DNA from: Hahella sp. KA22
GTDB lineage: Bacteria; Pseudomonadota; Gammaproteobacteria; Pseudomonadales; Oleiphilaceae
NCBI RefSeq assembly: GCF_004135205.1
Contig: NZ_CP035490.1
Coordinates: 2,745,501 to 2,809,500, forward strand
Length of the DNA: 64,000 nt
Direction: 5' to 3'
This document shows positions 1 through 64,000 of this stretch, one piece after another. Within the stretch, counting starts at the first letter, position 1. The number at the start of each line of letters is the position of its first letter. The translations under genes and the position numbers were made by a program. Under the pieces are notes generated by a model, which worked only from the letters and a program-made list of their open reading frames with translations, ran no database searches and was not told the DNA's origin.

Positions 1-316
1 CCTGGCCGTCTTTATATTTGATCAGCATACCGTCCCGCAGGATGCCTGCGTTGTTGATCAGCGCATCGACGCCGCCGAAGTCTTCGGCAATTTTGGCGAA
101 CACGCTTTCAACATCCGCCTCTTTGGCGACGTTGCACAGATAATACTTGGCTTCAGCGCCCAGCTCCTCGCATTTGGCGACGCATTCCTGCAGTTTTTCT
201 TCTGACAGGTCAATCAGCGCCAGACGGGCGCCTTTTTCGGCGAGATACAGCGCCATGGCGCGGCCCAGGCCCTGGCCGCCACCGGTAATCACAACCACAG
301 AATCTTTCAATTGCAT
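1..316 (-). CDS. Short-chain dehydrogenase/reductase, FabG-like (3' part outside window)
   Basis: The minus-strand reading frame starts at an ATG complementary to 314-316 and runs off the left edge, so only about the first 105 residues are visible. It opens with a Rossmann fold carrying the TGGGQGLGR dinucleotide-binding motif (TGxxxGxG, about residues 11-19). A LIDLSEEKL segment follows at the end of the second strand, and later the NNAG motif typical of classical SDR enzymes. These show an NAD(P)(H)-dependent oxidoreductase acting on a carbonyl or alcohol. The catalytic Tyr-x-x-x-Lys lies outside the window, so the substrate cannot be judged; FabG-type 3-oxoacyl reductases are the closest general match. 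It is divergent from fxsA. Confidence 0.85.
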   Translation of the reverse strand, partial: MQLKDSVVVITGGGQGLGRAMALYLAEKGARLALIDLSEEKLQECVAKCEELGAEAKYYLCNVAKEADVESVFAKIAEDFGGVDALINNAGILRDGMLIKYKDGQ

Positions 317-631
317 AACTTGTCCCACTCTCTCGATAGTGAAAAAACAATAATCTTTGTCCGTCGCGTTGAAATAGAAATAAACAACTCCATCTATAGT
401 AACGACAGGTGAAGATACATACGCTTCATAGAGGGGAGCGGACCGCCAGGGGCGGGACTCCTCCACGCTGAATTACCGCTTACTATATTGAATTATATGG
501 TGTTCTAGGGTTTGCGGCTGCGCCGGGAGGCGCTCGTAAAGCCAGTATTATGGCAGTAATTTCGCCGACCACCAAACGGTCCAGAAACCGATTTCCACCT
601 GCATAACACTGGCTGATGTAACGACGGAATC
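317..631. other. Intergenic region between divergent SDR gene and fxsA
   Basis: About 315 bases separate the two divergent genes, so the promoters of both must lie here. I see no convincing -35/-10 pair, no long inverted repeat and no small gene with a good ribosome-binding site. The segment 355-425 is moderately AT-rich. Confidence 0.5.
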
Positions 632-1138
632 ATGCTAAGCAGAATACCTTTTCTTATCCCCCTCATTGCGCTCATTGAGATTTATCTGATCATTGAAGTC
701 GGCGGCGCCATTGGCTTCTGGCCGACGGTATCGATTTTTATCGTCACTGGATTTGTCGGCGTGACCATGCTGCGACGGCAGGGATTTTCTCTGCTGAGCA
801 GTCTGCAGGCGAAAATGCAGGCGGGCGAGACTCCAGCGGGAGAAATGCTGGAAGGCGTAGCGCTGCTGATTGGCGGAGCCATGCTGGTGACGCCGGGCTT
901 TTTGACCGATTTCATGGGGTTTCTTCTGTTGACGCCATTGACGCGCAAGTTGCTCATCGGCCGTATTGGCGGCGCGTTGTTGCGTAGCGGGCGAGTAGTA
1001 AGCCGCAGTTATAGTCAAACGACCTATTCTTCGACCTCTGAACGAGACGGCCCTTTCCGCGGAGATCCCTCTGGCGGCCCACGACAAGGCGCTGGCGGGG
1101 ATAAAGTGATTGAAGGCGAGTACACCCGAGAGGACTAG
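632..1138 (+). CDS. fxsA: FxsA family membrane protein
   Basis: This 168-residue protein belongs to the FxsA family of small cytoplasmic-membrane proteins, known in Escherichia coli for reducing exclusion of phage T7 by the F plasmid; its housekeeping role is not established. Hydrophobic segments fall near residues 5-24, 29-45 and 75-95, followed by a polar, glycine- and proline-rich cytoplasmic tail. The length is close to the E. coli protein (about 158). The gene sits directly upstream of groES-groEL, as fxsA does in many gammaproteobacteria, but about 170 bases and a separate heat-shock-type promoter lie between them. The ATG start is preceded only by a weak GACGGAA ribosome-binding site. 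Confidence 0.9.
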   Translation: MLSRIPFLIPLIALIEIYLIIEVGGAIGFWPTVSIFIVTGFVGVTMLRRQGFSLLSSLQAKMQAGETPAGEMLEGVALLIGGAMLVTPGFLTDFMGFLLLTPLTRKLLIGRIGGALLRSGRVVSRSYSQTTYSSTSERDGPFRGDPSGGPRQGAGGDKVIEGEYTRED

Positions 1139-1170
1139 GAAAAAAATTTAAAAAAATTATAGCCGGGGTG

Positions 1171-1197
1171 TTGAAATCCTCGCCCCGGGCCCCATTT
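1171..1197 (+). promoter_or_regulatory. Sigma-32 (heat-shock) promoter of groESL
   Basis: TTGAAA at 1171-1176 and CCCCATTT at 1190-1197 are separated by 13 bases. This agrees with the sigma-32 consensus (CTTGAAA, then CCCCATnT) and closely resembles the E. coli groE promoter. The elements lie about 110 bases upstream of groES, so heat-shock control by RpoH is expected. No CIRCE-type inverted repeat for HrcA is seen. Confidence 0.85.
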
Positions 1198-1308
1198 AAA
1201 CCTCCACAATTTAAGCACTCGGCGTTCCTGGTCCAACCCGGATGTCCGGCTGCTGTTTAAAACCAAAAAGTCAGCTAGTTAAATGTTCTAACTGGGAGAA
1301 AAAGCGAA

Positions 1309-1599
1309 ATGAAAATTCGTCCGTTACACGAACGTGTTGTCGTGCGCCGTAAGGAAGAAGAGACCAAAACTGCCGGTGGTATCGTGTTGCCCGGCAATGC
1401 GGCAGAAAAGCCTTCACAGGGTGAAGTTCTGGCTGTGGGCGAAGGCCGTATTTTGGATAATGGCGATGTCCGTCCGTTGGCGGTCAAAGTCGGTGACAAG
1501 GTGGTTTTCGGCCAGTATGCCGGCAGCACCGTTAAGATTGATGGCGAAGAGCTGTTGATCATGAGCGAAAGCGACATCTTCGGCGTAGTCGAAGGCTAA
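1309..1599 (+). CDS. groES: Co-chaperonin GroES
   Basis: This 96-residue protein is the heptameric lid of the GroEL folding chamber in the cytoplasm. The family signature [13 protein letters not shown] is at the N-terminus. The mobile loop that binds GroEL lies near residues 17-33 ([12 protein letters not shown]), and the conserved [11 protein letters not shown] segment near residues 60-70. The start ATG has a GGGAG ribosome-binding site. It forms an operon with groEL 53 bases downstream, under the sigma-32-type promoter. Length and sequence are those of the standard family with nothing unusual. Confidence 0.98.
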
Positions 1600-1640
1600 C
1601 ACTCCGAAACTAAAGACTTTTGTCATCAACTAACAAGTAA

Positions 1641-3302
<1,662 letters not shown>

Positions 3303-3327
3303 TCATCCCCCGATAACGCTCCCGCGG

Positions 3328-3354
3328 AAAACCCGGCTTCGGCCGGGTTTTTTT
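3328..3354 (+). terminator. Rho-independent terminator of groESL
   Basis: A stem pairing CCCGGC with GCCGGG, extended by A-T pairs and closed by a TTCG tetraloop, is followed by a run of Ts. It lies 25 bases after the groEL stop. Confidence 0.93.
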
Positions 3355-3681
3355 ATGGCGTGAAGAACCTGAAGCGGACGGCGGGGTCTATTAAGAATGT
3401 TTAACCTCAAACTCGTTGCCAATGTTGCAAATATTCTTTAGAAAACACTGCTATGCTTTTGTTACCATGTAAAAATTTTATAGCCTGCATTTTGAGGCGA
3501 AGATAAAAGAATTCTGCTGTTCACGACAGTCGTCTTAAACCTCCCGGAGGCGAAGCCCGGTCAGTGACAATGGCCGCCGAGGCTTGGCGTAGTAGGGTTT
3601 GTCGATTCAACAATTAGAATGTAGTCCATTGCGCATATGCATATGCTCAGTGGTTGATTGGGAAGGTTGTAGGCCAAAGAA
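3355..3681 (+). promoter_or_regulatory. Long, structured leader region upstream of gspN
   Basis: This 327-base gap contains no credible gene. Its first part (3395-3480) is AT-rich and likely holds the promoter, though no clean -35/-10 pair is seen. The part from about 3535 to 3600 can fold: AAGCC (3553-3557) pairs with GGCTT (3581-3585) around a nested stem CGGTC (3558-3562) with GGCCG (3572-3576). It is preceded by a CCTCC-GGAGG palindrome at 3540-3550. This suggests a structured 5' leader. It faintly resembles a c-di-GMP-I riboswitch but lacks that family's consensus, so no class is assigned. Confidence 0.4.
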
Positions 3682-4431
3682 GTGATAAAAAAAATTGTGG
3701 GATTGGTTATTATTGGCGGTCTGACCTATCTGGCGGGGCTGGTGTTGCTCGTGCCCGTGGAGTTTGTGTGGCGTCAGGCCGGCGTTCCCGCCAACCAACT
3801 TCCCGTGCGTGTGCAGAAGCTGCAGGGTACGCTTTGGGAAGGCAAAGCGCTGATTTCTCATTCTTGGGCCACTGGCGTGCTGGATTGGGACGTATATCCA
3901 TCCGGTCTGCTGCAGATGGGCGACGCTCTGGCGCTGAACTTTCGCGCCAACAAAATCGATATAGACGCCAAAGCCGCATTGGATGGATTCGATCAGGTCC
4001 GGGTGCTTGCTGACGGTTCTTTGGATCTGGCGGCGCTGGCGCCGGCGTTGCGCCGCCATCGTCTGAATCTGAGCGGAGAGCTGAAGATCAGTGGCTTGGA
4101 CGTAACGCTGGACACCGATACGGGTCTTCCTGTGCGAGCTTCAGGGCGAGCGCAGTGGGCGGGCGGGCCGGTTACCTATCCGATGGGCCGGGAAAATAAG
4201 ACCGCCACAATGCCTCCGTTGCAGGGGCTGATTAAACAGGAGGGTGAGGAAATTCACCTGGAAGTACTGGATAGCACGGAAAACAAACCTGTTATGAGCG
4301 CTCAGGTAACGCGGGACGGCACAGCGAAGATACAAATTCGCAAACGGTTGCTGGACTTGGCGGGCGCGCCCTGGAGTAAACAGGCGAATCCTGACGACAT
4401 TGTTTTCCGGGTACAGCAACGGATACTTTAA
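3682..4431 (+). CDS. gspN: Type II secretion system protein N (GspN)
   Basis: The 249-residue protein has one N-terminal membrane segment (about residues 4-24) followed by a periplasmic domain. It shows the family-typical VPVEFVWRQAG and LQGTLWEGKA segments. GspN is an accessory inner-membrane part of some type II secretion systems, thought to help assembly of the GspC/GspD connection; its exact role is not settled. The start is a GTG with an AGG about seven bases upstream. gspC begins six bases after its stop, so gspN-gspC-gspD form an operon. A long leader with possible RNA structure precedes it. Confidence 0.85.
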   Translation: MIKKIVGLVIIGGLTYLAGLVLLVPVEFVWRQAGVPANQLPVRVQKLQGTLWEGKALISHSWATGVLDWDVYPSGLLQMGDALALNFRANKIDIDAKAALDGFDQVRVLADGSLDLAALAPALRRHRLNLSGELKISGLDVTLDTDTGLPVRASGRAQWAGGPVTYPMGRENKTATMPPLQGLIKQEGEEIHLEVLDSTENKPVMSAQVTRDGTAKIQIRKRLLDLAGAPWSKQANPDDIVFRVQQRIL

Positions 4432-4437
4432 CGACCC

Positions 4438-5274
4438 ATGTTGACAGGCCATATTACTAAGATAACCTGGGTGCTCTTGCTCGCCATCGTCGTAATGCTG
4501 GCGTGGCAGGCCGCAAGGGTGACCTGGGGCGTTTGGGCGGGAACCCCGGACATTATCGTCATGCCGGTCGGCGGCGTGGCGAATGCAAACAAGAGTCAGG
4601 CGACGCAGGCAAACTATCCTGCGTGGAATTTATTCGGCAAGGCGGAAGATAACTCCGCTAAAAAGGCGTTGAGCCAAGTGGATGCGCCGATTACTGCGTT
4701 GAGACTGGACCTGTATGGGGTTGTAGTCGGCGGCGAAGAGGGCGGGTCCGGCGCTATCATTGCGGAAAAGGGAAAATCGGCCGAATATTATCGTATTAAT
4801 GAAATGCTGCCCGGCGGAGCCAAATTGTCAGCAGTGTTTCCTGATCATGTGTTGATCAGTCGGAATGGCGCCTTGGAGAAGCTGGCGTTTGACGATTCCG
4901 TCGCTGTTGCGGGCAGCGCCATCGAACAGGTGGCGAGACCCAAAAACACGGGCGCGATCGACTCTCCTGAAGAGTTCGTCAACGTCGCGCAGAAGAGATT
5001 GGAGGAAGATCCGCGGGGAGCCTTGGCTTCGGTGGGTCTGGCGCCAGTGAGTAGCGGCGAAGGAGCGTCCGGCTACCAGTATGATGGCAATAACCCAATG
5101 TTGGGCGCCATGAACCTGCAGAAAGGGGATGTGATTCGTTCAGTGAACGGTCATACCCTTGGCAACATCGAGCAGGATAGACAGATGATTCAGCAGCTGT
5201 ATGAAAGCGGCATGCTGGAGGTGGAAATAGAACGGGATGGGGCGACTTTCACTATCAGTTACCCATTACGCTGA
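4438..5274 (+). CDS. gspC: Type II secretion system protein C (GspC)
   Basis: GspC is the inner-membrane clamp that links the cytoplasmic-membrane platform to the secretin and helps select exoproteins. The 278-residue sequence has an N-terminal membrane helix (about 9-28), then the homology region (about 65-160) that contacts the N0 domain of GspD. The C-terminal PDZ-type domain (about 180-278) contains LQKGDVIRSVNGHTL. The arrangement is the standard one for the family. The gene lies between gspN and gspD in the same operon. The rest of the secretion genes (E to M) are not in this window. Confidence 0.93.
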   Translation: MLTGHITKITWVLLLAIVVMLAWQAARVTWGVWAGTPDIIVMPVGGVANANKSQATQANYPAWNLFGKAEDNSAKKALSQVDAPITALRLDLYGVVVGGEEGGSGAIIAEKGKSAEYYRINEMLPGGAKLSAVFPDHVLISRNGALEKLAFDDSVAVAGSAIEQVARPKNTGAIDSPEEFVNVAQKRLEEDPRGALASVGLAPVSSGEGASGYQYDGNNPMLGAMNLQKGDVIRSVNGHTLGNIEQDRQMIQQLYESGMLEVEIERDGATFTISYPLR

Positions 5275-5337
5275 GCCAGTTACCCGCTGCGCTAAGCGAC
5301 TTCCTCAAAGTAATGAAAATCAAAAAAAGATTGTTGA

Positions 5338-7281
5338 ATGGACATGAAACATTTTAGAGCCTTTACATTTGCCTGGTTGTTGATTGCGGGTTTTTTCTCC
5401 GGCGTGGCGGGGGCCGAAGATCAGACATGGAAGGTCAACCTTAAAGACGCTGATATCCGCGCCTTCATTACTCAAATCGCCGACATCACCGGTTACAGCT
5501 TTGTAGTCGACCCCAGGGTGAAAGGCAAAGTCACTGTGGTGTCGAACGCCGCCATGGGGCGTGATGAAGTCTACGAAATGTTTCTTTCCGTGTTGAACGT
5601 GCATGGCTTCGCGGCGATTCCTTCCGAGGGAATCATCAAAATTGTGCAGCAGAACGAGGCCAAGCAAACCGCGGAGAACACCTCGATTTTTAAGACGGTG
5701 CCGCAGGAGCAGTTGGTGACCCGGGTCATACAGGTCAAGAACGCCAACGCCCTTGAACTGGTGCCGATTCTACGTCCGATGGTGGCCAAGTATGGACACC
5801 TTGCCGGCGTCGCCGCCGCCAACGCCCTGATTATCAGTGACCACGTTAATAACATCGCCCGTATTGAGCGCATCGTCAGTGAGCTCGACAGCCCTTCTAA
5901 CTATCAACTTGAAGTCATCCAGTTGAAAGACGCCTGGGTTGGCGACATGGTTAAGCTGTTAGAAGAGCTGGCTCCCTCCGAGCTGGGTAAAGGCGCGCCA
6001 AAAGGGCCCGCCAACAAGTTCAGCGTTGTGGCCGACGAGCGTAGCAACCGTCTGATCCTGAAAGGTGATGAGAACTTCCGCGATAAAATGCGCCTCCTTA
6101 TCGCCAAGCTGGATCAGCCTGCAGCAGTGAGCGGCACCACCAAGGTGATCAATTTGCGTCATGCTGACGCAGAAGCTCTGGCTGAATTGCTGAAAGGCCT
6201 GATGGGCGATATTGCGCCTGCAAAAGGCGAAGGCGCGGCAGCAGCTCCTGGCGGCGGCAAAGTCAGCATCTATCCAGATGAAGGTTTGAATGCGCTGGTA
6301 GTGCGGGCGGAGCCTTCTATGATGAAAGAGATTGAGGCGATCGTTCAGCAGCTGGATGTGCGTCGTGCGCAAGTATTGATCGAGGCTGCGATTGTGGAAA
6401 TCAGCGATGGCCTGAGTCGTCAGTTGGGCGTGCAAATGGCCGCTGGGGATTTGACTGGCAAGTCTGGCCCGGCCACCGTTACTAACTTCACTAACGTGGG
6501 CATTTCCGCCTCGGCGATACTGGCGGCGATCGCCAGCAACTCAACTCCTTCCATTGGCGGCGATATCGCTGCGGTGGCGATTGGCGAGGCTGACGGCAAG
6601 AAAGGTTGGGGCGCGTTGATTCAGGCATTGGGCACCAGCGGGCAGGCGAACTTGCTGTCCACGCCAAGCATCATCACTATGGATAACCTGCAGTCTGAAA
6701 TTATCGTTGGTCAGAACGTGCCATTCCGTACCGGGCAAACCGGCACTGGCACTGACGGCACCAGCAACCCGTTCACTACTATTGAGCGTCAGGACGTAGG
6801 CTTGACCTTGCGTGTGACGCCAAGCATCAGTGACGGCGATCTGGTCAGGCTGGAAATCGAACAGGAAACCTCTTCCATTGCGCCTTCCAACGAAAGCGCG
6901 TCGGACATCATCACCAATAAGCGTCAGATCAAGACCTCCGTCTTGGCGGACAATGCCGAAACTATCGTGCTGGGTGGTCTGATGAGCGAGAACTACAAGC
7001 TGTCAGAAGCCAAGGTGCCGCTGCTGGGGGATATCCCGCTGTTAGGCGCGCTGTTCCGCAGCACCAAGCGCGAAAAAGACAAGCAAAACCTTCTCGTGTT
7101 CCTGCGCCCGACTATTCTGCGCAACAAGGAAGAAGCCAAGAAGGCGAGCCAGGATAAGTATGATCAACTGTGGGAGCTTAACCTGAGCATCAAACGCGAT
7201 CATAAAGGCGATAAGCATGCAGAGACCATGATCAAGCCTTCTATGGACAGCGTATACAGAGAGAACGCGTTCGAGCAGTAA
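5338..7281 (+). CDS. gspD: Type II secretion system secretin GspD
   Basis: GspD forms the multimeric outer-membrane channel through which folded exoproteins leave the periplasm. The 647-residue precursor starts with a signal peptide likely cut after GVAGA (residue 26). The N0 domain follows (WKVNLKDADIRAFITQIADITGYSFVV read in part), then three N-type repeats, and then the C-terminal secretin domain with the conserved VPLLGDIPLLGALFR segment and LLVFLRPTILR near the end. It is the third gene of the gspNCD operon, 63 bases after gspC. No pilotin gene is next to it. A perfect hairpin lies 15 bases after the stop. Confidence 0.97.
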   Translation: MDMKHFRAFTFAWLLIAGFFSGVAGAEDQTWKVNLKDADIRAFITQIADITGYSFVVDPRVKGKVTVVSNAAMGRDEVYEMFLSVLNVHGFAAIPSEGIIKIVQQNEAKQTAENTSIFKTVPQEQLVTRVIQVKNANALELVPILRPMVAKYGHLAGVAAANALIISDHVNNIARIERIVSELDSPSNYQLEVIQLKDAWVGDMVKLLEELAPSELGKGAPKGPANKFSVVADERSNRLILKGDENFRDKMRLLIAKLDQPAAVSGTTKVINLRHADAEALAELLKGLMGDIAPAKGEGAAAAPGGGKVSIYPDEGLNALVVRAEPSMMKEIEAIVQQLDVRRAQVLIEAAIVEISDGLSRQLGVQMAAGDLTGKSGPATVTNFTNVGISASAILAAIASNSTPSIGGDIAAVAIGEADGKKGWGALIQALGTSGQANLLSTPSIITMDNLQSEIIVGQNVPFRTGQTGTGTDGTSNPFTTIERQDVGLTLRVTPSISDGDLVRLEIEQETSSIAPSNESASDIITNKRQIKTSVLADNAETIVLGGLMSENYKLSEAKVPLLGDIPLLGALFRSTKREKDKQNLLVFLRPTILRNKEEAKKASQDKYDQLWELNLSIKRDHKGDKHAETMIKPSMDSVYRENAFEQ

Positions 7282-7295
7282 TACTTCTCAGTTCA

Positions 7296-7318
7296 GGCGG
7301 CGGACAGGCTCCGCCGCC
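7296..7318. terminator. Hairpin between convergent gspD and the M48 protease gene
   Basis: GGCGGCGGA (7296-7304) pairs perfectly with TCCGCCGCC (7310-7318) around a 5-base loop. T-rich sequence follows on the plus side. It lies between convergent genes and probably stops transcription from gspD. Confidence 0.7.
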
Positions 7319-7345
7319 TCGCTCCTGATTCCTTCCTTTTCTCTC

Positions 7346-9289
7346 CTAATTATCAAACTCGTCGCTGGGCTCTAGAGGCGGCATCGGACACCCCATTACC
7401 GCCGTTGCGGCGCGCAGCAACTCATATTCCTTCAAGCTGACATAGCCATCGTAACTGACGCATTGTGCGAAAGCCTCGACCACAGCGGGTTTAAGCAATG
7501 CCGACAACTGTGACAGTCTGTTGAGCGCATCCGCAAGCTGATCGGAAACCAGTCTGGAGTGAAAGCTTGCATGCAGGTGAGGGAAGTTTTGCGACATCAC
7601 TTGTTTGAAGAACTGGCTGGGATTGTTTTCCGGGCTTGCGCCTGCAGCTGCGACGCCCAGACGAGCAAAAGCGGAAAGCATCAGTGCAATTTCATTGCTG
7701 GCCTGTTCGTAGCGATTCAGCGTTTCTCGCTGTGGAGCGAAGTTCTCATCCAGCTGCGTGCGTAATAGGGCGAGGATGGCGAATTCCGAAAGTGTCGTGC
7801 GTTCGTCCAGGGCGACAATTTGCTGCGCCGTAGCGACGACGTGGGAGCGAGCGGCGATGTCGCCTCCTTTCAGCGCGCCAAGACAGACTTCTAAAAGCGG
7901 TAAACGGTGATTGGCCGGTAATGTCGTGATCTTGCGTTCAAGACTGTCGAAATCTGGTGTGCTTTTTATCGGGATTCCCGATGAGTGCAGGATGGTGTCG
8001 CCCACGGGCAATCTGATTGGCGACTCCAGCAGCAGTAGAGTATAGATCATGCTTTCCGACTGACTTGGCGTATGCAGGGCGTCGCCAAAGGTGGTCTGCA
8101 ACCGTTGCAGTGTTCGCTGGCTCCAGTCTTGCGTCGCCTGCGTATGACGTCCAACTTGCCTGGCGATGCCTGCGCTTTTGATTTGCTCCGTGGAGGGCGG
8201 CGCGCTTTCTGGAGCGAATCCTGATGTGGCCGGGAGAGCTCTTGAGGTTGTTGCTGCAGTTTGTTGCGCTTGACCTTGGTTGCGGCGCGCGCGCTGCTTG
8301 GTCAGAAAAAGCGGGTCCACAGCGCGAATGCGCTCGTCCAGCGGCGGATGGGAAGCGAACCAGGCACTCAGCTTCAGACTTTCGCCAAAACACATATGGT
8401 TGACCTCCTGGGCGCTGGACGTATGTCCCAGGTAGGAGTGTGTCTGGCTTTCCCTGATCTTGAAAAGCGCACCAGCGATACCTTCTGGATTGCGGGTAAA
8501 CTGCACCGACGACGCGTCCGCCAGATATTCCCGTTGGCGGGAAAGCGCAGCTTGAATTAAGCGGCCAAAAAACAGACCAATATAACCCAATACGAATAGA
8601 GTGAATCCTGCCGCCAAGACAATGATTACCCCACGCGCGTCGCGTGAGCGCCTACCGCCGCTGCGACTGGACATTCGCAACAGAAAGGCGCCGGTGGAGC
8701 CTATCAGAAGGATGCCCGCGAGAACGGCGATAATCTGTACGTTCAAGCGAGTGTCTGCGTTCAGAATATGGCTGAATTCATGGCCAATAACGCCTTGTAA
8801 CTCATCCCGGCTGAGTGAGTTAAGCGTACCGGCGGTGACGACCAGAGACATGTCTTCAAGCGTGTAGCCCGCCACAAAGGCGTTGATGGCCTCTTCCTTG
8901 TCCATAATGTAAATGCTGGGGATGGGCACGCCGGAAGCGATGCTCATTTCTTCCACGACATTGATCAGGCGGCGTTCGTTTGGATTTTGGGTCGCTGCGT
9001 TGATCTGGCGTGCGCCGACCATCTGCGCTACGGATCGTCCGCCGCTCCTCAATTGTAAAAAGCGTTTTCCTGCGCCCAATGCGACAATGGCGATGACAGC
9101 CAGTGCGACCCACCAGGCTGGGCCAGCCAGCCAGATGTTTGGGGTCATGCGCGCGTCCACGAACTGGTGGTAAGCGATGAACCCGGCGATATTAATGGCG
9201 AGCGCTATGCCGATCAAAGCGGCGGCGAAATGGAGCAGGAGTAGACCGGAGAGCTTGCGCGCGCGCTCTTGCTTGGCGAAAAAATCCAT
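7346..9289 (-). CDS. M48 family membrane metallopeptidase with long C-terminal extension
   Basis: The 647-residue protein is a zinc protease of the HtpX/Ste24 (M48) family anchored in the cytoplasmic membrane. Two membrane segments lie near residues 14-38 and 58-72, and two more near 186-204 and 220-242. The zinc motif HEFSH is at 170-174, and the third ligand is Glu254 in the QREYLADA motif. Residues from about 345 on form an extension of some 300 residues absent from HtpX; its end (DGYVSLKEYELLRA) resembles TerB-like helical modules. The gene follows lemA by 13 bases, so the two are co-transcribed, an association also known elsewhere. Substrates are unknown; membrane-protein quality control is an inference. 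Confidence 0.88.
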   Translation of the reverse strand: MDFFAKQERARKLSGLLLLHFAAALIGIALAINIAGFIAYHQFVDARMTPNIWLAGPAWWVALAVIAIVALGAGKRFLQLRSGGRSVAQMVGARQINAATQNPNERRLINVVEEMSIASGVPIPSIYIMDKEEAINAFVAGYTLEDMSLVVTAGTLNSLSRDELQGVIGHEFSHILNADTRLNVQIIAVLAGILLIGSTGAFLLRMSSRSGGRRSRDARGVIIVLAAGFTLFVLGYIGLFFGRLIQAALSRQREYLADASSVQFTRNPEGIAGALFKIRESQTHSYLGHTSSAQEVNHMCFGESLKLSAWFASHPPLDERIRAVDPLFLTKQRARRNQGQAQQTAATTSRALPATSGFAPESAPPSTEQIKSAGIARQVGRHTQATQDWSQRTLQRLQTTFGDALHTPSQSESMIYTLLLLESPIRLPVGDTILHSSGIPIKSTPDFDSLERKITTLPANHRLPLLEVCLGALKGGDIAARSHVVATAQQIVALDERTTLSEFAILALLRTQLDENFAPQRETLNRYEQASNEIALMLSAFARLGVAAAGASPENNPSQFFKQVMSQNFPHLHASFHSRLVSDQLADALNRLSQLSALLKPAVVEAFAQCVSYDGYVSLKEYELLRAATAVMGCPMPPLEPSDEFDN

Positions 9290-9302
9290 GACTTGTCAGG
9301 AA

Positions 9303-9896
9303 TTAGTTAAAGCTGACTTTTACAGCCTGACGAGCCTCCGCGGACTCAACCTCAAACATCTCCGTTTCTTTGAAGCCGAAAAAGCCGGCGATAAGATTGC
9401 TGGGGAACTGTTCCCGATAGGTGTGATAGGTCATTACGGCATCATTGTAAGCCTGACGGGCGAAGCCAACTTTATTTTCCGTGCTGGTGAGCTCTTCCAT
9501 CAACTGTTGCATGGTTTGATTCGCCTTGATGTCCGGATAGTTTTCAGACACGGCGTAGAAGTTCGCCAGAGCGCGGCTCAGCATGCCCTCGGCCTGAGAC
9601 AGCTGTTTGATGCGGTCTCCTTCTTCAGGACGTTGCGCCGCCGCCTGTTGCGCATTGATCGCCTGGTTGCGCGCCTGCATGACTTTCTCCAACGTGTCCT
9701 GCTCATGCTTCATAAACGCCTTGGCGGTCTCCACCAAGTTGGGAATCAGGTCATGACGACGCTGCAACTGTACGTCTATTTGGGCGAAAGCGTTCTTGAA
9801 GCGATTCTTCAGAGACACGAGTTTGTTGTAGATGGATATCAGATAGAAGGCGACGGCGATGATGACGACAATGCCGATAATCGCGGAAATGCTCAT
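9303..9896 (-). CDS. lemA: LemA family protein
   Basis: The 197-residue protein has an N-terminal membrane helix (about residues 3-22) followed by a helical domain. That domain carries the family-typical LVSLKNRFKNAFAQIDVQLQ, RRHDLIPNLVETAKAFMKHE and ENYPDIKANQ segments. LemA proteins are predicted to expose their N-terminus outside and a coiled helical domain inside; their biochemical role is unknown. The ATG start has a clear GGGAG ribosome-binding site eight bases upstream. The M48 protease gene follows directly, so the pair likely works as a membrane unit. Confidence 0.92.
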   Translation of the reverse strand: MSISAIIGIVVIIAVAFYLISIYNKLVSLKNRFKNAFAQIDVQLQRRHDLIPNLVETAKAFMKHEQDTLEKVMQARNQAINAQQAAAQRPEEGDRIKQLSQAEGMLSRALANFYAVSENYPDIKANQTMQQLMEELTSTENKVGFARQAYNDAVMTYHTYREQFPSNLIAGFFGFKETEMFEVESAEARQAVKVSFN

Positions 9897-9994
9897 TAAT
9901 AGACTCCCGTAAAAGAATGTTTTCCCGCATGTTAAATGAGGGTGTTACGCAAGTTCCACCCTTATGCGCGGCGTCAGACGTGATGAGTTGGTGG

Positions 9995-12097
9995 TCAGGT
10001 CTGCGGCGCGTGACTGACTTTCATGAACTCAATGAACTCTTCCGGCGGCACCGGCTTACTGTAATAGTAGCCCTGCGCCAGCGTGCAGCCGTCATGCTTC
10101 AGGAAGCGCTCCTGCCGTGGCGTTTCCACGCCTTCGGCGATGACGTCCAGGCGCAGGCTTTTGCCCAGCTGGATGATGGCGTGCACGATTTGGGTGTCGT
10201 CTTCGTCTTTCATCAGGTCGCGGACAAACTGTTTGTCGATTTTGATCTTGCGGATAGGCAGCTGCTTCAGGTAACTGAGCGATGAATAGCCGGTGCCGAA
10301 ATCATCCACGGCGCATTGTATGCCGAATTCGCTCAGGTGGCGCAGGGAAGTGATTGCCTGATTCAGATTCTCCATGAAGCTGGTTTCCGTGACCTCCAGC
10401 TCGATGAGCGAGGTAGGGATTTGGCGGCTTTCGATGATCTTCAGAACATGAGGCGCGAACTCTTTCTGCCTGAGCTGGTTGGCGGACAGGTTTATCGCCA
10501 CTTTGATGTTGAAGCCCTGGTTGCGCCACTGATTAACCTGAGCGCAGGCCTCGTGCAGCACCCAGTCGCCAATTTCAAGAATGGTCTCATTGGCCTCAGC
10601 AATGGGAATGAAGACATCAGGAGGCACCAGGCCGCGTTCTGGATGACGCCAGCGCAGCAACGCCTCACAGCCTACAACCTGCTTTGAATTCAGGTCCATT
10701 TGCGGCTGGTAGACCAAAAACAGCTCGTTATTTTGTATGGCCCTGGAGAGATCTTTCTCCAGTTTTTTACGTTCGCGGATTTCGCTGTCCAGGCTGGCGA
10801 CGTAGAACTGAAAGTGATTATTGGCGACAGACTTGGCCAGCATCATGGTCTGTTCGGCCTTTTGCAGAATTTTCTCCGCATCGCGGGCGTCATCCGGGTA
10901 AATGGCGATGCCGATGGTGCAGGATACGGGAGTCAGTTGGTCCTCAATCTCGAACGGACGACTGATTTCCCGAAGCAGTGACTCAGCGAAAGCCGCCACC
11001 CGGTAACTGCTGCTGACATTAAACAGGATCAGGGCGAATTGGTCGCCGCCGAGCCGGCAGACCGTATGCACGCCGTCCCGCTGCGACAGCAGTCTCTCGG
11101 CGAAGGCTTGTAGCAACTTGTCTCCCTGGCTATAGCCCAGTTGTTCGTTGATCGACTTAAAGTCGTCGATGCCGACGCAAAAAACCGCAAATTTCTGGTT
11201 CAGCGCCTCAGAGTCATCCACCGCTGCGGCAATGTAATTACTGAACAGGGAGCGGGTTGGCAGGCCGGTGAGGGAGTCGTACTGGGATAGCTTGATGATC
11301 CGCGCTTCCGCCGCCTGACGCTTCTGTTGGTGCTCTTCTATAGACTGCAAAAGGCTGTTGGCGGCCCGCACCCAGCTGCCCAGTTCGTCTCTTTCATGTT
11401 GGCGGGGAACCGGAAGCGACTGTAAACCGGGCTCAGCGGGGTTGATGCGCAGCAGGGAGTTGATAATGGCCTTGAGCGGCGCGGTTAACAGGAAGTGGTA
11501 AACCAGATGCAGGACAAACGCCAAGAGCAGGGCGCGCAGCAGGCCGGTCATAAAAATCAGTATGGAGCGCTCCAAAAACAGCGCCGATTTCGGTGCGGTA
11601 TCTACGACGATCTTTAGCTCGCCATAGTAGGTCGGTTGCGGCGTTGGGCGGAATAAAGAGATGGCGTACTCGCGCTCTTTGCCGAAGATGGCGTCGGTCA
11701 TCCAGCGGCTTTGGGTTTCCTGCAGGGGTTTGGAGAGTTCAGCCAGAATAGTCTGATTGGGATGAGCGATGGCTGCATAGCGAATGGACGGTTTTTCGAA
11801 CAGGCCTTCCAGAACCTGTTGCGCCAGGTCGGGGTCGATACTGTATACCGCCTGAGTGGCGGGGTCGCGCACAATGGCCAGGGTTTGTCTGGCCTCGTTG
11901 TCCATTTCCTCCACGGCGCGCATGGATTCAAAAATAATCTGACCAATGCTGAGTAAAACGCCTACCGCCAAAGCGGTAAACAACACCCAGTTCATTAATT
12001 TGGCGGACAGACTATGTCGCCATTTTACTGGAGCGTTTTGCTTTTCTTGAACCATGCTGATTGATTGCTTCGACGCCGACGGTGGTGTTTGTGTCAA
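9995..12097 (-). CDS. Membrane GGDEF/EAL protein, probable c-di-GMP phosphodiesterase
   Basis: The 700-residue protein has membrane segments near residues 33-55 and 178-203 flanking a periplasmic sensor region. A HAMP-like linker follows, then a GGDEF domain and an EAL domain. The cyclase signature is degenerate (GGDQF, 350-354), so cyclase activity is doubtful. The EAL domain looks intact: EALLRW (from 478), NLSANQL, EVTET, DDFGTGYSSL, KIDKQFV and AEGVET carry the expected metal and catalytic residues. Hydrolysis of c-di-GMP is therefore inferred. The first codon taken is a TTG with a GGGGA about ten bases upstream; an ATG at 12055 is the alternative start. It is a single transcription unit with no obvious functional partner nearby. 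Confidence 0.88.
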   Translation of the reverse strand: MTQTPPSASKQSISMVQEKQNAPVKWRHSLSAKLMNWVLFTALAVGVLLSIGQIIFESMRAVEEMDNEARQTLAIVRDPATQAVYSIDPDLAQQVLEGLFEKPSIRYAAIAHPNQTILAELSKPLQETQSRWMTDAIFGKEREYAISLFRPTPQPTYYGELKIVVDTAPKSALFLERSILIFMTGLLRALLLAFVLHLVYHFLLTAPLKAIINSLLRINPAEPGLQSLPVPRQHERDELGSWVRAANSLLQSIEEHQQKRQAAEARIIKLSQYDSLTGLPTRSLFSNYIAAAVDDSEALNQKFAVFCVGIDDFKSINEQLGYSQGDKLLQAFAERLLSQRDGVHTVCRLGGDQFALILFNVSSSYRVAAFAESLLREISRPFEIEDQLTPVSCTIGIAIYPDDARDAEKILQKAEQTMMLAKSVANNHFQFYVASLDSEIRERKKLEKDLSRAIQNNELFLVYQPQMDLNSKQVVGCEALLRWRHPERGLVPPDVFIPIAEANETILEIGDWVLHEACAQVNQWRNQGFNIKVAINLSANQLRQKEFAPHVLKIIESRQIPTSLIELEVTETSFMENLNQAITSLRHLSEFGIQCAVDDFGTGYSSLSYLKQLPIRKIKIDKQFVRDLMKDEDDTQIVHAIIQLGKSLRLDVIAEGVETPRQERFLKHDGCTLAQGYYYSKPVPPEEFIEFMKVSHAPQT

Positions 12098-12281
12098 TCT
12101 TATTATCCCCTGCTATAGAAAGTGTAGTTATATACGGGGCAAAGTAACAGCTTAGGCGCGCGGGTACAGAGGGCGTGGCGGAGAGAAACTGAATATCTGG
12201 TGAGTGAGATAAAAAGCGGGAGAGTGGGGGCTGTCTGGAGATGAATCACGCCGGGGCGCTGGGCCCCGACGTTGGAACGGA

Positions 12282-12866
12282 TTAAGCGGCCAGGTTTTTG
12301 GCGACGAAATCCCAGTTCACCAGATTCCAGAACGCATTCATGTAGTTAGGGCGAACGTTTCTGTAATCGATGTAGTAAGCGTGTTCCCAAACGTCAACGG
12401 TCAGCAGTGCGGTTTTGCCGTCAGTCATTGGCGTGCCTGCGTTGCTGGTGTTGAAGATTTCCAGTGAGCCGTCAGCGTTTTTGACTAACCAGGTCCAAGC
12501 GGAACCGAAGTTGTTAACGGCTTTGTCAGTGAATTGGGTTTTGAAGCTTTCGAAGGAACCGAAAGTTTTGTTGATGGCGTCCGCCAGCTCGCCAGTAGGC
12601 TCGCCGCCGCCGTTAGGGCTCAGGCAGTGCCAGTAGAAAGTGTGGTTCCAGATCTGGGCGGCGTTGTTGAAAACGGGGCCGCTCTTGGAAGCCATGATAA
12701 TCTCTTCCAGAGACTTCCCTTCGTACTCAGTTCCGGGCACCAGACCGTTCAACTTATCGACGTAAGTTTTGTGGTGCTTACCGTAGTGGTATTCGATAGT
12801 TTCTTCGGAAATGTGCGGCGCAAGCGCATTTTTTTCATAAGGGAGGGCAGGAAGTTCAAATGCCAT
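12282..12866 (-). CDS. sodB: Superoxide dismutase (Fe)
   Basis: The 194-residue cytoplasmic enzyme converts superoxide to hydrogen peroxide and oxygen. It is nearly collinear with E. coli SodB. The metal ligands are His27, His75, Asp158 (in VDVWEHAYY) and His162. The stretch NHTFYWHCLSPNGGGEPTG favours the iron type over the manganese type. The ATG start is preceded by a purine-rich GACGGAGAAA. It is monocistronic; a GC-rich hairpin at 12247-12270 lies after the stop but lacks a T-tract. Iron-dependent control is usual for sodB, but no Fur box was recognised at this gene. Confidence 0.97.
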   Translation of the reverse strand: MAFELPALPYEKNALAPHISEETIEYHYGKHHKTYVDKLNGLVPGTEYEGKSLEEIIMASKSGPVFNNAAQIWNHTFYWHCLSPNGGGEPTGELADAINKTFGSFESFKTQFTDKAVNNFGSAWTWLVKNADGSLEIFNTSNAGTPMTDGKTALLTVDVWEHAYYIDYRNVRPNYMNAFWNLVNWDFVAKNLAA

Positions 12867-12884
12867 GAGATTTTCTCCGTCTTT

Positions 12885-13076
12885 TTAAGTGTGTAATCCC
12901 GTGTAAGTCTCTGATTCTAGAGTATACAGACTGAGTAAGAAGAGATAGCTCCGAATCTCCGGAAATTCAGCCTGCAGGCTCAGGGTCATCACAGTATCAC
13001 CCTGGGTATTGATGCCGGTCAGATGGCGACCGACAGAATTCTTTTGGTTGATCGCGCAGAATGATATCACCCGCAT
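12885..13076 (-). CDS. Possible small protein upstream of sodB (doubtful)
   Basis: A 63-codon minus-strand frame lies in the 359-base gap between purK and sodB. Its codon choice resembles real genes of this window, and the other two frames on that strand are blocked. I recognise no family. Just upstream, CTTGAAA (complement of 13099-13105) and CTCCATAT (complement of 13077-13084) are 14 bases apart and resemble a sigma-32 promoter. Transcription from it would begin inside the frame, so an internal start is more likely: a GTG-ATG pair at about 12989-12994 with AGGG upstream, giving about 34 residues. The frame ends 18 bases before the sodB start. It may instead be leader sequence of sodB. Confidence 0.3.
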   Translation of the reverse strand: MRVISFCAINQKNSVGRHLTGINTQGDTVMTLSLQAEFPEIRSYLFLLSLYTLESETYTGLHT

Positions 13077-13194
13077 ATATGGAGTTCTATCAAGGGTTTT
13101 TCAAGATTATTAATCAGACTTATTAATAAAATTAATAAGCTAGGCGAGGGACCGGATCAGTTGGTTATAAGAAATACAGATGGTTTGTTGGGGA

Positions 13195-13220
13195 TGTCGG
13201 CCCATAAAAATGGACCGACA
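13195..13220 (-). terminator. Hairpin after purK
   Basis: TGTCGG plus CCCAT pairs with ATGG-CCGACA around an A-rich loop, an 11-pair stem with one wobble, six bases after the purK stop. There is no long T-tract on the minus strand, so termination efficiency is uncertain. Confidence 0.5.
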
Positions 13221-13225
13221 AAACG

Positions 13226-14353
13226 CTAGTCAAAGTGAGCCAGCGAGGAAGTGAAAGGCGAGTGCTCCGGCACGAAAGGGAGGCACTTCTCCACTTTGGC
13301 GATCAACGCTTTGTAGTCTTCCGCGACAATGTTGATATGCCCCAGCTTGCGGCCGGCGCGCTCTTCTTTTCCATACAGATGCAGATGCGTGTCGCTGAGC
13401 GTCAATACGCTTTCGCGGTCAGCATGACGACCAATCAGGTTGATCATACAGCTGACGCCGACAGGCTGGGTATCGCCCAAAGGTAAGCCGGCGACGGCGC
13501 GTAAATGGTTTTCAAACTGCCCTGTGTGCGCTCCATTCATGGACCAGTGACCGGAGTTGTGCACTCGCGGCGCCATCTCATTGGCCAGGAGGCCCTCAGG
13601 CGTTTCAAACAGCTCCAGAGCCAGGATGCCCACATAAGACAGATGCGCCATCAGCTTTTCAATATACTCAGCCGCTTTCTGCGCCAGATCATCGCTAATG
13701 CGCGGCGCGGGGGCGATGGTGTAACGCAGAATGCCGCCATGATGAATGTTTTCCGCCAAGGGGTAGGTGACGGTTTCACCAGTGCTGCTGCGGGCGGCGA
13801 TGATGGATATTTCCCGGGAGAAATTGACGAAGGACTCGACAATCAGTCGGGGGTGTCCAATGCTGTTCCAGGCCTCTTCCGCCTCCTCGGCGGATTTCAG
13901 GACTGCCTGGCCTTTGCCGTCGTAGCCTTCCGTAATGGATTTCGCCACGACGGGAGCTCCCAGTTCGCGAACTGCCTCAGCCAATTCTTCCGGGCTGTTT
14001 ACCAGGCGATATTTGGGAGTGGGGATGCCCAATTGGGTAAACAGCGCCTTTTCGTGCTCTCTGTTTTGACATACGCGCAAGGCTTCCACCCCTGGATACA
14101 GAGGTTTGCGAGCGGCGATATTTTGCGCCAGATCCAGGGGTAAGTGCTCAAACTCGTAGGTCACTACATCAACGAAATCAAGGAAGCGATCCAGCTCCGA
14201 CTGAGTGTTTTCGGGGTCGCTGAAAATCGTACCGAGGCCTGCGGAAGGGGCCCCGGAGGTATCGTAAAGCGCAAATTCAAAGCCCAGCGGCATACCCGCC
14301 AGCGCCATCATGCGGCCAAGTTGGCCGGCTCCGAGAATGCCAATTCTTTTCAT
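13226..14353 (-). CDS. purK: N5-carboxyaminoimidazole ribonucleotide synthase PurK
   Basis: This 375-residue ATP-grasp enzyme makes N5-carboxyaminoimidazole ribonucleotide from AIR, ATP and bicarbonate in de novo purine synthesis. The N-terminal nucleotide-binding loop [16 protein letters not shown] is typical. The ATP-grasp signatures [12 protein letters not shown] and the catalytic-end [26 protein letters not shown] are intact. The start codon overlaps the purE stop by four bases (ATGA-type overlap), showing translational coupling. The neighbour purE carries the next step. Length matches the family. Confidence 0.98.
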
Positions 14354-14841
14354 GATTGCCTTGGATCAGCGTTATTGAGAACCGTGTCTGTCTGCTGTTT
14401 GCGGAACGCTTTGACGGCGTCCATGATTTTGCTGTCCTGCAAGCCCACAATCTGAGCCGCCATCAGGCCAGCGTTAGTGGCTCCGGCTTTACCGATCGCC
14501 AGCGTGCCTACGGGGACGCCTCCAGGCATTTGTACGATGGACAATAATGAGTCCAGGCCATTCAGCGTCTTGGACTGCACGGGAACGCCCAGCACCGGTA
14601 GCGAGGTTTGTGACGCGGCCATACCGGGCAGGTGGGCGGCGCCGCCAGCTCCGGCGATAATTATCTTGATGCCTCTGCTTTCGGCGGACTTGGCGTAGTC
14701 AAACAGCAGGTCCGGCGTGCGGTGAGCGGAAACAACTTGCACTTCATAGGGAACGCCCAGCTTGTCGAGCATCTCGGCGGCGTGCTCCATGGTAGGCCAG
14801 TCGGATTTGGAGCCCATAATAATGCCAACTAAAGGCTGCAT
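14350..14841 (-). CDS. purE: N5-carboxyaminoimidazole ribonucleotide mutase PurE
   Basis: The 163-residue enzyme rearranges N5-CAIR to CAIR in purine synthesis and works as an octamer. The substrate-binding loop [12 protein letters not shown] is near the N-terminus. The conserved [14 protein letters not shown] and [13 protein letters not shown] motifs follow, with the active-site histidine in the SAHR segment. The ATG start has an AAGGAG ribosome-binding site. It is the first gene of purE-purK. No PurR-type operator was recognised upstream. Confidence 0.98.
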
Positions 14842-15214
14842 GATTTCTCCTTAGTAACCCTGTCATTATTGGATAAATTCGCCTATGGGGCGCGAATTTG
14901 CGGGTGGTCGAGGCATACTGTTTAAAAAAGAGGCGCATAGTTTAGTGAGTCGGTACATGGGATGCAAACGAAAGCGGACCCTTGCCGGCTCCCGCCGCAG
15001 GCCCAGGCGATCAGGCGCGAGCGGAGCCTTTATCTGGCTCAGGAAAAACGGAATAATAGCGGGTTGCTTCATGCCTGTTCTGTCGCAAATACGGTAAAGC
15101 TGGAAAGGGCGCGTGTACGGAAACTCCGGCATTGTCTAAAATGCCATGGCGCAACCGCGCAGAATCGGGCGTTTGCCGATACACTATATAAATACAGTCC
15201 ATTAGCGAGGTTAC
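14842..15214. other. Intergenic region between purE and the coiled-coil gene
   Basis: This 373-base divergent spacer must hold promoters for both flanking genes. A CTATATAAATA stretch at 15184-15194 could be a -10 region for the plus-strand gene, but no matching -35 is obvious. Several short frames cross the region; none has a good ribosome-binding site or recognisable protein. Confidence 0.4.
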
Positions 15215-16111
15215 ATGGAGACAATTAAGCCCGAGAAAGACGAGGTTGATCGATTTCAATCACAGCGCCATAAAGCGCCTGCGGCGAAACCTGCTGAGCC
15301 TAAAAAGGCTGCGCCGGTTGCGGAGGCCCCGGTGGAGGCTTATGTCAGACTGTCCCGTCCCGCACAATGGGCGATCGTCTTTGTATTCATATTGGTGCTG
15401 ACTTTCGCGCTGATTGGATATTGGCAGGTCAAAAACCAGCAACAAACCATTCTGTCCCTGCAAACCCAACTGCAGCAGGCGACTCAGTACATATCCCAAA
15501 GTAAGCTGGTGACTGCGCGCCTTGAAGGTCAAATCAACCAGACCGACGCCACCATGGCGCAAAGCGGCAACGAGATGGCCAGGGAATTGAAGACCTTGGA
15601 CTCTGAAATCCGCAAGCTGTGGGATGTGTCCAATAAGCGCAACAAACAGTTGATTGAGGAAAATCAGAAAGCGCTGACAGCCCTGCAGGGCGATTTAAAG
15701 CAGTCGCAGGAGAGGATCAAAGCGCTAAGCGGTGAGATAAATGGCCTGACGGTCATCGGTGAAAATCTTGGCAAGTCTCAAGAAGCCCAGGCGCTGCAGA
15801 TTTCCGCGTTGGCGGATGATATGGGGCGCACTGATGAAGCGTTGGAGAGGAAGCAGGCTGAGTTGACGCAACTTCTGAAACAAAGCTCCGACAAGCTGGA
15901 GAAATCCATCTCTGAGCAAACCGTGGCTGTCGCCAAGCTTGAGCGCATGATCGGCAAAATGAATGAGCAGAACCTGGACGGCAATCTCAAAGAGCTTGAG
16001 AAGAAAGTCAGCGCCATCGACGCCACCCGTAATCAACTGGTGCAACGCTACGTTGAGCTGGATCGTCGCATGAATGAAATCGGTCTGCAATTGAAGGCCA
16101 TACAGAAATAA
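15215..16111 (+). CDS. Membrane-anchored coiled-coil protein of unknown function
   Basis: The 298-residue protein has a charged, alanine/proline-rich cytoplasmic N-terminus (1-45) and one membrane helix near residues 51-70. The rest is a long periplasmic region of heptad-like helices (about 75-295) rich in Gln, Glu, Lys and Leu. This topology fits a bitopic envelope protein that dimerises through a coiled coil, in the manner of division or cell-wall scaffolds. I do not recognise a named family. It stands alone, divergent from purEK, and is followed by a convergent exported-protein gene. The ATG is preceded by GCGAGG. Confidence 0.75.
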   Translation: METIKPEKDEVDRFQSQRHKAPAAKPAEPKKAAPVAEAPVEAYVRLSRPAQWAIVFVFILVLTFALIGYWQVKNQQQTILSLQTQLQQATQYISQSKLVTARLEGQINQTDATMAQSGNEMARELKTLDSEIRKLWDVSNKRNKQLIEENQKALTALQGDLKQSQERIKALSGEINGLTVIGENLGKSQEAQALQISALADDMGRTDEALERKQAELTQLLKQSSDKLEKSISEQTVAVAKLERMIGKMNEQNLDGNLKELEKKVSAIDATRNQLVQRYVELDRRMNEIGLQLKAIQK

Positions 16112-16195
16112 ATAGCCTGCGCTGTTGCGCCTAAGTGAGTCTTAGGCGCGCTCCTGCTGCGTATGCATCAACCTTTATTCTTTCTTTTACGGCTT

Positions 16196-16750
16196 TTACG
16201 GGCGCGGCGTGTTGACGATTGTGGTCGCGTCGAAATCCACCGCTTGAAATTGCGGCTCGATTCTTACTTCTACATATTGGCGAAAAAGTAGCGCCGCCGC
16301 GACGGAGGTTTCCAGCGTCGCCAATTTGTTGGGGTCGTATAGTGCGGCCTCTCTTTCATCATTGCGCGCTCGTTGCGCTTCTTCATAAACCGGGCCGCCC
16401 GCCGCTGGCGGAGAGAACAGGCCTGGAACAAAAATACTCGATAGCTGTGGATTCTGAAGTAGAGCGAGTGAAATCGAGTCCAAGGTGGAGCGCTCTACGG
16501 TATCTGCAATGGGGATGTAGTTAATTTGCGCTTCGGAGAAGGTGATATCGAGCGCTTGTCCGTCATCGAGCTCAATATGCACGCTGGCTTCAGTAGAGGG
16601 CTCATCCAGAGCTTTCCATTCCATCTCATAGGGAAGTTCTTCTGCTGAAATACTGAGGGCTGCGCCAAGCAGTAGCGCTATCAAAGCAGGTGTGAACAAG
16701 CGACCCGCTTGCGGATCAGGCGCGGTGGCGAGGACATCCGAGTCGTTCAT
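16196..16750 (-). CDS. Exported protein of unknown function
   Basis: The chosen start at 16750 gives 184 residues and has GGGT about ten bases upstream. A further 28 codons upstream are open but put an unlikely segment before the signal. A hydrophobic stretch near residues 18-33 ending in ALSISAEE looks like a signal peptide with an unusually long polar N-region (MNDSDVLATAPDPQAG), so it could also be a membrane anchor. The mature part is acidic with no cysteines and no recognised domain. It converges with the coiled-coil gene 84 bases away. Function unknown. Confidence 0.6.
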   Translation of the reverse strand: MNDSDVLATAPDPQAGRLFTPALIALLLGAALSISAEELPYEMEWKALDEPSTEASVHIELDDGQALDITFSEAQINYIPIADTVERSTLDSISLALLQNPQLSSIFVPGLFSPPAAGGPVYEEAQRARNDEREAALYDPNKLATLETSVAAALLFRQYVEVRIEPQFQAVDFDATTIVNTPRP

Positions 16751-17130
16751 GAGTAGTGACCCTTGCGCATTTTTTATAATTGGTTGTGACTGATTGTAGC
16801 AATTCAGTCGAGCGGGAATGTGGAGCCGTTTCAAAATACGGCTTAATTATTGTCATTCGCCGTTCCCTGTTGAAAATTTAACCTGTCCGTCGAGTGACGC
16901 CTGCTTGCAGGCAAAATAACTGTAAAGAAATGTAGTTCAAAGTAACGCGTTGTAGCGAATTCTTGCTCCAATTCTCAGCTGGCGAAGCATACGGTTGTTA
17001 GAATCATCCCCAGTCTGGAGGGCTAGACCCCAAGGGAGTCGTCCCGCAAAACCCTCCGCCTCAATAAACAAGAGCCATGATTTGTGAAATGGTCATGAAA
17101 GCGACGCCCTTTATAGACGGGGGAGTGAGT
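16751..17130. other. Divergent spacer with inverted repeats upstream of a lipoprotein gene
   Basis: The 380-base region contains a perfect palindrome GCCTGC-TT-GCAGGC at 16899-16912. It also holds a nested hairpin: GGAGGG (17017-17022) pairs with CCCTCC (17052-17057), enclosing GACCCC against GGGAGTC. The second structure lies in the probable leader of the lipoprotein gene that starts at 17131. I cannot match either to a known RNA element or operator. Confidence 0.4.
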
Positions 17131-17982
17131 ATGCAGCGATATCCTAGCCTCAGAACGCTTGTTCTACTGCTGGCGACGGCGGTGGGGATGAGTGGATGTA
17201 AGATCTATCAATCCATGGGGAAGAGCGTAGGAGCCTTTGTGCATCCGGTCAGCGGCCCTAAATTCGTGCATATTCCTGACTCGGAGTGGGATAGTGCGTC
17301 TTCTGCGCTTATATATTTTTACCGGCCTCACAGTGACTGGGCGTCAGAAGAGATCGAGTCTCCCAGCGTTTATGTCGATGACAGTCAATATTTCAACTTT
17401 CGCGACAACAGCTATACCTGGCTGCAGGTGGCTCCGGGCGAGCGACGCGTCACTATGCGCAGGCCTCTGCTGGGCTTCGAAGGCATCGGCGGCTTTACCC
17501 TGAGCGATATGACAGATCAGATACTCAGTGTCGATGCGGGCAAAATATACTATCTGCGTTATTCCGAAATCAGCAAACCCGATCCAAACCCGGAAATCGA
17601 AACCGACTCGCCCTGGGCGGAAGGGGATTTACAGTTGGTGGCCGCTGACTTCGCTTATAACGAAATCGTAGAGACCCGCTTTCTGAATAGCGATCTGCTG
17701 GCGCCTAATCATGCCGCCACCTCTATTGTGAAAGAGAATATCGAATATTCATTTGAACGTGAGCAGGAAGAAATTGAGGTCGCCCGCGAGGAAGAAATAG
17801 AAAGGTTGAAGGAGCAGGGATATTACCGCCCCGATAAATGGTGGTGTATGTATATGTGCGGCGGGGGGCCGACCAAGCGGCTGAAGACGGATCGTATGCA
17901 GCGTGAGCTGGACAAGCGTAAAAACGCTTACGAGGCGCAGCTGGCGGAAAGTGAGGGGGCATCGTGGTGGTGGCCATTCTAA
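17131..17982 (+). CDS. Lipoprotein with DUF2846-like domain
   Basis: The start at 17131 has GGGGGAG six bases upstream; open codons further upstream precede it. The 283-residue protein has a signal peptide with lipobox MSGC (Cys23), so it should be lipidated. Residues about 50-190 resemble the DUF2846 domain (ALIYFYRP, then VYVDDSQYF, then a PGERRVTMRR-type strand). A charged helical stretch follows, then a short tail with a Cys/Trp-rich patch (KWWCMYMCGGG), a Lys/Arg-rich helix and the terminal WWWPF. The family is uncharacterised. It is monocistronic, with a hairpin after the stop. Confidence 0.7.
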   Translation: MQRYPSLRTLVLLLATAVGMSGCKIYQSMGKSVGAFVHPVSGPKFVHIPDSEWDSASSALIYFYRPHSDWASEEIESPSVYVDDSQYFNFRDNSYTWLQVAPGERRVTMRRPLLGFEGIGGFTLSDMTDQILSVDAGKIYYLRYSEISKPDPNPEIETDSPWAEGDLQLVAADFAYNEIVETRFLNSDLLAPNHAATSIVKENIEYSFEREQEEIEVAREEEIERLKEQGYYRPDKWWCMYMCGGGPTKRLKTDRMQRELDKRKNAYEAQLAESEGASWWWPF

Positions 17983-18021
17983 AGGCGGCGCGATCATCAC
18001 ATTAAATTTTCAATTCTGTAC

Positions 18022-18046
18022 TGTCACCCGGTTCTATAGGGTGACA
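18022..18046 (+). terminator. Hairpin after the lipoprotein gene
   Basis: TGTCACCC pairs perfectly with GGGTGACA across a nine-base loop, 40 bases after the stop. No T-tract follows, so it may be a terminator remnant or a transcript-stabilising stem. Confidence 0.45.
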
Positions 18047-18211
18047 TCTGGGTTTAACATCTATCATTTACTGTAAGGGCTTCGATTGAAGCAGAGGCCG
18101 CGGCGACGCCGCGCTTCTGAAATATGGGTAAGGTTTTCAGCCGCTTAATTTTGGGTGTAAGCGGCGGCGAATCAACGGCGGACAGGAAACAGAAAAAGGA
18201 CTTACTGAACT

Positions 18212-18547
18212 ATGAGCGTGACGACCATGTTTCAAGATCATGTGCAAAAGACCAAAAGCTTTGTTGACCGTGTGAAGGATGTATATAGCAGAGCCTATGA
18301 TAAGGCCTTGCAGACGGGAAAAGGCGGCTTGGCTGGAGCGACACGCATCAGTGCGGCGCTTGAGCCCAAAGTGCGACAAAGTATCGACTCGGCCCATCAT
18401 TTCTTTGACGGTATCAATCAATCGCTGGCGGATAAAGCCATTCCCGAATGCCGACGTTCTAATGTCGAGTCCGCTCGCCTGGAGGAAAAGTCCTGCGCAG
18501 CGCGACATGGAATCAGCGACGCTGGCGCATCGCGTCAGGATGTTTGA
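18212..18547 (+). CDS. Small helical protein of unknown function
   Basis: The 111-residue frame encodes a mostly helical, hydrophilic protein. The first 75 residues (FQDHVQKTKSFVDRVKDVYS and following) look like a real amphipathic-helix protein, loosely phasin-like. The last 35 residues change character (Cys- and Arg-rich), and in the same stretch another frame encodes a helical tail ending at 18587 (MESATLAHRVRMFEIE). A single frameshift near 18440, real or from sequencing, would join the two. The ribosome-binding site AAGGAC is about ten bases upstream. Function unknown. Confidence 0.5.
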   Translation: MSVTTMFQDHVQKTKSFVDRVKDVYSRAYDKALQTGKGGLAGATRISAALEPKVRQSIDSAHHFFDGINQSLADKAIPECRRSNVESARLEEKSCAARHGISDAGASRQDV

Positions 18548-18627
18548 GATCGAGCCCGCAAAGTCATCGCGCTTTCGGATATGGTAAGGTAGCCCTATTT
18601 TTCACACTGTGTTGTTAGGAGAAAATC

Positions 18628-19008
18628 ATGAGGCTATTGCATACGATGATCCGGGTCGGGGATCTGGATCGTTCCATCGGTTTTTACACTGAAGTGCTGG
18701 GTATGCGTCTGTTACGGCGCAAAGATTACCCGGAAGGCCGTTTCACATTGGCGTTTGTCGGTTACGGCGATGAGTCGGAAAACGCCGTCATTGAGTTGAC
18801 TCACAACTGGGATACCGCTGCATATGAGCTGGGCTCCGGGTTCGGTCATCTCGCCGTTGAAGTGGAAGACGCCTATCAAGCCTGCGACGCTATTCGCGAA
18901 AAAGGCGGGCAGGTGGTTCGGGAGGCGGGCCCAATGAAGCACGGAACTACCGTGATTGCATTCGTTAAAGATCCAGACGGCTATATGATTGAGTTGATCC
19001 AGCGCTAA
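18628..19008 (+). CDS. gloA: Lactoylglutathione lyase (glyoxalase I)
   Basis: The 126-residue cytoplasmic enzyme isomerises the hemithioacetal of methylglyoxal and glutathione to S-lactoylglutathione. The four metal ligands known from E. coli GloA are at the same positions: His5, Glu56, His74 and Glu122. The segments [18 protein letters not shown] and [10 protein letters not shown] are typical. The short form without the extra loop predicts the nickel-type enzyme. The ATG has an AGGAG ribosome-binding site seven bases upstream, and a terminator follows. Confidence 0.97.
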
Positions 19009-19049
19009 CTTTTGCTCTGCCTGCACGGACGCTTATTTCTTAATAGAAT

Positions 19050-19073
19050 AAGCGCCGTAATGTGGCGCTTTTG
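19050..19073 (+). terminator. Terminator after gloA
   Basis: AAGCGCC pairs with GGCGCTT across a seven-base loop and is followed by TTG. It lies 42 bases after the gloA stop. Confidence 0.75.
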
Positions 19074-19124
19074 ATCGACTTTTCAGCTAAATAGAAATTA
19101 GAAAAACTTTTTTAAACATTGCGC

Positions 19125-19153
19125 TTGACACTCCTTGGGGTGATCAGTACTAT
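19125..19153 (+). promoter_or_regulatory. Sigma-70 promoter of the tRNA-Val/Asp cluster
   Basis: TTGACA (19125-19130) and TACTAT (19148-19153) are separated by 17 bases, close to the vegetative consensus. They are followed by a GCGC discriminator, as expected for a growth-rate-controlled stable-RNA promoter. The first tRNA begins 77 bases further on. Confidence 0.88.
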
Positions 19154-19229
19154 GCGCATCGTCTTCACGGGGCAGCCAAGCGGTTCGCAAGGTTGATTCG
19201 GAAGCGCCTCTTGATTCAGAGTGACGTGG

Positions 19230-19305
19230 GGGTGGTTAGCTCAGCTGGGAGAGCATCGCCCTTACAAGGCGAGGGTCGCAGGTTCGATCCCTGCACCACC
19301 CACCA
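19230..19305 (+). tRNA. tRNA-Val (TAC), copy 1
   Basis: The acceptor arm GGGTGGT/ACCACCC, the D-arm, the anticodon arm TCGCC-CTTACAA-GGCGA and the TTCGATC T-loop all fold, and CCA is encoded. The anticodon is TAC. It is the first of four tandem genes. Confidence 0.98.
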
Positions 19306-19325
19306 AATTCTGAAATAGAGATCGC

Positions 19326-19402
19326 GGAGCGGTAGTTCAGTCGGTTAGAATACCGGCCTGTCACGCCGGGGGTCGCGGGTTCGAGTCCCGTCCGCTCCGC
19401 CA
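19326..19402 (+). tRNA. tRNA-Asp (GTC), copy 1
   Basis: The acceptor arm GGAGCGG/CCGCTCC, anticodon loop CTGTCAC (anticodon GTC), G discriminator and encoded CCA identify tRNA-Asp. It lies 20 bases after the tRNA-Val gene in the same transcript. Confidence 0.98.
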
Positions 19403-19438
19403 ATTTCTACTTGATCAAGAGCCAGTTCATCTGGAACT

Positions 19439-19514
19439 GGGTGGTTAGCTCAGCTGGGAGAGCATCGCCCTTACAAGGCGAGGGTCGCAGGTTCGATCCC
19501 TGCACCACCCACCA
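19439..19514 (+). tRNA. tRNA-Val (TAC), copy 2
   Basis: The sequence is identical to copy 1 over the whole tRNA body. The flanking spacers differ, so only the mature tRNA is kept identical. Confidence 0.98.
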
Positions 19515-19538
19515 TCTTCCCCAAAGATGGATTTTCGC

Positions 19539-19615
19539 GGAGCGGTAGTTCAGTCGGTTAGAATACCGGCCTGTCACGCCGGGGGTCGCGGGTTCGAGTC
19601 CCGTCCGCTCCGCCA
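19539..19615 (+). tRNA. tRNA-Asp (GTC), copy 2
   Basis: The sequence is identical to copy 1 of tRNA-Asp. It is the last gene of the Val-Asp-Val-Asp array; a T-rich stretch follows, but no strong hairpin. Confidence 0.98.
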
Positions 19616-19778
19616 ACTCTTCCCTTCATATTCCTCTTGTTTTAACTTCATATCTTAATTTTCTGATTTCAATCACTCATTTGTTTTCCTTTCAGAATTA
19701 TTCTGTTTTTTCTCTGTCATCATCCTGACATACCTGTTTGATACCTTGGACGATAACCATTAGCAAGGAGCCGTAACC

Positions 19779-19865
19779 GTGCAAGAATATATCGACGACC
19801 TCATTGATGTTGACTACGAAGAGTTTGATGACGACGAATTCGTCGATGACGCCGTAGAGCTTTAA
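19779..19865 (+). CDS. Very small acidic protein (28 residues)
   Basis: A GTG start preceded by AAGGAG (nine bases upstream) opens a 29-codon frame ending at TAA. The product is extremely acidic: 14 of 28 residues are Asp or Glu and there is no Lys or Arg. The pattern is VQEYIDDLIDVDYEEFDDD and onward. A clean ribosome-binding site and repeated GAC/GAT and GAA/GAG choice argue for translation. It lies between the tRNA array and the convergent AraC-type gene. A palindrome CAGAAT-T-ATTCTG (19693-19705) is upstream. No family is recognised; a DNA-mimic or metal-binding peptide is speculation. Confidence 0.5.
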   Translation: MQEYIDDLIDVDYEEFDDDEFVDDAVEL

Positions 19866-19887
19866 TTCAGTCTCTTGTTAGTCTCGC

Positions 19888-20943
19888 TCAGGCATCTTCG
19901 TCTGCAGCTATATCTCCGTCCGTTCGGCCAGAAGTGTGCTGGTCCTTGAACGGTTTCGGGTTGACGCCAAACCACCTCTTAAATGCCCTATGAAATGCTG
20001 CTGGTGAGGAAAAGCCCAGTAGATAGGCTATCTCGCCAATCGTTAAGTCTGTGGCTTTGAGATAGGTCGCCGCAACCTGCTTGCGAGTCTCGTCCAGAAC
20101 TTGTTGAAACTGAACGCCTTCCTTTTTTAATCGTCTTTGTAGCGTCCACTCCGATAGACCGAGTTGCTTGGCTGTTTCGGTGAGGCCCACTTCGCGCCCT
20201 TGCAGCATTGGCGTGATAATCTGCTTGACCCGTTCGGTCAGGCTGGTGGCCCCAACCAGGGTGGTGAGCTCCCGGTTGCAGATACTGACAATTTCGCTAT
20301 GTGTCGCCGGATTGGCGTAAATAGAAGGGAGTGACAGCGCTTCTTTTCTAAAAATCAGTGCGTTACGTGAGCGCCCGAACTTAACGGGACAATTGAAAGC
20401 TCGTTGATAATGCTGAGCGTAAGGCGGCGCCTCAAACTCGATTTCCACCTCTTTCAGTAATCGCTCCTGTCCGGTAATCCAGTGCGCCAGCGCGCTCCAT
20501 CCGCTGAGCAGACAATCCACTACGAAATAGTTGAACTCATTATAGGGGCTGATGGAATAAAACTGTGCGACGCCACTTTCTTCTGTCAGATAAAACCGGC
20601 TGCTGCCTCGCTTATTTACGCTGCTCAGGCTTTCATAGTGAATCCATAGCCGGATCGCCCGCTCAAGATTGGGACTGGTCATGGCGGCATAGCCGGATAG
20701 GCCCATATGGGAGATGCGTAGCGCTTGCCCCATGAATAATCCCAGTGCGGGCTGGTTGGCCGTGCTGATCAAGGCCTGCCCAATACGCATGAAGCGGGAT
20801 ATGCTAATGCGCGCCTTGGGGGAGGCGAGAGTCTCTGTCGTAACGCCGTATTCATTGAGGACAGGCATTGGGTCAACGTTAAGTCGGTGACAGGCTTCGC
20901 GCATTAGTTCTACGAAATTGACGGATATGTCGCCGAGCTGCAT
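19888..20943 (-). CDS. AraC family transcriptional regulator with Arabinose_bd-type N-domain
   Basis: The 351-residue protein has the N-terminal ligand-binding domain found in OruR-like AraC regulators (about residues 20-205) and a C-terminal double helix-turn-helix (about 240-335). The first recognition region is LTETAKQLGLSEWTLQRRLK. The second is LTIGEIAYLLGFSSPAAFHRAFKRWFG, split here by its turn at Gly-Phe. It is divergent from fadH, with 203 bases between the starts, so control of fadH and of itself is likely. The effector is unknown; a fatty acid or acyl-CoA derivative is an inference from the neighbour. The region between the genes has an inverted repeat CTGTC-TTGCAT-GACAG. Confidence 0.88.
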   Translation of the reverse strand: MQLGDISVNFVELMREACHRLNVDPMPVLNEYGVTTETLASPKARISISRFMRIGQALISTANQPALGLFMGQALRISHMGLSGYAAMTSPNLERAIRLWIHYESLSSVNKRGSSRFYLTEESGVAQFYSISPYNEFNYFVVDCLLSGWSALAHWITGQERLLKEVEIEFEAPPYAQHYQRAFNCPVKFGRSRNALIFRKEALSLPSIYANPATHSEIVSICNRELTTLVGATSLTERVKQIITPMLQGREVGLTETAKQLGLSEWTLQRRLKKEGVQFQQVLDETRKQVAATYLKATDLTIGEIAYLLGFSSPAAFHRAFKRWFGVNPKPFKDQHTSGRTDGDIAADEDA

Positions 20944-21068
20944 GGAGTTCCCTTTGGTGTGTTAAAAGTGATGAATGGGTGTATTTTATAGATAAAAAAA
21001 TGTTATCCAAGGGTATTGGCTGTCTTGCATGACAGAGCTAATTTATACGGCAAATCCCGTAGCCTTGA

Positions 21069-23195
<2,127 letters not shown>

Positions 23196-23207
23196 TCTCC
23201 TTTCTCT

Positions 23208-23279
23208 GGACTCAGTGAGCGCTGAGTCCATTCCAGCCTTTCATTTTTTGGTGCAAATCAGGTCGATTGGCCTGATTTG
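23208..23279 (+). terminator. Two successive hairpins after fadH
   Basis: GGACTCAG (23208-23215) pairs perfectly with CTGAGTCC (23222-23229). Then CAAATCAGG (23254-23262) pairs with CCTGATTTG (23271-23279). The first is followed after a few bases by TTTCATTTTTTGG. Together they probably end the fadH transcript. Confidence 0.6.
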
Positions 23280-23563
23280 TGCGCCCTTTCCCCCTCTGAG
23301 CGCGACCTGCCCAACTGACATTTCCAAGGTTGCGTGCTAAGTTTTCAACAGCTTCATTAATAATCAACGTATGCGCCGGAGCCGTTTTAAATGGCCCGGG
23401 AGCAAAAAAATGTTGGTGTTTAAACGCTTGGTAAGCGCTAACGAAACAATTTTCTGTTATTTTGGTGCGCTTACAAAAAATAACAACATCGACAATGGGC
23501 TTCTGGACAACGCAGCTTAAACAACAAGCAAAGAAAGAAGGGCTTATTATCTAGGACATTGGC
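23280..23563. other. Region upstream of the coiled-coil gene, with an interrupted inverted repeat
   Basis: GTAAGCGC (23431-23438) and GCGCTTAC (23467-23474) form a perfect 8-base inverted repeat separated by 28 AT-rich bases. This spacing suits a bipartite operator or a long stem. A 19-codon frame at 23495-23554 lacks a ribosome-binding site. No clear promoter is seen. Confidence 0.4.
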
Positions 23564-24880
23564 ATGCCCAAACCTCAAAAAGATGATATTTACGAAGCGG
23601 TTCTCTTCTTGGAGGATCAGTATGTAGCGCGGCAAATGCGCTATTCGGAATTTGAGGCCATATTGGACGGCGTGGTTGCTCTGAATGATCTGGCTGATAC
23701 GGAAATAACAGCGGTCTATGCAGAGCTGAACAAACAGTTGATACCACGAGCGCTGGTATTTTTTACGGTCTATTTCGACGAGGAAGGCATCGCGGATTCG
23801 GAGTGGAACGTGCCGCTGAAGCGGTTGGCGAAAATTTCCGGTTCCGGCCCGGATCTCGGCGCAGGTCCTATACGGCTCGCGTGTCGCAGTCAATGCGCTA
23901 TCTCCTGGCATCAGCGGGATTTGTGGGACCCGGACATGAAGCCGGGCGGCAATGACTTTCAGGTGATTAAAAAATCCCTGCAGGAAAACCGCCTGGGCTT
24001 TGAAGTAGTTGGTGAAGTGGTTGAGGAGGAAGAGGATATTCCTGTCCTGACTCCCACTCAGGTTGCGTCGCAACCGGCGGCGTCCGCGTCTGCGCTGGAA
24101 GAGCAGGAGCGTATTCATCGTACGAAACTGGCGCGCTTGCTGAAAGCGCAGCGCTTGCGCATCAAGACGTTGAACAGTCAGCACGAAGCGGAAATTGAAG
24201 AGCTCAACCGGCAGCACCGGTTGGAGATGCAGGCGCTGAAGACCAAAGTGCAGGATATGGAGCAAAGCCTCCAGCACACCAAGGTGCTTTACGATCAGAC
24301 CAAAATCAAACTGCAGAAGCGCAGCGATCAATACCTGTCTTTGCAAGAGGAAATGGTGCAGTTCAAGAAGCGTCAATCCATGCTGGAGAAAGAACTCAGC
24401 AAGGGAGACGGTGGCGAAGAAGCGGAGCGCCTGCGTCAGCGTCTGGAAAGCGAACTGACGATTGTGAAAGAGCAATTACAGCGTCGCGAGGCGGAGCTGG
24501 TGTATCGCGATGAGCGTGAGGAGCAGCTGCGCCAGGAGATTCAAACCCTGAAGGATGAATCTGAGGATGGCGGTGGAGATATTCTCAATAAGCTGTCCGA
24601 GCTGGATGTGGTCTTTGTGGTGTATCACCCTGGTGCGGGTCATATTACGATCCCGGCGAAAGATGTTTTGCGCTACATACAGAATCCAGTCTCCTATGCG
24701 GCGGAGCGTTGCTTTGTAACGGAGCGGCACTACAAAGAGTGGTTGGACCACTACGAAAACGCAGTATGCGAACACGAAATTCCCGGTAAGGGACTGTGTG
24801 GCGAGAGCGTCCCTCGTGTGACTGTGCCCGCTGAGTTCGTTGCAGGCGAAAGCAACCGTTGCGAGAAGCATCAAGAATAG
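23564..24880 (+). CDS. Coiled-coil protein of unknown function
   Basis: The 438-residue soluble protein has three parts. The N-terminal domain is globular (about 1-150; YEAVLFLEDQYVARQMRYSEF). The central coiled coil is long and charged (about 175-345, rich in Glu, Gln, Lys, Arg). The C-terminal domain (about 350-438) contains four cysteines (ERCFV, ENAVCEHEIPGKGLC, NRCEKH) that could bind a metal. There is no signal peptide. The next gene starts three bases after its stop, so they are co-transcribed. Similar proteins are, as far as I recall, conserved but unnamed in marine gammaproteobacteria. Function unknown. Confidence 0.7.
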   Translation: MPKPQKDDIYEAVLFLEDQYVARQMRYSEFEAILDGVVALNDLADTEITAVYAELNKQLIPRALVFFTVYFDEEGIADSEWNVPLKRLAKISGSGPDLGAGPIRLACRSQCAISWHQRDLWDPDMKPGGNDFQVIKKSLQENRLGFEVVGEVVEEEEDIPVLTPTQVASQPAASASALEEQERIHRTKLARLLKAQRLRIKTLNSQHEAEIEELNRQHRLEMQALKTKVQDMEQSLQHTKVLYDQTKIKLQKRSDQYLSLQEEMVQFKKRQSMLEKELSKGDGGEEAERLRQRLESELTIVKEQLQRREAELVYRDEREEQLRQEIQTLKDESEDGGGDILNKLSELDVVFVVYHPGAGHITIPAKDVLRYIQNPVSYAAERCFVTERHYKEWLDHYENAVCEHEIPGKGLCGESVPRVTVPAEFVAGESNRCEKHQE

Positions 24881-24883
24881 TTC

Positions 24884-25825
24884 GTGTCCTCTCTGCAGTA
24901 TCAACCCGATTGCGTCATTCAACCGCTCAGTCACCCTGTGGCTGAGCGCGCTGGCGTTCGCCTGTGGATGGTGCGGGGCGATTTGATTCATGAGTCGGTA
25001 TCCGGCAACAAGTGGTTCAAACTCAAATACAGCCTGCTGGAAGCGAAGCGAAGCCAAGCGTCGGGATTGTTGAGCTTCGGCGGCGCCTATTCCAACCATT
25101 TGCATGCGCTCGCCGCAGCGGGCTGTATGCTGAATATCCCCACCTTTGGCGTTGTGCGCGGCGCATGGCGGCGTGAGCTGACGCCAACTCTGCAGGATGC
25201 CCAAAAGTGGGGGATGCGCTTGCTGTTCGTTAGCAACGAGGCGTATCGCCGCAAAGATGATCCTGCCTGGGTGGAGGAAAGCATTGCGGGCTGGAAGCTG
25301 TCAGAGCTTATCGCTACGCAAAAGCTGATGGTTATCCCTGAAGGCGGGAGCAATACGTTGGCGTTAAAGGGCGTTTCTGAGTGGGCGCAGCAAATCTATT
25401 CCTACTTTCCCTCGGCTCCCGCATCCATATTCTTGCCTTGCGGCACCGGCGGTACGATGGCGGGGTTTGTCGCCGCTCACTCACATCATGAGGTGGTCGG
25501 TGTGCCTGTGTTGCGCGCCGGCGACTCTATTGCAGCTAAGATCGATGAGTTGCTGGTTTTGAATAACCAGCAACCAGAAACCTGTTTTCGCTTTATGCAA
25601 GGTTATGAGTTTAGCGGCTACGCCAAGACCAGCCCCGAGCTGATGGCCTTCATTCAAACATTTTTCGATCACACAGGCGTTGGTTTGGAGCCTGTCTACA
25701 CAGGGAAGATGGCGTATGCGGCGCTGGAGTGGTTGCGCCGAGGCGAGGCTCCTAGAGGTTCAGACGTTGTGCTGGTGCATACCGGTGGCATGCAAGGCGC
25801 GCGGGGCTTTGTCGAGCAACTTTAA
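24884..25825 (+). CDS. PLP-dependent deaminase / D-cysteine desulfhydrase-like protein
   Basis: The 313-residue protein belongs to the fold-type II PLP family of ACC deaminase and D-cysteine desulfhydrase. The PLP-binding lysine is Lys43 in SGNKWFKLKY. The phosphate-binding Gly-rich loop is LPCGTGGTMAGF. SFGGAYSNHLHALAAAG and PEGGSN are further family motifs. The substrate cannot be read from the sequence; D-cysteine or another small D- or cyclic amino acid is possible, and true ACC deaminase is less likely. The start is a GTG three bases after the coiled-coil gene. It converges with the DUF1853 gene nine bases away. Confidence 0.82.
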   Translation: MSSLQYQPDCVIQPLSHPVAERAGVRLWMVRGDLIHESVSGNKWFKLKYSLLEAKRSQASGLLSFGGAYSNHLHALAAAGCMLNIPTFGVVRGAWRRELTPTLQDAQKWGMRLLFVSNEAYRRKDDPAWVEESIAGWKLSELIATQKLMVIPEGGSNTLALKGVSEWAQQIYSYFPSAPASIFLPCGTGGTMAGFVAAHSHHEVVGVPVLRAGDSIAAKIDELLVLNNQQPETCFRFMQGYEFSGYAKTSPELMAFIQTFFDHTGVGLEPVYTGKMAYAALEWLRRGEAPRGSDVVLVHTGGMQGARGFVEQL

Positions 25826-25834
25826 CTCCTTCTG

Positions 25835-26755
25835 CTAGTTGTTCAATGTAGTTCTTGCTGATTCCGCCCAGTTGTCGCTAACGACAAAATATCGGGCGGT
25901 TTCCAGCCATCCTCCCGCCGGCGATTCAGCCAATGCGATCAACATCTGTGGACGATTGTTCCCTTCTGTAGAGTTCAATTCGCGGTATAACTGTTCCCAG
26001 CTCATGGCTGGGGTCTGGTCGTCGGGGTGTATTGCAAGGGGTGATAGCCAGTGTGATTTTGGAGTGAGTATCCAGTTTGTGGCTGTTTCCTCCAATTGGG
26101 GCAGGGCGCTGACAGGCAGCCAGCCGCCGCGTAAGTGGTCAGGGGCGGCGAGGGTGGATGGCGTCACGCTGTCTGGGTCAATTAGGGGATAGAACAGATA
26201 GCCTTTCATAACGATCTGACGGCCGATTTCGTTAATGCCCAGATGCGCCAGCTCTTGCCTGGCTTCGGGCGTTTCCGAGAGTAAAATCTGGCTGCTGAGC
26301 AGCTTGTCCAGCTTAAGATCCAGTCGATCCAGGTAATTGGGGCCGAACCAATGGGCGTCGCCGCCTTTCGCCGAGGGCGTCGATAAACCGAGGTAATATT
26401 TGATGGCGACTTCCTGATGGACATAATTGCCTTCGGGGTTCTGCAGGATAAAATCAAACTCGCCGTAAGTCTTCTTACGGTCTTTCACTTGCAAGCCGTG
26501 GGCAATCACGCGCCAGGCGCTAAGTCGCTCGACGCCGAAGCGCCAAAGCGATTCAAAGTAAGGGCCCAGAAAGCGGCTTTTTAAGGCTTTCTCCATGTTT
26601 AGCAGGTCCATGGTCAGCGTCCGGTCGGCGCCGTTCAGCGCTATGGGCGCCTGGCGGTCAAACTGTGTTGGCTCCATACCAGGAATGGCGGCCAACACCG
26701 GGCTATTACAAGTCCACTGTAAATCTCTGAGCAGTTGTTGTGGCGTTCGCTTCAC
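25835..26755 (-). CDS. DUF1853 family protein
   Basis: The 306-residue protein carries the features of DUF1853: an N-terminal RTPQQLLRDLQWTCNSPVL, the central KKTYGEFDFIL and HQEVAIKYYLG, and HWFGPNYLDRLDLKLDKL. The Glu-Phe-Asp and Glu-Val-Ala-Ile-Lys pattern resembles a PD-(D/E)XK nuclease core, which makes a nuclease-like fold a reasonable inference. No biochemical role is established. It is divergent from nadK, an arrangement I recall from Pseudomonas. Confidence 0.85.
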   Translation of the reverse strand: MKRTPQQLLRDLQWTCNSPVLAAIPGMEPTQFDRQAPIALNGADRTLTMDLLNMEKALKSRFLGPYFESLWRFGVERLSAWRVIAHGLQVKDRKKTYGEFDFILQNPEGNYVHQEVAIKYYLGLSTPSAKGGDAHWFGPNYLDRLDLKLDKLLSSQILLSETPEARQELAHLGINEIGRQIVMKGYLFYPLIDPDSVTPSTLAAPDHLRGGWLPVSALPQLEETATNWILTPKSHWLSPLAIHPDDQTPAMSWEQLYRELNSTEGNNRPQMLIALAESPAGGWLETARYFVVSDNWAESARTTLNN

Positions 26756-26925
26756 AAATTAAACTTCCGTTAGTACCCCTGTCGGCGCTTTGGTCGTCGA
26801 GCGCAGTCACAGACTGGGCTGCAGCGGGGCGCGCGGGTGAGGAAAAAGACAAAAACCGCCCGTTGGGCGCATACAAGCCGGGGCAGTTTGGGTAACATAA
26901 CAAAAACGCTTGATTAAGGGCATGT

Positions 26926-27816
26926 ATGGAACAGTTTCGTAATATCGGTTTGCTGGGCCGGATGGGCAGCGTACAGGTGGTGGAGACGCTGAAGCGGCTC
27001 AAAAACTATCTGGTCGGCGAAGGTTACGCGGTGATCCTGGAAGAAGCTACCGCAGCGGTGTTGCCAGGACATAACGTGCAGGTGTCCAGCAAGAAAATGC
27101 TGGGAGAAATCTGTGACCTGGTGATTGTGGTCGGCGGCGATGGCAGCTTGCTGGGCGCAGCGCGCGCGCTGGCCGGGTGCAATGTGCCGGTGCTCGGCGT
27201 TAATCGCGGCAGGCTGGGCTTTCTCACTGATATTACGCCGACGGAAATGGAGCCTCAGCTGGCGGAAGTGCTGTCTGGCAAGTATGTCGAAGAATCACGC
27301 TTCCTGTTGGACGCCTACGTCAAGCGCAATGGCGAGCCTGTGGGCTATGGATGCGGCCTGAATGACATTGTTCTGCACCCTGGCAAGTCCACCCGTATGA
27401 TTGGGTTTGATCTTTATATTGAAGGACAGTTCGTCAACAGCCAGCGTTCCGACGGACTGATCGTTTCCACGCCGACCGGCTCCACGGCCTACGCGTTGTC
27501 TGCAGGCGGTCCGATCATGCATCCGCGTCTGGACGCTATCGTGCTGGTGCCCATGTTTCCCCATACCCTGAGCAGCCGTCCGATTGTGGTGGACGGCAAC
27601 AGCGAAATTAAGATCATTATCGGCGATTACAACGAAACCTATCCTCATGTCAGTTGCGATGGGCAGACGCACGTCACGTGCGCGCCGGGGGATACGGTCA
27701 CGATTTGTAAGAAGCCGCAGAAGCTGCGTCTGATTCATCCCATGAACCATAATTTCTATCAGATCTGCCGGGATAAACTGGGCTGGTCAAGCAGTAGAGA
27801 TCAGGGAGGGCAGTAG
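26926..27816 (+). CDS. nadK: NAD kinase
   Basis: The 296-residue cytoplasmic enzyme phosphorylates NAD to NADP. The diagnostic GGDGS motif is at residues 70-74. The conserved GRLGFLTDI, GLNDIVLH, SDGLIVSTPTGSTAYALSAGGPI and HTLSSRPIVV segments follow. It begins a run of same-direction genes (phosphatase four bases after its stop, then rhomboid protease), so it heads an operon. Length is usual for proteobacterial NadK. Confidence 0.97.
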   Translation: MEQFRNIGLLGRMGSVQVVETLKRLKNYLVGEGYAVILEEATAAVLPGHNVQVSSKKMLGEICDLVIVVGGDGSLLGAARALAGCNVPVLGVNRGRLGFLTDITPTEMEPQLAEVLSGKYVEESRFLLDAYVKRNGEPVGYGCGLNDIVLHPGKSTRMIGFDLYIEGQFVNSQRSDGLIVSTPTGSTAYALSAGGPIMHPRLDAIVLVPMFPHTLSSRPIVVDGNSEIKIIIGDYNETYPHVSCDGQTHVTCAPGDTVTICKKPQKLRLIHPMNHNFYQICRDKLGWSSSRDQGGQ

Positions 27817-27820
27817 TCTA

Positions 27821-28810
27821 ATGTCCGAGAGCCAGAAGTACCGAGGCTTTGACTTCATCGGCGATGTCCACGGATGCGCCAGAACGCTGGAGGCATTGCT
27901 GGAGAAGCTCGACTACCGGAAGATCAACGGCGTATACAGTCATAAGCATCGTCAGGCGGTTTACGTTGGCGATATCGTCGACCGCGGCCCCCGTATCCGA
28001 GAGGCGCTGCATATTGTGCGGGATATGGTGGAGCACGGCAGCGCGCGCATTGTCATGGGAAATCATGAGTACAACGCCCTGGGCTATTGCACCCGGGCCC
28101 GCCCGGGCAGCGCTCATACCTATTTGCGTGAGCATACGCCCCGTCATGAGCGTTTGATTCGGGAAACGCTGGATCAGTTCGCAAATTACGGGCATGAATG
28201 GAATGAGTTTCTTGAATGGTTCATGACGCTGCCGCTGGTGATTGACGATCAGTGTTTTCGGGTTGTGCACGCATGCTGGGATCATGATCTGATTTCACAG
28301 TTCCTGGAGCATCATCCTGATGGTCTTATCACGGAAGACTTTCTGCATGCCTCCACCGTGCGCGACAGTTTTGCCGGCCATGTGATGGACCGTTTGTTGC
28401 GCGGCACGGATATGAAACTTCCGGATGGTATGTCTATTCGCAGCAGTGATGGCTTCGTTCGCACCGCATTTCGCACCAAGTTCTGGAAGGCGGAGCCTGA
28501 AACCTACGGCGACGTCGTGTTTCAGCCGGACGCTCTGCCTGACGAAGTGGCGGAAAGACGCTTGTCAGAGCGAGAGCGGCGCATGCTGTTGTTTTATGGT
28601 CTGGAAGAGCCGCCCTTGTTCGTCGGACATTACTGGCTGCAAGGCGCGCCGCGTCCTATTCGTCCCAATATCGCCTGCCTGGATTACAGTGCAGTGAAGT
28701 ACGGCAAGCTGGTGTCCTATCGGCTCGAAGCGGGAGCCCGCAAACTGACGGCGGACAATTTTGTCTGGGTCGATGTCATGCGTGAAGCGGGGGGCGCCGC
28801 CGGGCGCTGA
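27821..28810 (+). CDS. Metallophosphoesterase (calcineurin-like / PPP-like)
   Basis: The 329-residue protein has the three metallophosphatase motifs: GDVHG at 14-18, GDIVDRG at 50-56 and GNHE at 80-83. Further metal histidines are likely in VVHACWDHD and VGHYWLQG. These coordinate a di-metal centre that hydrolyses phosphoester or dinucleotide substrates. It resembles ApaH/PrpE-type and protein-phosphatase-type enzymes, but the substrate cannot be assigned. It lies four bases after nadK and four bases before the rhomboid gene, so all three are one operon. Confidence 0.9.
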   Translation: MSESQKYRGFDFIGDVHGCARTLEALLEKLDYRKINGVYSHKHRQAVYVGDIVDRGPRIREALHIVRDMVEHGSARIVMGNHEYNALGYCTRARPGSAHTYLREHTPRHERLIRETLDQFANYGHEWNEFLEWFMTLPLVIDDQCFRVVHACWDHDLISQFLEHHPDGLITEDFLHASTVRDSFAGHVMDRLLRGTDMKLPDGMSIRSSDGFVRTAFRTKFWKAEPETYGDVVFQPDALPDEVAERRLSERERRMLLFYGLEEPPLFVGHYWLQGAPRPIRPNIACLDYSAVKYGKLVSYRLEAGARKLTADNFVWVDVMREAGGAAGR

Positions 28811-28814
28811 GCAT

Positions 28815-29705
28815 ATGGAGAAAGTTTGCGATATCCCAATCGAAGAAGACATTGAGTCGTTGTATCGCTATCTGCGCAGCAGGGGCGTTGCGATATGGGT
28901 CACCGAGAATGAAGGCCGGCAGGAAATATGGGTTAAAGATCCCGCCGCCAAACCTGTCGTGCTGGACTGTTATCAGCGCTTCAAAGAAGATCCTGGCGTT
29001 CGCGAGCGACTGGATGAGGCTGTAAGCGGGCAACCGCAGCCCAATGGCAACAGTCTGACAATGCAGTTTAAGCCTTTTCCCTGTATCGCGTGGTTACTGC
29101 TGACCTTGCTGGCGGCGGCTTTGTATACTGGCTTCGGCGACTTTCAGAGCAGTCGTTATTTCTTCATTATTGATCGTTTCCAGTTGCCCTATGGGGACTT
29201 GCCCTCCCGCGTGCAGTCCTTGTTGTTTACGCTGCAGAAAGGGGAGTGGTGGCGTCTGCTGTCTCCCGCATGGTTGCACTTGGGGCTGGCGCACTGGCTG
29301 TTTAACTCTCTTGCATTGTGGATATTCGGGCGCTCTCTGGAAGTCTTGTTTAGCCGAGGCGGATTCGTTTCGTTCATTCTGGGGGCGGCGATCTTCAGTA
29401 ATCTCGCTCAATATCTGGTGGCGGGGCCTGCGTTTGGAGGTTTCTCCGGCGTTGCTTACGCCTTGGTTGGCGCACATGCGGCGGGTTGGGCGTTAGCGCC
29501 GGGTATGCGGATGTGGGCGCCTTCCGCGATGGTGATTTTCAGTATTGTGTGGATGTTGGCGGGGATGTTGGGCGTCTCTGATCAATTTGGCGTGTCGTTC
29601 GCCAATACCGCGCACTTCGTCGGCTTTTGGTTTGGCTTGACGTCAATGGCGTTGTGGCTAAAAACAAGTGGAAAAAAAGACGGGGAAGGCATCAGCGGAG
29701 CATAA
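28815..29705 (+). CDS. glpG: Rhomboid intramembrane serine protease (GlpG-like)
   Basis: The ATG at 28815 gives 296 residues and lies four bases after the previous stop. A soluble cytoplasmic domain (about 1-75) is like that of GlpG. Six membrane segments follow from about residue 88. The catalytic serine is Ser211 in GGFSGVAYAL and the histidine is His267 in the AHF motif. Asn164 and His160 (AHWLFN) form the oxyanion side. These equal Ser201, His254, Asn154 and His150 of E. coli GlpG. It cleaves membrane-embedded substrates, which are unknown here. A candidate small RNA is read from the opposite strand just beyond, overlapping the end of the gene. Confidence 0.92.
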   Translation: MEKVCDIPIEEDIESLYRYLRSRGVAIWVTENEGRQEIWVKDPAAKPVVLDCYQRFKEDPGVRERLDEAVSGQPQPNGNSLTMQFKPFPCIAWLLLTLLAAALYTGFGDFQSSRYFFIIDRFQLPYGDLPSRVQSLLFTLQKGEWWRLLSPAWLHLGLAHWLFNSLALWIFGRSLEVLFSRGGFVSFILGAAIFSNLAQYLVAGPAFGGFSGVAYALVGAHAAGWALAPGMRMWAPSAMVIFSIVWMLAGMLGVSDQFGVSFANTAHFVGFWFGLTSMALWLKTSGKKDGEGISGA

Positions 29706-29809
29706 CGGGTAAACCAAATTGCAGAGCTGGTTTATCCAGCCTCCGTTGATGCGCATCCCCCAAGTAGCTGTGAATACTCTGATGAGAGCTGTGTGGGATC
29801 AAACACACA
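29672..29809 (-). ncRNA. Candidate Fur-regulated small RNA (leftward)
   Basis: A leftward transcript is predicted from a start near 29809 to a T-tract (complement of the A-run 29672-29678), about 138 nt. Its end is a strong hairpin: GCATCA/TGATGC, CGGAG/CTCCG and GGGG/CCCC pair between 29741-29760 and 29682-29700. An inner stem TAAACC/GGTTTA adds to it, directly followed by GTCTTTTTTT. Near the 5' end GTGTG can pair with CACAC. No frame of note lies inside. Size, Fur-covered promoter and terminator fit a RyhB/PrrF-type iron-sparing RNA, but its sequence is not one I recognise. The last 30 or so bases are antisense to the glpG end. Confidence 0.55.
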
Positions 29810-29812
29810 ATG

Positions 29813-29835
29813 CAAATGATAATGATTATCATTTG
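29813..29835. promoter_or_regulatory. Fur box (perfect 11-base inverted repeat)
   Basis: CAAATGATAAT and ATTATCATTTG flank a single central G. This includes GATAATGATTATCATT, which matches 15 of 16 positions of the left part of the classical Fur 19-mer. Such a perfect site predicts strong iron-dependent repression. It overlaps the spacer and -10 of the leftward promoter at 29816-29843 and lies 87 bases upstream of the DUF1315 start. Confidence 0.88.
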
Positions 29836-29843
29836 TAAGTCAA
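29816..29843 (-). promoter_or_regulatory. Sigma-70 promoter of the candidate small RNA
   Basis: On the minus strand TTGACT (29838-29843) and TATCAT (29816-29821) are 16 bases apart. The Fur box covers the -10 element and almost all of the spacer, the classic geometry for repression. Expected transcription start is near 29809. Confidence 0.6.
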
Positions 29844-29921
29844 CACTTTTTCACTGGAATTTTATTGAAATGTCGGATCACCCTTATGTTATAGTCCGCA
29901 ACATTGTGCTGGAGACCCCTT

Positions 29922-30206
29922 ATGTCCTTTGAAAATGCAGTAAAAAACCTGACTCCGGAGATCTATGAGGCCATGAAGACAGCCTTGGAGTTGGGGAAGT
30001 GGCCGGACGGCAAAAAATTATCAATGGAACAGAAAGAGCTCTGCATGGAAGCGCTCATCACCTACGAAATTTCCCACAATGTGCCTGAAGAGCAGCGGGT
30101 GGGGTATATAGAAAGAGATCGGCCGACGCCTTGCGCTTTGAAAGCGGCGGCGGTTGAATCCTCCTCTGGCGTATGGACGCCCGAAAGCGGCGTTTCCAAG
30201 CATTGA
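29922..30206 (+). CDS. DUF1315 family protein
   Basis: The 94-residue protein matches the DUF1315 (YeaC-like) family: LTPEIYEAMKTALELGKWPDGKKLSMEQKE, read in part, followed by an EALITYE helix and VPEEQRVGYIER. The ATG at 29922 with GGAG about eight bases upstream is preferred to an in-frame ATG 18 bases earlier. The role is unknown; the gene commonly sits next to DUF2797 and pepN, as it does here. A Fur box lies upstream but points more convincingly to the opposite strand. Confidence 0.85.
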   Translation: MSFENAVKNLTPEIYEAMKTALELGKWPDGKKLSMEQKELCMEALITYEISHNVPEEQRVGYIERDRPTPCALKAAAVESSSGVWTPESGVSKH

Positions 30207-30292
30207 TCGAAGCTTCGCTTCCGTTGCGACGGGAGTGCGCGTTTCGACAATAACAATAATTGAGAGATGAATTTAGAACCAAGGGGACTCAC

Positions 30293-31120
30293 TTGAGGGA
30301 AGTAGCTCAAGGCTGTCTGGAGAAAATGTTCAGCCAGCTCGATAACCCCGTCAACTACAGCCTGGTGGTTGGCGATGAACGGGTGGAATTAAACCCTCTG
30401 CTCGGCAAATCACTTCAGATTAAATTCAGCGGTAAGATTGTCTGCAATCATTGCGGCCGCTCGACTAAAAAGAGCTTCAGTCAGGGCTTCTGTTTTCCCT
30501 GCTTCAGAAAACTGGCGCGTTGCGACAGCTGTATTATGAGCCCGGAAAAGTGCCATTTTTTCGCCGGCACCTGTCGGGAGCCTGAATGGGGAGAGACCCA
30601 TTGTATGGTTCCGCATGTGGTGTATCTGGCCAACTCATCGGGAATCAAAGTCGGCATTACCCGTAAAACCCAGACGCCCACGCGTTGGATCGATCAGGGC
30701 GCAATTCAGGCTCTACCCATTATGGAAGTTACCACGCGCCGGATGTCCGGGCTGGTGGAAGAGATCTTCCGGCAATCAGTGACAGATAGAACCAATTGGC
30801 GCGCAATGCTCAAGGGCGATCCTGAGCCTTTGAACCTGGTCGCGGAAAGAGACCGTTTGCTGGCCGAGCTGGAAGGGGCGCTGGAAGGTTTACGCTGCGC
30901 CGAGGGAGCGGATAACATGGAAATTTTGACGTCTGCGGAGGTGGTCGACATCGCCTTCCCCGTGATGCAGTATCCGCAGAAGGTGGTTAGCCTGAATCCG
31001 GAAAAAGAGCCGGAAATTAGTGGTACATTACTCGGTATCAAAGGGCAGTATCTGATCCTGGATACTGGCTGCATCAACATTCGCAAATTTACGTCATACG
31101 AAGTTTCAGTCGCCGCTTGA
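30293..31120 (+). CDS. DUF2797 family zinc-finger-like protein
   Basis: The preferred start is a TTG at 30293 with AAGGGG six bases upstream, giving 275 residues; another TTG at 30260 would add 11. The protein has a cysteine-rich centre (CNHCGR, then FCFPCF, then CDSCIMSPEKC, then CREPEWGETHC), which suggests zinc binding. A GIKVGITRKTQTPTRWIDQGA segment typical of DUF2797 and similar to GIY-YIG-like sequences follows. The start of pepN lies 44 bases after its stop. Function unknown. Confidence 0.83.
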   Translation: MREVAQGCLEKMFSQLDNPVNYSLVVGDERVELNPLLGKSLQIKFSGKIVCNHCGRSTKKSFSQGFCFPCFRKLARCDSCIMSPEKCHFFAGTCREPEWGETHCMVPHVVYLANSSGIKVGITRKTQTPTRWIDQGAIQALPIMEVTTRRMSGLVEEIFRQSVTDRTNWRAMLKGDPEPLNLVAERDRLLAELEGALEGLRCAEGADNMEILTSAEVVDIAFPVMQYPQKVVSLNPEKEPEISGTLLGIKGQYLILDTGCINIRKFTSYEVSVAA

Positions 31121-31164
31121 GCGTATATGGAAGCTCGCCTACGGAAAACTTGAGCATAATTACT

Positions 31165-33825
31165 ATGAAAGAAAGTCAACCTCGCACTATTTACCTGAAA
31201 GATTATCGTAAACCGGACTTTTTGATCGACGCCACGGACCTGAACTTCCAGCTTTATGAAGACGGGGCCCGAGTCACTTCTCAGCTGCATATCAGACGCA
31301 ACCCTGACGCCGATGCGTTTCGCGACGTTCTGGAGCTGGATGGCGTTGAGTTGCAACTGGAGCGTTTGCTGCTGGACGGGCGCACGCTGAACCCGGATGA
31401 GTATCAACTGGACGACGAGTCGTTGAGACTGGAGCGCTTGCCCAAGCAGTTCGTGCTGACCGTGGTCACCTGGATCAAGCCGCAGGAAAACACCTGCCTG
31501 GAGGGGCTGTATCGCTCCAGTTCAATGTTCTGTACTCAGTGCGAGGCGGAAGGTTTCCGTCGCATTACCTATTATCTGGATCGCCCGGATGTAATGTCCT
31601 CCTTCACCACCACGATTGAAGCGGAGAAAGCGCGCTATCCTGTGCTGTTGTCCAACGGCAACCCCGTCGCTTCTGGTGAAAGCGGCGATCGTCATTGGGT
31701 GAAATGGGAAGATCCTTTCAAGAAGCCCTGTTATCTGTTTGCTCTGGTCGCCGGCGATCTGCGGTGGGTGGAGGACAGCTTCACGACCATGAGCGGACGC
31801 GAAGTGCAACTGCGTATCTATGTCGAACCGCAGGACCTGAATAAGTGCAGCCATGCCATGGACTCTCTCAAGCGATCCATGACCTGGGACGAAGAAGTGT
31901 ATGGTCGTGAATATGACCTGGATATCTTCAATATCGTCGCTGTCAGCGATTTCAACATGGGCGCGATGGAAAACAAAGGGCTGAATATCTTCAACTCCTC
32001 CTGTGTGCTGGCGAACCCGGAAACGTCCACTGACAGTGCATTTCAGCGTATAGAAGCGATTGTCGCTCATGAATACTTTCACAACTGGTCCGGCAACCGG
32101 GTGACCTGCCGGGATTGGTTTCAGCTGAGTCTGAAGGAAGGCTTTACTGTGTTCCGAGACGCAGAATTTTCTGCGGACATGCATTCGCGCGCCGTGAAGC
32201 GTATCGAAGACGTCGCCTTGCTGCGCACGATGCAGTTCGCCGAGGATGCGGGTCCAATGTCGCATCCGGTGCGCCCGGATTCCTACATGGAAATCTCCAA
32301 CTTCTACACGCTGACCGTATATGAGAAGGGCAGTGAAGTGGTGCGTATGCTGCACACACTGCTGGGAGCCGAGAAATTCCGCGAGGGCTCTGATCTCTAC
32401 TTCTCCCGCTTTGACGGTCAGGCCGTGACTACCGATGATTTTGTCGCCTGTATGGAAGAAGTCAGCGGACAAGATTTTACGCAGTTCAAGCGGTGGTACA
32501 GTCAGTCCGGAACGCCTGTGGTGTCAGTGACGGATCATTATGATGCGGAGACGAAAGAGTACCGTCTCGACGTTAGACAAAGCTGTCCTCCCACACCAGG
32601 ACAACAGGAAAAGCAGCCGTTCCAGATTCCGCTGGCGGTTGGTTTGCTGGACAGTTCGGGTAAAGACATGCCCTTGACGCTGAAGGCCGGTCAGGGCGAA
32701 GCCTTCGGCGCGGATGGCGATTTCACCCGAGTCCTGCAGGTTCGGGAGTCCGAGCAAAGCTTTGTTTTCACTGGCGTAACGGAAAAACCGACGCCTTCGC
32801 TGTTGCGCGGTTTCTCTGCGCCAGTGCGACTGAATTATCCCTACGACAGAAATCAGCTTACTTTCCTCATGTCTTTTGACAGCGACGGCTTCAACCGTTG
32901 GGACGCGGGACAGAAACTGGCTGTCTCAGTCTTCAATGAACTGATAAATGCCGAGTTGAAAGGCGAACAGGCGGAAATCGATGAACGCTACATCGATGCA
33001 ATGCGTCAGGTATTGCTGGATGACAAAGGCGACCACGCCATGCTGGCGAAGATGGTTCAGGCGCCCGGCGTATCGCTGCTGGCGGAACAGGCCGAGGTGG
33101 TCCATGTCGACGCCATCCTCAACGCTCGTCAGCGCGTGCATGAGAGAATCGGCGCTTCTTTGTCGGAGCTGTTGTTGAGCAAATACCGTCAGCTGCATGC
33201 TCAGTCGGGTAATGCATTGGACAGCGTTTCCATGGGGTTGCGCGCCTATAAGAACGCTTGCTTGATGCTGCTCGCTCAGGGTGGCGCGCAAGAATCCGTC
33301 TCCCTGGCGAAGCTGCAGATGCAGCAGGCGCAGACTATGACAGACGAATTCGGCGCTCTGGCCGCTCTGGTGAACGGGCCGGATATTGAGGCGGCGCAAT
33401 CCGCTTTGGCCGACTTCCTGTGTAAGTGGAAGAAAGATCAGTTGGTCATGGAGCAGTGGTTCAGCGTGCAGGCGGCCAGCGAGCATCATGGCGCACTGGA
33501 AAGCATTCAGGCTTTGACGGCCCATGAGTTGTTCTCTGAACGCAATCCAAACAAGGTCCGTTCCGTGATTGGAACCTTTGGCGGGCAGAACTGGCGCCAC
33601 TTCCATGCCGCAGACGGCACCGGCTATCGCTTCCTGCGCGAGTGGATCATAAAGATGGACGGTCTGAATCCTCAGATCGCTTCCCGTCTGCTGACGCCTC
33701 TGACTCGCTGGCGTAAATTGGAGCCGCAGCGCTCTGCGCTCATGCAGAAAGAGCTGCAGGAAATCATGGCGCACCCCGGCTTGTCCAGAGATGCGTACGA
33801 AGTGGTGTCAAAGAGCCTGAAATAG
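31165..33825 (+). CDS. pepN: Aminopeptidase N (M1 family)
   Basis: The 886-residue zinc exopeptidase removes N-terminal residues from peptides in the cytoplasm. The exopeptidase motif GAMEN is at 266-270. The zinc site is HEYFH at 302-306 with Glu325 as third ligand (HExxH-18-E). The C-terminal helical domain is complete, matching the roughly 870-residue E. coli enzyme. The ATG at 31165 is the expected family start (MKESQPRTIYLKDYRKPDF); earlier open codons overlap the DUF2797 gene. It closes the conserved nadK-to-pepN block. Confidence 0.97.
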   Translation: MKESQPRTIYLKDYRKPDFLIDATDLNFQLYEDGARVTSQLHIRRNPDADAFRDVLELDGVELQLERLLLDGRTLNPDEYQLDDESLRLERLPKQFVLTVVTWIKPQENTCLEGLYRSSSMFCTQCEAEGFRRITYYLDRPDVMSSFTTTIEAEKARYPVLLSNGNPVASGESGDRHWVKWEDPFKKPCYLFALVAGDLRWVEDSFTTMSGREVQLRIYVEPQDLNKCSHAMDSLKRSMTWDEEVYGREYDLDIFNIVAVSDFNMGAMENKGLNIFNSSCVLANPETSTDSAFQRIEAIVAHEYFHNWSGNRVTCRDWFQLSLKEGFTVFRDAEFSADMHSRAVKRIEDVALLRTMQFAEDAGPMSHPVRPDSYMEISNFYTLTVYEKGSEVVRMLHTLLGAEKFREGSDLYFSRFDGQAVTTDDFVACMEEVSGQDFTQFKRWYSQSGTPVVSVTDHYDAETKEYRLDVRQSCPPTPGQQEKQPFQIPLAVGLLDSSGKDMPLTLKAGQGEAFGADGDFTRVLQVRESEQSFVFTGVTEKPTPSLLRGFSAPVRLNYPYDRNQLTFLMSFDSDGFNRWDAGQKLAVSVFNELINAELKGEQAEIDERYIDAMRQVLLDDKGDHAMLAKMVQAPGVSLLAEQAEVVHVDAILNARQRVHERIGASLSELLLSKYRQLHAQSGNALDSVSMGLRAYKNACLMLLAQGGAQESVSLAKLQMQQAQTMTDEFGALAALVNGPDIEAAQSALADFLCKWKKDQLVMEQWFSVQAASEHHGALESIQALTAHELFSERNPNKVRSVIGTFGGQNWRHFHAADGTGYRFLREWIIKMDGLNPQIASRLLTPLTRWRKLEPQRSALMQKELQEIMAHPGLSRDAYEVVSKSLK

Positions 33826-33974
33826 GCGTAACTTGTAGAGAAAATGTCGATAAAAGTCCGTTAAGTCCCGGAGGAATAGACAAAATTACTTGCTGAACTA
33901 AGCTTTTACATACAATAAAGCCCTGTTGAAGCAGAGCAAAAATAAGAATAAAGCAGGAGATGACCTCTAAGTCC

Positions 33975-34000
33975 GGCGCTCAATCACTCAGCTGAGCGCC
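33975..34000 (+). terminator. Hairpin between pepN and the DUF1329 gene
   Basis: GGCGCTCA pairs perfectly with TGAGCGCC across a ten-base loop. No T-tract follows, so it may act with Rho or serve as a transcript-end stem. The surrounding 235-base spacer shows no other gene. Confidence 0.45.
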
Positions 34001-34060
34001 GCGTCCGCCGAAAGAGTCGTTCAATAATCCAGCTGTCTTCGATTAGGAATAAGAGTATCT

Positions 34061-35446
34061 ATGATGCAGAATAAAAAAGTACTGCTTGGAAGCTTATTGC
34101 TGTTTTCCTTATACGCCGCATGCGCAGGGGCGGCCGTCAGTCCCGCTGAAGCCAAAAAACTAACGGGAGAACTCACTCCCTTTGGCGCAATCCGCGAAGG
34201 TAATGGCGCGGACATTCCCCGTTGGGAAGGGGGGATTACTCAGCCTCCAAAAGAGTATCAGCGCGAGGGGCAGCACCATCCGGACCCCTTTAGAAGTGAT
34301 AAACCTAAAGAAGTAATTACAGCCCAGAACTTCACCAAATACGAAAAGTATCTGAGTGAAGGGTTAAAGGCGCTGTTTAAGACTTATCCCACCACATTCA
34401 AGATCCCTGTGTATGTTACCCGGCGTTCGCACTCCGCGCCGGACTGGGTGAACCAGAACACCTACGAGAATGCCGTCAAAGCTGATCTGACCAGAGATGG
34501 AAATGGCGTTACCGGCGCTTATGGCGGCATTCCATTCCCCGTGTTGCATGGTTCGAACGAGCGCAAGGCGCTGCAGGCGATCTGGAATCATCTTACACGC
34601 TGGCGTGGCGTTTTCGTCACCCGTCGCGCATCGGAAACAGCGGTGCAGCGCAACGGCGAGTTCAGTCTGGTCAATTCTCAGCAGGAAGTGTTCTGGAATT
34701 TTTATAACCCGGAAGGCAGTGAAAAGGATCTGAAGAATATCCTTTTCTATTATCTGTCGTTCACCATTTCTCCTGCGCGCCTCGCTGGCGGAGCGGTGTT
34801 GGTGCATGAAACGCTGGATCAGGTGAAAGAGCCCCGCCAGGCATGGGGTTATAACGCTGGGCAGCGACGTGTCAGAAGAGCGCCGAATCTGGCTTATGAC
34901 TCGCCAATCGCCGCCTCGGATAATCTGCGCACGGCGGACGACACGGATATGTACAACGGCGCTCCGGATCGATACGACTGGAATTATCTGGGGCTGAAGG
35001 AAATGTATATACCTTATAACAGCTACCAAATATCCCAGGCCGGTTTGAAATATGCGGATGTATTGGGCGTTTCTCATATCAATCCTGATTACACCCGTTT
35101 TGAAAAGCATCGGGTGCATGTCATTGAAGCCAGGCTCAAAGCGGGCGAGCGACACATTTATTCCCGACGCGTGTTTTATATCGATGAGGACAGCTGGAAT
35201 ATCGCTTTGGTTGATCAATACGATGGCCGTGGCGAGCTATGGCGAGTCAGTATGGCGTTCCTGAAAAACTTCTACGAGCTGCCTTCCACATGGACGGCGT
35301 TGGACGTGTTTTACGATTTGCAGGCGCGCCGGTATCACGTACAGGGATTGGACAGCGAAGAGCGCTCCACGCGGGTATTCACCAGTGAGGTGCCGGATCG
35401 CCGTTACTTCAGTCCGCAGTCGCTGCGACGGCGCGGAATACGCTAG
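34061..35446 (+). CDS. DUF1329 outer-membrane-associated exported protein
   Basis: The 461-residue precursor has a signal peptide likely cut after CAGA (residue 24). The mature part matches DUF1329, a large-beta-sheet family related to LolA/LolB-like lipid-binding folds: LTPFGAIREGNGADIPRWEGG near the mature N-terminus, later RRVRRAPNLAYDSP and EMYIPYNSYQ. These proteins occur with DUF1302, YCF48-type and RND-permease genes; DUF1302 is missing here. Role in export or handling of a hydrophobic compound or lipid is an inference. Start choice between two adjacent ATGs is open. Confidence 0.85.
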   Translation: MMQNKKVLLGSLLLFSLYAACAGAAVSPAEAKKLTGELTPFGAIREGNGADIPRWEGGITQPPKEYQREGQHHPDPFRSDKPKEVITAQNFTKYEKYLSEGLKALFKTYPTTFKIPVYVTRRSHSAPDWVNQNTYENAVKADLTRDGNGVTGAYGGIPFPVLHGSNERKALQAIWNHLTRWRGVFVTRRASETAVQRNGEFSLVNSQQEVFWNFYNPEGSEKDLKNILFYYLSFTISPARLAGGAVLVHETLDQVKEPRQAWGYNAGQRRVRRAPNLAYDSPIAASDNLRTADDTDMYNGAPDRYDWNYLGLKEMYIPYNSYQISQAGLKYADVLGVSHINPDYTRFEKHRVHVIEARLKAGERHIYSRRVFYIDEDSWNIALVDQYDGRGELWRVSMAFLKNFYELPSTWTALDVFYDLQARRYHVQGLDSEERSTRVFTSEVPDRRYFSPQSLRRRGIR

Positions 35447-35561
35447 AGCGCTTGCAGTTGGCGCGATAGCGGCTAATTTTTTAAGGGGCGCCGTGAGGCG
35501 CAATGTGCAAAAGGAAGAAGTGGGCATAGACAGTGATGGGCTCAGAAAAAGGCAGGAATAA

Positions 35562-36701
35562 ATGAAGTTAACGACAGTTCTGCGGAAAATGATGTTCGCG
35601 TGCGCGTTATGTGCGTCGCTGAACTCTCCTTGGTCGCTGGCGGGCGATGTGCTCAGCACTCCGGCAATGAAAACTGAATTGGCGCCGTCCACATTGCTGG
35701 TGGATGTGGTGAAGGCAGGTGAGCGTCTTGTGGCGGTTGGGCGGCGGGGGCACATCATTTATTCCGATGATCAGGGGGGAAACTGGACGCAAGCCAACTC
35801 GCCTGTTTCGACATTGTTGACCTCCCTGTATTTTGTGGACGATAAGAAAGGCTGGGCGGTAGGTCATGGCGCTGTGGTGCTGCATACCGAAGATGGCGGC
35901 GTCAATTGGAGCAAGCAGTTTGACGGTGTGGCCGCGAATGAGATGGTTATCGCACAGGCGCAGAAGCGCGTGGCGAATTTGAAGGAACAACTGGAAACGG
36001 CCCCGGAAGAGGAGGCGTCAGATCTGGAGTATCAGCTGGAAGACGCCAACTTTGCTCTTGAAGACGCTATGGCGGACGCGGAAGTCGGCCCAGGCAAGCC
36101 TCTGCTCGACGTTTGGTTTAAGAATGCGCAGGAAGGTTTTGTCGTCGGCGCTTATGGATTTTTCTTTCATACGGAAGATGGCGGCGCCAGTTGGACCAAT
36201 TGGGCGCCCAGGCTGGAAAACACCGAGCGCTTTCACTTGAATGCGATTGCGCAGATCACCGGCGGCGCCATGTTTATTGTTGGCGAGGCGGGTTATGTCT
36301 TCCGCTCGACGGATTTTGGCGCAACCTGGGAAACTCTTGAGTCGCCCTATGACGGCTCGCTGTTCGGCGTGAGCGGCAATGGCAATGTTAATGAAGTGTT
36401 TGTGTTCGGTCTGCGTGGGCACCTGTTTTACTCTCAGGACTCAGGCTCTACATGGGAGCGCGTGGGCGTAGATGTGGAAGAATCGCTGATGGGCGCTGCG
36501 GTAGGCGAGGGCGGGCGCATGGCGGTTGTGGGTAATTCCGGCGTTATGTTGTTAAGCCAGAACTTCGGCGAGGACTTCAAGGTGCATCCGCAGGCGAACC
36601 GCCAGGGATTATTGGCGGCGACATTCCTGTCTTCCGACCAATTGTTGCTAGTCGGCGAGGGTGGCGTGAACGTCCTCAAAAGCATAAGTAAGCTGAACTA
36701 G
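35562..36701 (+). CDS. YCF48-like beta-propeller exported protein
   Basis: The 379-residue precursor begins with a signal peptide (hydrophobic core about 8-22, cut near SLAG). Repeated units of the type IYSDDQGGNWTQ, LHTEDGGVNWSK, FHTEDGGASWTN, FRSTDFGATWE and YSQDSGSTWERV are BNR/YCF48 propeller blades. A charged helical stretch (about 125-165, KRVANLKEQLETAPEEEASD) interrupts the blades and may form a protruding coiled coil. The gene sits 115 bases after DUF1329 and 51 bases before the RND permease. It probably works as a periplasmic adaptor in that system. Confidence 0.85.
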   Translation: MKLTTVLRKMMFACALCASLNSPWSLAGDVLSTPAMKTELAPSTLLVDVVKAGERLVAVGRRGHIIYSDDQGGNWTQANSPVSTLLTSLYFVDDKKGWAVGHGAVVLHTEDGGVNWSKQFDGVAANEMVIAQAQKRVANLKEQLETAPEEEASDLEYQLEDANFALEDAMADAEVGPGKPLLDVWFKNAQEGFVVGAYGFFFHTEDGGASWTNWAPRLENTERFHLNAIAQITGGAMFIVGEAGYVFRSTDFGATWETLESPYDGSLFGVSGNGNVNEVFVFGLRGHLFYSQDSGSTWERVGVDVEESLMGAAVGEGGRMAVVGNSGVMLLSQNFGEDFKVHPQANRQGLLAATFLSSDQLLLVGEGGVNVLKSISKLN

Positions 36702-36752
36702 CCATAGTTCGATAGCAACCCACAGTAGAACAATCAGACAGGGGAAACTTGA

Positions 36753-39146
36753 ATGTCGAACAAGTTGCACGATCAAGGCGATCACTTCATTTTAACGCCG
36801 AAGGCGGAGCCGTGGCTGGAACGGCTGGTGTTTAACAACCGCCTGATCATTCTTATCGCTTTCCTGGCGATTACCGTTTTCATGGCTTTCAGCGCGGCGA
36901 AAATCAAGCCTGACTCCAGCTTTGAGAGATTGATCCCGCTGGAGCATCCTTATATCCAGAATATGCTGGAGAATCGCGACGATCTGGAGAATCTTGGGAA
37001 TTCCATCCGTATCGCGGTGGCGGTCGAGGAAGGGGATATCTTCACTGATTCCTACATGGAAACGCTGAAGCTGATTACGGATGAAGTGTTTTATCTGCGC
37101 GGCGTGGACCGCTCTGGCGTGCGTTCTGTATGGACGCCTAATGTGCGCTGGGTGGAGGTCACCGAGGAAGGTTTTCAGGGCGGCACTGTTATTCCGGATG
37201 GTTACAACGGCGGTCAGGAAAGCCTGGACAAGCTGCGCCAGAATATTTTGCGCTCTGGCGAGGTGGGAAGACTGGTGGCGGACAACTTCCGCTCCGCCAT
37301 TATTTACGCGCCTTTGCTAGAGGTCGACCCGGATACCGGACAATCCCTGAATTACGAACAGTTCTCTCGTGATCTGGAGACGAATATCAGGGAGAAGTTT
37401 CAGGCGCAAAACCCCAATATTCGCATCTACGCCATTGGATTTGCGAAGAAGCTGGGGGATTTGATTGAGGGCATGCGCTCTGTCGTGGTGTTCTTCCTGG
37501 TCGCTATTGTTCTTACCATCGTGCTGTTGTACTGGTACTCGCGCTGCTGGTCCGGCACATTGACGCCGGTTCTGGCTTCCGTCGTGGCGGTGATCTGGCA
37601 GGTCGGGATATTGCGCCTGCTGGGATATGGGATAGATCCTTACTCTATTCTGGTGCCGTTCCTGGTATTCGCAATCGGCATCAGCCACGGCGTACAAATC
37701 GTCAATGCAATGTCCATCGAATCGGCTCGCGGGTTTGACGCAACCACTTCCGCGCGTCTGGCGTTCAGAGCGCTGTATATACCTGGGATGCTGGCGTTGG
37801 TGAGCGACGCGATGGGCTTCCTGACACTTCTGTTCATTAAGATTGACGTCATCAAGGATCTCGCTGTCACCGCCAGCATTGGCGTGGCGGTGATCATTAT
37901 CACCAATCTGGTGCTGCACCCGATTATTCTCTCCTATGTGGGCATCACCAAGTCTGGGATCAAGCATCAGAAGAATCGGGGCGAAGAGCGCGACCGTAAA
38001 TGGCTGCGTATGTCTTATTTCGCCCATCCCTCGGTGGCACGAGTCTCTTTGTTAATTGCATTGGTTGGCGCGGGCCTGGGAATTTACTACAAGCAGGACC
38101 TGAAGATTGGCGATCTGGACAAGGGTGCTGCTGAACTGCGCCCTGACAGCAGATACAACCAGGACAATGACTTTATCATCAATAACTACAGCACCAGCTC
38201 CGACGTGATGGTGGTGATGGTGAAGACGGATAAGGAAAAATGCTCCAGTTATCCAGTCATGAAAGGGATGGATGAGCTGCAGTGGGTGTTGGAGAACACG
38301 CCTGGCGTCGAGTCGACCGCCTCGTTGGCGACCGTATCCAAAATTGTCACCAAGGCGCTGAATGAAGGTAACTTCAAGTGGTACGAACTGTCCCGTAATC
38401 AGCAGATCATTAATTCCTCCATCCAGCGTGCGCCGTCCGGGCTGGTGAACTCCGACTGCAGTATGACGCCTTTGTTGGCCTTCCTGGAGGATCATAAGGC
38501 GGAAACCTTACAGCGAGTGGTGGACACCATAGAGGCATTCTCCCGGGAGAACGCCAGTGAAGACTACCAATTGTTGCTGGCGGCGGGTAACGCCGGCGTG
38601 GATGCGGCCACAAACCAGGTTATATCCAAAGCCAAGGATCTGATGCTGATCTTCGTATACTCAGTGGTCAGCGTACTGTGCTTTGTCACGTTCCGCTCTA
38701 TCCGCGCCGTGTTGTGTATCGTTGTGCCTCTTGGCTTGACCTCAATCCTGTGCGAAGCGCTGATGACGCAGATGGGGATTGGCATCAAAGTCGAAACCTT
38801 GCCGGTTATTGCACTGGGAGTGGGCATTGGCGTGGATTACGGCATCTATATTTACACCAAGTTTGAGCACTACATTCTTGAAGGTAAAAGTTTGCAGGAT
38901 GCGTATTTCGAAACCTTACGCTCCACAGGCAAGGCGGTCATGTTTACGGGGATTACGCTAGCGATTGGCGTGTGCACCTGGATATTCTCGCCCATCAAGC
39001 TGCAGGCGAATATGGGGCTGTTGCTGTTCTTTATGTTCCTCTGGAACATGGTTGGCGCATTGTGGCTGCTGCCGGCATTGGCTCGCTTTCTGCTTAATCC
39101 AGAAAAGATGCTCGCCAAGGCGAAAGCTGCGGAAAGCGGAGTCTGA
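36753..39146 (+). CDS. RND/MMPL-family permease
   Basis: The 797-residue inner-membrane protein has the two-fold RND layout. A helix near residues 30-50 is followed by a large periplasmic domain, five clustered helices (about 240-395), a second periplasmic domain and a second helix cluster (about 630-785). Motifs such as FLVFAIGISHGVQIVNA and ALGVGIGVDYGIYIYTKFEH mark the proton-relay helices of the hydrophobe-exporter branch. Together with DUF1329 and YCF48 partners it likely moves a lipid or hydrophobic molecule across or out of the membrane. The substrate is unknown. Confidence 0.9.
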   Translation: MSNKLHDQGDHFILTPKAEPWLERLVFNNRLIILIAFLAITVFMAFSAAKIKPDSSFERLIPLEHPYIQNMLENRDDLENLGNSIRIAVAVEEGDIFTDSYMETLKLITDEVFYLRGVDRSGVRSVWTPNVRWVEVTEEGFQGGTVIPDGYNGGQESLDKLRQNILRSGEVGRLVADNFRSAIIYAPLLEVDPDTGQSLNYEQFSRDLETNIREKFQAQNPNIRIYAIGFAKKLGDLIEGMRSVVVFFLVAIVLTIVLLYWYSRCWSGTLTPVLASVVAVIWQVGILRLLGYGIDPYSILVPFLVFAIGISHGVQIVNAMSIESARGFDATTSARLAFRALYIPGMLALVSDAMGFLTLLFIKIDVIKDLAVTASIGVAVIIITNLVLHPIILSYVGITKSGIKHQKNRGEERDRKWLRMSYFAHPSVARVSLLIALVGAGLGIYYKQDLKIGDLDKGAAELRPDSRYNQDNDFIINNYSTSSDVMVVMVKTDKEKCSSYPVMKGMDELQWVLENTPGVESTASLATVSKIVTKALNEGNFKWYELSRNQQIINSSIQRAPSGLVNSDCSMTPLLAFLEDHKAETLQRVVDTIEAFSRENASEDYQLLLAAGNAGVDAATNQVISKAKDLMLIFVYSVVSVLCFVTFRSIRAVLCIVVPLGLTSILCEALMTQMGIGIKVETLPVIALGVGIGVDYGIYIYTKFEHYILEGKSLQDAYFETLRSTGKAVMFTGITLAIGVCTWIFSPIKLQANMGLLLFFMFLWNMVGALWLLPALARFLLNPEKMLAKAKAAESGV

Positions 39147-39333
39147 CAGGCTAGGCAAGTTTGCCGCCGTATATCTCTGTAACGAGCAGGGCCCGGTCAA
39201 AGGCCCTTCTTTGACTATAATTAATTGGTAAGCGTCTGGAATTGAATAGTAAATTGGGTTGTAAAGCGGCTTGCGGGCCTATACATCACCCGGTTTGCGT
39301 AAAGCAGTCTTGAAAGCAGGTACTCATCTCCCA

Positions 39334-40317
39334 ATGCCATTGATTAACGCTATGCTGCGCTTCTTGGTTCTGAGCATTGCAGCTCTATGCGCCACATTGA
39401 CGTATTCCGCAGACACGCCTTCTCACATCAGTATCGCTACCGGCAATGAAACCGGAGTGTATTTTCCTACCGGCGGCGCTATTTGTCGGTTGGTGAACAA
39501 GTCCAGTAAGGAGTATGGCTTTCGCTGCTTTGTTGAAAGTACGGACGGGTCTCCCTACAACCTGCGCGCATTGCGCGCCGGTGAAGTGGACTTCGCGGTT
39601 GTACAGTCCGACTGGCAATTTCACGCCTATCATGGCAGCAGTATTTTCAAAGAGGCGGGGCCTCATAAAGAACTGCGCTCCGTATTCGCTATCCACCCGG
39701 AGGCGTTTACCATCGTGGCGCGTAAAGACGCCAATGTGAAAAGTTTTAAGGACTTAAAGGGCAAGCGGGTCAATGTGGGTAATGAAGGCTCTGGCCAGCG
39801 TGGCACGATGGAAGTGCTCATGAATGCGTATGGCTGGTCCCTCAATGACTTCAAATCCGCTTCGGAAATCAAGGCGATCGAACAGCCGCGGGCGTTATGT
39901 TCAGGCCAGATTGACGTAATGTTATATATCGTGGGCCACCCAAGCGGCGCAGTAAAAGAGGCGACCACTCTGTGCGACAGCGTGCTGGTGTCAGTGGAAG
40001 GGGAAGAAATCGACAAGCTCATCCGCGCTAACACCTATTATCGCCGCGCTGTGGTGCCAGGTGGAATGTATCGGGGCAATGAGAGAGACGTGAACACCTT
40101 CGGGGTTGGCGCTACCTTTGTGACGACTACGGCAGTGTCCGATGAGGTGGTCTACAGCGTTGTTAAGGCGGTTTTTGAGAACTTCGACTTGTTTCGACGC
40201 CTGCATCCCGCGCTGGCTAACCTGAAGAAAGAGCAGATGATCTTCGATAGCCTGACCGCGCCGCTGCATGCCGGCGCTGAAAAATACTATCGGGAAATGG
40301 GCATGATTGGTAATTGA
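39334..40317 (+). CDS. TAXI family TRAP transporter solute-binding protein
   Basis: The ATG at 39334 gives 327 residues with a signal peptide ending near LTYSADTP; an ATG at 39352 is nearly as good, and 21 codons upstream are open but unlikely. The TAXI signatures are present: ISIATGNETGVYFPTGGAICRLVN, read in part, then FAVVQSDWQFHAYHG and the KGKRVNVGNEGSGQRGTME region. These periplasmic proteins deliver glutamate-like or other organic acids to DctQM-fused TRAP permeases. No permease gene is adjacent, so this is an orphan receptor that may pair with a distant permease or act as a sensor. Confidence 0.9.
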   Translation: MPLINAMLRFLVLSIAALCATLTYSADTPSHISIATGNETGVYFPTGGAICRLVNKSSKEYGFRCFVESTDGSPYNLRALRAGEVDFAVVQSDWQFHAYHGSSIFKEAGPHKELRSVFAIHPEAFTIVARKDANVKSFKDLKGKRVNVGNEGSGQRGTMEVLMNAYGWSLNDFKSASEIKAIEQPRALCSGQIDVMLYIVGHPSGAVKEATTLCDSVLVSVEGEEIDKLIRANTYYRRAVVPGGMYRGNERDVNTFGVGATFVTTTAVSDEVVYSVVKAVFENFDLFRRLHPALANLKKEQMIFDSLTAPLHAGAEKYYREMGMIGN

Positions 40318-40331
40318 TCGTCGAACATGCT

Positions 40332-40371
40332 CCCTGTATGGCCGACCTTAGCGTCGGCGCAGGGCTTTTTT
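40332..40371 (+). terminator. Terminator of the TAXI gene, overlapping the parA-like stop
   Basis: CCCTG (40332-40336 region) pairs with CAGGG and encloses GCCGAC/GTCGGC, followed by CTTTTTTG. It lies 15 bases after the TAXI stop. The hairpin overlaps the last codons of the convergent ParA-like gene. Confidence 0.8.
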
Positions 40372-41094
40372 GCGTATGTTGTCCCAGAGCAGCTGATAGG
40401 CGAGGGTGGCCGGCGACCTTGGCGCGAATACCGGCAAGGGCTCACGGAATTCCCCCATCTTTTCCACATCGCTACAGTAGGGGATAAAGCCGATCGGCGT
40501 CTTGCCAAGGGTTTTCTTGCAGCTGGCGGTGAACTCCTGATGAATGCTCTTACGGCGATCAATCATGGTCAACACAGGATACAGCTTGGCCTGATCGATT
40601 TTCTTCTGCTCCATCATCTCCGTCACATGACGATAAGTTTCAAACGACAGATGGGTCGGTATCATTGTGACTAATACAGCGTCGGCGGCCTTGAGTATGC
40701 GCAACGCCAGCTCCGATAAGGTGGGAGGGCAGTCCAAAACCAATACGCCATATGTCTCGCTCAGCATGGATAGCCAGGAGTCGAGCTTGCCTCCGCTGAC
40801 GCCGGTGAGGTTGACGTCGATATTACGGTTGCTCATGTCGGATGGAATGATATCCAGCCGGTCATAACCGGTGCCCTGAATCAGTTCGCCCAGCGCGAGC
40901 TTGTCTTTGATCAGTTTGCTGGCTTTCTTGCGCTTGCTGTTCTCAACCTGAAAATACCAACTCGCCGCCGCTTGAGCGTCAAAGTCCCACAGTAGCGTAG
41001 GCTGGCCGCTTCCGGCGCTGAGATAGGCAATATTGACGGCGGTGGCGGTTTTTCCAACCCCGCCTTTGAGATTGTATACCGCTATGGTTTTCAT
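40348..41094 (-). CDS. Orphan ParA-family ATPase
   Basis: The 248-residue protein has the deviant Walker A motif KGGVGKTA (10-17) with the signature lysine. A Walker A' region lies in LLWDFDAQAAASWYF, and a Walker B in VLVLDCPP. It lacks an N-terminal helix-turn-helix and a neighbouring parB or centromere-like repeat, so it is not the chromosomal Soj. Such orphan ParA proteins position cargo (chemoreceptor arrays, secretion or polymer granules) or follow plasmid genes. The gene is alone, with a GGAGTC-like region before the ATG. Cargo unknown. Confidence 0.88.
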   Translation of the reverse strand: MKTIAVYNLKGGVGKTATAVNIAYLSAGSGQPTLLWDFDAQAAASWYFQVENSKRKKASKLIKDKLALGELIQGTGYDRLDIIPSDMSNRNIDVNLTGVSGGKLDSWLSMLSETYGVLVLDCPPTLSELALRILKAADAVLVTMIPTHLSFETYRHVTEMMEQKKIDQAKLYPVLTMIDRRKSIHQEFTASCKKTLGKTPIGFIPYCSDVEKMGEFREPLPVFAPRSPATLAYQLLWDNIRKKALRRR

Positions 41095-41347
41095 GGAGTC
41101 TGATGGCGCCTTGTTGTTATGGTCGGCTGGGGCCTTTATTAACCGGCGATGACGTCATACTTCCTTGGAGCGCCGGTGAGTGCGAACAGTCAGGCTTCGC
41201 CGACAGGGTTTTATAATTCGGTTACTCTGTCAGAGTTATATAGGCTTTAACTGTAAAATCAAGAAACAATCGCATGCTGAGGCGCTTTTGCCATAGTAAC
41301 GCAGCCCCATAGTTGCTAGAATCTCTGCCCCTGAAATGTGTGTGCAA
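41095..41347. other. Spacer between the ParA-like gene and the thrS leader
   Basis: This divergent spacer holds the thrS promoter. An extended -10-like TGCTAGAAT at 41313-41321 region is visible, but its -35 is weak. No gene is seen. Confidence 0.4.
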
Positions 41348-41368
41348 GTGGTCTTTGGTATGGACCAC
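41348..41368 (+). promoter_or_regulatory. thrS translational operator: tRNA-Thr anticodon-arm mimic
   Basis: GTGGTCT (41348-41354) pairs with GGACCAC (41362-41368), the last pair being a wobble, around the 7-base loop TTGGTAT. The loop differs by one base from the anticodon loop TTGGTAA of tRNA-Thr(GGU). The hairpin ends 22 bases before the thrS ATG, next to the GAAGGA ribosome-binding site. In E. coli, threonyl-tRNA synthetase represses its own translation by binding such a mimic. The same control is inferred here. Confidence 0.7.
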
Positions 41369-41390
41369 CACTGGTGAAGGATAGTTTTTT

Positions 41391-43304
41391 ATGCCCGTAA
41401 TTACATTGCCGGATGGCAGTAAGAGAGAATTTTCCAACCCTGTCACTGTGCTGGATGTTGCTGCCGACATCGGTCCTGGATTGGCCAAAGCCGCCGTGGC
41501 GGGTAAAGTGGATGGAACACTGGTCGACTGCTCTCATGTTATTGATAGCGACGCCGAACTGGCGATTGTAACGGAGCGGGACCCTGAAGGCGTGGATGTG
41601 ATCAGACACTCTAGCGCCCACTTGCTGGCGATGGCGGTGCAAAGCATTTTTCCCAGTGCGCAGGTAACTATCGGTCCAGTTATCGAAGACGGCTTTTATT
41701 ACGATTTTGCTTTTGAGCGCCCTTTCACTCCAGACGATCTGATTAAGATCGAAGAAAAAATGCAGGAGCTGTCCGACGCCGACTTGCCGGTCACCCGCTC
41801 GTTGATGTCTCGTTCCGAGGCGGTAGAGCTGTTCAAGAAAATGGGTGAAGAATACAAAGTCGAAATCATCGCCAGTATTCCTACCGAAGAAAATCTGTCT
41901 TTCTATTCTCAGGGCGACTTTATTGATTTGTGTCGCGGCCCCCATGTTCCCAGCACAGGCAAAATCAAGGCCTTCAAGCTGACCAAAGTGGCGGGCGCAT
42001 ATTGGCGTGGCGATTCCAACAACGCCATGCTGCAGCGAATTTATGGCACCGCCTGGGGTAATAAAAAGGACCTCAAGGCCTATTTGCACAGAATCGAAGA
42101 AGCGGAAAAGCGCGATCACCGTAAAATCGGTAAAAAGCTGGGCCTGTTCCACATGCAGGAAGAAGCGCCGGGTATGGTGTTCTGGCACTCTGATGGCTGG
42201 ACCTTGTACCAGGTAATCGAGCAATACATGCGTAAGCAATTGCGCAAGCACGACTACAAAGAGATCAAAACGCCTCAGGTAGTTGAGCGCACTTTGTGGG
42301 AGAAGTCCGGACACTGGGAGAAGTTCCGCGACGATATGTTCACCACTCAGTCTGAAGATCGCGACTTCGCCATCAAGCCGATGAACTGCCCCTGTCACGT
42401 TCAGGTGTTCAATCAAGGGCTTCGTAGCTACCGTGATCTGCCGTTGCGATTGGCCGAGTTTGGTTCCTGCCACCGTAACGAAGCTTCTGGCGCGCTTCAC
42501 GGTCTGATGAGAGTGCGTGGTTTTACGCAGGATGATGCGCATATTTTCTGTACTGAAGAGCAAATCCAGGAAGAGGTCGGTAAGTTTATCGACTTCCTGC
42601 ATGAGGTCTATGCGGACTTCGGCTTCTCTGAGATCATCTACAAGCTGTCCACACGTCCAGAGAAGCGTGTAGGTTCAGACGAAATCTGGGATAAGTCGGA
42701 AAAGGCCTTGGCTGATGCGCTGGACGCAAAAGGTTTGCCCTGGGATGAGTTGCCCGGTGAGGGCGCGTTTTACGGTCCGAAGGTTGAGTTTTCACTGAAA
42801 GACTGCCTGGGACGCTTGTGGCAATGCGGTACTGTGCAGGTGGATTTCTCTATGCCAGGCCGTTTGGGCGCGCAATACGTATCCGATGAGCAGGTCAGAA
42901 AAACGCCAGTCATGTTGCACCGGGCGATTTTGGGTTCTTTTGAGAGATTTATTGGTATTCTCATTGAGCATTACGAAGGTGCATTCCCTTCCTGGCTGGC
43001 GCCAACTCAGGTGGCAATCCTCAATATTACCGATAAACAAGCGGATTATTGTAAAAAAATAGGCGAAATCCTGAATGATAAAGGGTTTAGGGTGCGTCTG
43101 GACTTGAGAAACGAAAAAATCAACTATAAAATTCGCGAGCATACTTTGAACAGAGTCCCCTTTTTGGCAGTGGTCGGGGACAAAGAAGTCGAAACTCAAT
43201 GTTTAGCTATCCGGACTCGTCAAGGCGAAGACCTCGGCGTGATGTCCATTTCTGCGTTTGAAGAATTGCTTCAAAAAGAAGAAGCCAAACGCAGCCGTAG
43301 CTAG
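41391..43304 (+). CDS. thrS: Threonine-tRNA ligase
   Basis: The 637-residue class II synthetase charges tRNA-Thr. It has an N-terminal TGS domain (1-61), the editing domain with [12 protein letters not shown] and an [16 protein letters not shown] region, the class II core and a C-terminal anticodon-binding domain. Core residues include [10 protein letters not shown] and RHNEASG-like [17 protein letters not shown]. The length is nearly that of E. coli (642). The upstream hairpin mimics a tRNA-Thr anticodon arm. infC follows 29 bases later. Confidence 0.98.
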
Positions 43305-43333
43305 AAATGATTAATTAACACGGAGAAAACACG

Positions 43334-43870
43334 ATTAAGCGCAATACGCCACAAGGCAAATCCGATCGTCCAAAAATAAATGAGAACATAACTGCACCCG
43401 AAGTTCGGTTGATAGCATCCGACGGGAAGCAGGTCGGTATAGTTCCTATAAAAGAAGCCTTGGAAAAAGCAGAGCAGGAAGGCTTGGATTTAGTGCAGAT
43501 CGCGGATTCTGACCCGGTAGTCTGCCGCATAATGGACTACGGGAAAAAGATTTTTGAAGAGAAGAAGCAGAAAGCTGCTGCTAAGAAGAAGCAGAAGCAG
43601 ACGCAAGTAAAAGAAATGAAATTTCGACCAGGGACGGAAGAAGGGGATTATCAGGTAAAGCTGCGCAACCTGATACGTTTCCTAGAGCACGGGGACAAGG
43701 CCAAAGTATCCATTCGCTTTCGCGGACGGGAAATGGCTCACCAAGAGCTCGGGCTGCAGTTACTGCAAAGGGTCGAGAAAGACCTGGAGGAGTTCGGCGT
43801 CGTCGAGCAAAGGCCCAAGATGGAAGGGCGTCAGGCTATGATGGTGGTAGCCCCGAAAAAGAAAAAGTAG
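43334..43870 (+). CDS. infC: Translation initiation factor IF-3, AUU start
   Basis: The 178-residue factor keeps ribosomal subunits apart and checks initiator tRNA. The frame with the complete N-domain begins at ATT (43334-43336), which has CGGAG eight bases upstream; the first ATG lies 25 codons later and would remove conserved residues ([16 protein letters not shown]). The rare AUU start is the known means by which IF-3 represses its own synthesis. The C-domain has [21 protein letters not shown] and the final [10 protein letters not shown]. It belongs to the thrS-infC-rpmI-rplT cluster. Confidence 0.97.
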
Positions 43871-43894
43871 CCTTGTCAGCAATATAGAGGCTGC

Positions 43895-43927
43895 TCATTT
43901 ATATCTAAATGAATGCGGAGTATTCAT
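43895..43927 (+). promoter_or_regulatory. Two overlapping alternative hairpins at the rpmI start
   Basis: TCATTTA (43895-43901) can pair with TAAATGA (43906-43912). Alternatively ATGAAT (43909-43914) pairs with ATTCAT (43922-43927), placing the GCGGAG ribosome-binding site in the loop directly before the rpmI ATG. The two stems share bases 43909-43912 and exclude each other. In E. coli, L20 represses rpmI-rplT through RNA structure in this region; a similar switch is inferred. Confidence 0.5.
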
Positions 43928-44119
43928 ATGCCTAAGATGAAAAGCAAAAGCTCGGCGGCGAAGCGGTTCAAAAAAACCGCTAACGGCTTTAAACACCGCC
44001 AATCCTTCACCAGTCATATTTTGACCAAGAAGAGCACCAAGCGTAAGCGTCACCTGCGTCCTAAGAAGCAAGTGAACCCTTCGGATGTTCCATTGATCAA
44101 GCGTATGCTCTGCCAGTAA
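43928..44119 (+). CDS. rpmI: Large ribosomal subunit protein bL35
   Basis: The 63-residue basic protein is standard L35: [20 protein letters not shown], then [20 protein letters not shown] and LRPKKQVN. The ATG at 43928 has GGAG seven bases upstream and matches the family start; five upstream codons are not used. It is followed by rplT 21 bases later, under shared L20 control. Confidence 0.98.
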
Positions 44120-44140
44120 TTAATACGGAAGGATTGAAAT

Positions 44141-44497
44141 ATGCCTCGAGTTAAACGTGGTGTAACGGCTCGCCGTCGCCATAAGAAAGTTCTGAATCAA
44201 GCCAAGGGTTACTACGGAGCGCGTAGTCGTGTATTCCGTGTAGCCAAACAAGCGGTTATCAAAGCCGGACAATATGCTTACCGTGACCGTCGTCAGCGTA
44301 AGCGTCAATTCCGCGCGCTGTGGATTGCCCGTATTAACGCCGGTGCGCGTGACAACGGTCTGTCCTATAGCCGTTTGATCGCTGGTCTGAAGCGCGCCAA
44401 CGTCGAAATTGACCGTAAGGTTTTGGCGGATCTGGCTATGAACGAAAAAGCAGCTTTTGCTGCTGTAGTTCAGAAAGCTAAAGAGGCCCTGGCGTAA
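44141..44497 (+). CDS. rplT: Large ribosomal subunit protein bL20
   Basis: The 118-residue protein is L20, an early assembly protein that binds 23S rRNA. The start [20 protein letters not shown] and the [19 protein letters not shown] segment are diagnostic. In E. coli, L20 also represses translation of rpmI-rplT. An attenuator or terminator-like hairpin separates it from pheS. Confidence 0.98.
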
Positions 44498-44530
44498 TCT
44501 AACTTTTCAGCAAATTCTTGATTTTGTTGA

Positions 44531-45586
<1,056 letters not shown>

Positions 45587-45642
45587 CCTCAGACGTGATT
45601 ACCCCTTAAAACACGGTAAGGATTAATAATAGGCTTTGTGAT

Positions 45643-48015
45643 ATGAAATTCAGTGAATATTGGTTACGAGAGTGGGTCGATCCGCAGCTGAGCTCAGAGG
45701 CATTGGTTCAGCAAATCACTATGGCGGGCCTGGAAGTGGACGCTGCTGAGCGCGTAGCCAAGCCTTTTAGTGGAATCGTGGTGGGTGAGGTGCTGTCAGT
45801 CGAACCTCACCCCGATGCAGATAAGCTTCGTGTCTGTAAGGTTTCAGATGGTCAAGAGCAGTTTCAGGTAGTATGTGGCGCTCCCAATGTCGTAGCGGGA
45901 ATGAAAGTTCCGTTCGCTAAAATTGGCGCTGTGTTGTCCGGCGACTTCAAAATCAAAAAAGCTAAGTTGCGAGGCATAGAGTCTCAGGGCATGTTGTGCT
46001 CAGAAGAGGAGCTAACTCTGGCGGAGAAGTCCGATGGTTTAATGCCGTTGGCCGCAGATGCGCCTGTTGGAGCTGACGTTCGCAGCTATTTGAAGCTGGA
46101 TGACAATATTATTGATGTTGATCTGACTCCCAACCGTAGCGATTGCCTCAGTATTCTGGGGATGGCGCGGGAAGTGGCCGCTCTCAACAAGATTCCTTTT
46201 GAAGCGCCTGAAGTGAAGAAAATGGCGGCGGTTACTGACGACGTGTTTCCTGTCCAAATCGACGCTCCGGATGCCTGTCCGCGGTATGTCGGGCGCGTTA
46301 TCAAAGGGGTGGATTTGTCCGCGCCTACTCCTCAGTGGATGGTTGAAAAGCTGCGCCGTAGCGGAATTCGCAGTATTGACGCAGTGGTGGACGTCACTAA
46401 CTTCGTCATGATCGAGTTAGGCCAGCCTATGCATGCGTTTGACCTTAACGAGCTTGCGGGCGGCATCGTGGTTCGGATGCCTGCGCCGGGTGAAAAGTTG
46501 GTTCTGCTGGATGGGCAGGAAATAACTATTAATCCTGATACCTTGGTCATTGCCGACAAAGAAAAGCCTCTAGCCTTGGCTGGTATTATGGGGGGCGAGC
46601 ACAGCGGCGTTTCTGAAAAAACCAAGGACATATTCCTGGAAAGCGCGTTCTTCGCTCCATTACATTTGGCTGGGAAGGCGCGATCATACGGTTTGCATAC
46701 GGACTCATCTCATCGCTTTGAACGTGGTGTTGACTATGCTCACCAGGCGCGCGCCATAGAGCGGGCCACTGAGTTGTTGCTTGAGATTGTGGGCGGTCAG
46801 CCTGGCCCGGTTACTGAAGTCTGTAGCAAAGAGCACTTGCCTGCCAAAGCATTGGTCAATCTGCGCCATGCTCGTGTTGATGAGTTGCTTGGCGTTCACC
46901 TGGATCGCACCAGAGTAGAGGAAATGCTCGCGAGGTTGGGTCTTAGCGTGCATAAGGTTGCTAAAGACGGCTGGACTTTCAGCGCCCCGACCCATCGCTT
47001 CGATATCAGTATTGAGGTTGATCTGATCGAAGAAGTGGCGAGATTGTATGGCTATAACAAGCTGCCCGTCACCGAGCCGATGGCGCCGTTGGGAATCAAG
47101 CCGTTGCCAGAGAGTAAGGTATCTCTGCGTCGCTTGAAACTGCACTTAGTGTCGAGAGGCTATCAGGAAGCAATTACATACTCTTTCGTAGATCAGAAAG
47201 TGTTGAATCTGCTGACTCCTGAGGAAGATACCATTAATTTGGCGAATCCTATCGCCAGCGATATGGCTGCGATGCGTACGACGCTCTGGGCGGGCCTTTT
47301 GCAGACTGCTTTGTATAATCAAAATCGCCAACAAAATCGCATTCGTCTTTTTGAATCTGGTCTACGCTTCCTTAAGAAGAGCGGGCAAATTCAACAAGAC
47401 CCGATGTTGGCGGGGCTGATTATGGGCGCCAGTATGCCGGAAGGCTGGGAAAGCAAAAAGCGCACGGTAGACTTCTATGATGTGAAGGGAGATCTGGAGT
47501 CGCTTTTGGAAATTCCTGGCTGTAACTTGAGTTTCAGAGGCGCTCGGCATCCAGCATTGCACCCTGGACAGACGGCTGAAGTTCTAAAAGATGGGCAACC
47601 TATTGGTGTGTTAGGCGCACTGCATCCCAGAATTGCTAAAACTTTGAATTTAAATGGCCCACTTTATTTATTTGAGCTATGCTTAAATTCAATAGCAGAC
47701 GGGCAAGTGCCTTCTTTTAAAGGAGTTTCCCGCTTCCCGGAGATCCGAAGAGACCTTGCTATTGTAATAGATGAACAAACACCTTACGCGGATGTCGCCC
47801 TGGCGATTGCTCAGAGCGCAGGGGAGTGGCGTGTTCACCACGAGCTGTTCGATGTATATCATGGGGAATCGGTCGGTGCGAACAAGAAGAGCCTGGCCAT
47901 CAGTATCGTGTGGCGCCATCCTGAAAGAACATTACGCGACGAAGAAATCACGGAGGCATTTGACAACGTGGTGAAAGAACTTGGTAATCGTTTCGGTGCG
48001 TCTTTGAGGAGTTAG
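45643..48015 (+). CDS. pheT: Phenylalanine-tRNA ligase beta subunit
   Basis: The 790-residue beta subunit binds tRNA and edits mischarged Tyr-tRNA-Phe. It has the tRNA-binding OB fold (about 40-150, [22 protein letters not shown]), the B3/B4 editing domain, a B5 domain, the catalytic-like B6/B7 and the C-terminal ferredoxin-fold anticodon-binding domain ([15 protein letters not shown] near 700). Length is typical (795 in E. coli). ihfA starts two bases after its stop. Confidence 0.98.
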
Positions 48016-48017
48016 TC

Positions 48018-48320
48018 ATGGGAGCTTTAACGAAAGCAGATATGGCTGAGCGGCTTTATCAGGAAGTGGGTCTCAATAAGCGTGAAGCTAAAGAAATGGT
48101 CGAGGCCTTCTTTGACGAGGTCAGAGATGCATTAAGCCACAACGAGCAAGTAAAGCTGTCAGGATTCGGCAATTTTGACCTGAGGGACAAAAAACAGCGT
48201 CCTGGCCGCAACCCTAAGACTGGTGAGGAGATTCCTATCACCGCCAGACGGGTTGTTACTTTCAGACCAGGTCAAAAATTAAAGGCTAAAGTAGAAGCTT
48301 ATGCTGGAACCCAGTCATAA
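48018..48320 (+). CDS. ihfA: Integration host factor alpha subunit
   Basis: The 100-residue DNA-bending protein forms a heterodimer with IhfB. The start [27 protein letters not shown] and the beta-arm [20 protein letters not shown], whose tip proline inserts into DNA, are diagnostic. The gene is at the expected place after pheT. It overlaps the MerR-type gene by 20 bases. Confidence 0.98.
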
Positions 48321-48657
48321 CGACGAGCTCCCACCCATTCCAGGAAAACGCTACTTCACCATCGGTGAGGTTAGTGATCTATGTAGTGTTAAGGCTCACG
48401 TGCTGCGATATTGGGAGCAGGAGTTTCCTCAACTCGCTCCCGTAAAGCGGCGCGGAAATCGCCGCTATTATCAACGGCAGGACGTGTTGATGATTCGCCA
48501 GATTCGAGACCTTCTATACAACCAAGGTTACACAATCGGCGGCGCCAAGCAGAAATTGGCGGGCTCCGAAACCAAGGAAGACGCTACGCAGGCCAAGCAA
48601 CTCATTCGTCAGATGATTATTGAGTTAGAAGAAGTGTTGTTGGTCCTTGAAGCCTAA
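48301..48657 (+). CDS. MerR family regulator downstream of ihfA
   Basis: The 118-residue protein has an N-terminal MerR helix-turn-helix ([24 protein letters not shown], then [21 protein letters not shown]) and a short C-terminal helix. It lacks a cysteine-rich or ligand-binding domain, as usual for this conserved ihfA-linked protein of unknown target. The start overlaps the 3' end of ihfA, so it is co-translated with it. Confidence 0.92.
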
Positions 48658-48715
48658 TAGGTTTCAAGGACCGTCACATCAAAGTAAAAAACTGAATTAT
48701 TTGGTTTTTTAGGGG

Positions 48716-48744
48716 TTGAAGGGTGCGGTGTTTTTATCTATCAT
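48716..48744 (+). promoter_or_regulatory. Sigma-70 promoter of tRNA-Pro
   Basis: TTGAAG (48716-48721) and TATCAT (48739-48744) are 17 bases apart, 16 bases before the tRNA. Confidence 0.8.
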
Positions 48745-48759
48745 ACGCACCTCTTCGAG

Positions 48760-48837
<78 letters not shown>

Positions 48838-48896
48838 ATTTTCCTTTCTAGTATCAATAAGTTACACCACTATTTTCTTGTGGTTAAATTTTATTC

Positions 48897-48925
48897 TTGC
48901 AAAAGATTTGCAAATGTTTTGCAAA
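48897..48925. repeat. Three TTGCAAA repeats at 11-base spacing
   Basis: TTGCAAA occurs at 48897-48903, 48908-48914 and 48919-48925, exactly one helical turn apart. The group lies between tRNA-Pro and the integrase remnant. It could be left-over integrase arm sites or a protein-binding array. Confidence 0.6.
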
Positions 48926-48933
48926 ACCTCCCG

Positions 48934-49229
48934 TTAAATTTCAGCTATTTTTAGGTCCGCGACGGCATTTATCCACCTAATTTCGCTGTGTCCGGAATCG
49001 TAGTTCTTCACCATCTTTTCTGAAGCCCATCCGCCCAGTTGCTTGGGGTCTTTTCCTTGGTCTTTGTACAATTTTTCACCCAATGCGCGTATCTCGTGAA
49101 AGGTTGGTTTCTCTCCTTAACGATAGTACTCGAGAAGTACCGCAAGAAAACTCTTGGTTCTTGGGGTGCCTTATCATCGAGCGTCAACCTACTACTCGCA
49201 ATAGAAGCAGGATTGTTTCCTAAGCTCAA
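48934..49229 (-). pseudogene. int: Phage-type tyrosine integrase, C-terminal remnant
   Basis: The minus-strand frame 48934-49116 encodes 60 residues that are clearly the end of a lambda-type integrase. TFHEIRALGEKLY carries the catalytic His-x-x-Arg, and LGGWASEKMVKNYDSGH carries the nucleophilic tyrosine (Tyr39 of the piece). A stop codon (complement of 49117-49119) lies directly upstream in frame, and no start codon fits. Codons further upstream in another frame (to about 49229) may be more of the gene after a frameshift. The piece is AT-richer than its neighbours and sits beside the tRNA-Pro 3' end: the scar of a former prophage or island. Confidence 0.82.
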
Positions 49230-49332
49230 AGCTGCCTGCCACCTTTGTGGCGATTAACTATTCTGTGGGGAAGGGGGCGTGGGCGTTTGTGTTGAATTTT
49301 TTGACTTTAAAAGTTTTTATTTGGGGCTTTTT
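49230..49332. other. AT-rich spacer after the integrase remnant
   Basis: No gene is seen. The segment is T-rich and ends in the perfect palindrome GGGGCTTTTTT/AAAAAAAGCCCC (49323-49345), which forms part of the following terminator. Confidence 0.5.
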
Positions 49333-49358
49333 TAAAAAAAGCCCCTGGGGAAGGGGCT
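49333..49358 (-). terminator. Terminator of the phasin-like gene
   Basis: On the minus strand AGCCCC pairs with GGGGCT around TTCCCCA and is followed by seven Ts, 35 bases after the stop. Confidence 0.88.
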
Positions 49359-49392
49359 GAGTCTACTCTAGCTCTAAACTAGTGAGGTTTAC

Positions 49393-49812
49393 TCAGTGTG
49401 AAATCTTTTCCTTGAGCAGGGTGACCTTGTCCAAAAGATCTTTAATTCTGCTTTCGAGGTTGTGCTTGTAAGTTTCGAGCCGTGGTTTGACTTCTTTGTC
49501 CATGGCTTTTTCGGCTTGCATTTTGGCGTAGGCTGACATCATTGTTGCGTTCCAGCGTATTCTGCCGCGTACGTCATAAGTGGCTGCGTCGATGTTGCGG
49601 GCGAAGTCTTTGAGGGTGTTGTTTTTGGCTCGGATTCGGGTGACGACGGCTTTCAGGCTCTTATCTTCGTTATCCAGATCTGCGCCTAGTTGATTCAGTA
49701 CCTTTTTTCCTTCCTGCTCAACCGTGCTCAGGCCGGATTGCAGTTGGCGTTGTAGCTGGTCCTTTAAAGTAGTTAGCCGGTCCACTTGGCTTTTTGAGTT
49801 TTTTGCCGACAT
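49393..49812 (-). CDS. Helical (phasin-like) protein of unknown function
   Basis: The 139-residue soluble protein is almost wholly helical and highly charged (KSQVDRLTTLKDQLQRQLQS, then KSLKAVVTRIRAKNNTLKDF). There is a coiled-coil C-terminus and no cysteines. It lacks a signal peptide. Phasins and other granule- or DNA-associated small helical proteins look like this, but the similarity is only in composition. It has its own strong terminator. Function unknown. Confidence 0.7.
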   Translation of the reverse strand: MSAKNSKSQVDRLTTLKDQLQRQLQSGLSTVEQEGKKVLNQLGADLDNEDKSLKAVVTRIRAKNNTLKDFARNIDAATYDVRGRIRWNATMMSAYAKMQAEKAMDKEVKPRLETYKHNLESRIKDLLDKVTLLKEKISH

Positions 49813-49927
49813 TTTAGCGCCTTGAAATCGGGTTATATGGCTAAATTTGAATCAAATACTAGAAGCAAAAATTAGAATAATCATCCTAATTTGCAGGCAT
49901 TCGGACAGGAGGTTTAAGGAGAGGAAA

Positions 49928-49950
49928 TCCGCCGGTTTGAAGCCGGCGGA
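49928..49950 (-). terminator. Terminator of elbB
   Basis: TCCGCCGG pairs perfectly with CCGGCGGA across a seven-base loop, 15 bases after the elbB stop on the minus strand, followed by ATTTCC. Confidence 0.7.
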
Positions 49951-49964
49951 AGCAGAGCAAGGGA

Positions 49965-50621
49965 TTAGTCGATCCAGGTTAGAATCTGGCGAACCAGCTT
50001 TTCAATGCCTGTGGCGGCCTCTGAAATGCGGCCCGCCAGCATATAGGCTGGCGTGGAGGCGACTTTACGCCCTTCATCCACGACTATGTCGTCTACGGCG
50101 CAGTTCACGTGCTGTCCGCCCATACTTTCAATTGCTCCGGCGACGTCTCTATTGTCGCCAATAGTGCATTTGACGCCGTCTCCATAAATATGAGGAATCA
50201 TGGTTGGAGCGATGCAGATGTAACCGGCAGGTTTGCCTGACTCGGCAAAGGCTTTGGCGACTCGCTCCACCTGCGGGAGAATTTTCATGTCAACGCCGTC
50301 GACAGCGAAGGTGGATAGGTTTTTCGCTGCGCCGAATCCGCCTGGAAAGATCAGTGCGTCAAACTCGTCGGGATCAAGCTCCGAAAGCTCTTTGATGTCG
50401 CCGCGCGCAAGGCGGGCGGACTCCAGTAATACGTTGCGTGACGCTTCAGGAACAGGCTCTCCGCTGATGTGATTCACCACTTGCACCAGATTAATATCTG
50501 GAGCGAAGCACTGATATTTCGCGTCGTTGCTGTCCAGCGCCAAAAGAGTGATGACAGACTCGTAGATTTCTGCGCCATCGAGGTACCCACAGCCTGACAA
50601 AACCACAGCAATATTAGCCAT
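49965..50621 (-). CDS. elbB: ElbB/DJ-1-PfpI family glyoxalase-like protein
   Basis: The 218-residue protein belongs to the class I glutamine-amidotransferase-like fold with an active-site cysteine in PAGYICIAPTM. The start VVLSGCGYLDGAEIYESV, the FPGGFGAAKNLSTFA segment and the C-terminal PAYMLAGRISEAATGIEKLV are typical of ElbB. In E. coli it was linked to isoprenoid synthesis and later shown to have weak glyoxalase activity; the true role is open. The ATG has a GGAGG-type site upstream. It is monocistronic. Confidence 0.95.
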   Translation of the reverse strand: MANIAVVLSGCGYLDGAEIYESVITLLALDSNDAKYQCFAPDINLVQVVNHISGEPVPEASRNVLLESARLARGDIKELSELDPDEFDALIFPGGFGAAKNLSTFAVDGVDMKILPQVERVAKAFAESGKPAGYICIAPTMIPHIYGDGVKCTIGDNRDVAGAIESMGGQHVNCAVDDIVVDEGRKVASTPAYMLAGRISEAATGIEKLVRQILTWID

Positions 50622-50748
50622 TGTAACTCCTCCCTTTTTTCTCAGCTCAGCTTTGATCAGTCTTAACTATTTATGCCGACATACTTTAGCCCGGCGGGTT
50701 TGCATTTTCTATGCTATGGTGAATTTAGACTCACCAGAACAATCCGCC

Positions 50749-52401
50749 ATGAATTTGAGATCGCTTTGGTTCAAATTCGGAGCAATTTGTGTCTGCTTCG
50801 CCGTGATTTTGATCATGATCTTTATGGCGGGGTTGCAGGTATTTTTTGCCCCAATGGCCAGGGACTTGGAATCTCAGCGCGCCCGTCTTGATATAGACCG
50901 GGTGACTGGCGCTTTATTCCATGAACTAACCAATCTGCATCAATATACCCTGGACTGGGCTGCTTGGGACGACACCTATCGCTTTGTTGAATCTCCTTAT
51001 CCTGAATACATAGAGTCCAATCTCGGCGACGCTACATTCGTTAATCTCAAGATCGACGCGATGATGCTTTATAAGCCCAACGGCGAGGTAGTTTGGGGAA
51101 AGACACTGGATCAGGAAACTGGGGAAACGCTGCATGTTAAAGAGCTGCCTTTGGACGGCCCGCCTGATCCTGGTTTTATCCTGGGGGTGGCGCTCGGTGA
51201 TTTTAAGGACCCGTATTCGGGATATTCCGGGATTATGGGGACTGAATCCGGGCTGATGTTTGTCAGTGTTCGGCCAGTGTTTCGCTCCAACCTGACTGGA
51301 CCGGCGAATGGCGTGTTGTTGTTTGGCCGTTTAGTGCGCGGGCGATTGCTACAGAATCTGCAGCAGTTGGTGGGAGTGCCATTCGCGGTCTTTTGGATGC
51401 ATGACCCAAAGCTCAATGATGGCTTGCGCAATATCGCCGACAGGTTGACGGTGGATGAACCTATTTATACCCGGGAAGTCAGCAACTCCAAGTTGGAGGG
51501 TTACACGCTGATTCCCGATATTGAGAGCGACCTTAGTATTCTGGTACGCATCAACGCCGACCGCGACTTTTTTAATCTCACAGCTGCGACGTTTGACCGG
51601 GCGATGAGCTACGCCTCTTATTTACTGACGGCGGTATTGGGCATCTTCGCCTTCCTTGTTTTGATGCTGGTGCTGCGCCCATTGGCGCGGTTGGAGGCCT
51701 ATGTCAGGCGTGTTCAAAGTCAGCCGCAACTGGAAAAACTGGATCTACCCAAGCTGCCTAGAGACGAAATAGGGAAGCTTGGCAGGGCGTTCTATCAGTT
51801 GTTATGTCAGTTGCAGGAGCAAAGTGAAAAGCTGCGTGAGATGTCCTTTCGTGATGAGTTGACGGGGCTGGCGAACCGTAGAGCGGTCATTGGATATCTG
51901 GATGAGCGCTGGAAACTGGCTTTGGAGCAGAAGTCGGATATCGCTGTTATTATCTGCGATGTTGATTACTTTAAGGACTTTAATGATCACTATGGTCATG
52001 ACATGGGCGATGAAGTGCTCAAGGAGGTCGCCTCGGCGTTGCGTCGAGGCGCTAACAAGCGCCTTGATCTAGTCGCCCGTTATGGAGGGGAAGAGTTTTT
52101 AATCGTGTTGCCAGGCGCTGATCTTCATATTGGAGAGCAGGTGGCGGAGCGCCTGGTTAAACGCGTGTATGAAATGAAACTCCCTCACCACTTTTCGCAA
52201 GTCGCGCAGTATGTGTCCGTAAGCTGTGGCGTCGCGGCAGGTTCTCCTGGCGAAGACGAGACAAAAGAGGAGTGGATTCGATTGGCGGACGAAGCCTTAT
52301 ATAAAGCCAAGGAATCTGGACGAAATCGATTCGCGGCGATCAATCCTGCGGATTTGCGCAATATGAAACGCAGCGGCTCCTACAACTCGGTCAACCCTTA
52401 A
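50749..52401 (+). CDS. CHASE4-GGDEF diguanylate cyclase
   Basis: The start at 50749 (550 residues) puts the signal-anchor helix at 10-33; an ATG at 50716 is possible and neither has a strong ribosome-binding site. The periplasmic part (about 40-280) matches CHASE4 (LHQYTLDWAAWDDTYRFVE). A second helix is near 287-309, followed by a HAMP-like linker and the GGDEF domain. The catalytic motif is GGEEF (446-450), which predicts an active cyclase making c-di-GMP. The product-inhibition site RxxD is altered to KRLD (437-440). It stands alone, divergent from elbB. Confidence 0.93.
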   Translation: MNLRSLWFKFGAICVCFAVILIMIFMAGLQVFFAPMARDLESQRARLDIDRVTGALFHELTNLHQYTLDWAAWDDTYRFVESPYPEYIESNLGDATFVNLKIDAMMLYKPNGEVVWGKTLDQETGETLHVKELPLDGPPDPGFILGVALGDFKDPYSGYSGIMGTESGLMFVSVRPVFRSNLTGPANGVLLFGRLVRGRLLQNLQQLVGVPFAVFWMHDPKLNDGLRNIADRLTVDEPIYTREVSNSKLEGYTLIPDIESDLSILVRINADRDFFNLTAATFDRAMSYASYLLTAVLGIFAFLVLMLVLRPLARLEAYVRRVQSQPQLEKLDLPKLPRDEIGKLGRAFYQLLCQLQEQSEKLREMSFRDELTGLANRRAVIGYLDERWKLALEQKSDIAVIICDVDYFKDFNDHYGHDMGDEVLKEVASALRRGANKRLDLVARYGGEEFLIVLPGADLHIGEQVAERLVKRVYEMKLPHHFSQVAQYVSVSCGVAAGSPGEDETKEEWIRLADEALYKAKESGRNRFAAINPADLRNMKRSGSYNSVNP

Positions 52402-52484
52402 GCATTTGTCCTCCCGCACTTGGGCGTTATAGTTAAGCGCCTGACTCCTTTTTCAAAGTTATCTCGAATTCTTGGTGAACTTTT

Positions 52485-53096
52485 ATGCGTTTTGCTGCCC
52501 TGCTTTCATCCGCTTTGAGCTTCGTTTTATCCGGCTGTGATTCTTTTACGGTAAGGGAGGCGGAAATTCAGGCCAGTATTAACAAGCAGCTCCCTATTCA
52601 AGGCATTATCAATGTGCAGGTTCGTGCGCCGGAAGGTTTGGGTGGATTGGACGGCATCCTGCCGGACCTCATGCGGCAAAGCCTGTCCGTTCAGGCTCAA
52701 TTGGACCTGCAGAGACTGAATATTGCTTTGTTGGGTGATCAAGGTGGTTATGTCATGTTAGATGCCGAGCCGATGTTGTCCACCCGAATTTTGGGCGTCG
52801 GTATTGAGGAACCGCTCCGAATTACCGGAAGCGCGGCGGTAAGGTGGGAGGCGGATTCAGGCGCTCTGTATCTGGATAACATTCAAGTGCTGAACGTAGA
52901 GTCTCGCTTTATTAATCGTTTCGTGCCCGACGGGGTTCGTAAGCCGTTGTGGAGCAGCATTAGCGATTGGCTGAACGCGTACTATGGAGCCTATCCAGTC
53001 TATAAGCTGAAAGAGCCTGTTAGCATTGCAAGTAAAATTGTTGGCGCTGTGCGAGAAATTACGGTCGAAGACGACATGGTGAGGTTCCGCTTATAG
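52485..53096 (+). CDS. DUF1439-like lipoprotein
   Basis: The 203-residue precursor has a lipoprotein signal with lipobox LSGC (Cys18). The mature part (REAEIQASINKQLPIQG, then LDLQRLNIALLGDQGGYVMLDAEPML) resembles DUF1439/LEA-like beta-sandwich lipoproteins such as YceB. Its role is unknown; an outer-membrane periplasmic-face position is likely because residue 2 after Cys is Ser, not Asp... the residue right after Cys is Asp19, which in E. coli favours inner-membrane retention, so localisation is unsure. It follows the GGDEF gene by 83 bases. Confidence 0.7.
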   Translation: MRFAALLSSALSFVLSGCDSFTVREAEIQASINKQLPIQGIINVQVRAPEGLGGLDGILPDLMRQSLSVQAQLDLQRLNIALLGDQGGYVMLDAEPMLSTRILGVGIEEPLRITGSAAVRWEADSGALYLDNIQVLNVESRFINRFVPDGVRKPLWSSISDWLNAYYGAYPVYKLKEPVSIASKIVGAVREITVEDDMVRFRL

Positions 53097-53323
53097 CAGG
53101 CGATGTTGTCAGGCTTCCTGTCCCAAACGCCCGCAAATCTCTGTATGCCCTTTAGGATAAGGAGATTCTCGGATTTTTATTCCTATAGAGATGACTAAAA
53201 TTCATCTTTACTTGTCGGTGATTGGCTGATCGTCGTCAGGAAGTCGAGTCATGCCGGGCTCTTTAACCGGGTGGCTAAAGAAGTAAAGTTGTATTAATGA
53301 AAAAATGAAAATAGGTACCAGCT

Positions 53324-53443
53324 GTGATTAGACGTTTTGCATCTTATGGCGCACTGGACGCGTTCATAGCAGCCAACACAGTGCTGCTGGTTCAATGCTG
53401 GCCTGACGTTAACGGCGAATGGGTCGCTGAATTCAAGGCCTAA
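53324..53443 (+). CDS. Small protein (39 residues) with own terminator
   Basis: A GTG start with AGG about nine bases upstream opens a 40-codon frame. The product starts IRRFASYGALDAFIAANTVL and ends QCWPDVNGEWVAEFKA. It has an amphipathic or membrane-prone middle and codon use like the neighbours (GCG, CTG, GGC, AAC). A strong terminator begins 18 bases after the stop, which supports a separate short transcript. No family recognised. It could be a small regulatory protein or part of a small RNA. Confidence 0.45.
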   Translation: MIRRFASYGALDAFIAANTVLLVQCWPDVNGEWVAEFKA

Positions 53444-53461
53444 TGGAAGAATCTTTTAAAG

Positions 53462-53493
53462 AAGCCGGGTGATGAGAGTCTCCCGGCTTTTTT
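53462..53493 (+). terminator. Terminator after the 39-residue frame
   Basis: AAGCCGGG pairs with CCCGGCTT across a 12-base loop and is followed by TTTTTC. It closes the short transcript upstream of the polyamine-sensor genes. Confidence 0.92.
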
Positions 53494-53615
53494 CTTTCTA
53501 TATCCGAGGCTTCTGCTAATCTCAAAGAGAGTGGCCAGGGCTTCCGGCAAATACCGTCATATCCCCGGCGTAGTGCAAAAACACGGATATCGGACAACTG
53601 ATAGACACCGCCGAC

Positions 53616-54668
53616 ATGGAGCATCGACTGATTCTATGGTTGACCATATGGGGGGTTAGCCTTCTCTATCCCCTCGCGGCGAGGGGGACGGATAGTGTTG
53701 AGCTGGTTTTGTATAACTGGGCGAACTACATGCCTCCTGAGTTACTGGACGCCTTTCAAAAGGAAACGGGGGTTCAGGTGCGGGAACTTTATTACTCCTC
53801 CGATGAAAGTAAGCAAGCCTTGCTGGCGGAAACCCAGGGCGTTGGGCTTGATTTGATTATCAGCGCTGGCGCATCAATGCGTGAATATGTGATTCCAGAA
53901 TGGATTGATGCGTTGCAGCCGGAGCTACTGCCCCATTTACCCAATGTGGACGAACATTGGATGAAAATGTTTGGAGAGGTGGAGGGTTACGGTGTGCCCT
54001 TGTTGTGGGGAACCATCGGCATCGCCTACCGAAGTGACAAGCTTCCACAGCCGCCTTCCAGTTGGCGGGACTTTTTTAAACCCCACCATAGCCTGCGACA
54101 AAAAATCATGGTGATCGACGATTCCGCCGACGCATTTGGTATGGCGTTGGTGGCGTTGGGATATTCCATGAACGCGACGGACTTGGCTCAGGTTGAAGCG
54201 GCTGGCGTACTGCTGGAACAACAGAAGCCTTATGTGGCGGGTTACGCCTATCCGCTTATTGATGAGAACTCTGAACTGATCAAAGGCCATATTGTAATGG
54301 CCATGATGTACAACGGAGATGCGGTAGGCCTGCACGAACTGGACCCAAGAGTGGAGTTCGTGGCGCCGGCTGAGGGCACGAATTTGTGGGTGGACTACAT
54401 TGGCGTCGTCAAAAAAAGCCAACATAAAGAGGAGGCGCATCAGTTTATCGACTTTTTACTGCGTCCAGAAAACGCCGCCAGACTGTCTGAGTTTCTGCAC
54501 TATGCTTCGGCGAATAAAGCGACGGCCTCCAAGTTGTCAAAGGAGCACCTGGAAAATCCTGACATTTACCCGCCTAAAAACGTGATGGATAAGGCGGATA
54601 CTTACAAAGTCATTTCGCCGGAGGTGTTAAAGTTGCGCAATCAGATGTTTCGTTCGATTAAGCGCTAG
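53616..54668 (+). CDS. PotD/NspS-like periplasmic polyamine-binding protein
   Basis: The 350-residue precursor has a signal peptide (about 1-24) and the fold of spermidine/putrescine-binding proteins. Typical segments are LVLYNWANYMPPELLDAFQKETG, read in part, then YGVPLLWGTIGIAYRSDKL and FIDFLLRPENAARLSEFLHYASAN. No transporter genes (potABC) are nearby; instead a GGDEF-EAL gene starts 15 bases after its stop. This is the layout of nspS-mbaA in Vibrio cholerae, where the binding protein reports norspermidine or spermidine to the membrane enzyme. A sensor rather than a transport role is therefore inferred. Confidence 0.88.
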   Translation: MEHRLILWLTIWGVSLLYPLAARGTDSVELVLYNWANYMPPELLDAFQKETGVQVRELYYSSDESKQALLAETQGVGLDLIISAGASMREYVIPEWIDALQPELLPHLPNVDEHWMKMFGEVEGYGVPLLWGTIGIAYRSDKLPQPPSSWRDFFKPHHSLRQKIMVIDDSADAFGMALVALGYSMNATDLAQVEAAGVLLEQQKPYVAGYAYPLIDENSELIKGHIVMAMMYNGDAVGLHELDPRVEFVAPAEGTNLWVDYIGVVKKSQHKEEAHQFIDFLLRPENAARLSEFLHYASANKATASKLSKEHLENPDIYPPKNVMDKADTYKVISPEVLKLRNQMFRSIKR

Positions 54669-54683
54669 AATGGATACGCCGCC

Positions 54684-57158
54684 ATGCTAAAACTGCAGTT
54701 AAGAGCGCGCATCTTTCTATTTGTCCTGCCTTTTATCGTATTGCCGCTGCTCATGTTCGGCAGTCTCTCCTACCTTTATATTCGCGAGAATACCATGCGC
54801 ATACTGGAGCATCAGCTTGATCTCTCTTTGCGCAGTGGGCGTGATGAGCTCAACAAGGATTTTAGCTCCGCCCGCGCCAATTTGGAGTTGTTCGTCTCCA
54901 ATGACATTGTTCGCCGCTACCTGAATCTCCCTGATACGGTGCGCTATAAAGTCATGCAGCCCGCCTTGCTGGGATTATTCGCCGACTACCGTAAAGCCTT
55001 TCCATCATATGTCGATATTGCCCTGTTATTGCCGGACGGCAGTATTGACTCAAGGGACGCGGAAGACCCCAAGGCTCCGCCTAAATACCACGATTTTATC
55101 GAGCGAGTGGCGGCCCAGCGACCGAGCTACGCGGAACAATTGTTTTTCGTGGAAGAGGGGGGGTACATCGAATATGTGCAGGCGCAACGAATAGATCACC
55201 GCAACGAGGCGGTGGAGTATCTGGGCACGACAGATCTGACCAAAGGCTATCTTCTGGTAGTCATGCGGATTGAGGATGTGATGCAGATGCTGCGCAAAAA
55301 GCTGAATAATCCGGAAGGCTACGTTGTGGTCAGCGATCCCCAGGGAAAATCTTACTTTCTTAACGATAAGGAACTGAAGCTATGGGGCCCTCTGGTAAAG
55401 CAGATTATTACCTCAGGCATAGGACGATTGAGAGGATTTACTCTGGAGGATCAGGATTACCTTGGGGGCTTCTATCGCGTTAATGAGCAGCTTTTTATTA
55501 CCGGTATCGTCACCGAGGAGGTGGTGGACCGGATGGTGACGCCAATTCTGATTGCCTTGGGCTGGTTTGTGGTGATTGTGGTTATAGTGGCGTTTTTGTT
55601 GGTTTATTCGAAACTAAACAAGCTGCTGCTGGAACCGATTAATCGCCTTCAGCGCCAAATCGCCGCATTTCGCAGTGGCGCTGAAATCGCCTGGGTGTTC
55701 GACGGTAACGATGAGCTAAGTCGTCTCAGCGCGGAGTTTGAGGAAATGGCCTCAACCCAGCGCGGGCAAATTGAGCGCGTGAAGGGCATGTCGAATTTAG
55801 ATCCGCTGACGGGCTTACCTAATCGCACCGCCTTTTCCGGCATTTTGGAAAAAGCGGTCAGTTACACCCGCAGGCAGGATCAGGCGTTGGCGGTGCTGTT
55901 TATCGATATCGACCACTTCAAGCGCGTCAATGAGACTTATGGTTCCAAGGTAGGCGATGAGTTGTTCCGGCAGGTGGCTGACCGAATCAGCGCCAGCCTG
56001 CGTCTTTCCGATGAGGTGGCGCGACAGGTGATGACGGAATTTGGCGATATGGACAGGGTTCTGGTGCGCACAGGAGGGGATGAGTTCACCGTTCTGCTGA
56101 GAGATATCCGCAAGGCGCATCAGGTTTCATTGGTCGCCTCCCGAATTCTCGCTGCATTTGATCACCCGTTTACCTTGGATGAGCACAGCGTTTCCATGTC
56201 CGTCAGTATTGGCATTGCCTTGTATCCTGTGGACGGCCAGTCGCCGGAGCTGCTGTTGAAAAGTGCGGACCTGGCCATGTATGAAGCCAAGCAAGCCGGT
56301 GGGGCGTGCTTCCGTTTCTTTACGCACGCCCTCAATACTTCGGCTGAGAAACGGTTGCAGCTGGAACGGGATATCCAGGATGGCCTGATCGTAAAAGAAT
56401 TTACGGTGCACCTGCAGCCTCGCGTTAATTTAAAGACTGGAGTCGCCACGGAGTTTGAGGCGATGGCTCGATGGAATCATCCGCGCCTGGGTATATTGCT
56501 CCCTGAGCAATTTATTTCTGTGGCGGAAGAGTCCGGCCATCTTATTGAGCTAGGCAAACAGTTACTGGAGGCCGTTTGCAGCGCGATAAAGAGTCTGCAA
56601 CAAAGCGTCGGTAAGGACGTGACCGTGTCATTTAATCTCTCTCCACATCACTTAAGGATGAACGAAGTGCTCAGCGAGATCAGTAATTGCCTGGAGCGTT
56701 ACGGTCTGCCGGGGGAAACCCTAGAGCTGGAGATTACAGAAGACTTGCTGAAAGCGGAAAACAAGGACGCCTTGATTCTCTTGAATCGATTGCGTGAGCG
56801 CGGAGTGTCTGTGGCGCTGGATGATTTCGGCTCTGGCGATTCCTCACTGTCGGCGTTGCGTCGTGCGCCTATCGATACGCTGAAAGTCTCGCCAAACTTT
56901 ATGCAGGAATTATATGTGGATAAAGAAAGCCCGGTTGTTCTTAAGGCGATCTGCGATCTGGCGCGTAGTCTTGAGCTGAAAGTGGTGGTGCAGGGCGTGG
57001 AGAGCCGTGCGCAAGTGGAGCAGGCGCTTACTGTCGGCGCTGATCAGGCGCAGGGGCACTACCTCTCAGAAGCGGTTCCTGTTGACGATGTGAGGGTGGA
57101 TTTCCGCATTAAAATTTTTGATCTGCCCACTGGCGAGCGTGGGGGGGTAAGAGTTTAA
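54684..57158 (+). CDS. MbaA-like GGDEF-EAL membrane protein
   Basis: The 824-residue protein has helices near 10-32 and 285-307 flanking a periplasmic sensor domain. A HAMP region, a GGDEF domain and an EAL domain follow. GGDEF (464-468) is intact. The EAL domain is altered: EAM at 592-594, DDFGSGDSSL instead of DDFGTGYSSL, and Gln770 in VQGVES where the catalytic-site Glu (AEGVE) is expected. Phosphodiesterase activity is thus doubtful while cyclase activity is possible. An insertion of about 20 residues precedes GGDEF. It is co-transcribed with the PotD/NspS-like gene. Confidence 0.9.
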   Translation: MLKLQLRARIFLFVLPFIVLPLLMFGSLSYLYIRENTMRILEHQLDLSLRSGRDELNKDFSSARANLELFVSNDIVRRYLNLPDTVRYKVMQPALLGLFADYRKAFPSYVDIALLLPDGSIDSRDAEDPKAPPKYHDFIERVAAQRPSYAEQLFFVEEGGYIEYVQAQRIDHRNEAVEYLGTTDLTKGYLLVVMRIEDVMQMLRKKLNNPEGYVVVSDPQGKSYFLNDKELKLWGPLVKQIITSGIGRLRGFTLEDQDYLGGFYRVNEQLFITGIVTEEVVDRMVTPILIALGWFVVIVVIVAFLLVYSKLNKLLLEPINRLQRQIAAFRSGAEIAWVFDGNDELSRLSAEFEEMASTQRGQIERVKGMSNLDPLTGLPNRTAFSGILEKAVSYTRRQDQALAVLFIDIDHFKRVNETYGSKVGDELFRQVADRISASLRLSDEVARQVMTEFGDMDRVLVRTGGDEFTVLLRDIRKAHQVSLVASRILAAFDHPFTLDEHSVSMSVSIGIALYPVDGQSPELLLKSADLAMYEAKQAGGACFRFFTHALNTSAEKRLQLERDIQDGLIVKEFTVHLQPRVNLKTGVATEFEAMARWNHPRLGILLPEQFISVAEESGHLIELGKQLLEAVCSAIKSLQQSVGKDVTVSFNLSPHHLRMNEVLSEISNCLERYGLPGETLELEITEDLLKAENKDALILLNRLRERGVSVALDDFGSGDSSLSALRRAPIDTLKVSPNFMQELYVDKESPVVLKAICDLARSLELKVVVQGVESRAQVEQALTVGADQAQGHYLSEAVPVDDVRVDFRIKIFDLPTGERGGVRV

Positions 57159-57287
57159 CGTCTTCCCCGACTAACCTTCCTCGGGGGTGTGTGCAGTCGC
57201 CGTCGCCATGTTTATAATGCCTGTTCACTTTGCTGTGGCCTGAAATCGGGCCCGATTCACTGAGATATAAAACAGGTAACTGCTACC

Positions 57288-58793
57288 ATGACGGTAAGAA
57301 CCCGTATTGCACCATCTCCCACCGGCGATCCTCACGTAGGAACCGCTTATATTGCGCTTTTCAATTTGTGCTTCGCTCGTCAGCACGGCGGTAAATTCAT
57401 TCTGCGTATTGAAGATACTGATCAGACTCGCAGTACGACAGAATCGGAACAAGACATTCTGAGCGCTTTGAGATGGTTGGGGCTGGAATGGGATGAGGGC
57501 CCGGATGTGGGCGGTCCTCATGCTCCTTATCGTCAAAGCGAAAGAAAGGACAGTTACCGCGCTTATGCTGAAGAATTAGTCGCTAAAGGGCATGCATACT
57601 ACTGTTTCCGCACGCCAGAAGAGTTGGATGTCATTCGTGAAGAGCGTAAAGCGCAAGGCTTGCCGCCAGGCATAAAAGGCGATCTTGAGTTGCCTGAAGA
57701 TGAAGTGACGCGTCGCCTGGCTGCTGGTGAACCTCACGTTATCCGGATGAAAGTGCCGGATGAAGGTGTGTGCGTTGTGAAGGACATGTTGCGCGGGGAT
57801 ATCGAAATCGATTGGGGGCAGGTTGACTGTCAGATTCTATTGAAATCCGACGGTATGCCGACGTATCACCTGGCCAATGTGGTGGATGATCATCTGATGG
57901 AGATCACCCACGTCATTCGCGGCGAAGAGTGGATCAACTCGGCGCCTAAGCACATGCTGCTGTATAAATATTTTGGCTGGGAAATGCCGACGCTGTGCCA
58001 TATGCCGTTGCTGCGCAACCCGGATAAAACCAAGCTGAGCAAGCGCAAGAACCCAACCAGCATCAACTTCTATGAGCGTTTGGGCGTGATGCCGGAAGCG
58101 CTGCTGAATTATCTGGGCCGGATGGGCTGGTCCATGCCTGACGAGAGCGAAAAGTTCACGCTGGACCAAATGATCGAAAACTTTGACATTAAGCGTGTTT
58201 CGCTTGGTGGACCGGTTTTTGACATAGTGAAACTGCGTTGGCTGAATGGGCTCTGGATGAGAGAGAATCTGAGCGAAACTCAGTTCCTGGAGCGTCTGGT
58301 GCGCTGGTCTTACAACAACGACTACGCCGCCAAGATGATTCCTCATGTGCAAAGCAGAGCGGAGACATTTTCCGATGTAGCTCCGTTGGCGGCTTTTATG
58401 TTCAGTGGCTATTTGCCGATTAAAGAGGAAGATTTCGCCGCCTCTAAATTGGAGGCTGAACAGCTCAAGAAGGTGCTGCAATATTCGCTGTGGCGACTGG
58501 AAGCGCAGCGTCACTGGAGCAAAGAGAATATCTTCGCTGACCTGAAAGCGCTCAGCAAAGCAATGAGTGTGAAAATGGGCGACTTCATGATGCCGATTTT
58601 CGTATCTATCGCGGGCACGCCAAATTCTTGGTCAGTAGTGGACTCCATGGAAACTCTGGGGCCTGATATGACGCGCGCCAGACTGCGTTTTGCGCTGGAA
58701 GTATTGGGTGGGCTGTCCAAGAAGGGGCTGAAGGCGGCGGAGAAAGAGTTCGCTCAAATTTCAACCGCTATCGACGCGGCTGAAAAAAATTAG
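57288..58793 (+). CDS. gltX: Glutamate-tRNA ligase
   Basis: The 501-residue class I synthetase charges tRNA-Glu. The HIGH-type motif appears as [13 protein letters not shown] near residue 8-20, and the KMSKS-type motif as KLSKRKNP near 246. The C-terminal anticodon-binding helical domain is complete, giving the usual length. It starts at an ATG preceded by AAAACAGG. Two tRNA genes, one of them tRNA-Glu, follow directly from their own promoter. Confidence 0.98.
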
Positions 58794-58813
58794 AATTTTT
58801 TCAAAGGTAACGC

Positions 58814-58842
58814 TTGACTCAATGGGGGGATCTCTCTAACAT
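58814..58842 (+). promoter_or_regulatory. Sigma-70 promoter of tRNA-Ala/tRNA-Glu
   Basis: TTGACT (58814-58819) and TAACAT (58837-58842) are 17 bases apart, 18 bases before the tRNA-Ala gene. Confidence 0.85.
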
Positions 58843-58860
58843 ACGCCTCCGTTGTGACAC

Positions 58861-58936
58861 GGGGCCATAGCTCAGCTGGGAGAGCGCAACGCTGGCAGCG
58901 TTGAGGTCGACGGTTCGATCCCGTCTGGCTCCACCA
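58861..58936 (+). tRNA. tRNA-Ala (GGC)
   Basis: The acceptor GGGGCCA/TGGCTCC contains the G3-U70 pair that marks alanine tRNA. The anticodon loop CTGGCAG gives GGC, and CCA is encoded. Confidence 0.98.
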
Positions 58937-58944
58937 AGTTTCTA

Positions 58945-59020
58945 GTCCCCTTCGTCTAGAGGCCTAGGACACCGCCCTTTCACGGCGGTAACAGGGGTTC
59001 GAATCCCCTAGGGGACGCCA
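58945..59020 (+). tRNA. tRNA-Glu (TTC)
   Basis: The acceptor GTCCCCT/AGGGGAC, anticodon loop CTTTCAC (anticodon TTC) and encoded CCA identify tRNA-Glu. It is eight bases after tRNA-Ala. Confidence 0.98.
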
Positions 59021-59025
59021 AATCG

Positions 59026-59061
59026 AAAACCCTCATATCGAAAGATATGAGGGTTTTTTTT
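59026..59061 (+). terminator. Terminator of the tRNA pair
   Basis: AAAACCCTCATATC pairs perfectly with GATATGAGGGTTTT around a GAAA loop and continues in Ts. Confidence 0.95.
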
Positions 59062-59137
59062 ATGCTTTCGAGGCTGAAGTTTTTCTCATCGCCGCCGATA
59101 AACTGTTAGTGACTGCAGTTTGTTGAGCGGAGGCTTC

Positions 59138-60427
59138 ATGCAGATCCAATCCTCTTCCATTCAGTTGACCAATCAGAGTGTTTCACAGGAAAAAACGCTG
59201 GAGCGCGAACGGCTTTTGTTTGTCTCCTCGCAATCTTCGCCGGTAGATACTTCCAGTTCTTATTTGCTTAGTCAGCGACAGTCTTATTTCAACTATGACG
59301 CCAATCAGTCTGAAAGCGCTCAGGTATACTCCAGGGTGCTTTCTGGCGACGGTCAGGCAAAGGTGCTGGATAGAAGCTCGGCCTTATCGCAGATCGTTCA
59401 GGTTGGGGTGCAGGGAGAGGAGGCTGTGCAGGTGATCTCAGGCGGCGCGACAGGTGGCGTGACCGTCGCGGGAGAGGCGGTTGTCGCATTCAGTCGCTAT
59501 TCCTTTGTTTCTGAGTCACAAAGCTCCACAACTGTTTCTTCCGGTGTGATCAATCTGGAAGATGGCAGGGAGATTGCGTTCACTTTATATCTTAATCGTG
59601 AGCGTGCGAGTGTGGTTGAAAGCCAATCTAACCTTTTGGTCAGCGCCAGAGTAATGACTGACCCGCTGGTGCTTAACTTTGGGGCGGAGACAGCGACGTT
59701 GCGTAATACATCCTTCAGCTTTGACCTAAATGGAGATGGGCGGCAGGAAGATATTGCAGAGTTGGGCGTTGGCAGCGGCTATTTGGTGCTGGATGTAAAT
59801 GGCGATGGAAAAATTAATGATGGCGGTGAAATGTTCGGCGCCTATAGCGGCGATGGTCTTGGTGACCTCTCTCGTTATGATGCGGACGGCAATCGCTGGA
59901 TTGACGAATCCGATCCAGTCTTCTCCAGCTTGCGCGTTTGGGCGGCTTCGGAAAATGGCGATAAGCAACTATTGTCACTGAAGGAAGTGGGTGTGGGCGC
60001 AATCTATTTGGGCTCCACTTCGGACTCGTTTGAATTGGTGGGGGATTATGGTCGGGTGCTTGGGCGCACTAAGTCTACGGGCATCATGTTGATGGAAAAT
60101 GGCGATGTGCGCACCTTGCAGGAAATTGACCTTGCGCACTCCGCTCCAGCCAGTATGAGGCCCTTTTCTGCAGAAGTAATTGAAGAAGCTCGGGCTGAGC
60201 TTAATTTGGAGAGCGCTCAGGGGGTCTCAGATGACGTACAAGGCTCAAGCTTTGTACTTGGTATGCAGGATGTGCTTGCGAGGCTAAATGAGCTTAGAGA
60301 GCAGCAGAAGCAATATTTGGAAGCGATGGCTCCGGCTACAGTGAAATTTAAATCGCCGCTTGAGCAACTATTAACGCGAATGGAAGAAGAGCGCCGAAAA
60401 CTTCAGCGGCGCTTACACAAGGACTAA
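59138..60427 (+). CDS. EF-hand-type calcium-binding protein of unknown function
   Basis: The ATG at 59138 has GGAGG four bases upstream and gives 429 residues. The N-terminal half is Ser/Gln/Val-rich and of low complexity. The middle holds three Asp-rich calcium loops: DLNGDGRQED, DVNGDGKINDGG and DADGNRWIDESD, followed by LRVWAASENGDKQLLSL. The C-terminus is a helical, charged tail. There is no signal peptide. Proteins with this DxNGDG trio occur in many Pseudomonas and Vibrio relatives without a known role. Export by a leaderless route is only a possibility. Confidence 0.8.
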   Translation: MQIQSSSIQLTNQSVSQEKTLERERLLFVSSQSSPVDTSSSYLLSQRQSYFNYDANQSESAQVYSRVLSGDGQAKVLDRSSALSQIVQVGVQGEEAVQVISGGATGGVTVAGEAVVAFSRYSFVSESQSSTTVSSGVINLEDGREIAFTLYLNRERASVVESQSNLLVSARVMTDPLVLNFGAETATLRNTSFSFDLNGDGRQEDIAELGVGSGYLVLDVNGDGKINDGGEMFGAYSGDGLGDLSRYDADGNRWIDESDPVFSSLRVWAASENGDKQLLSLKEVGVGAIYLGSTSDSFELVGDYGRVLGRTKSTGIMLMENGDVRTLQEIDLAHSAPASMRPFSAEVIEEARAELNLESAQGVSDDVQGSSFVLGMQDVLARLNELREQQKQYLEAMAPATVKFKSPLEQLLTRMEEERRKLQRRLHKD

Positions 60428-60448
60428 GGGGAAGGTGTGTAAAACTGG

Positions 60449-60895
60449 TTAGTGAATGGTTTTGGGGAGAATTTGTGAAGGATCGCTTTCAACTCCAAAG
60501 GTATCTACGGCGGTGACTGCAAAATAGTGGTCGCCCACCTCAAGATTATCAAAGTAATAGGAATCCGTGTCGGCTGGAACTTTGACTGACTTCCACTCGT
60601 CGTTGCTCGCTGCTTTGTTGCTCCCGGATGCTTTGGGGGGAGTGAAACTGTGATAAATCCGATAACTTGATATCTCTGACGCAGCTAATGGCGTGCCATC
60701 TTCCCGAGTAACGGGAGCATCCCAGAATACATATACGCCATTGGCTCCTGACGATGACTGTGAACTTCCTCCCCCTCCGCCACAACCGGTAACCAAGGTT
60801 GTCAGAAAGAAAATGCCTGTGAATATGGGTAAGGATTTATTACGTACGCAAGCAGATAAAATTGATGCAAATCCTGCAAATGACTTGGACTTCAC
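60449..60895 (-). CDS. Small lipoprotein with fibronectin type III-like domain
   Basis: The 148-residue frame has an extended N-terminus and then a lipoprotein signal with lipobox VTGC (Cys38) followed by five glycines, a common flexible linker. The rest (VYVFWDAPVTREDGTPL, then ISSYRIYHSF, then YYFDNLEVGDHYFAVTAVDTFGVES) is a single fibronectin type III domain. The N-region of about 20 residues before the hydrophobic core is unusually long, and no better start is available. It converges with the EF-hand gene. Probably a surface or periplasmic binding module. Confidence 0.75.
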   Translation of the reverse strand: MKSKSFAGFASILSACVRNKSLPIFTGIFFLTTLVTGCGGGGGSSQSSSGANGVYVFWDAPVTREDGTPLAASEISSYRIYHSFTPPKASGSNKAASNDEWKSVKVPADTDSYYFDNLEVGDHYFAVTAVDTFGVESDPSQILPKTIH

Positions 60896-61283
60896 TGTAG
60901 GTACCGCCTTATACCAACTCCTAATTTTGCGATGGAGTTTAAACCAAGCCTGTGACGGGATTCTGTTTATTTCGGTAACGAATTGTTTCTCAACAAAAAA
61001 TTACAGAATGTAAGGGCTTGATGAATGTTCTTGGAGCGCCTGCAACTCGTAGAGACGCGGGCGATAATGGAATGGACTTGGCTTCTGAAGGTTGTAACAA
61101 GTTGATGTATTAATGGAATGATGCGTATATCGATACTTGATGGGCAATTATTCGCAACCTGCCGAATGTTGCATGGCGTACTGGTAGCGCTGCTGCTAAT
61201 CTTCGCTAAAACAAAATGTTATAAAAAATTCGCCGGATAACGTCCCGTTATCCGATCGCGTTTCGCCCTTGCGGAGTTCCTTC
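60896..61283. other. Spacer upstream of the MFS-acyltransferase gene
   Basis: The 388 bases contain no convincing gene. A 30-codon frame at 61021-61113 has AAGGG close upstream, and a 24-codon hydrophobic frame at 61166-61240 has no ribosome-binding site. Promoters for the divergent lipoprotein and the MFS gene should lie here but are not clear. Confidence 0.4.
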
Positions 61284-63158
61284 ATGGCTAATAAAGGCGT
61301 GTTTAATTTGCTCGGCTCCATTCGTTTTCTGCCGTATTTTTTGACGCAGGCGTTTGGAGCTTTTAACGACAACCTTTTCAAGCAGGGTATCCTGCTGCTG
61401 TTCGCATACAGGCTTAGCGAAGAAGAAAGCGCAACGCTGGTCAATGTGGCGGCGGGTTTGTTTATCCTTCCTTTTTTCCTCTTTTCACCATTGGCGGGCC
61501 AGCTCGCCGATAAGTTTGAGAAGGGGAAACTTATCCGGGTCATCAAGTTGGTGGAAATAGCGCTCATGTCGCTGGCCGCCTTTGCTTTTATCTCTGAGTC
61601 CAAAGTCCTGCTGTTGTTCTTGTTGTTTATGATGGGCGTGCAGTCGGCAGCGTTTGGTCCAGTGAAATACTCCATTCTCCCGCAGCATTTGAAGCACGAA
61701 GAGTTATTGGCGGGAAATGCGCTGGTTGAAATGGGGACCTTCTTGGCGATCCTTTTCGGCACCATTCTCGCTGGCGTTTTGTTTAGTCATCAGGGCGGCG
61801 TAAATCTGATCGCCGGCGGCATCATTGTCTGTGCGATCGCTGGATATGTCGCAAGTCGTTCGATACCGCAGGCGGATTCGGTCAACCCGCAGCTAAGAAT
61901 TAATTGGAACCCGATTACAGAGACCATGGGAACCGTGCGAGATGTTAAAGACAATCGGGCGGTGTTTCTCTCGGTGATGGCCATCAGCTGGTTCTGGTTT
62001 TTAGGGGCGAGCTACCTGACTCAATTCAATCTCTTCACCAAAGAATATTTACTGGGGAATCCTGCCGTCGCTACGGGGCTGTTGACGTTGTTTTCTATCG
62101 GCGTTGCGACGGGATCGTTACTGTGCAGTAAATTGTCCGACGGCAAAGTGGAGCTTGGGCTAGTTCCTATCGGCTCACTGGGTCTTACCCTGTTTGGCGC
62201 TCATCTCTACTTTGCTACGCCTGACGTTAATGTCATAGAGCTAAGAACGTTTGGAGAATTTCTGGCTGATCCTTCCGGTTATGGCGTGTTATTGGATCTA
62301 TTGTTTATAGGTTTGTTTGGCGGCTTTTATATTGTGCCCTTGTATGCATTGATTCAGGAGCGCTCAGAAGAAAAGAAACGGGCGCAGGTCATTGCGTTGA
62401 ATAATGTAATGAACGCTATTTTTATGGTGTTCAGCGCAGCCTTCGCCATAGTTTTCCTGACGCTAATAGGGTTGACCATTCCTGAATACTTCCTGGTGCT
62501 GGCGATTATGAATGCTGTTGTCGCAGTGTATATATTCAAGCAAGTGCCGGAATTCGCATTACGCTTTTGCATATGGTTGTTAGGTCACACGATGTATCGG
62601 GTTACGCATCGAGGTTTGAGCAATATTCCTCAAGAAGGGCCTGTTGTGCTGGTATGCAACCATGTCAGTTATGTTGACGCAATGCTGATTGGCGGCGCCG
62701 TGCGCAGACCTGTGCGTTTTGTCATGGATAAAGGCATATACGAAATGCCGGGGCTGCACTGGTTTTTCAAGCTTGCGCGCACCATCCCTATTACTTCCGA
62801 AAAGAGAGACCAGGATACCTACCATCGCGCTTTTGAGGCGATTAGCGAAGCGCTGGAGAATGGTGAGGTGATTTGTATCTTCCCTGAGGGACGTTTGACA
62901 AAGACGGGGGATATCGACGCGTTTAGAAAGGGAATTGAGCTGATTATCCAGCGTAACCCTGTGCCTGTAACGCCAATGGCGCTGCGAGGGTTGTGGGGTT
63001 CATTCTTCAGCCATAAAGATGGCATGGCGTTAGCTAAACTGCCCCGGCGCTTTTGGTCTAAAGTTGAACTGGTCGCAGACGCAAGTTGGGAGCCTGAAAA
63101 GGTCAGTTCCGAGGCGCTGGAAGAGAAAGTTAAGGCTTTGAGAGGGGAGTGGGCTTAG
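61284..63158 (+). CDS. MFS transporter fused to 1-acylglycerol-3-phosphate acyltransferase domain
   Basis: The ATG at 61284 has GGAG eight bases upstream; 624 residues. Residues 1-410 form a 12-helix major-facilitator transporter like LplT (QAFGAFNDNLFKQG near the N-terminus), which flips lysophospholipids inward. Residues 425-624 form a PlsC-type acyltransferase with NHVSYVD (HX4D) and FPEGRLTKTG. In E. coli, LplT and the acyltransferase-synthetase Aas are separate; here transport and reacylation are joined, but the AMP-ligase part of Aas is absent. Membrane lipid recycling in the cytoplasmic membrane is inferred. Confidence 0.93.
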   Translation: MANKGVFNLLGSIRFLPYFLTQAFGAFNDNLFKQGILLLFAYRLSEEESATLVNVAAGLFILPFFLFSPLAGQLADKFEKGKLIRVIKLVEIALMSLAAFAFISESKVLLLFLLFMMGVQSAAFGPVKYSILPQHLKHEELLAGNALVEMGTFLAILFGTILAGVLFSHQGGVNLIAGGIIVCAIAGYVASRSIPQADSVNPQLRINWNPITETMGTVRDVKDNRAVFLSVMAISWFWFLGASYLTQFNLFTKEYLLGNPAVATGLLTLFSIGVATGSLLCSKLSDGKVELGLVPIGSLGLTLFGAHLYFATPDVNVIELRTFGEFLADPSGYGVLLDLLFIGLFGGFYIVPLYALIQERSEEKKRAQVIALNNVMNAIFMVFSAAFAIVFLTLIGLTIPEYFLVLAIMNAVVAVYIFKQVPEFALRFCIWLLGHTMYRVTHRGLSNIPQEGPVVLVCNHVSYVDAMLIGGAVRRPVRFVMDKGIYEMPGLHWFFKLARTIPITSEKRDQDTYHRAFEAISEALENGEVICIFPEGRLTKTGDIDAFRKGIELIIQRNPVPVTPMALRGLWGSFFSHKDGMALAKLPRRFWSKVELVADASWEPEKVSSEALEEKVKALRGEWA

Positions 63159-63188
63159 CCCGCTCCGCTTTTTCGGTATATAGAGGCG

Positions 63189-64000
63189 CTAACGTTCAGC
63201 GATAGCGCCTTTTTTTACGCCTTCGTACGCTCGCACAGTAAACCAGTTTTGCGGGCGTTGCTTTTTCAGGGTCTGCGCAATATGTTCAGCGATCCACTCG
63301 ACGGTGGAATCAGTATCAATCATGTATACGCGCTTCTTCGGCATCAATAGCTCAAAGTCACCTTGCGAGGCGACATATTTGAAGCGTATGTGCTCAACGC
63401 CATTGATAGTCTCTTCTTGAGCGACATCTTCCCAGCTACCGATATAGATATCTTTCCATTTTTTGGCCCATTGATACTCGGTGAGCTGGCTGCGCTGTCC
63501 GTCTGCGAATATTTCCAGTTTGGAGCGGTGACCGTGAGCGATGCGCTGGCAGTTACCGGCGTGCTTTTTCAAACCATGGGTGTAGTGGTAGTAAGCGCCC
63601 TGAATGTTTTCCTCACGCAAGCGGATTTTCACCTTCTTTACATTGTCCGGCACCACGCTTTGCAGGTGTTTAGTCAATAAAGGTTCTACCGACTCGATAT
63701 CAATTTCCGTCAGAGGCAGGGCGGCGATGGCGTCAGTAGGGCAGGAGATGTGAAACTGCGCGTCGCCGGGAAAGCTGCAACTGACTTCAATGCGCTCGCC
63801 CTTTTGCTCGACATTCATGTCCAGCAGATCCTGAGGCACCACCAGTTTGTGATCAATCATATCCTCCGCAGCCTGGCGAAGGATTTTTTTGACGTCGCCG
63901 AAATCGAACACCATGCCTTGTTCGTCCAGGTCGCCGGAAAGCTCAATATCCATAATCCAGCTTTCTCCAACGATGCCGCGGAGAGGGTGAAGGTAAGAGA
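63189..64000 (-). CDS. 6-carboxytetrahydropterin synthase/PTPS family protein (start outside window)
   Basis: The protein belongs to the QueD/6-pyruvoyltetrahydropterin synthase family, which builds pterin or 7-deazaguanine precursors. Two family units are visible: MDIELSGDLDEQGMVFDFGDVKK, read in part, early, and HAGNCQRIAHGHRSKLEIF later with the zinc-type HGH. The apparent ATG at 63953 is internal: the frame stays open to the right edge and upstream codons LHPLRGIVGESWI fit the family. So the true start lies beyond the window and the gene is longer than the visible 270 codons. It is convergent with the MFS gene. Confidence 0.85.
   Translation of the reverse strand, partial: SYLHPLRGIVGESWIMDIELSGDLDEQGMVFDFGDVKKILRQAAEDMIDHKLVVPQDLLDMNVEQKGERIEVSCSFPGDAQFHISCPTDAIAALPLTEIDIESVEPLLTKHLQSVVPDNVKKVKIRLREENIQGAYYHYTHGLKKHAGNCQRIAHGHRSKLEIFADGQRSQLTEYQWAKKWKDIYIGSWEDVAQEETINGVEHIRFKYVASQGDFELLMPKKRVYMIDTDSTVEWIAEHIAQTLKKQRPQNWFTVRAYEGVKKGAIAER

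Follow-up and report, generated by a model that had tools for sequence, protein, structure and literature searches.

What does the leftward promoter at the end of glpG in Hahella sp. KA22 serve, and what is the hairpin that follows it? The window analysed here is a 64,000-nt stretch of the Hahella genome (G000, a single contig of 6.96 Mb), and the promoter lies between a glpG-type gene and a divergent DUF1315 gene (Table 1). Our analysis suggests that Hahella very probably makes a small regulatory RNA (sRNA) beside glpG, switched off by Fur. We further consider it likely that this RNA is a Fur-repressed, trans-acting, iron-sparing sRNA of a divergent PrrF lineage.

Table 1. Positions in the window of the predicted sRNA gene, its neighbours and its predicted sodB site
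Feature	Position	Strand	Remark
Predicted target site in sodB leader	12889..12900	-	-34 to -23 of the start codon at 12866
glpG-type rhomboid protease gene	28761..29705	+	Pfam Rhomboid, NRho; last 34 nt antisense to sRNA end
Predicted Fur-repressed sRNA, ~138 nt	29672..29809	-	5' end set ~7 nt past -10
Terminator: hairpin 29683-29760, T-tract 29672-29678 (seven Ts)	29672..29760	-	Sequence and fold
Segment UAUUCACAGCU	29766..29776	-	11 perfect pairs predicted with sdhC start (sdhC on G000:C1, outside window)
PrrF-like core CUCAUCAGAGUAUUCACAG	29768..29786	-	Unique in own genome at ≤1 mismatch
5' hairpin UGUGUG-UUUGAUCC-CACACA	29790..29809	-	Fold and compensatory changes
Segment GUGUGUUUGAUCCC	29795..29808	-	Predicted sodB-leader pairing, rank 80/1859
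Fur palindrome CAAATGATAATNATTATCATTTG, 23 bp	29813..29835		Over -10 and spacer; putative Fur binding
-10 hexamer TATCAT	29816..29821	-	Promoter scan
-35 hexamer TTGACT	29838..29843	-	Promoter scan
DUF1315 gene, divergent from sRNA	29922..30206	+	Pfam DUF1315

Predicted promoter, Fur site and transcribed strand

The leftward promoter (TTGACT-16-TATCAT) matches at 10 of 12 positions and is the best of three promoter-like matches between 28500 and 31000, where shuffled sequence serves as the baseline with a mean of 1.2 matches. The initial annotation described a perfect 23-bp Fur palindrome over its -10 and spacer, and this holds to the base. CAAATGATAATNATTATCATTTG has 0 mismatches, being perfect except for the central base because its length is odd. 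It is the sole palindrome match in the 64 kb even when up to three mismatches are allowed, and none of 100 shuffled windows contains a comparable one. The 19-bp Fur core (29815-29833) ends 1 nt beyond the -10 hexamer, placing the Fur site over a sigma-70 promoter as in a Fur-repressed iron-sparing sRNA gene. Among 74 loci with homology to known Fur-regulated sRNAs, 73 show this Fur/-10 geometry according to the cited passages of Livny et al. (2008; PMC2527527). Of 30 distinct family loci, 29 have a minus-strand -35 hexamer that agrees with TTGACA at five or all six positions, taken 16-18 nt upstream of a TATCAT-like -10 inside the Fur site and as the best of four spacings. From these sites we infer both Fur binding and transcription. 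When iron is present, Fe-Fur on the -10 and spacer would block the promoter. When iron is short, an RNA of ~138 nt would be made, consisting of the 5' hairpin, an open core CUCUCAUCAGAGUAUUCACAGCU and the intrinsic terminator.

The long hairpin reported ~138 nt downstream, with seven Ts behind it on the same strand, is present as described, and its stems recur in the minus-strand fold with a spacer of 3 nt between the terminator stem and the T-tract. An intrinsic terminator lies at sRNA distance from the promoter with no protein gene in between. It is absent from a simple terminator scan, which permits loops of 3-8 only. The 138-nt minus-strand RNA folds with -48.3 kcal/mol (z -3.7), and none of 200 shuffles folds as well. 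As was also pointed out initially, the plus strand folds better (-53.7 kcal/mol, z -5.1) but lacks the T-tract; its greater stability counts against the sRNA reading. T-runs of 5-8 occur on the sRNA strand across the family, as extracted by a script whose 60-nt crop clipped the long Hahella terminators. The other strand has no comparable tract, since only 0-4 As stand in the 8 nt before the hairpin.

The 5' part of the RNA gives further evidence on the strand. A folded element (z < -1) lies between Fur box and core in 33 of 37 loci, the exceptions being L062, likely not a true locus, and all three copies of L098. In the distinct family RNAs (30/30) the 5' element has z values of -1.3 to -6.2. 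In nine 5' hairpins of fixed length, 48 of 54 cells are paired and four of the six pairs show changes on both sides, counted on ungapped letters and in a register chosen by us because MAFFT misplaced hairpin 1. Registers slipped from -3 to +3 leave 14/54, 29/54, 12/54, 15/54, 27/45 and 10/36 cells paired, 27/45 being the best slip. The promoter, the T-tract and the covarying 5' hairpin all point to the minus strand, in agreement with the sRNA gene originally suggested there, its Fur-type promoter, its RyhB/PrrF architecture and its strand-specific T-run. The reading of the locus as a conserved small peptide was rejected: the spacing between box and core shifts by single bases (36-38 nt) among Hahella-type loci, and no minus-strand frame overlapping the sRNA holds an ORF of at least 60 aa. 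Two minus-strand ORFs (29094-29477 and 29189-29377) are located farther left, antisense to glpG.

The Fur site might instead serve the divergent DUF1315 gene, the hairpin being a mere terminator of the glpG end with no sRNA made at all. The DUF1315 start lies only 87 nt rightward of the palindrome, and the gene adjoins the core in all 31 family genomes tested (tblastn), and the more stable plus-strand hairpin would suit such a terminator. The conserved core between promoter and terminator, the T-run confined to the minus strand and the minus-strand -35 hexamers speak against this proposal, as do core-bearing loci outside the family, beside which neither DUF1315 nor GlpG is found. We regard it as improbable.

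Conservation, synteny and probable kinship with PrrF

A DNA search with the locus, run on 38 relatives, matched 12 of them at E ≤0.001; the match in genome G015 is a Fur box before another gene. Outside the close species, conservation covers the promoter and the opening stretch of the RNA, with a terminator that varies freely. A pattern made of a Fur half-site and TCTCATCAG occurs in 96 of 111 genomes and 11 of 16 genera of the family, which includes a genus (g12) that may be Marinobacter; the reversed pattern has two matches in the same 111 genomes. Three of the 98 matches appear by eye to be due to chance (G015 and one each in G052 and G081), leaving 95 genomes. The pattern is missing from 15 of the 111 genomes, which counts against the sRNA reading. 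All 20 aligned homologues, themselves selected by CTCATCAG, carry CUCUCAUCAG without change. Locus L040 in G015 may be a relative: its Fur box is followed by a possible RNA with UAUCACAGCUC replacing the usual core, its cognate sdhC pairing comes 2nd of 901, and neither GlpG nor DUF1315 lies within 2.1 kb.

GlpG is found on the side of the core opposite to DUF1315 in 30 of the 31 family genomes tested (tblastn), the exception (L009) being a contig end. This constancy and the 34-nt overlap with the glpG 3' end would be expected of a cis-antisense regulator of glpG. The overlap, which the initial annotation had put into its heading, does exist, but it consists of the fast-changing terminator and looks incidental. 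The conserved core lies outside glpG, and core-bearing loci beyond the family do not adjoin that gene. Regulation of glpG in cis is therefore, in our judgement, very improbable indeed.

The core connects the sRNA of the preferred reading with PrrF. CUCAUCAGAGUAUUCACAG is identical to the PrrF core CUCAUCAGGCUAAUCACGG at 15 of 19 positions, a partial agreement, and the pattern CUCAUCAG-NN-UANUCACRG has a single occurrence in the Hahella genome at ≤1 mismatch. The Rfam PrrF model (RF00444) gives the locus 26.8 bits (E 0.78) against a curated cut-off of 90, and this counts against membership. The locus is unannotated by Rfam because this score is far below the cut-off. With gathering scores as the limit, the only Rfam matches in the whole window are tRNAs, and neither RyhB nor NrrF matches at this locus. 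ARAGORN additionally places a tRNA-Pro(ggg) at 48761-48837 that is not in the Rfam tRNA model's list at cut-off. Sub-threshold RF00444 matches of 26.8-35.4 bits occur at five of the eight loci given, this one included. At E ≤10 the model matches in 80 of 101 family genomes, none above the cut-off, and in 6 of 14 control genomes at the same lax E. Within the Hahella genome, G000:C1:6148194 scores higher (28.8 bits) than the locus under study and was nevertheless rejected as a paralogue, because it matches by its terminator and has neither Fur box nor core. G000:C1:1891099 was set aside as a Fur box without a core.

Model R1, for which 15 family RNAs were used with the promoter left out and no Pseudomonas included, finds the window RNA with 22.3 bits (E 0.001), a match that is not independent of its kin since 3 of the 15 training RNAs have a Hahella-type 5' end. 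R1 also finds the authentic PrrF locus L082, which scores 127.5 bits with RF00444, and the intermediate locus L083, with 17.3 bits each, the next background match having 13.2. Counting against the main reading, an order-wide R1 search with stricter filters missed the Hahella locus and those of L082 and L083. The order-wide tally of 142 out of 293 overstates the number of homologues. Eighteen non-family loci were read from it: eight have a PrrF-type core and a Fur-like box (12-17 of 19 positions), five carry CTCATCATCGCT without a verified box and five match by the terminator alone. Of 14 loci obtained by a DUF1315 scan, nine are from neither Hahella nor J085, and R1 matches none of these nine significantly (13.2 bits at best, E 0.33). 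L106 and L112 carry CUCAUCAGGCUAAUCACAG, a form intermediate between the Hahella and PrrF cores.

From this graded core series we infer homology to PrrF. Alternatively, an iron-sparing, Fur-repressed sRNA may have arisen without PrrF descent, its core converging on the same kinds of mRNA starts. Such convergence would account for the Rfam score far under the cut-off, for a 5' hairpin and terminator that differ in sequence and size, and for PrrF-like loci outside the family that do not neighbour GlpG or DUF1315. It fits poorly with the intermediate cores of L106 and L112 and with the shared layout, in which a Fur site is followed by a hairpin or stems, the core and the terminator, and we think it unlikely. 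Descent from the PrrF lineage is the preferred reading, and the initial description as a new sequence family does not stand: the PrrF core is shared, and the Hahella RNA appears as a divergent branch below the Rfam cut-off.

Two side observations concern other families. A Fur-like box (12-17 of 19 positions) precedes tandem PrrF-like units that each have a core and a terminator, with five copies in L258 (G619), three in L259 (G470) and two each in L260 (G407), L264 (G467), L265 (G405) and L268 (G025). According to the cited passages of the literature, tandem prrF pairs are known only from P. aeruginosa, P. denitrificans and one P. mendocina strain (PMC2851614, PMC4211561). In addition, L100, L101, L102, L105 and L109, all of one other family, carry TTTTCTCTCATCATCGCT before a strong terminator and possibly represent another sRNA group with a related seed.

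Predicted targets and their pairing in relatives

Predicted complementarity to mRNA starts of iron proteins is found in Hahella and is mixed in its relatives. A windowed, accessibility-weighted duplex score was computed between the sRNA 5' domain and each of 1859 crude ORF starts, taken from 2.06 Mb of the Hahella genome. This score replaced an earlier one with unlimited interaction length, which was uninformative (p by shuffled targets 0.007-0.91 for sdhC and 0.000-0.44 for sodB). sdhC ranks 6th of 1859, with 11 perfect pairs predicted over its GUG start, and a ferritin-domain protein ranks 8th. They are followed by a succinyl-CoA ligase subunit (13th), a molybdopterin Fe4S4 oxidoreductase (14th), NadA (19th), the ribonucleotide reductase small chain (27th), a SufB/D protein (28th) and citrate synthase (39th). 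Six of the top 40 are iron-linked (SdhC, ferritin, Fe4S4 oxidoreductase, NadA, ribonucleotide reductase, SufB/D) compared with none of 39 controls from ranks above 400 (Fisher p 0.026 two-sided, 0.014 one-sided), in a classing of ours that was not blind. Most of the remaining 34 have no evident iron link, which counts against the main reading. So does the position of sodB, which ranks 80th of 1859 with a score that 16 of 200 shuffled RNAs attain.

The seed complement CTGATGAGAG, complementary to the sRNA core CUCUCAUCAG over its full length, has 18 occurrences in the Hahella genome, one of them the sRNA locus itself, and the reversed pattern has seven. Only one occurrence, L066, resembles a target at a start codon, and it lies outside the ranked stretches. 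At this site (G000:C1:1158157-1158166) the start codon of a cytochrome c gene (Pfam) falls within CTGATGAGAG, making the gene a candidate further target.

In the relatives, each cognate start was ranked against 900 starts of the own genome. Out of 901, sdhC ranks 3rd in G006, 3rd in G004, 9th in G003, 368th in G012, 45th in G007, 79th in G016 and 2nd in G015; the corresponding ranks of sodB are 10, 66, 69, 47, 2, 14 and 350. The ranks of sdhC in G012 and of sodB in G015 count against the main reading. Among 200 shuffled RNAs, the sdhC score is reached by 4 in G000, 4 in G006, 9 in G003, 118 in G012, 32 in G007, 58 in G016 and 2 in G015, and the sodB score, in the same order, by 16, 2, 65, 12, 1, 12 and 57. 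Over seven RNAs, with G004 dropped as near-identical to G006, the combined p values are 4e-7 (sdhC) and 1e-5 (sodB) for the ranks and 5e-4 and 2e-4 for the shuffles, values that are too optimistic because the genomes are related. Conservation of the sdhC site by itself proves nothing and is counted against, since the site lies partly in conserved coding sequence. Of the targets suggested at the outset, sdhC is thus strongly and sodB moderately favoured as predictions in Hahella, and the relatives give a mixed picture.

According to these predictions, the RNA may act with Hfq, whose gene is present like that of fur and whose binding we presume. The segment 3' of the core would cover the sdhC start codon with 11 base pairs, and the sodB leader would be paired by the 5' hairpin sequence. 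The mRNAs of sdhC, sodB and some other iron proteins would then be translated less and become less stable, sparing iron. Pairing is predicted differently in G007 and G016, where sodB engages the UCUCUCAUCA core itself. It is conceivable, though we lean slightly against it, that the iron-sparing regulon is kept while the pairing is rewired across one orthologous, syntenic sRNA gene. If so, target identity would be under stronger selection than the pairing site.

Relation to known iron-responsive sRNAs

Known from Pseudomonas and Azotobacter, PrrF-type iron sparing would thereby reach Hahella and the rest of its family, in which the Rfam cut-off has hidden it. A graded series of one syntenic gene may reveal by what means an sRNA of drifting sequence retains its targets, and the iron response of these marine bacteria becomes directly testable. 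Among analogues, IsrR is a low-iron, iron-sparing sRNA. RyhB, NrrF and BrrF are likewise low-iron sRNAs that spare iron, as the cited passages describe (PMC4211561, PMC7377471), and PrrF is said there to share no sequence homology with RyhB (PMC4211561). The cited part of PMC2851614 describes PrrF for Pseudomonas and names homologues in Azotobacter and Neisseria. We found no report joining PrrF with Hahella or with Oceanospirillales in the open-licence PMC literature, in which one paper mentions PrrF together with Marinobacter. The Hahella locus may be among the 26 orphan candidates of Livny et al. (PMC2527527).

ArrF of Azotobacter vinelandii, which we liken to the Hahella RNA by description, is an iron-repressed PrrF homologue regulating sodB (PMC2851614, cited part). 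PrrF of P. aeruginosa lowers sdhCDAB, acnA and acnB according to the same passages (PMC2851614), and sdhC is the top iron-linked prediction here. Like PrrF1 and PrrF2 (RF00444), the Hahella RNA has a Fur site over its promoter, a 5' hairpin, a core of the form CUCAUCAG..UA.UCAC.G and an intrinsic terminator. It differs from PrrF, which measures 114-116 nt, in its length of ~138 nt and its long terminator. It is also single-copy by core search and located between glpG and DUF1315, whereas the bona fide PrrF locus L082, like L083, has neither GlpG nor DUF1315 beside it. The Hahella RNA is probably of the Fur-repressed, iron-sparing kind, related to RF00444 but formally outside it.
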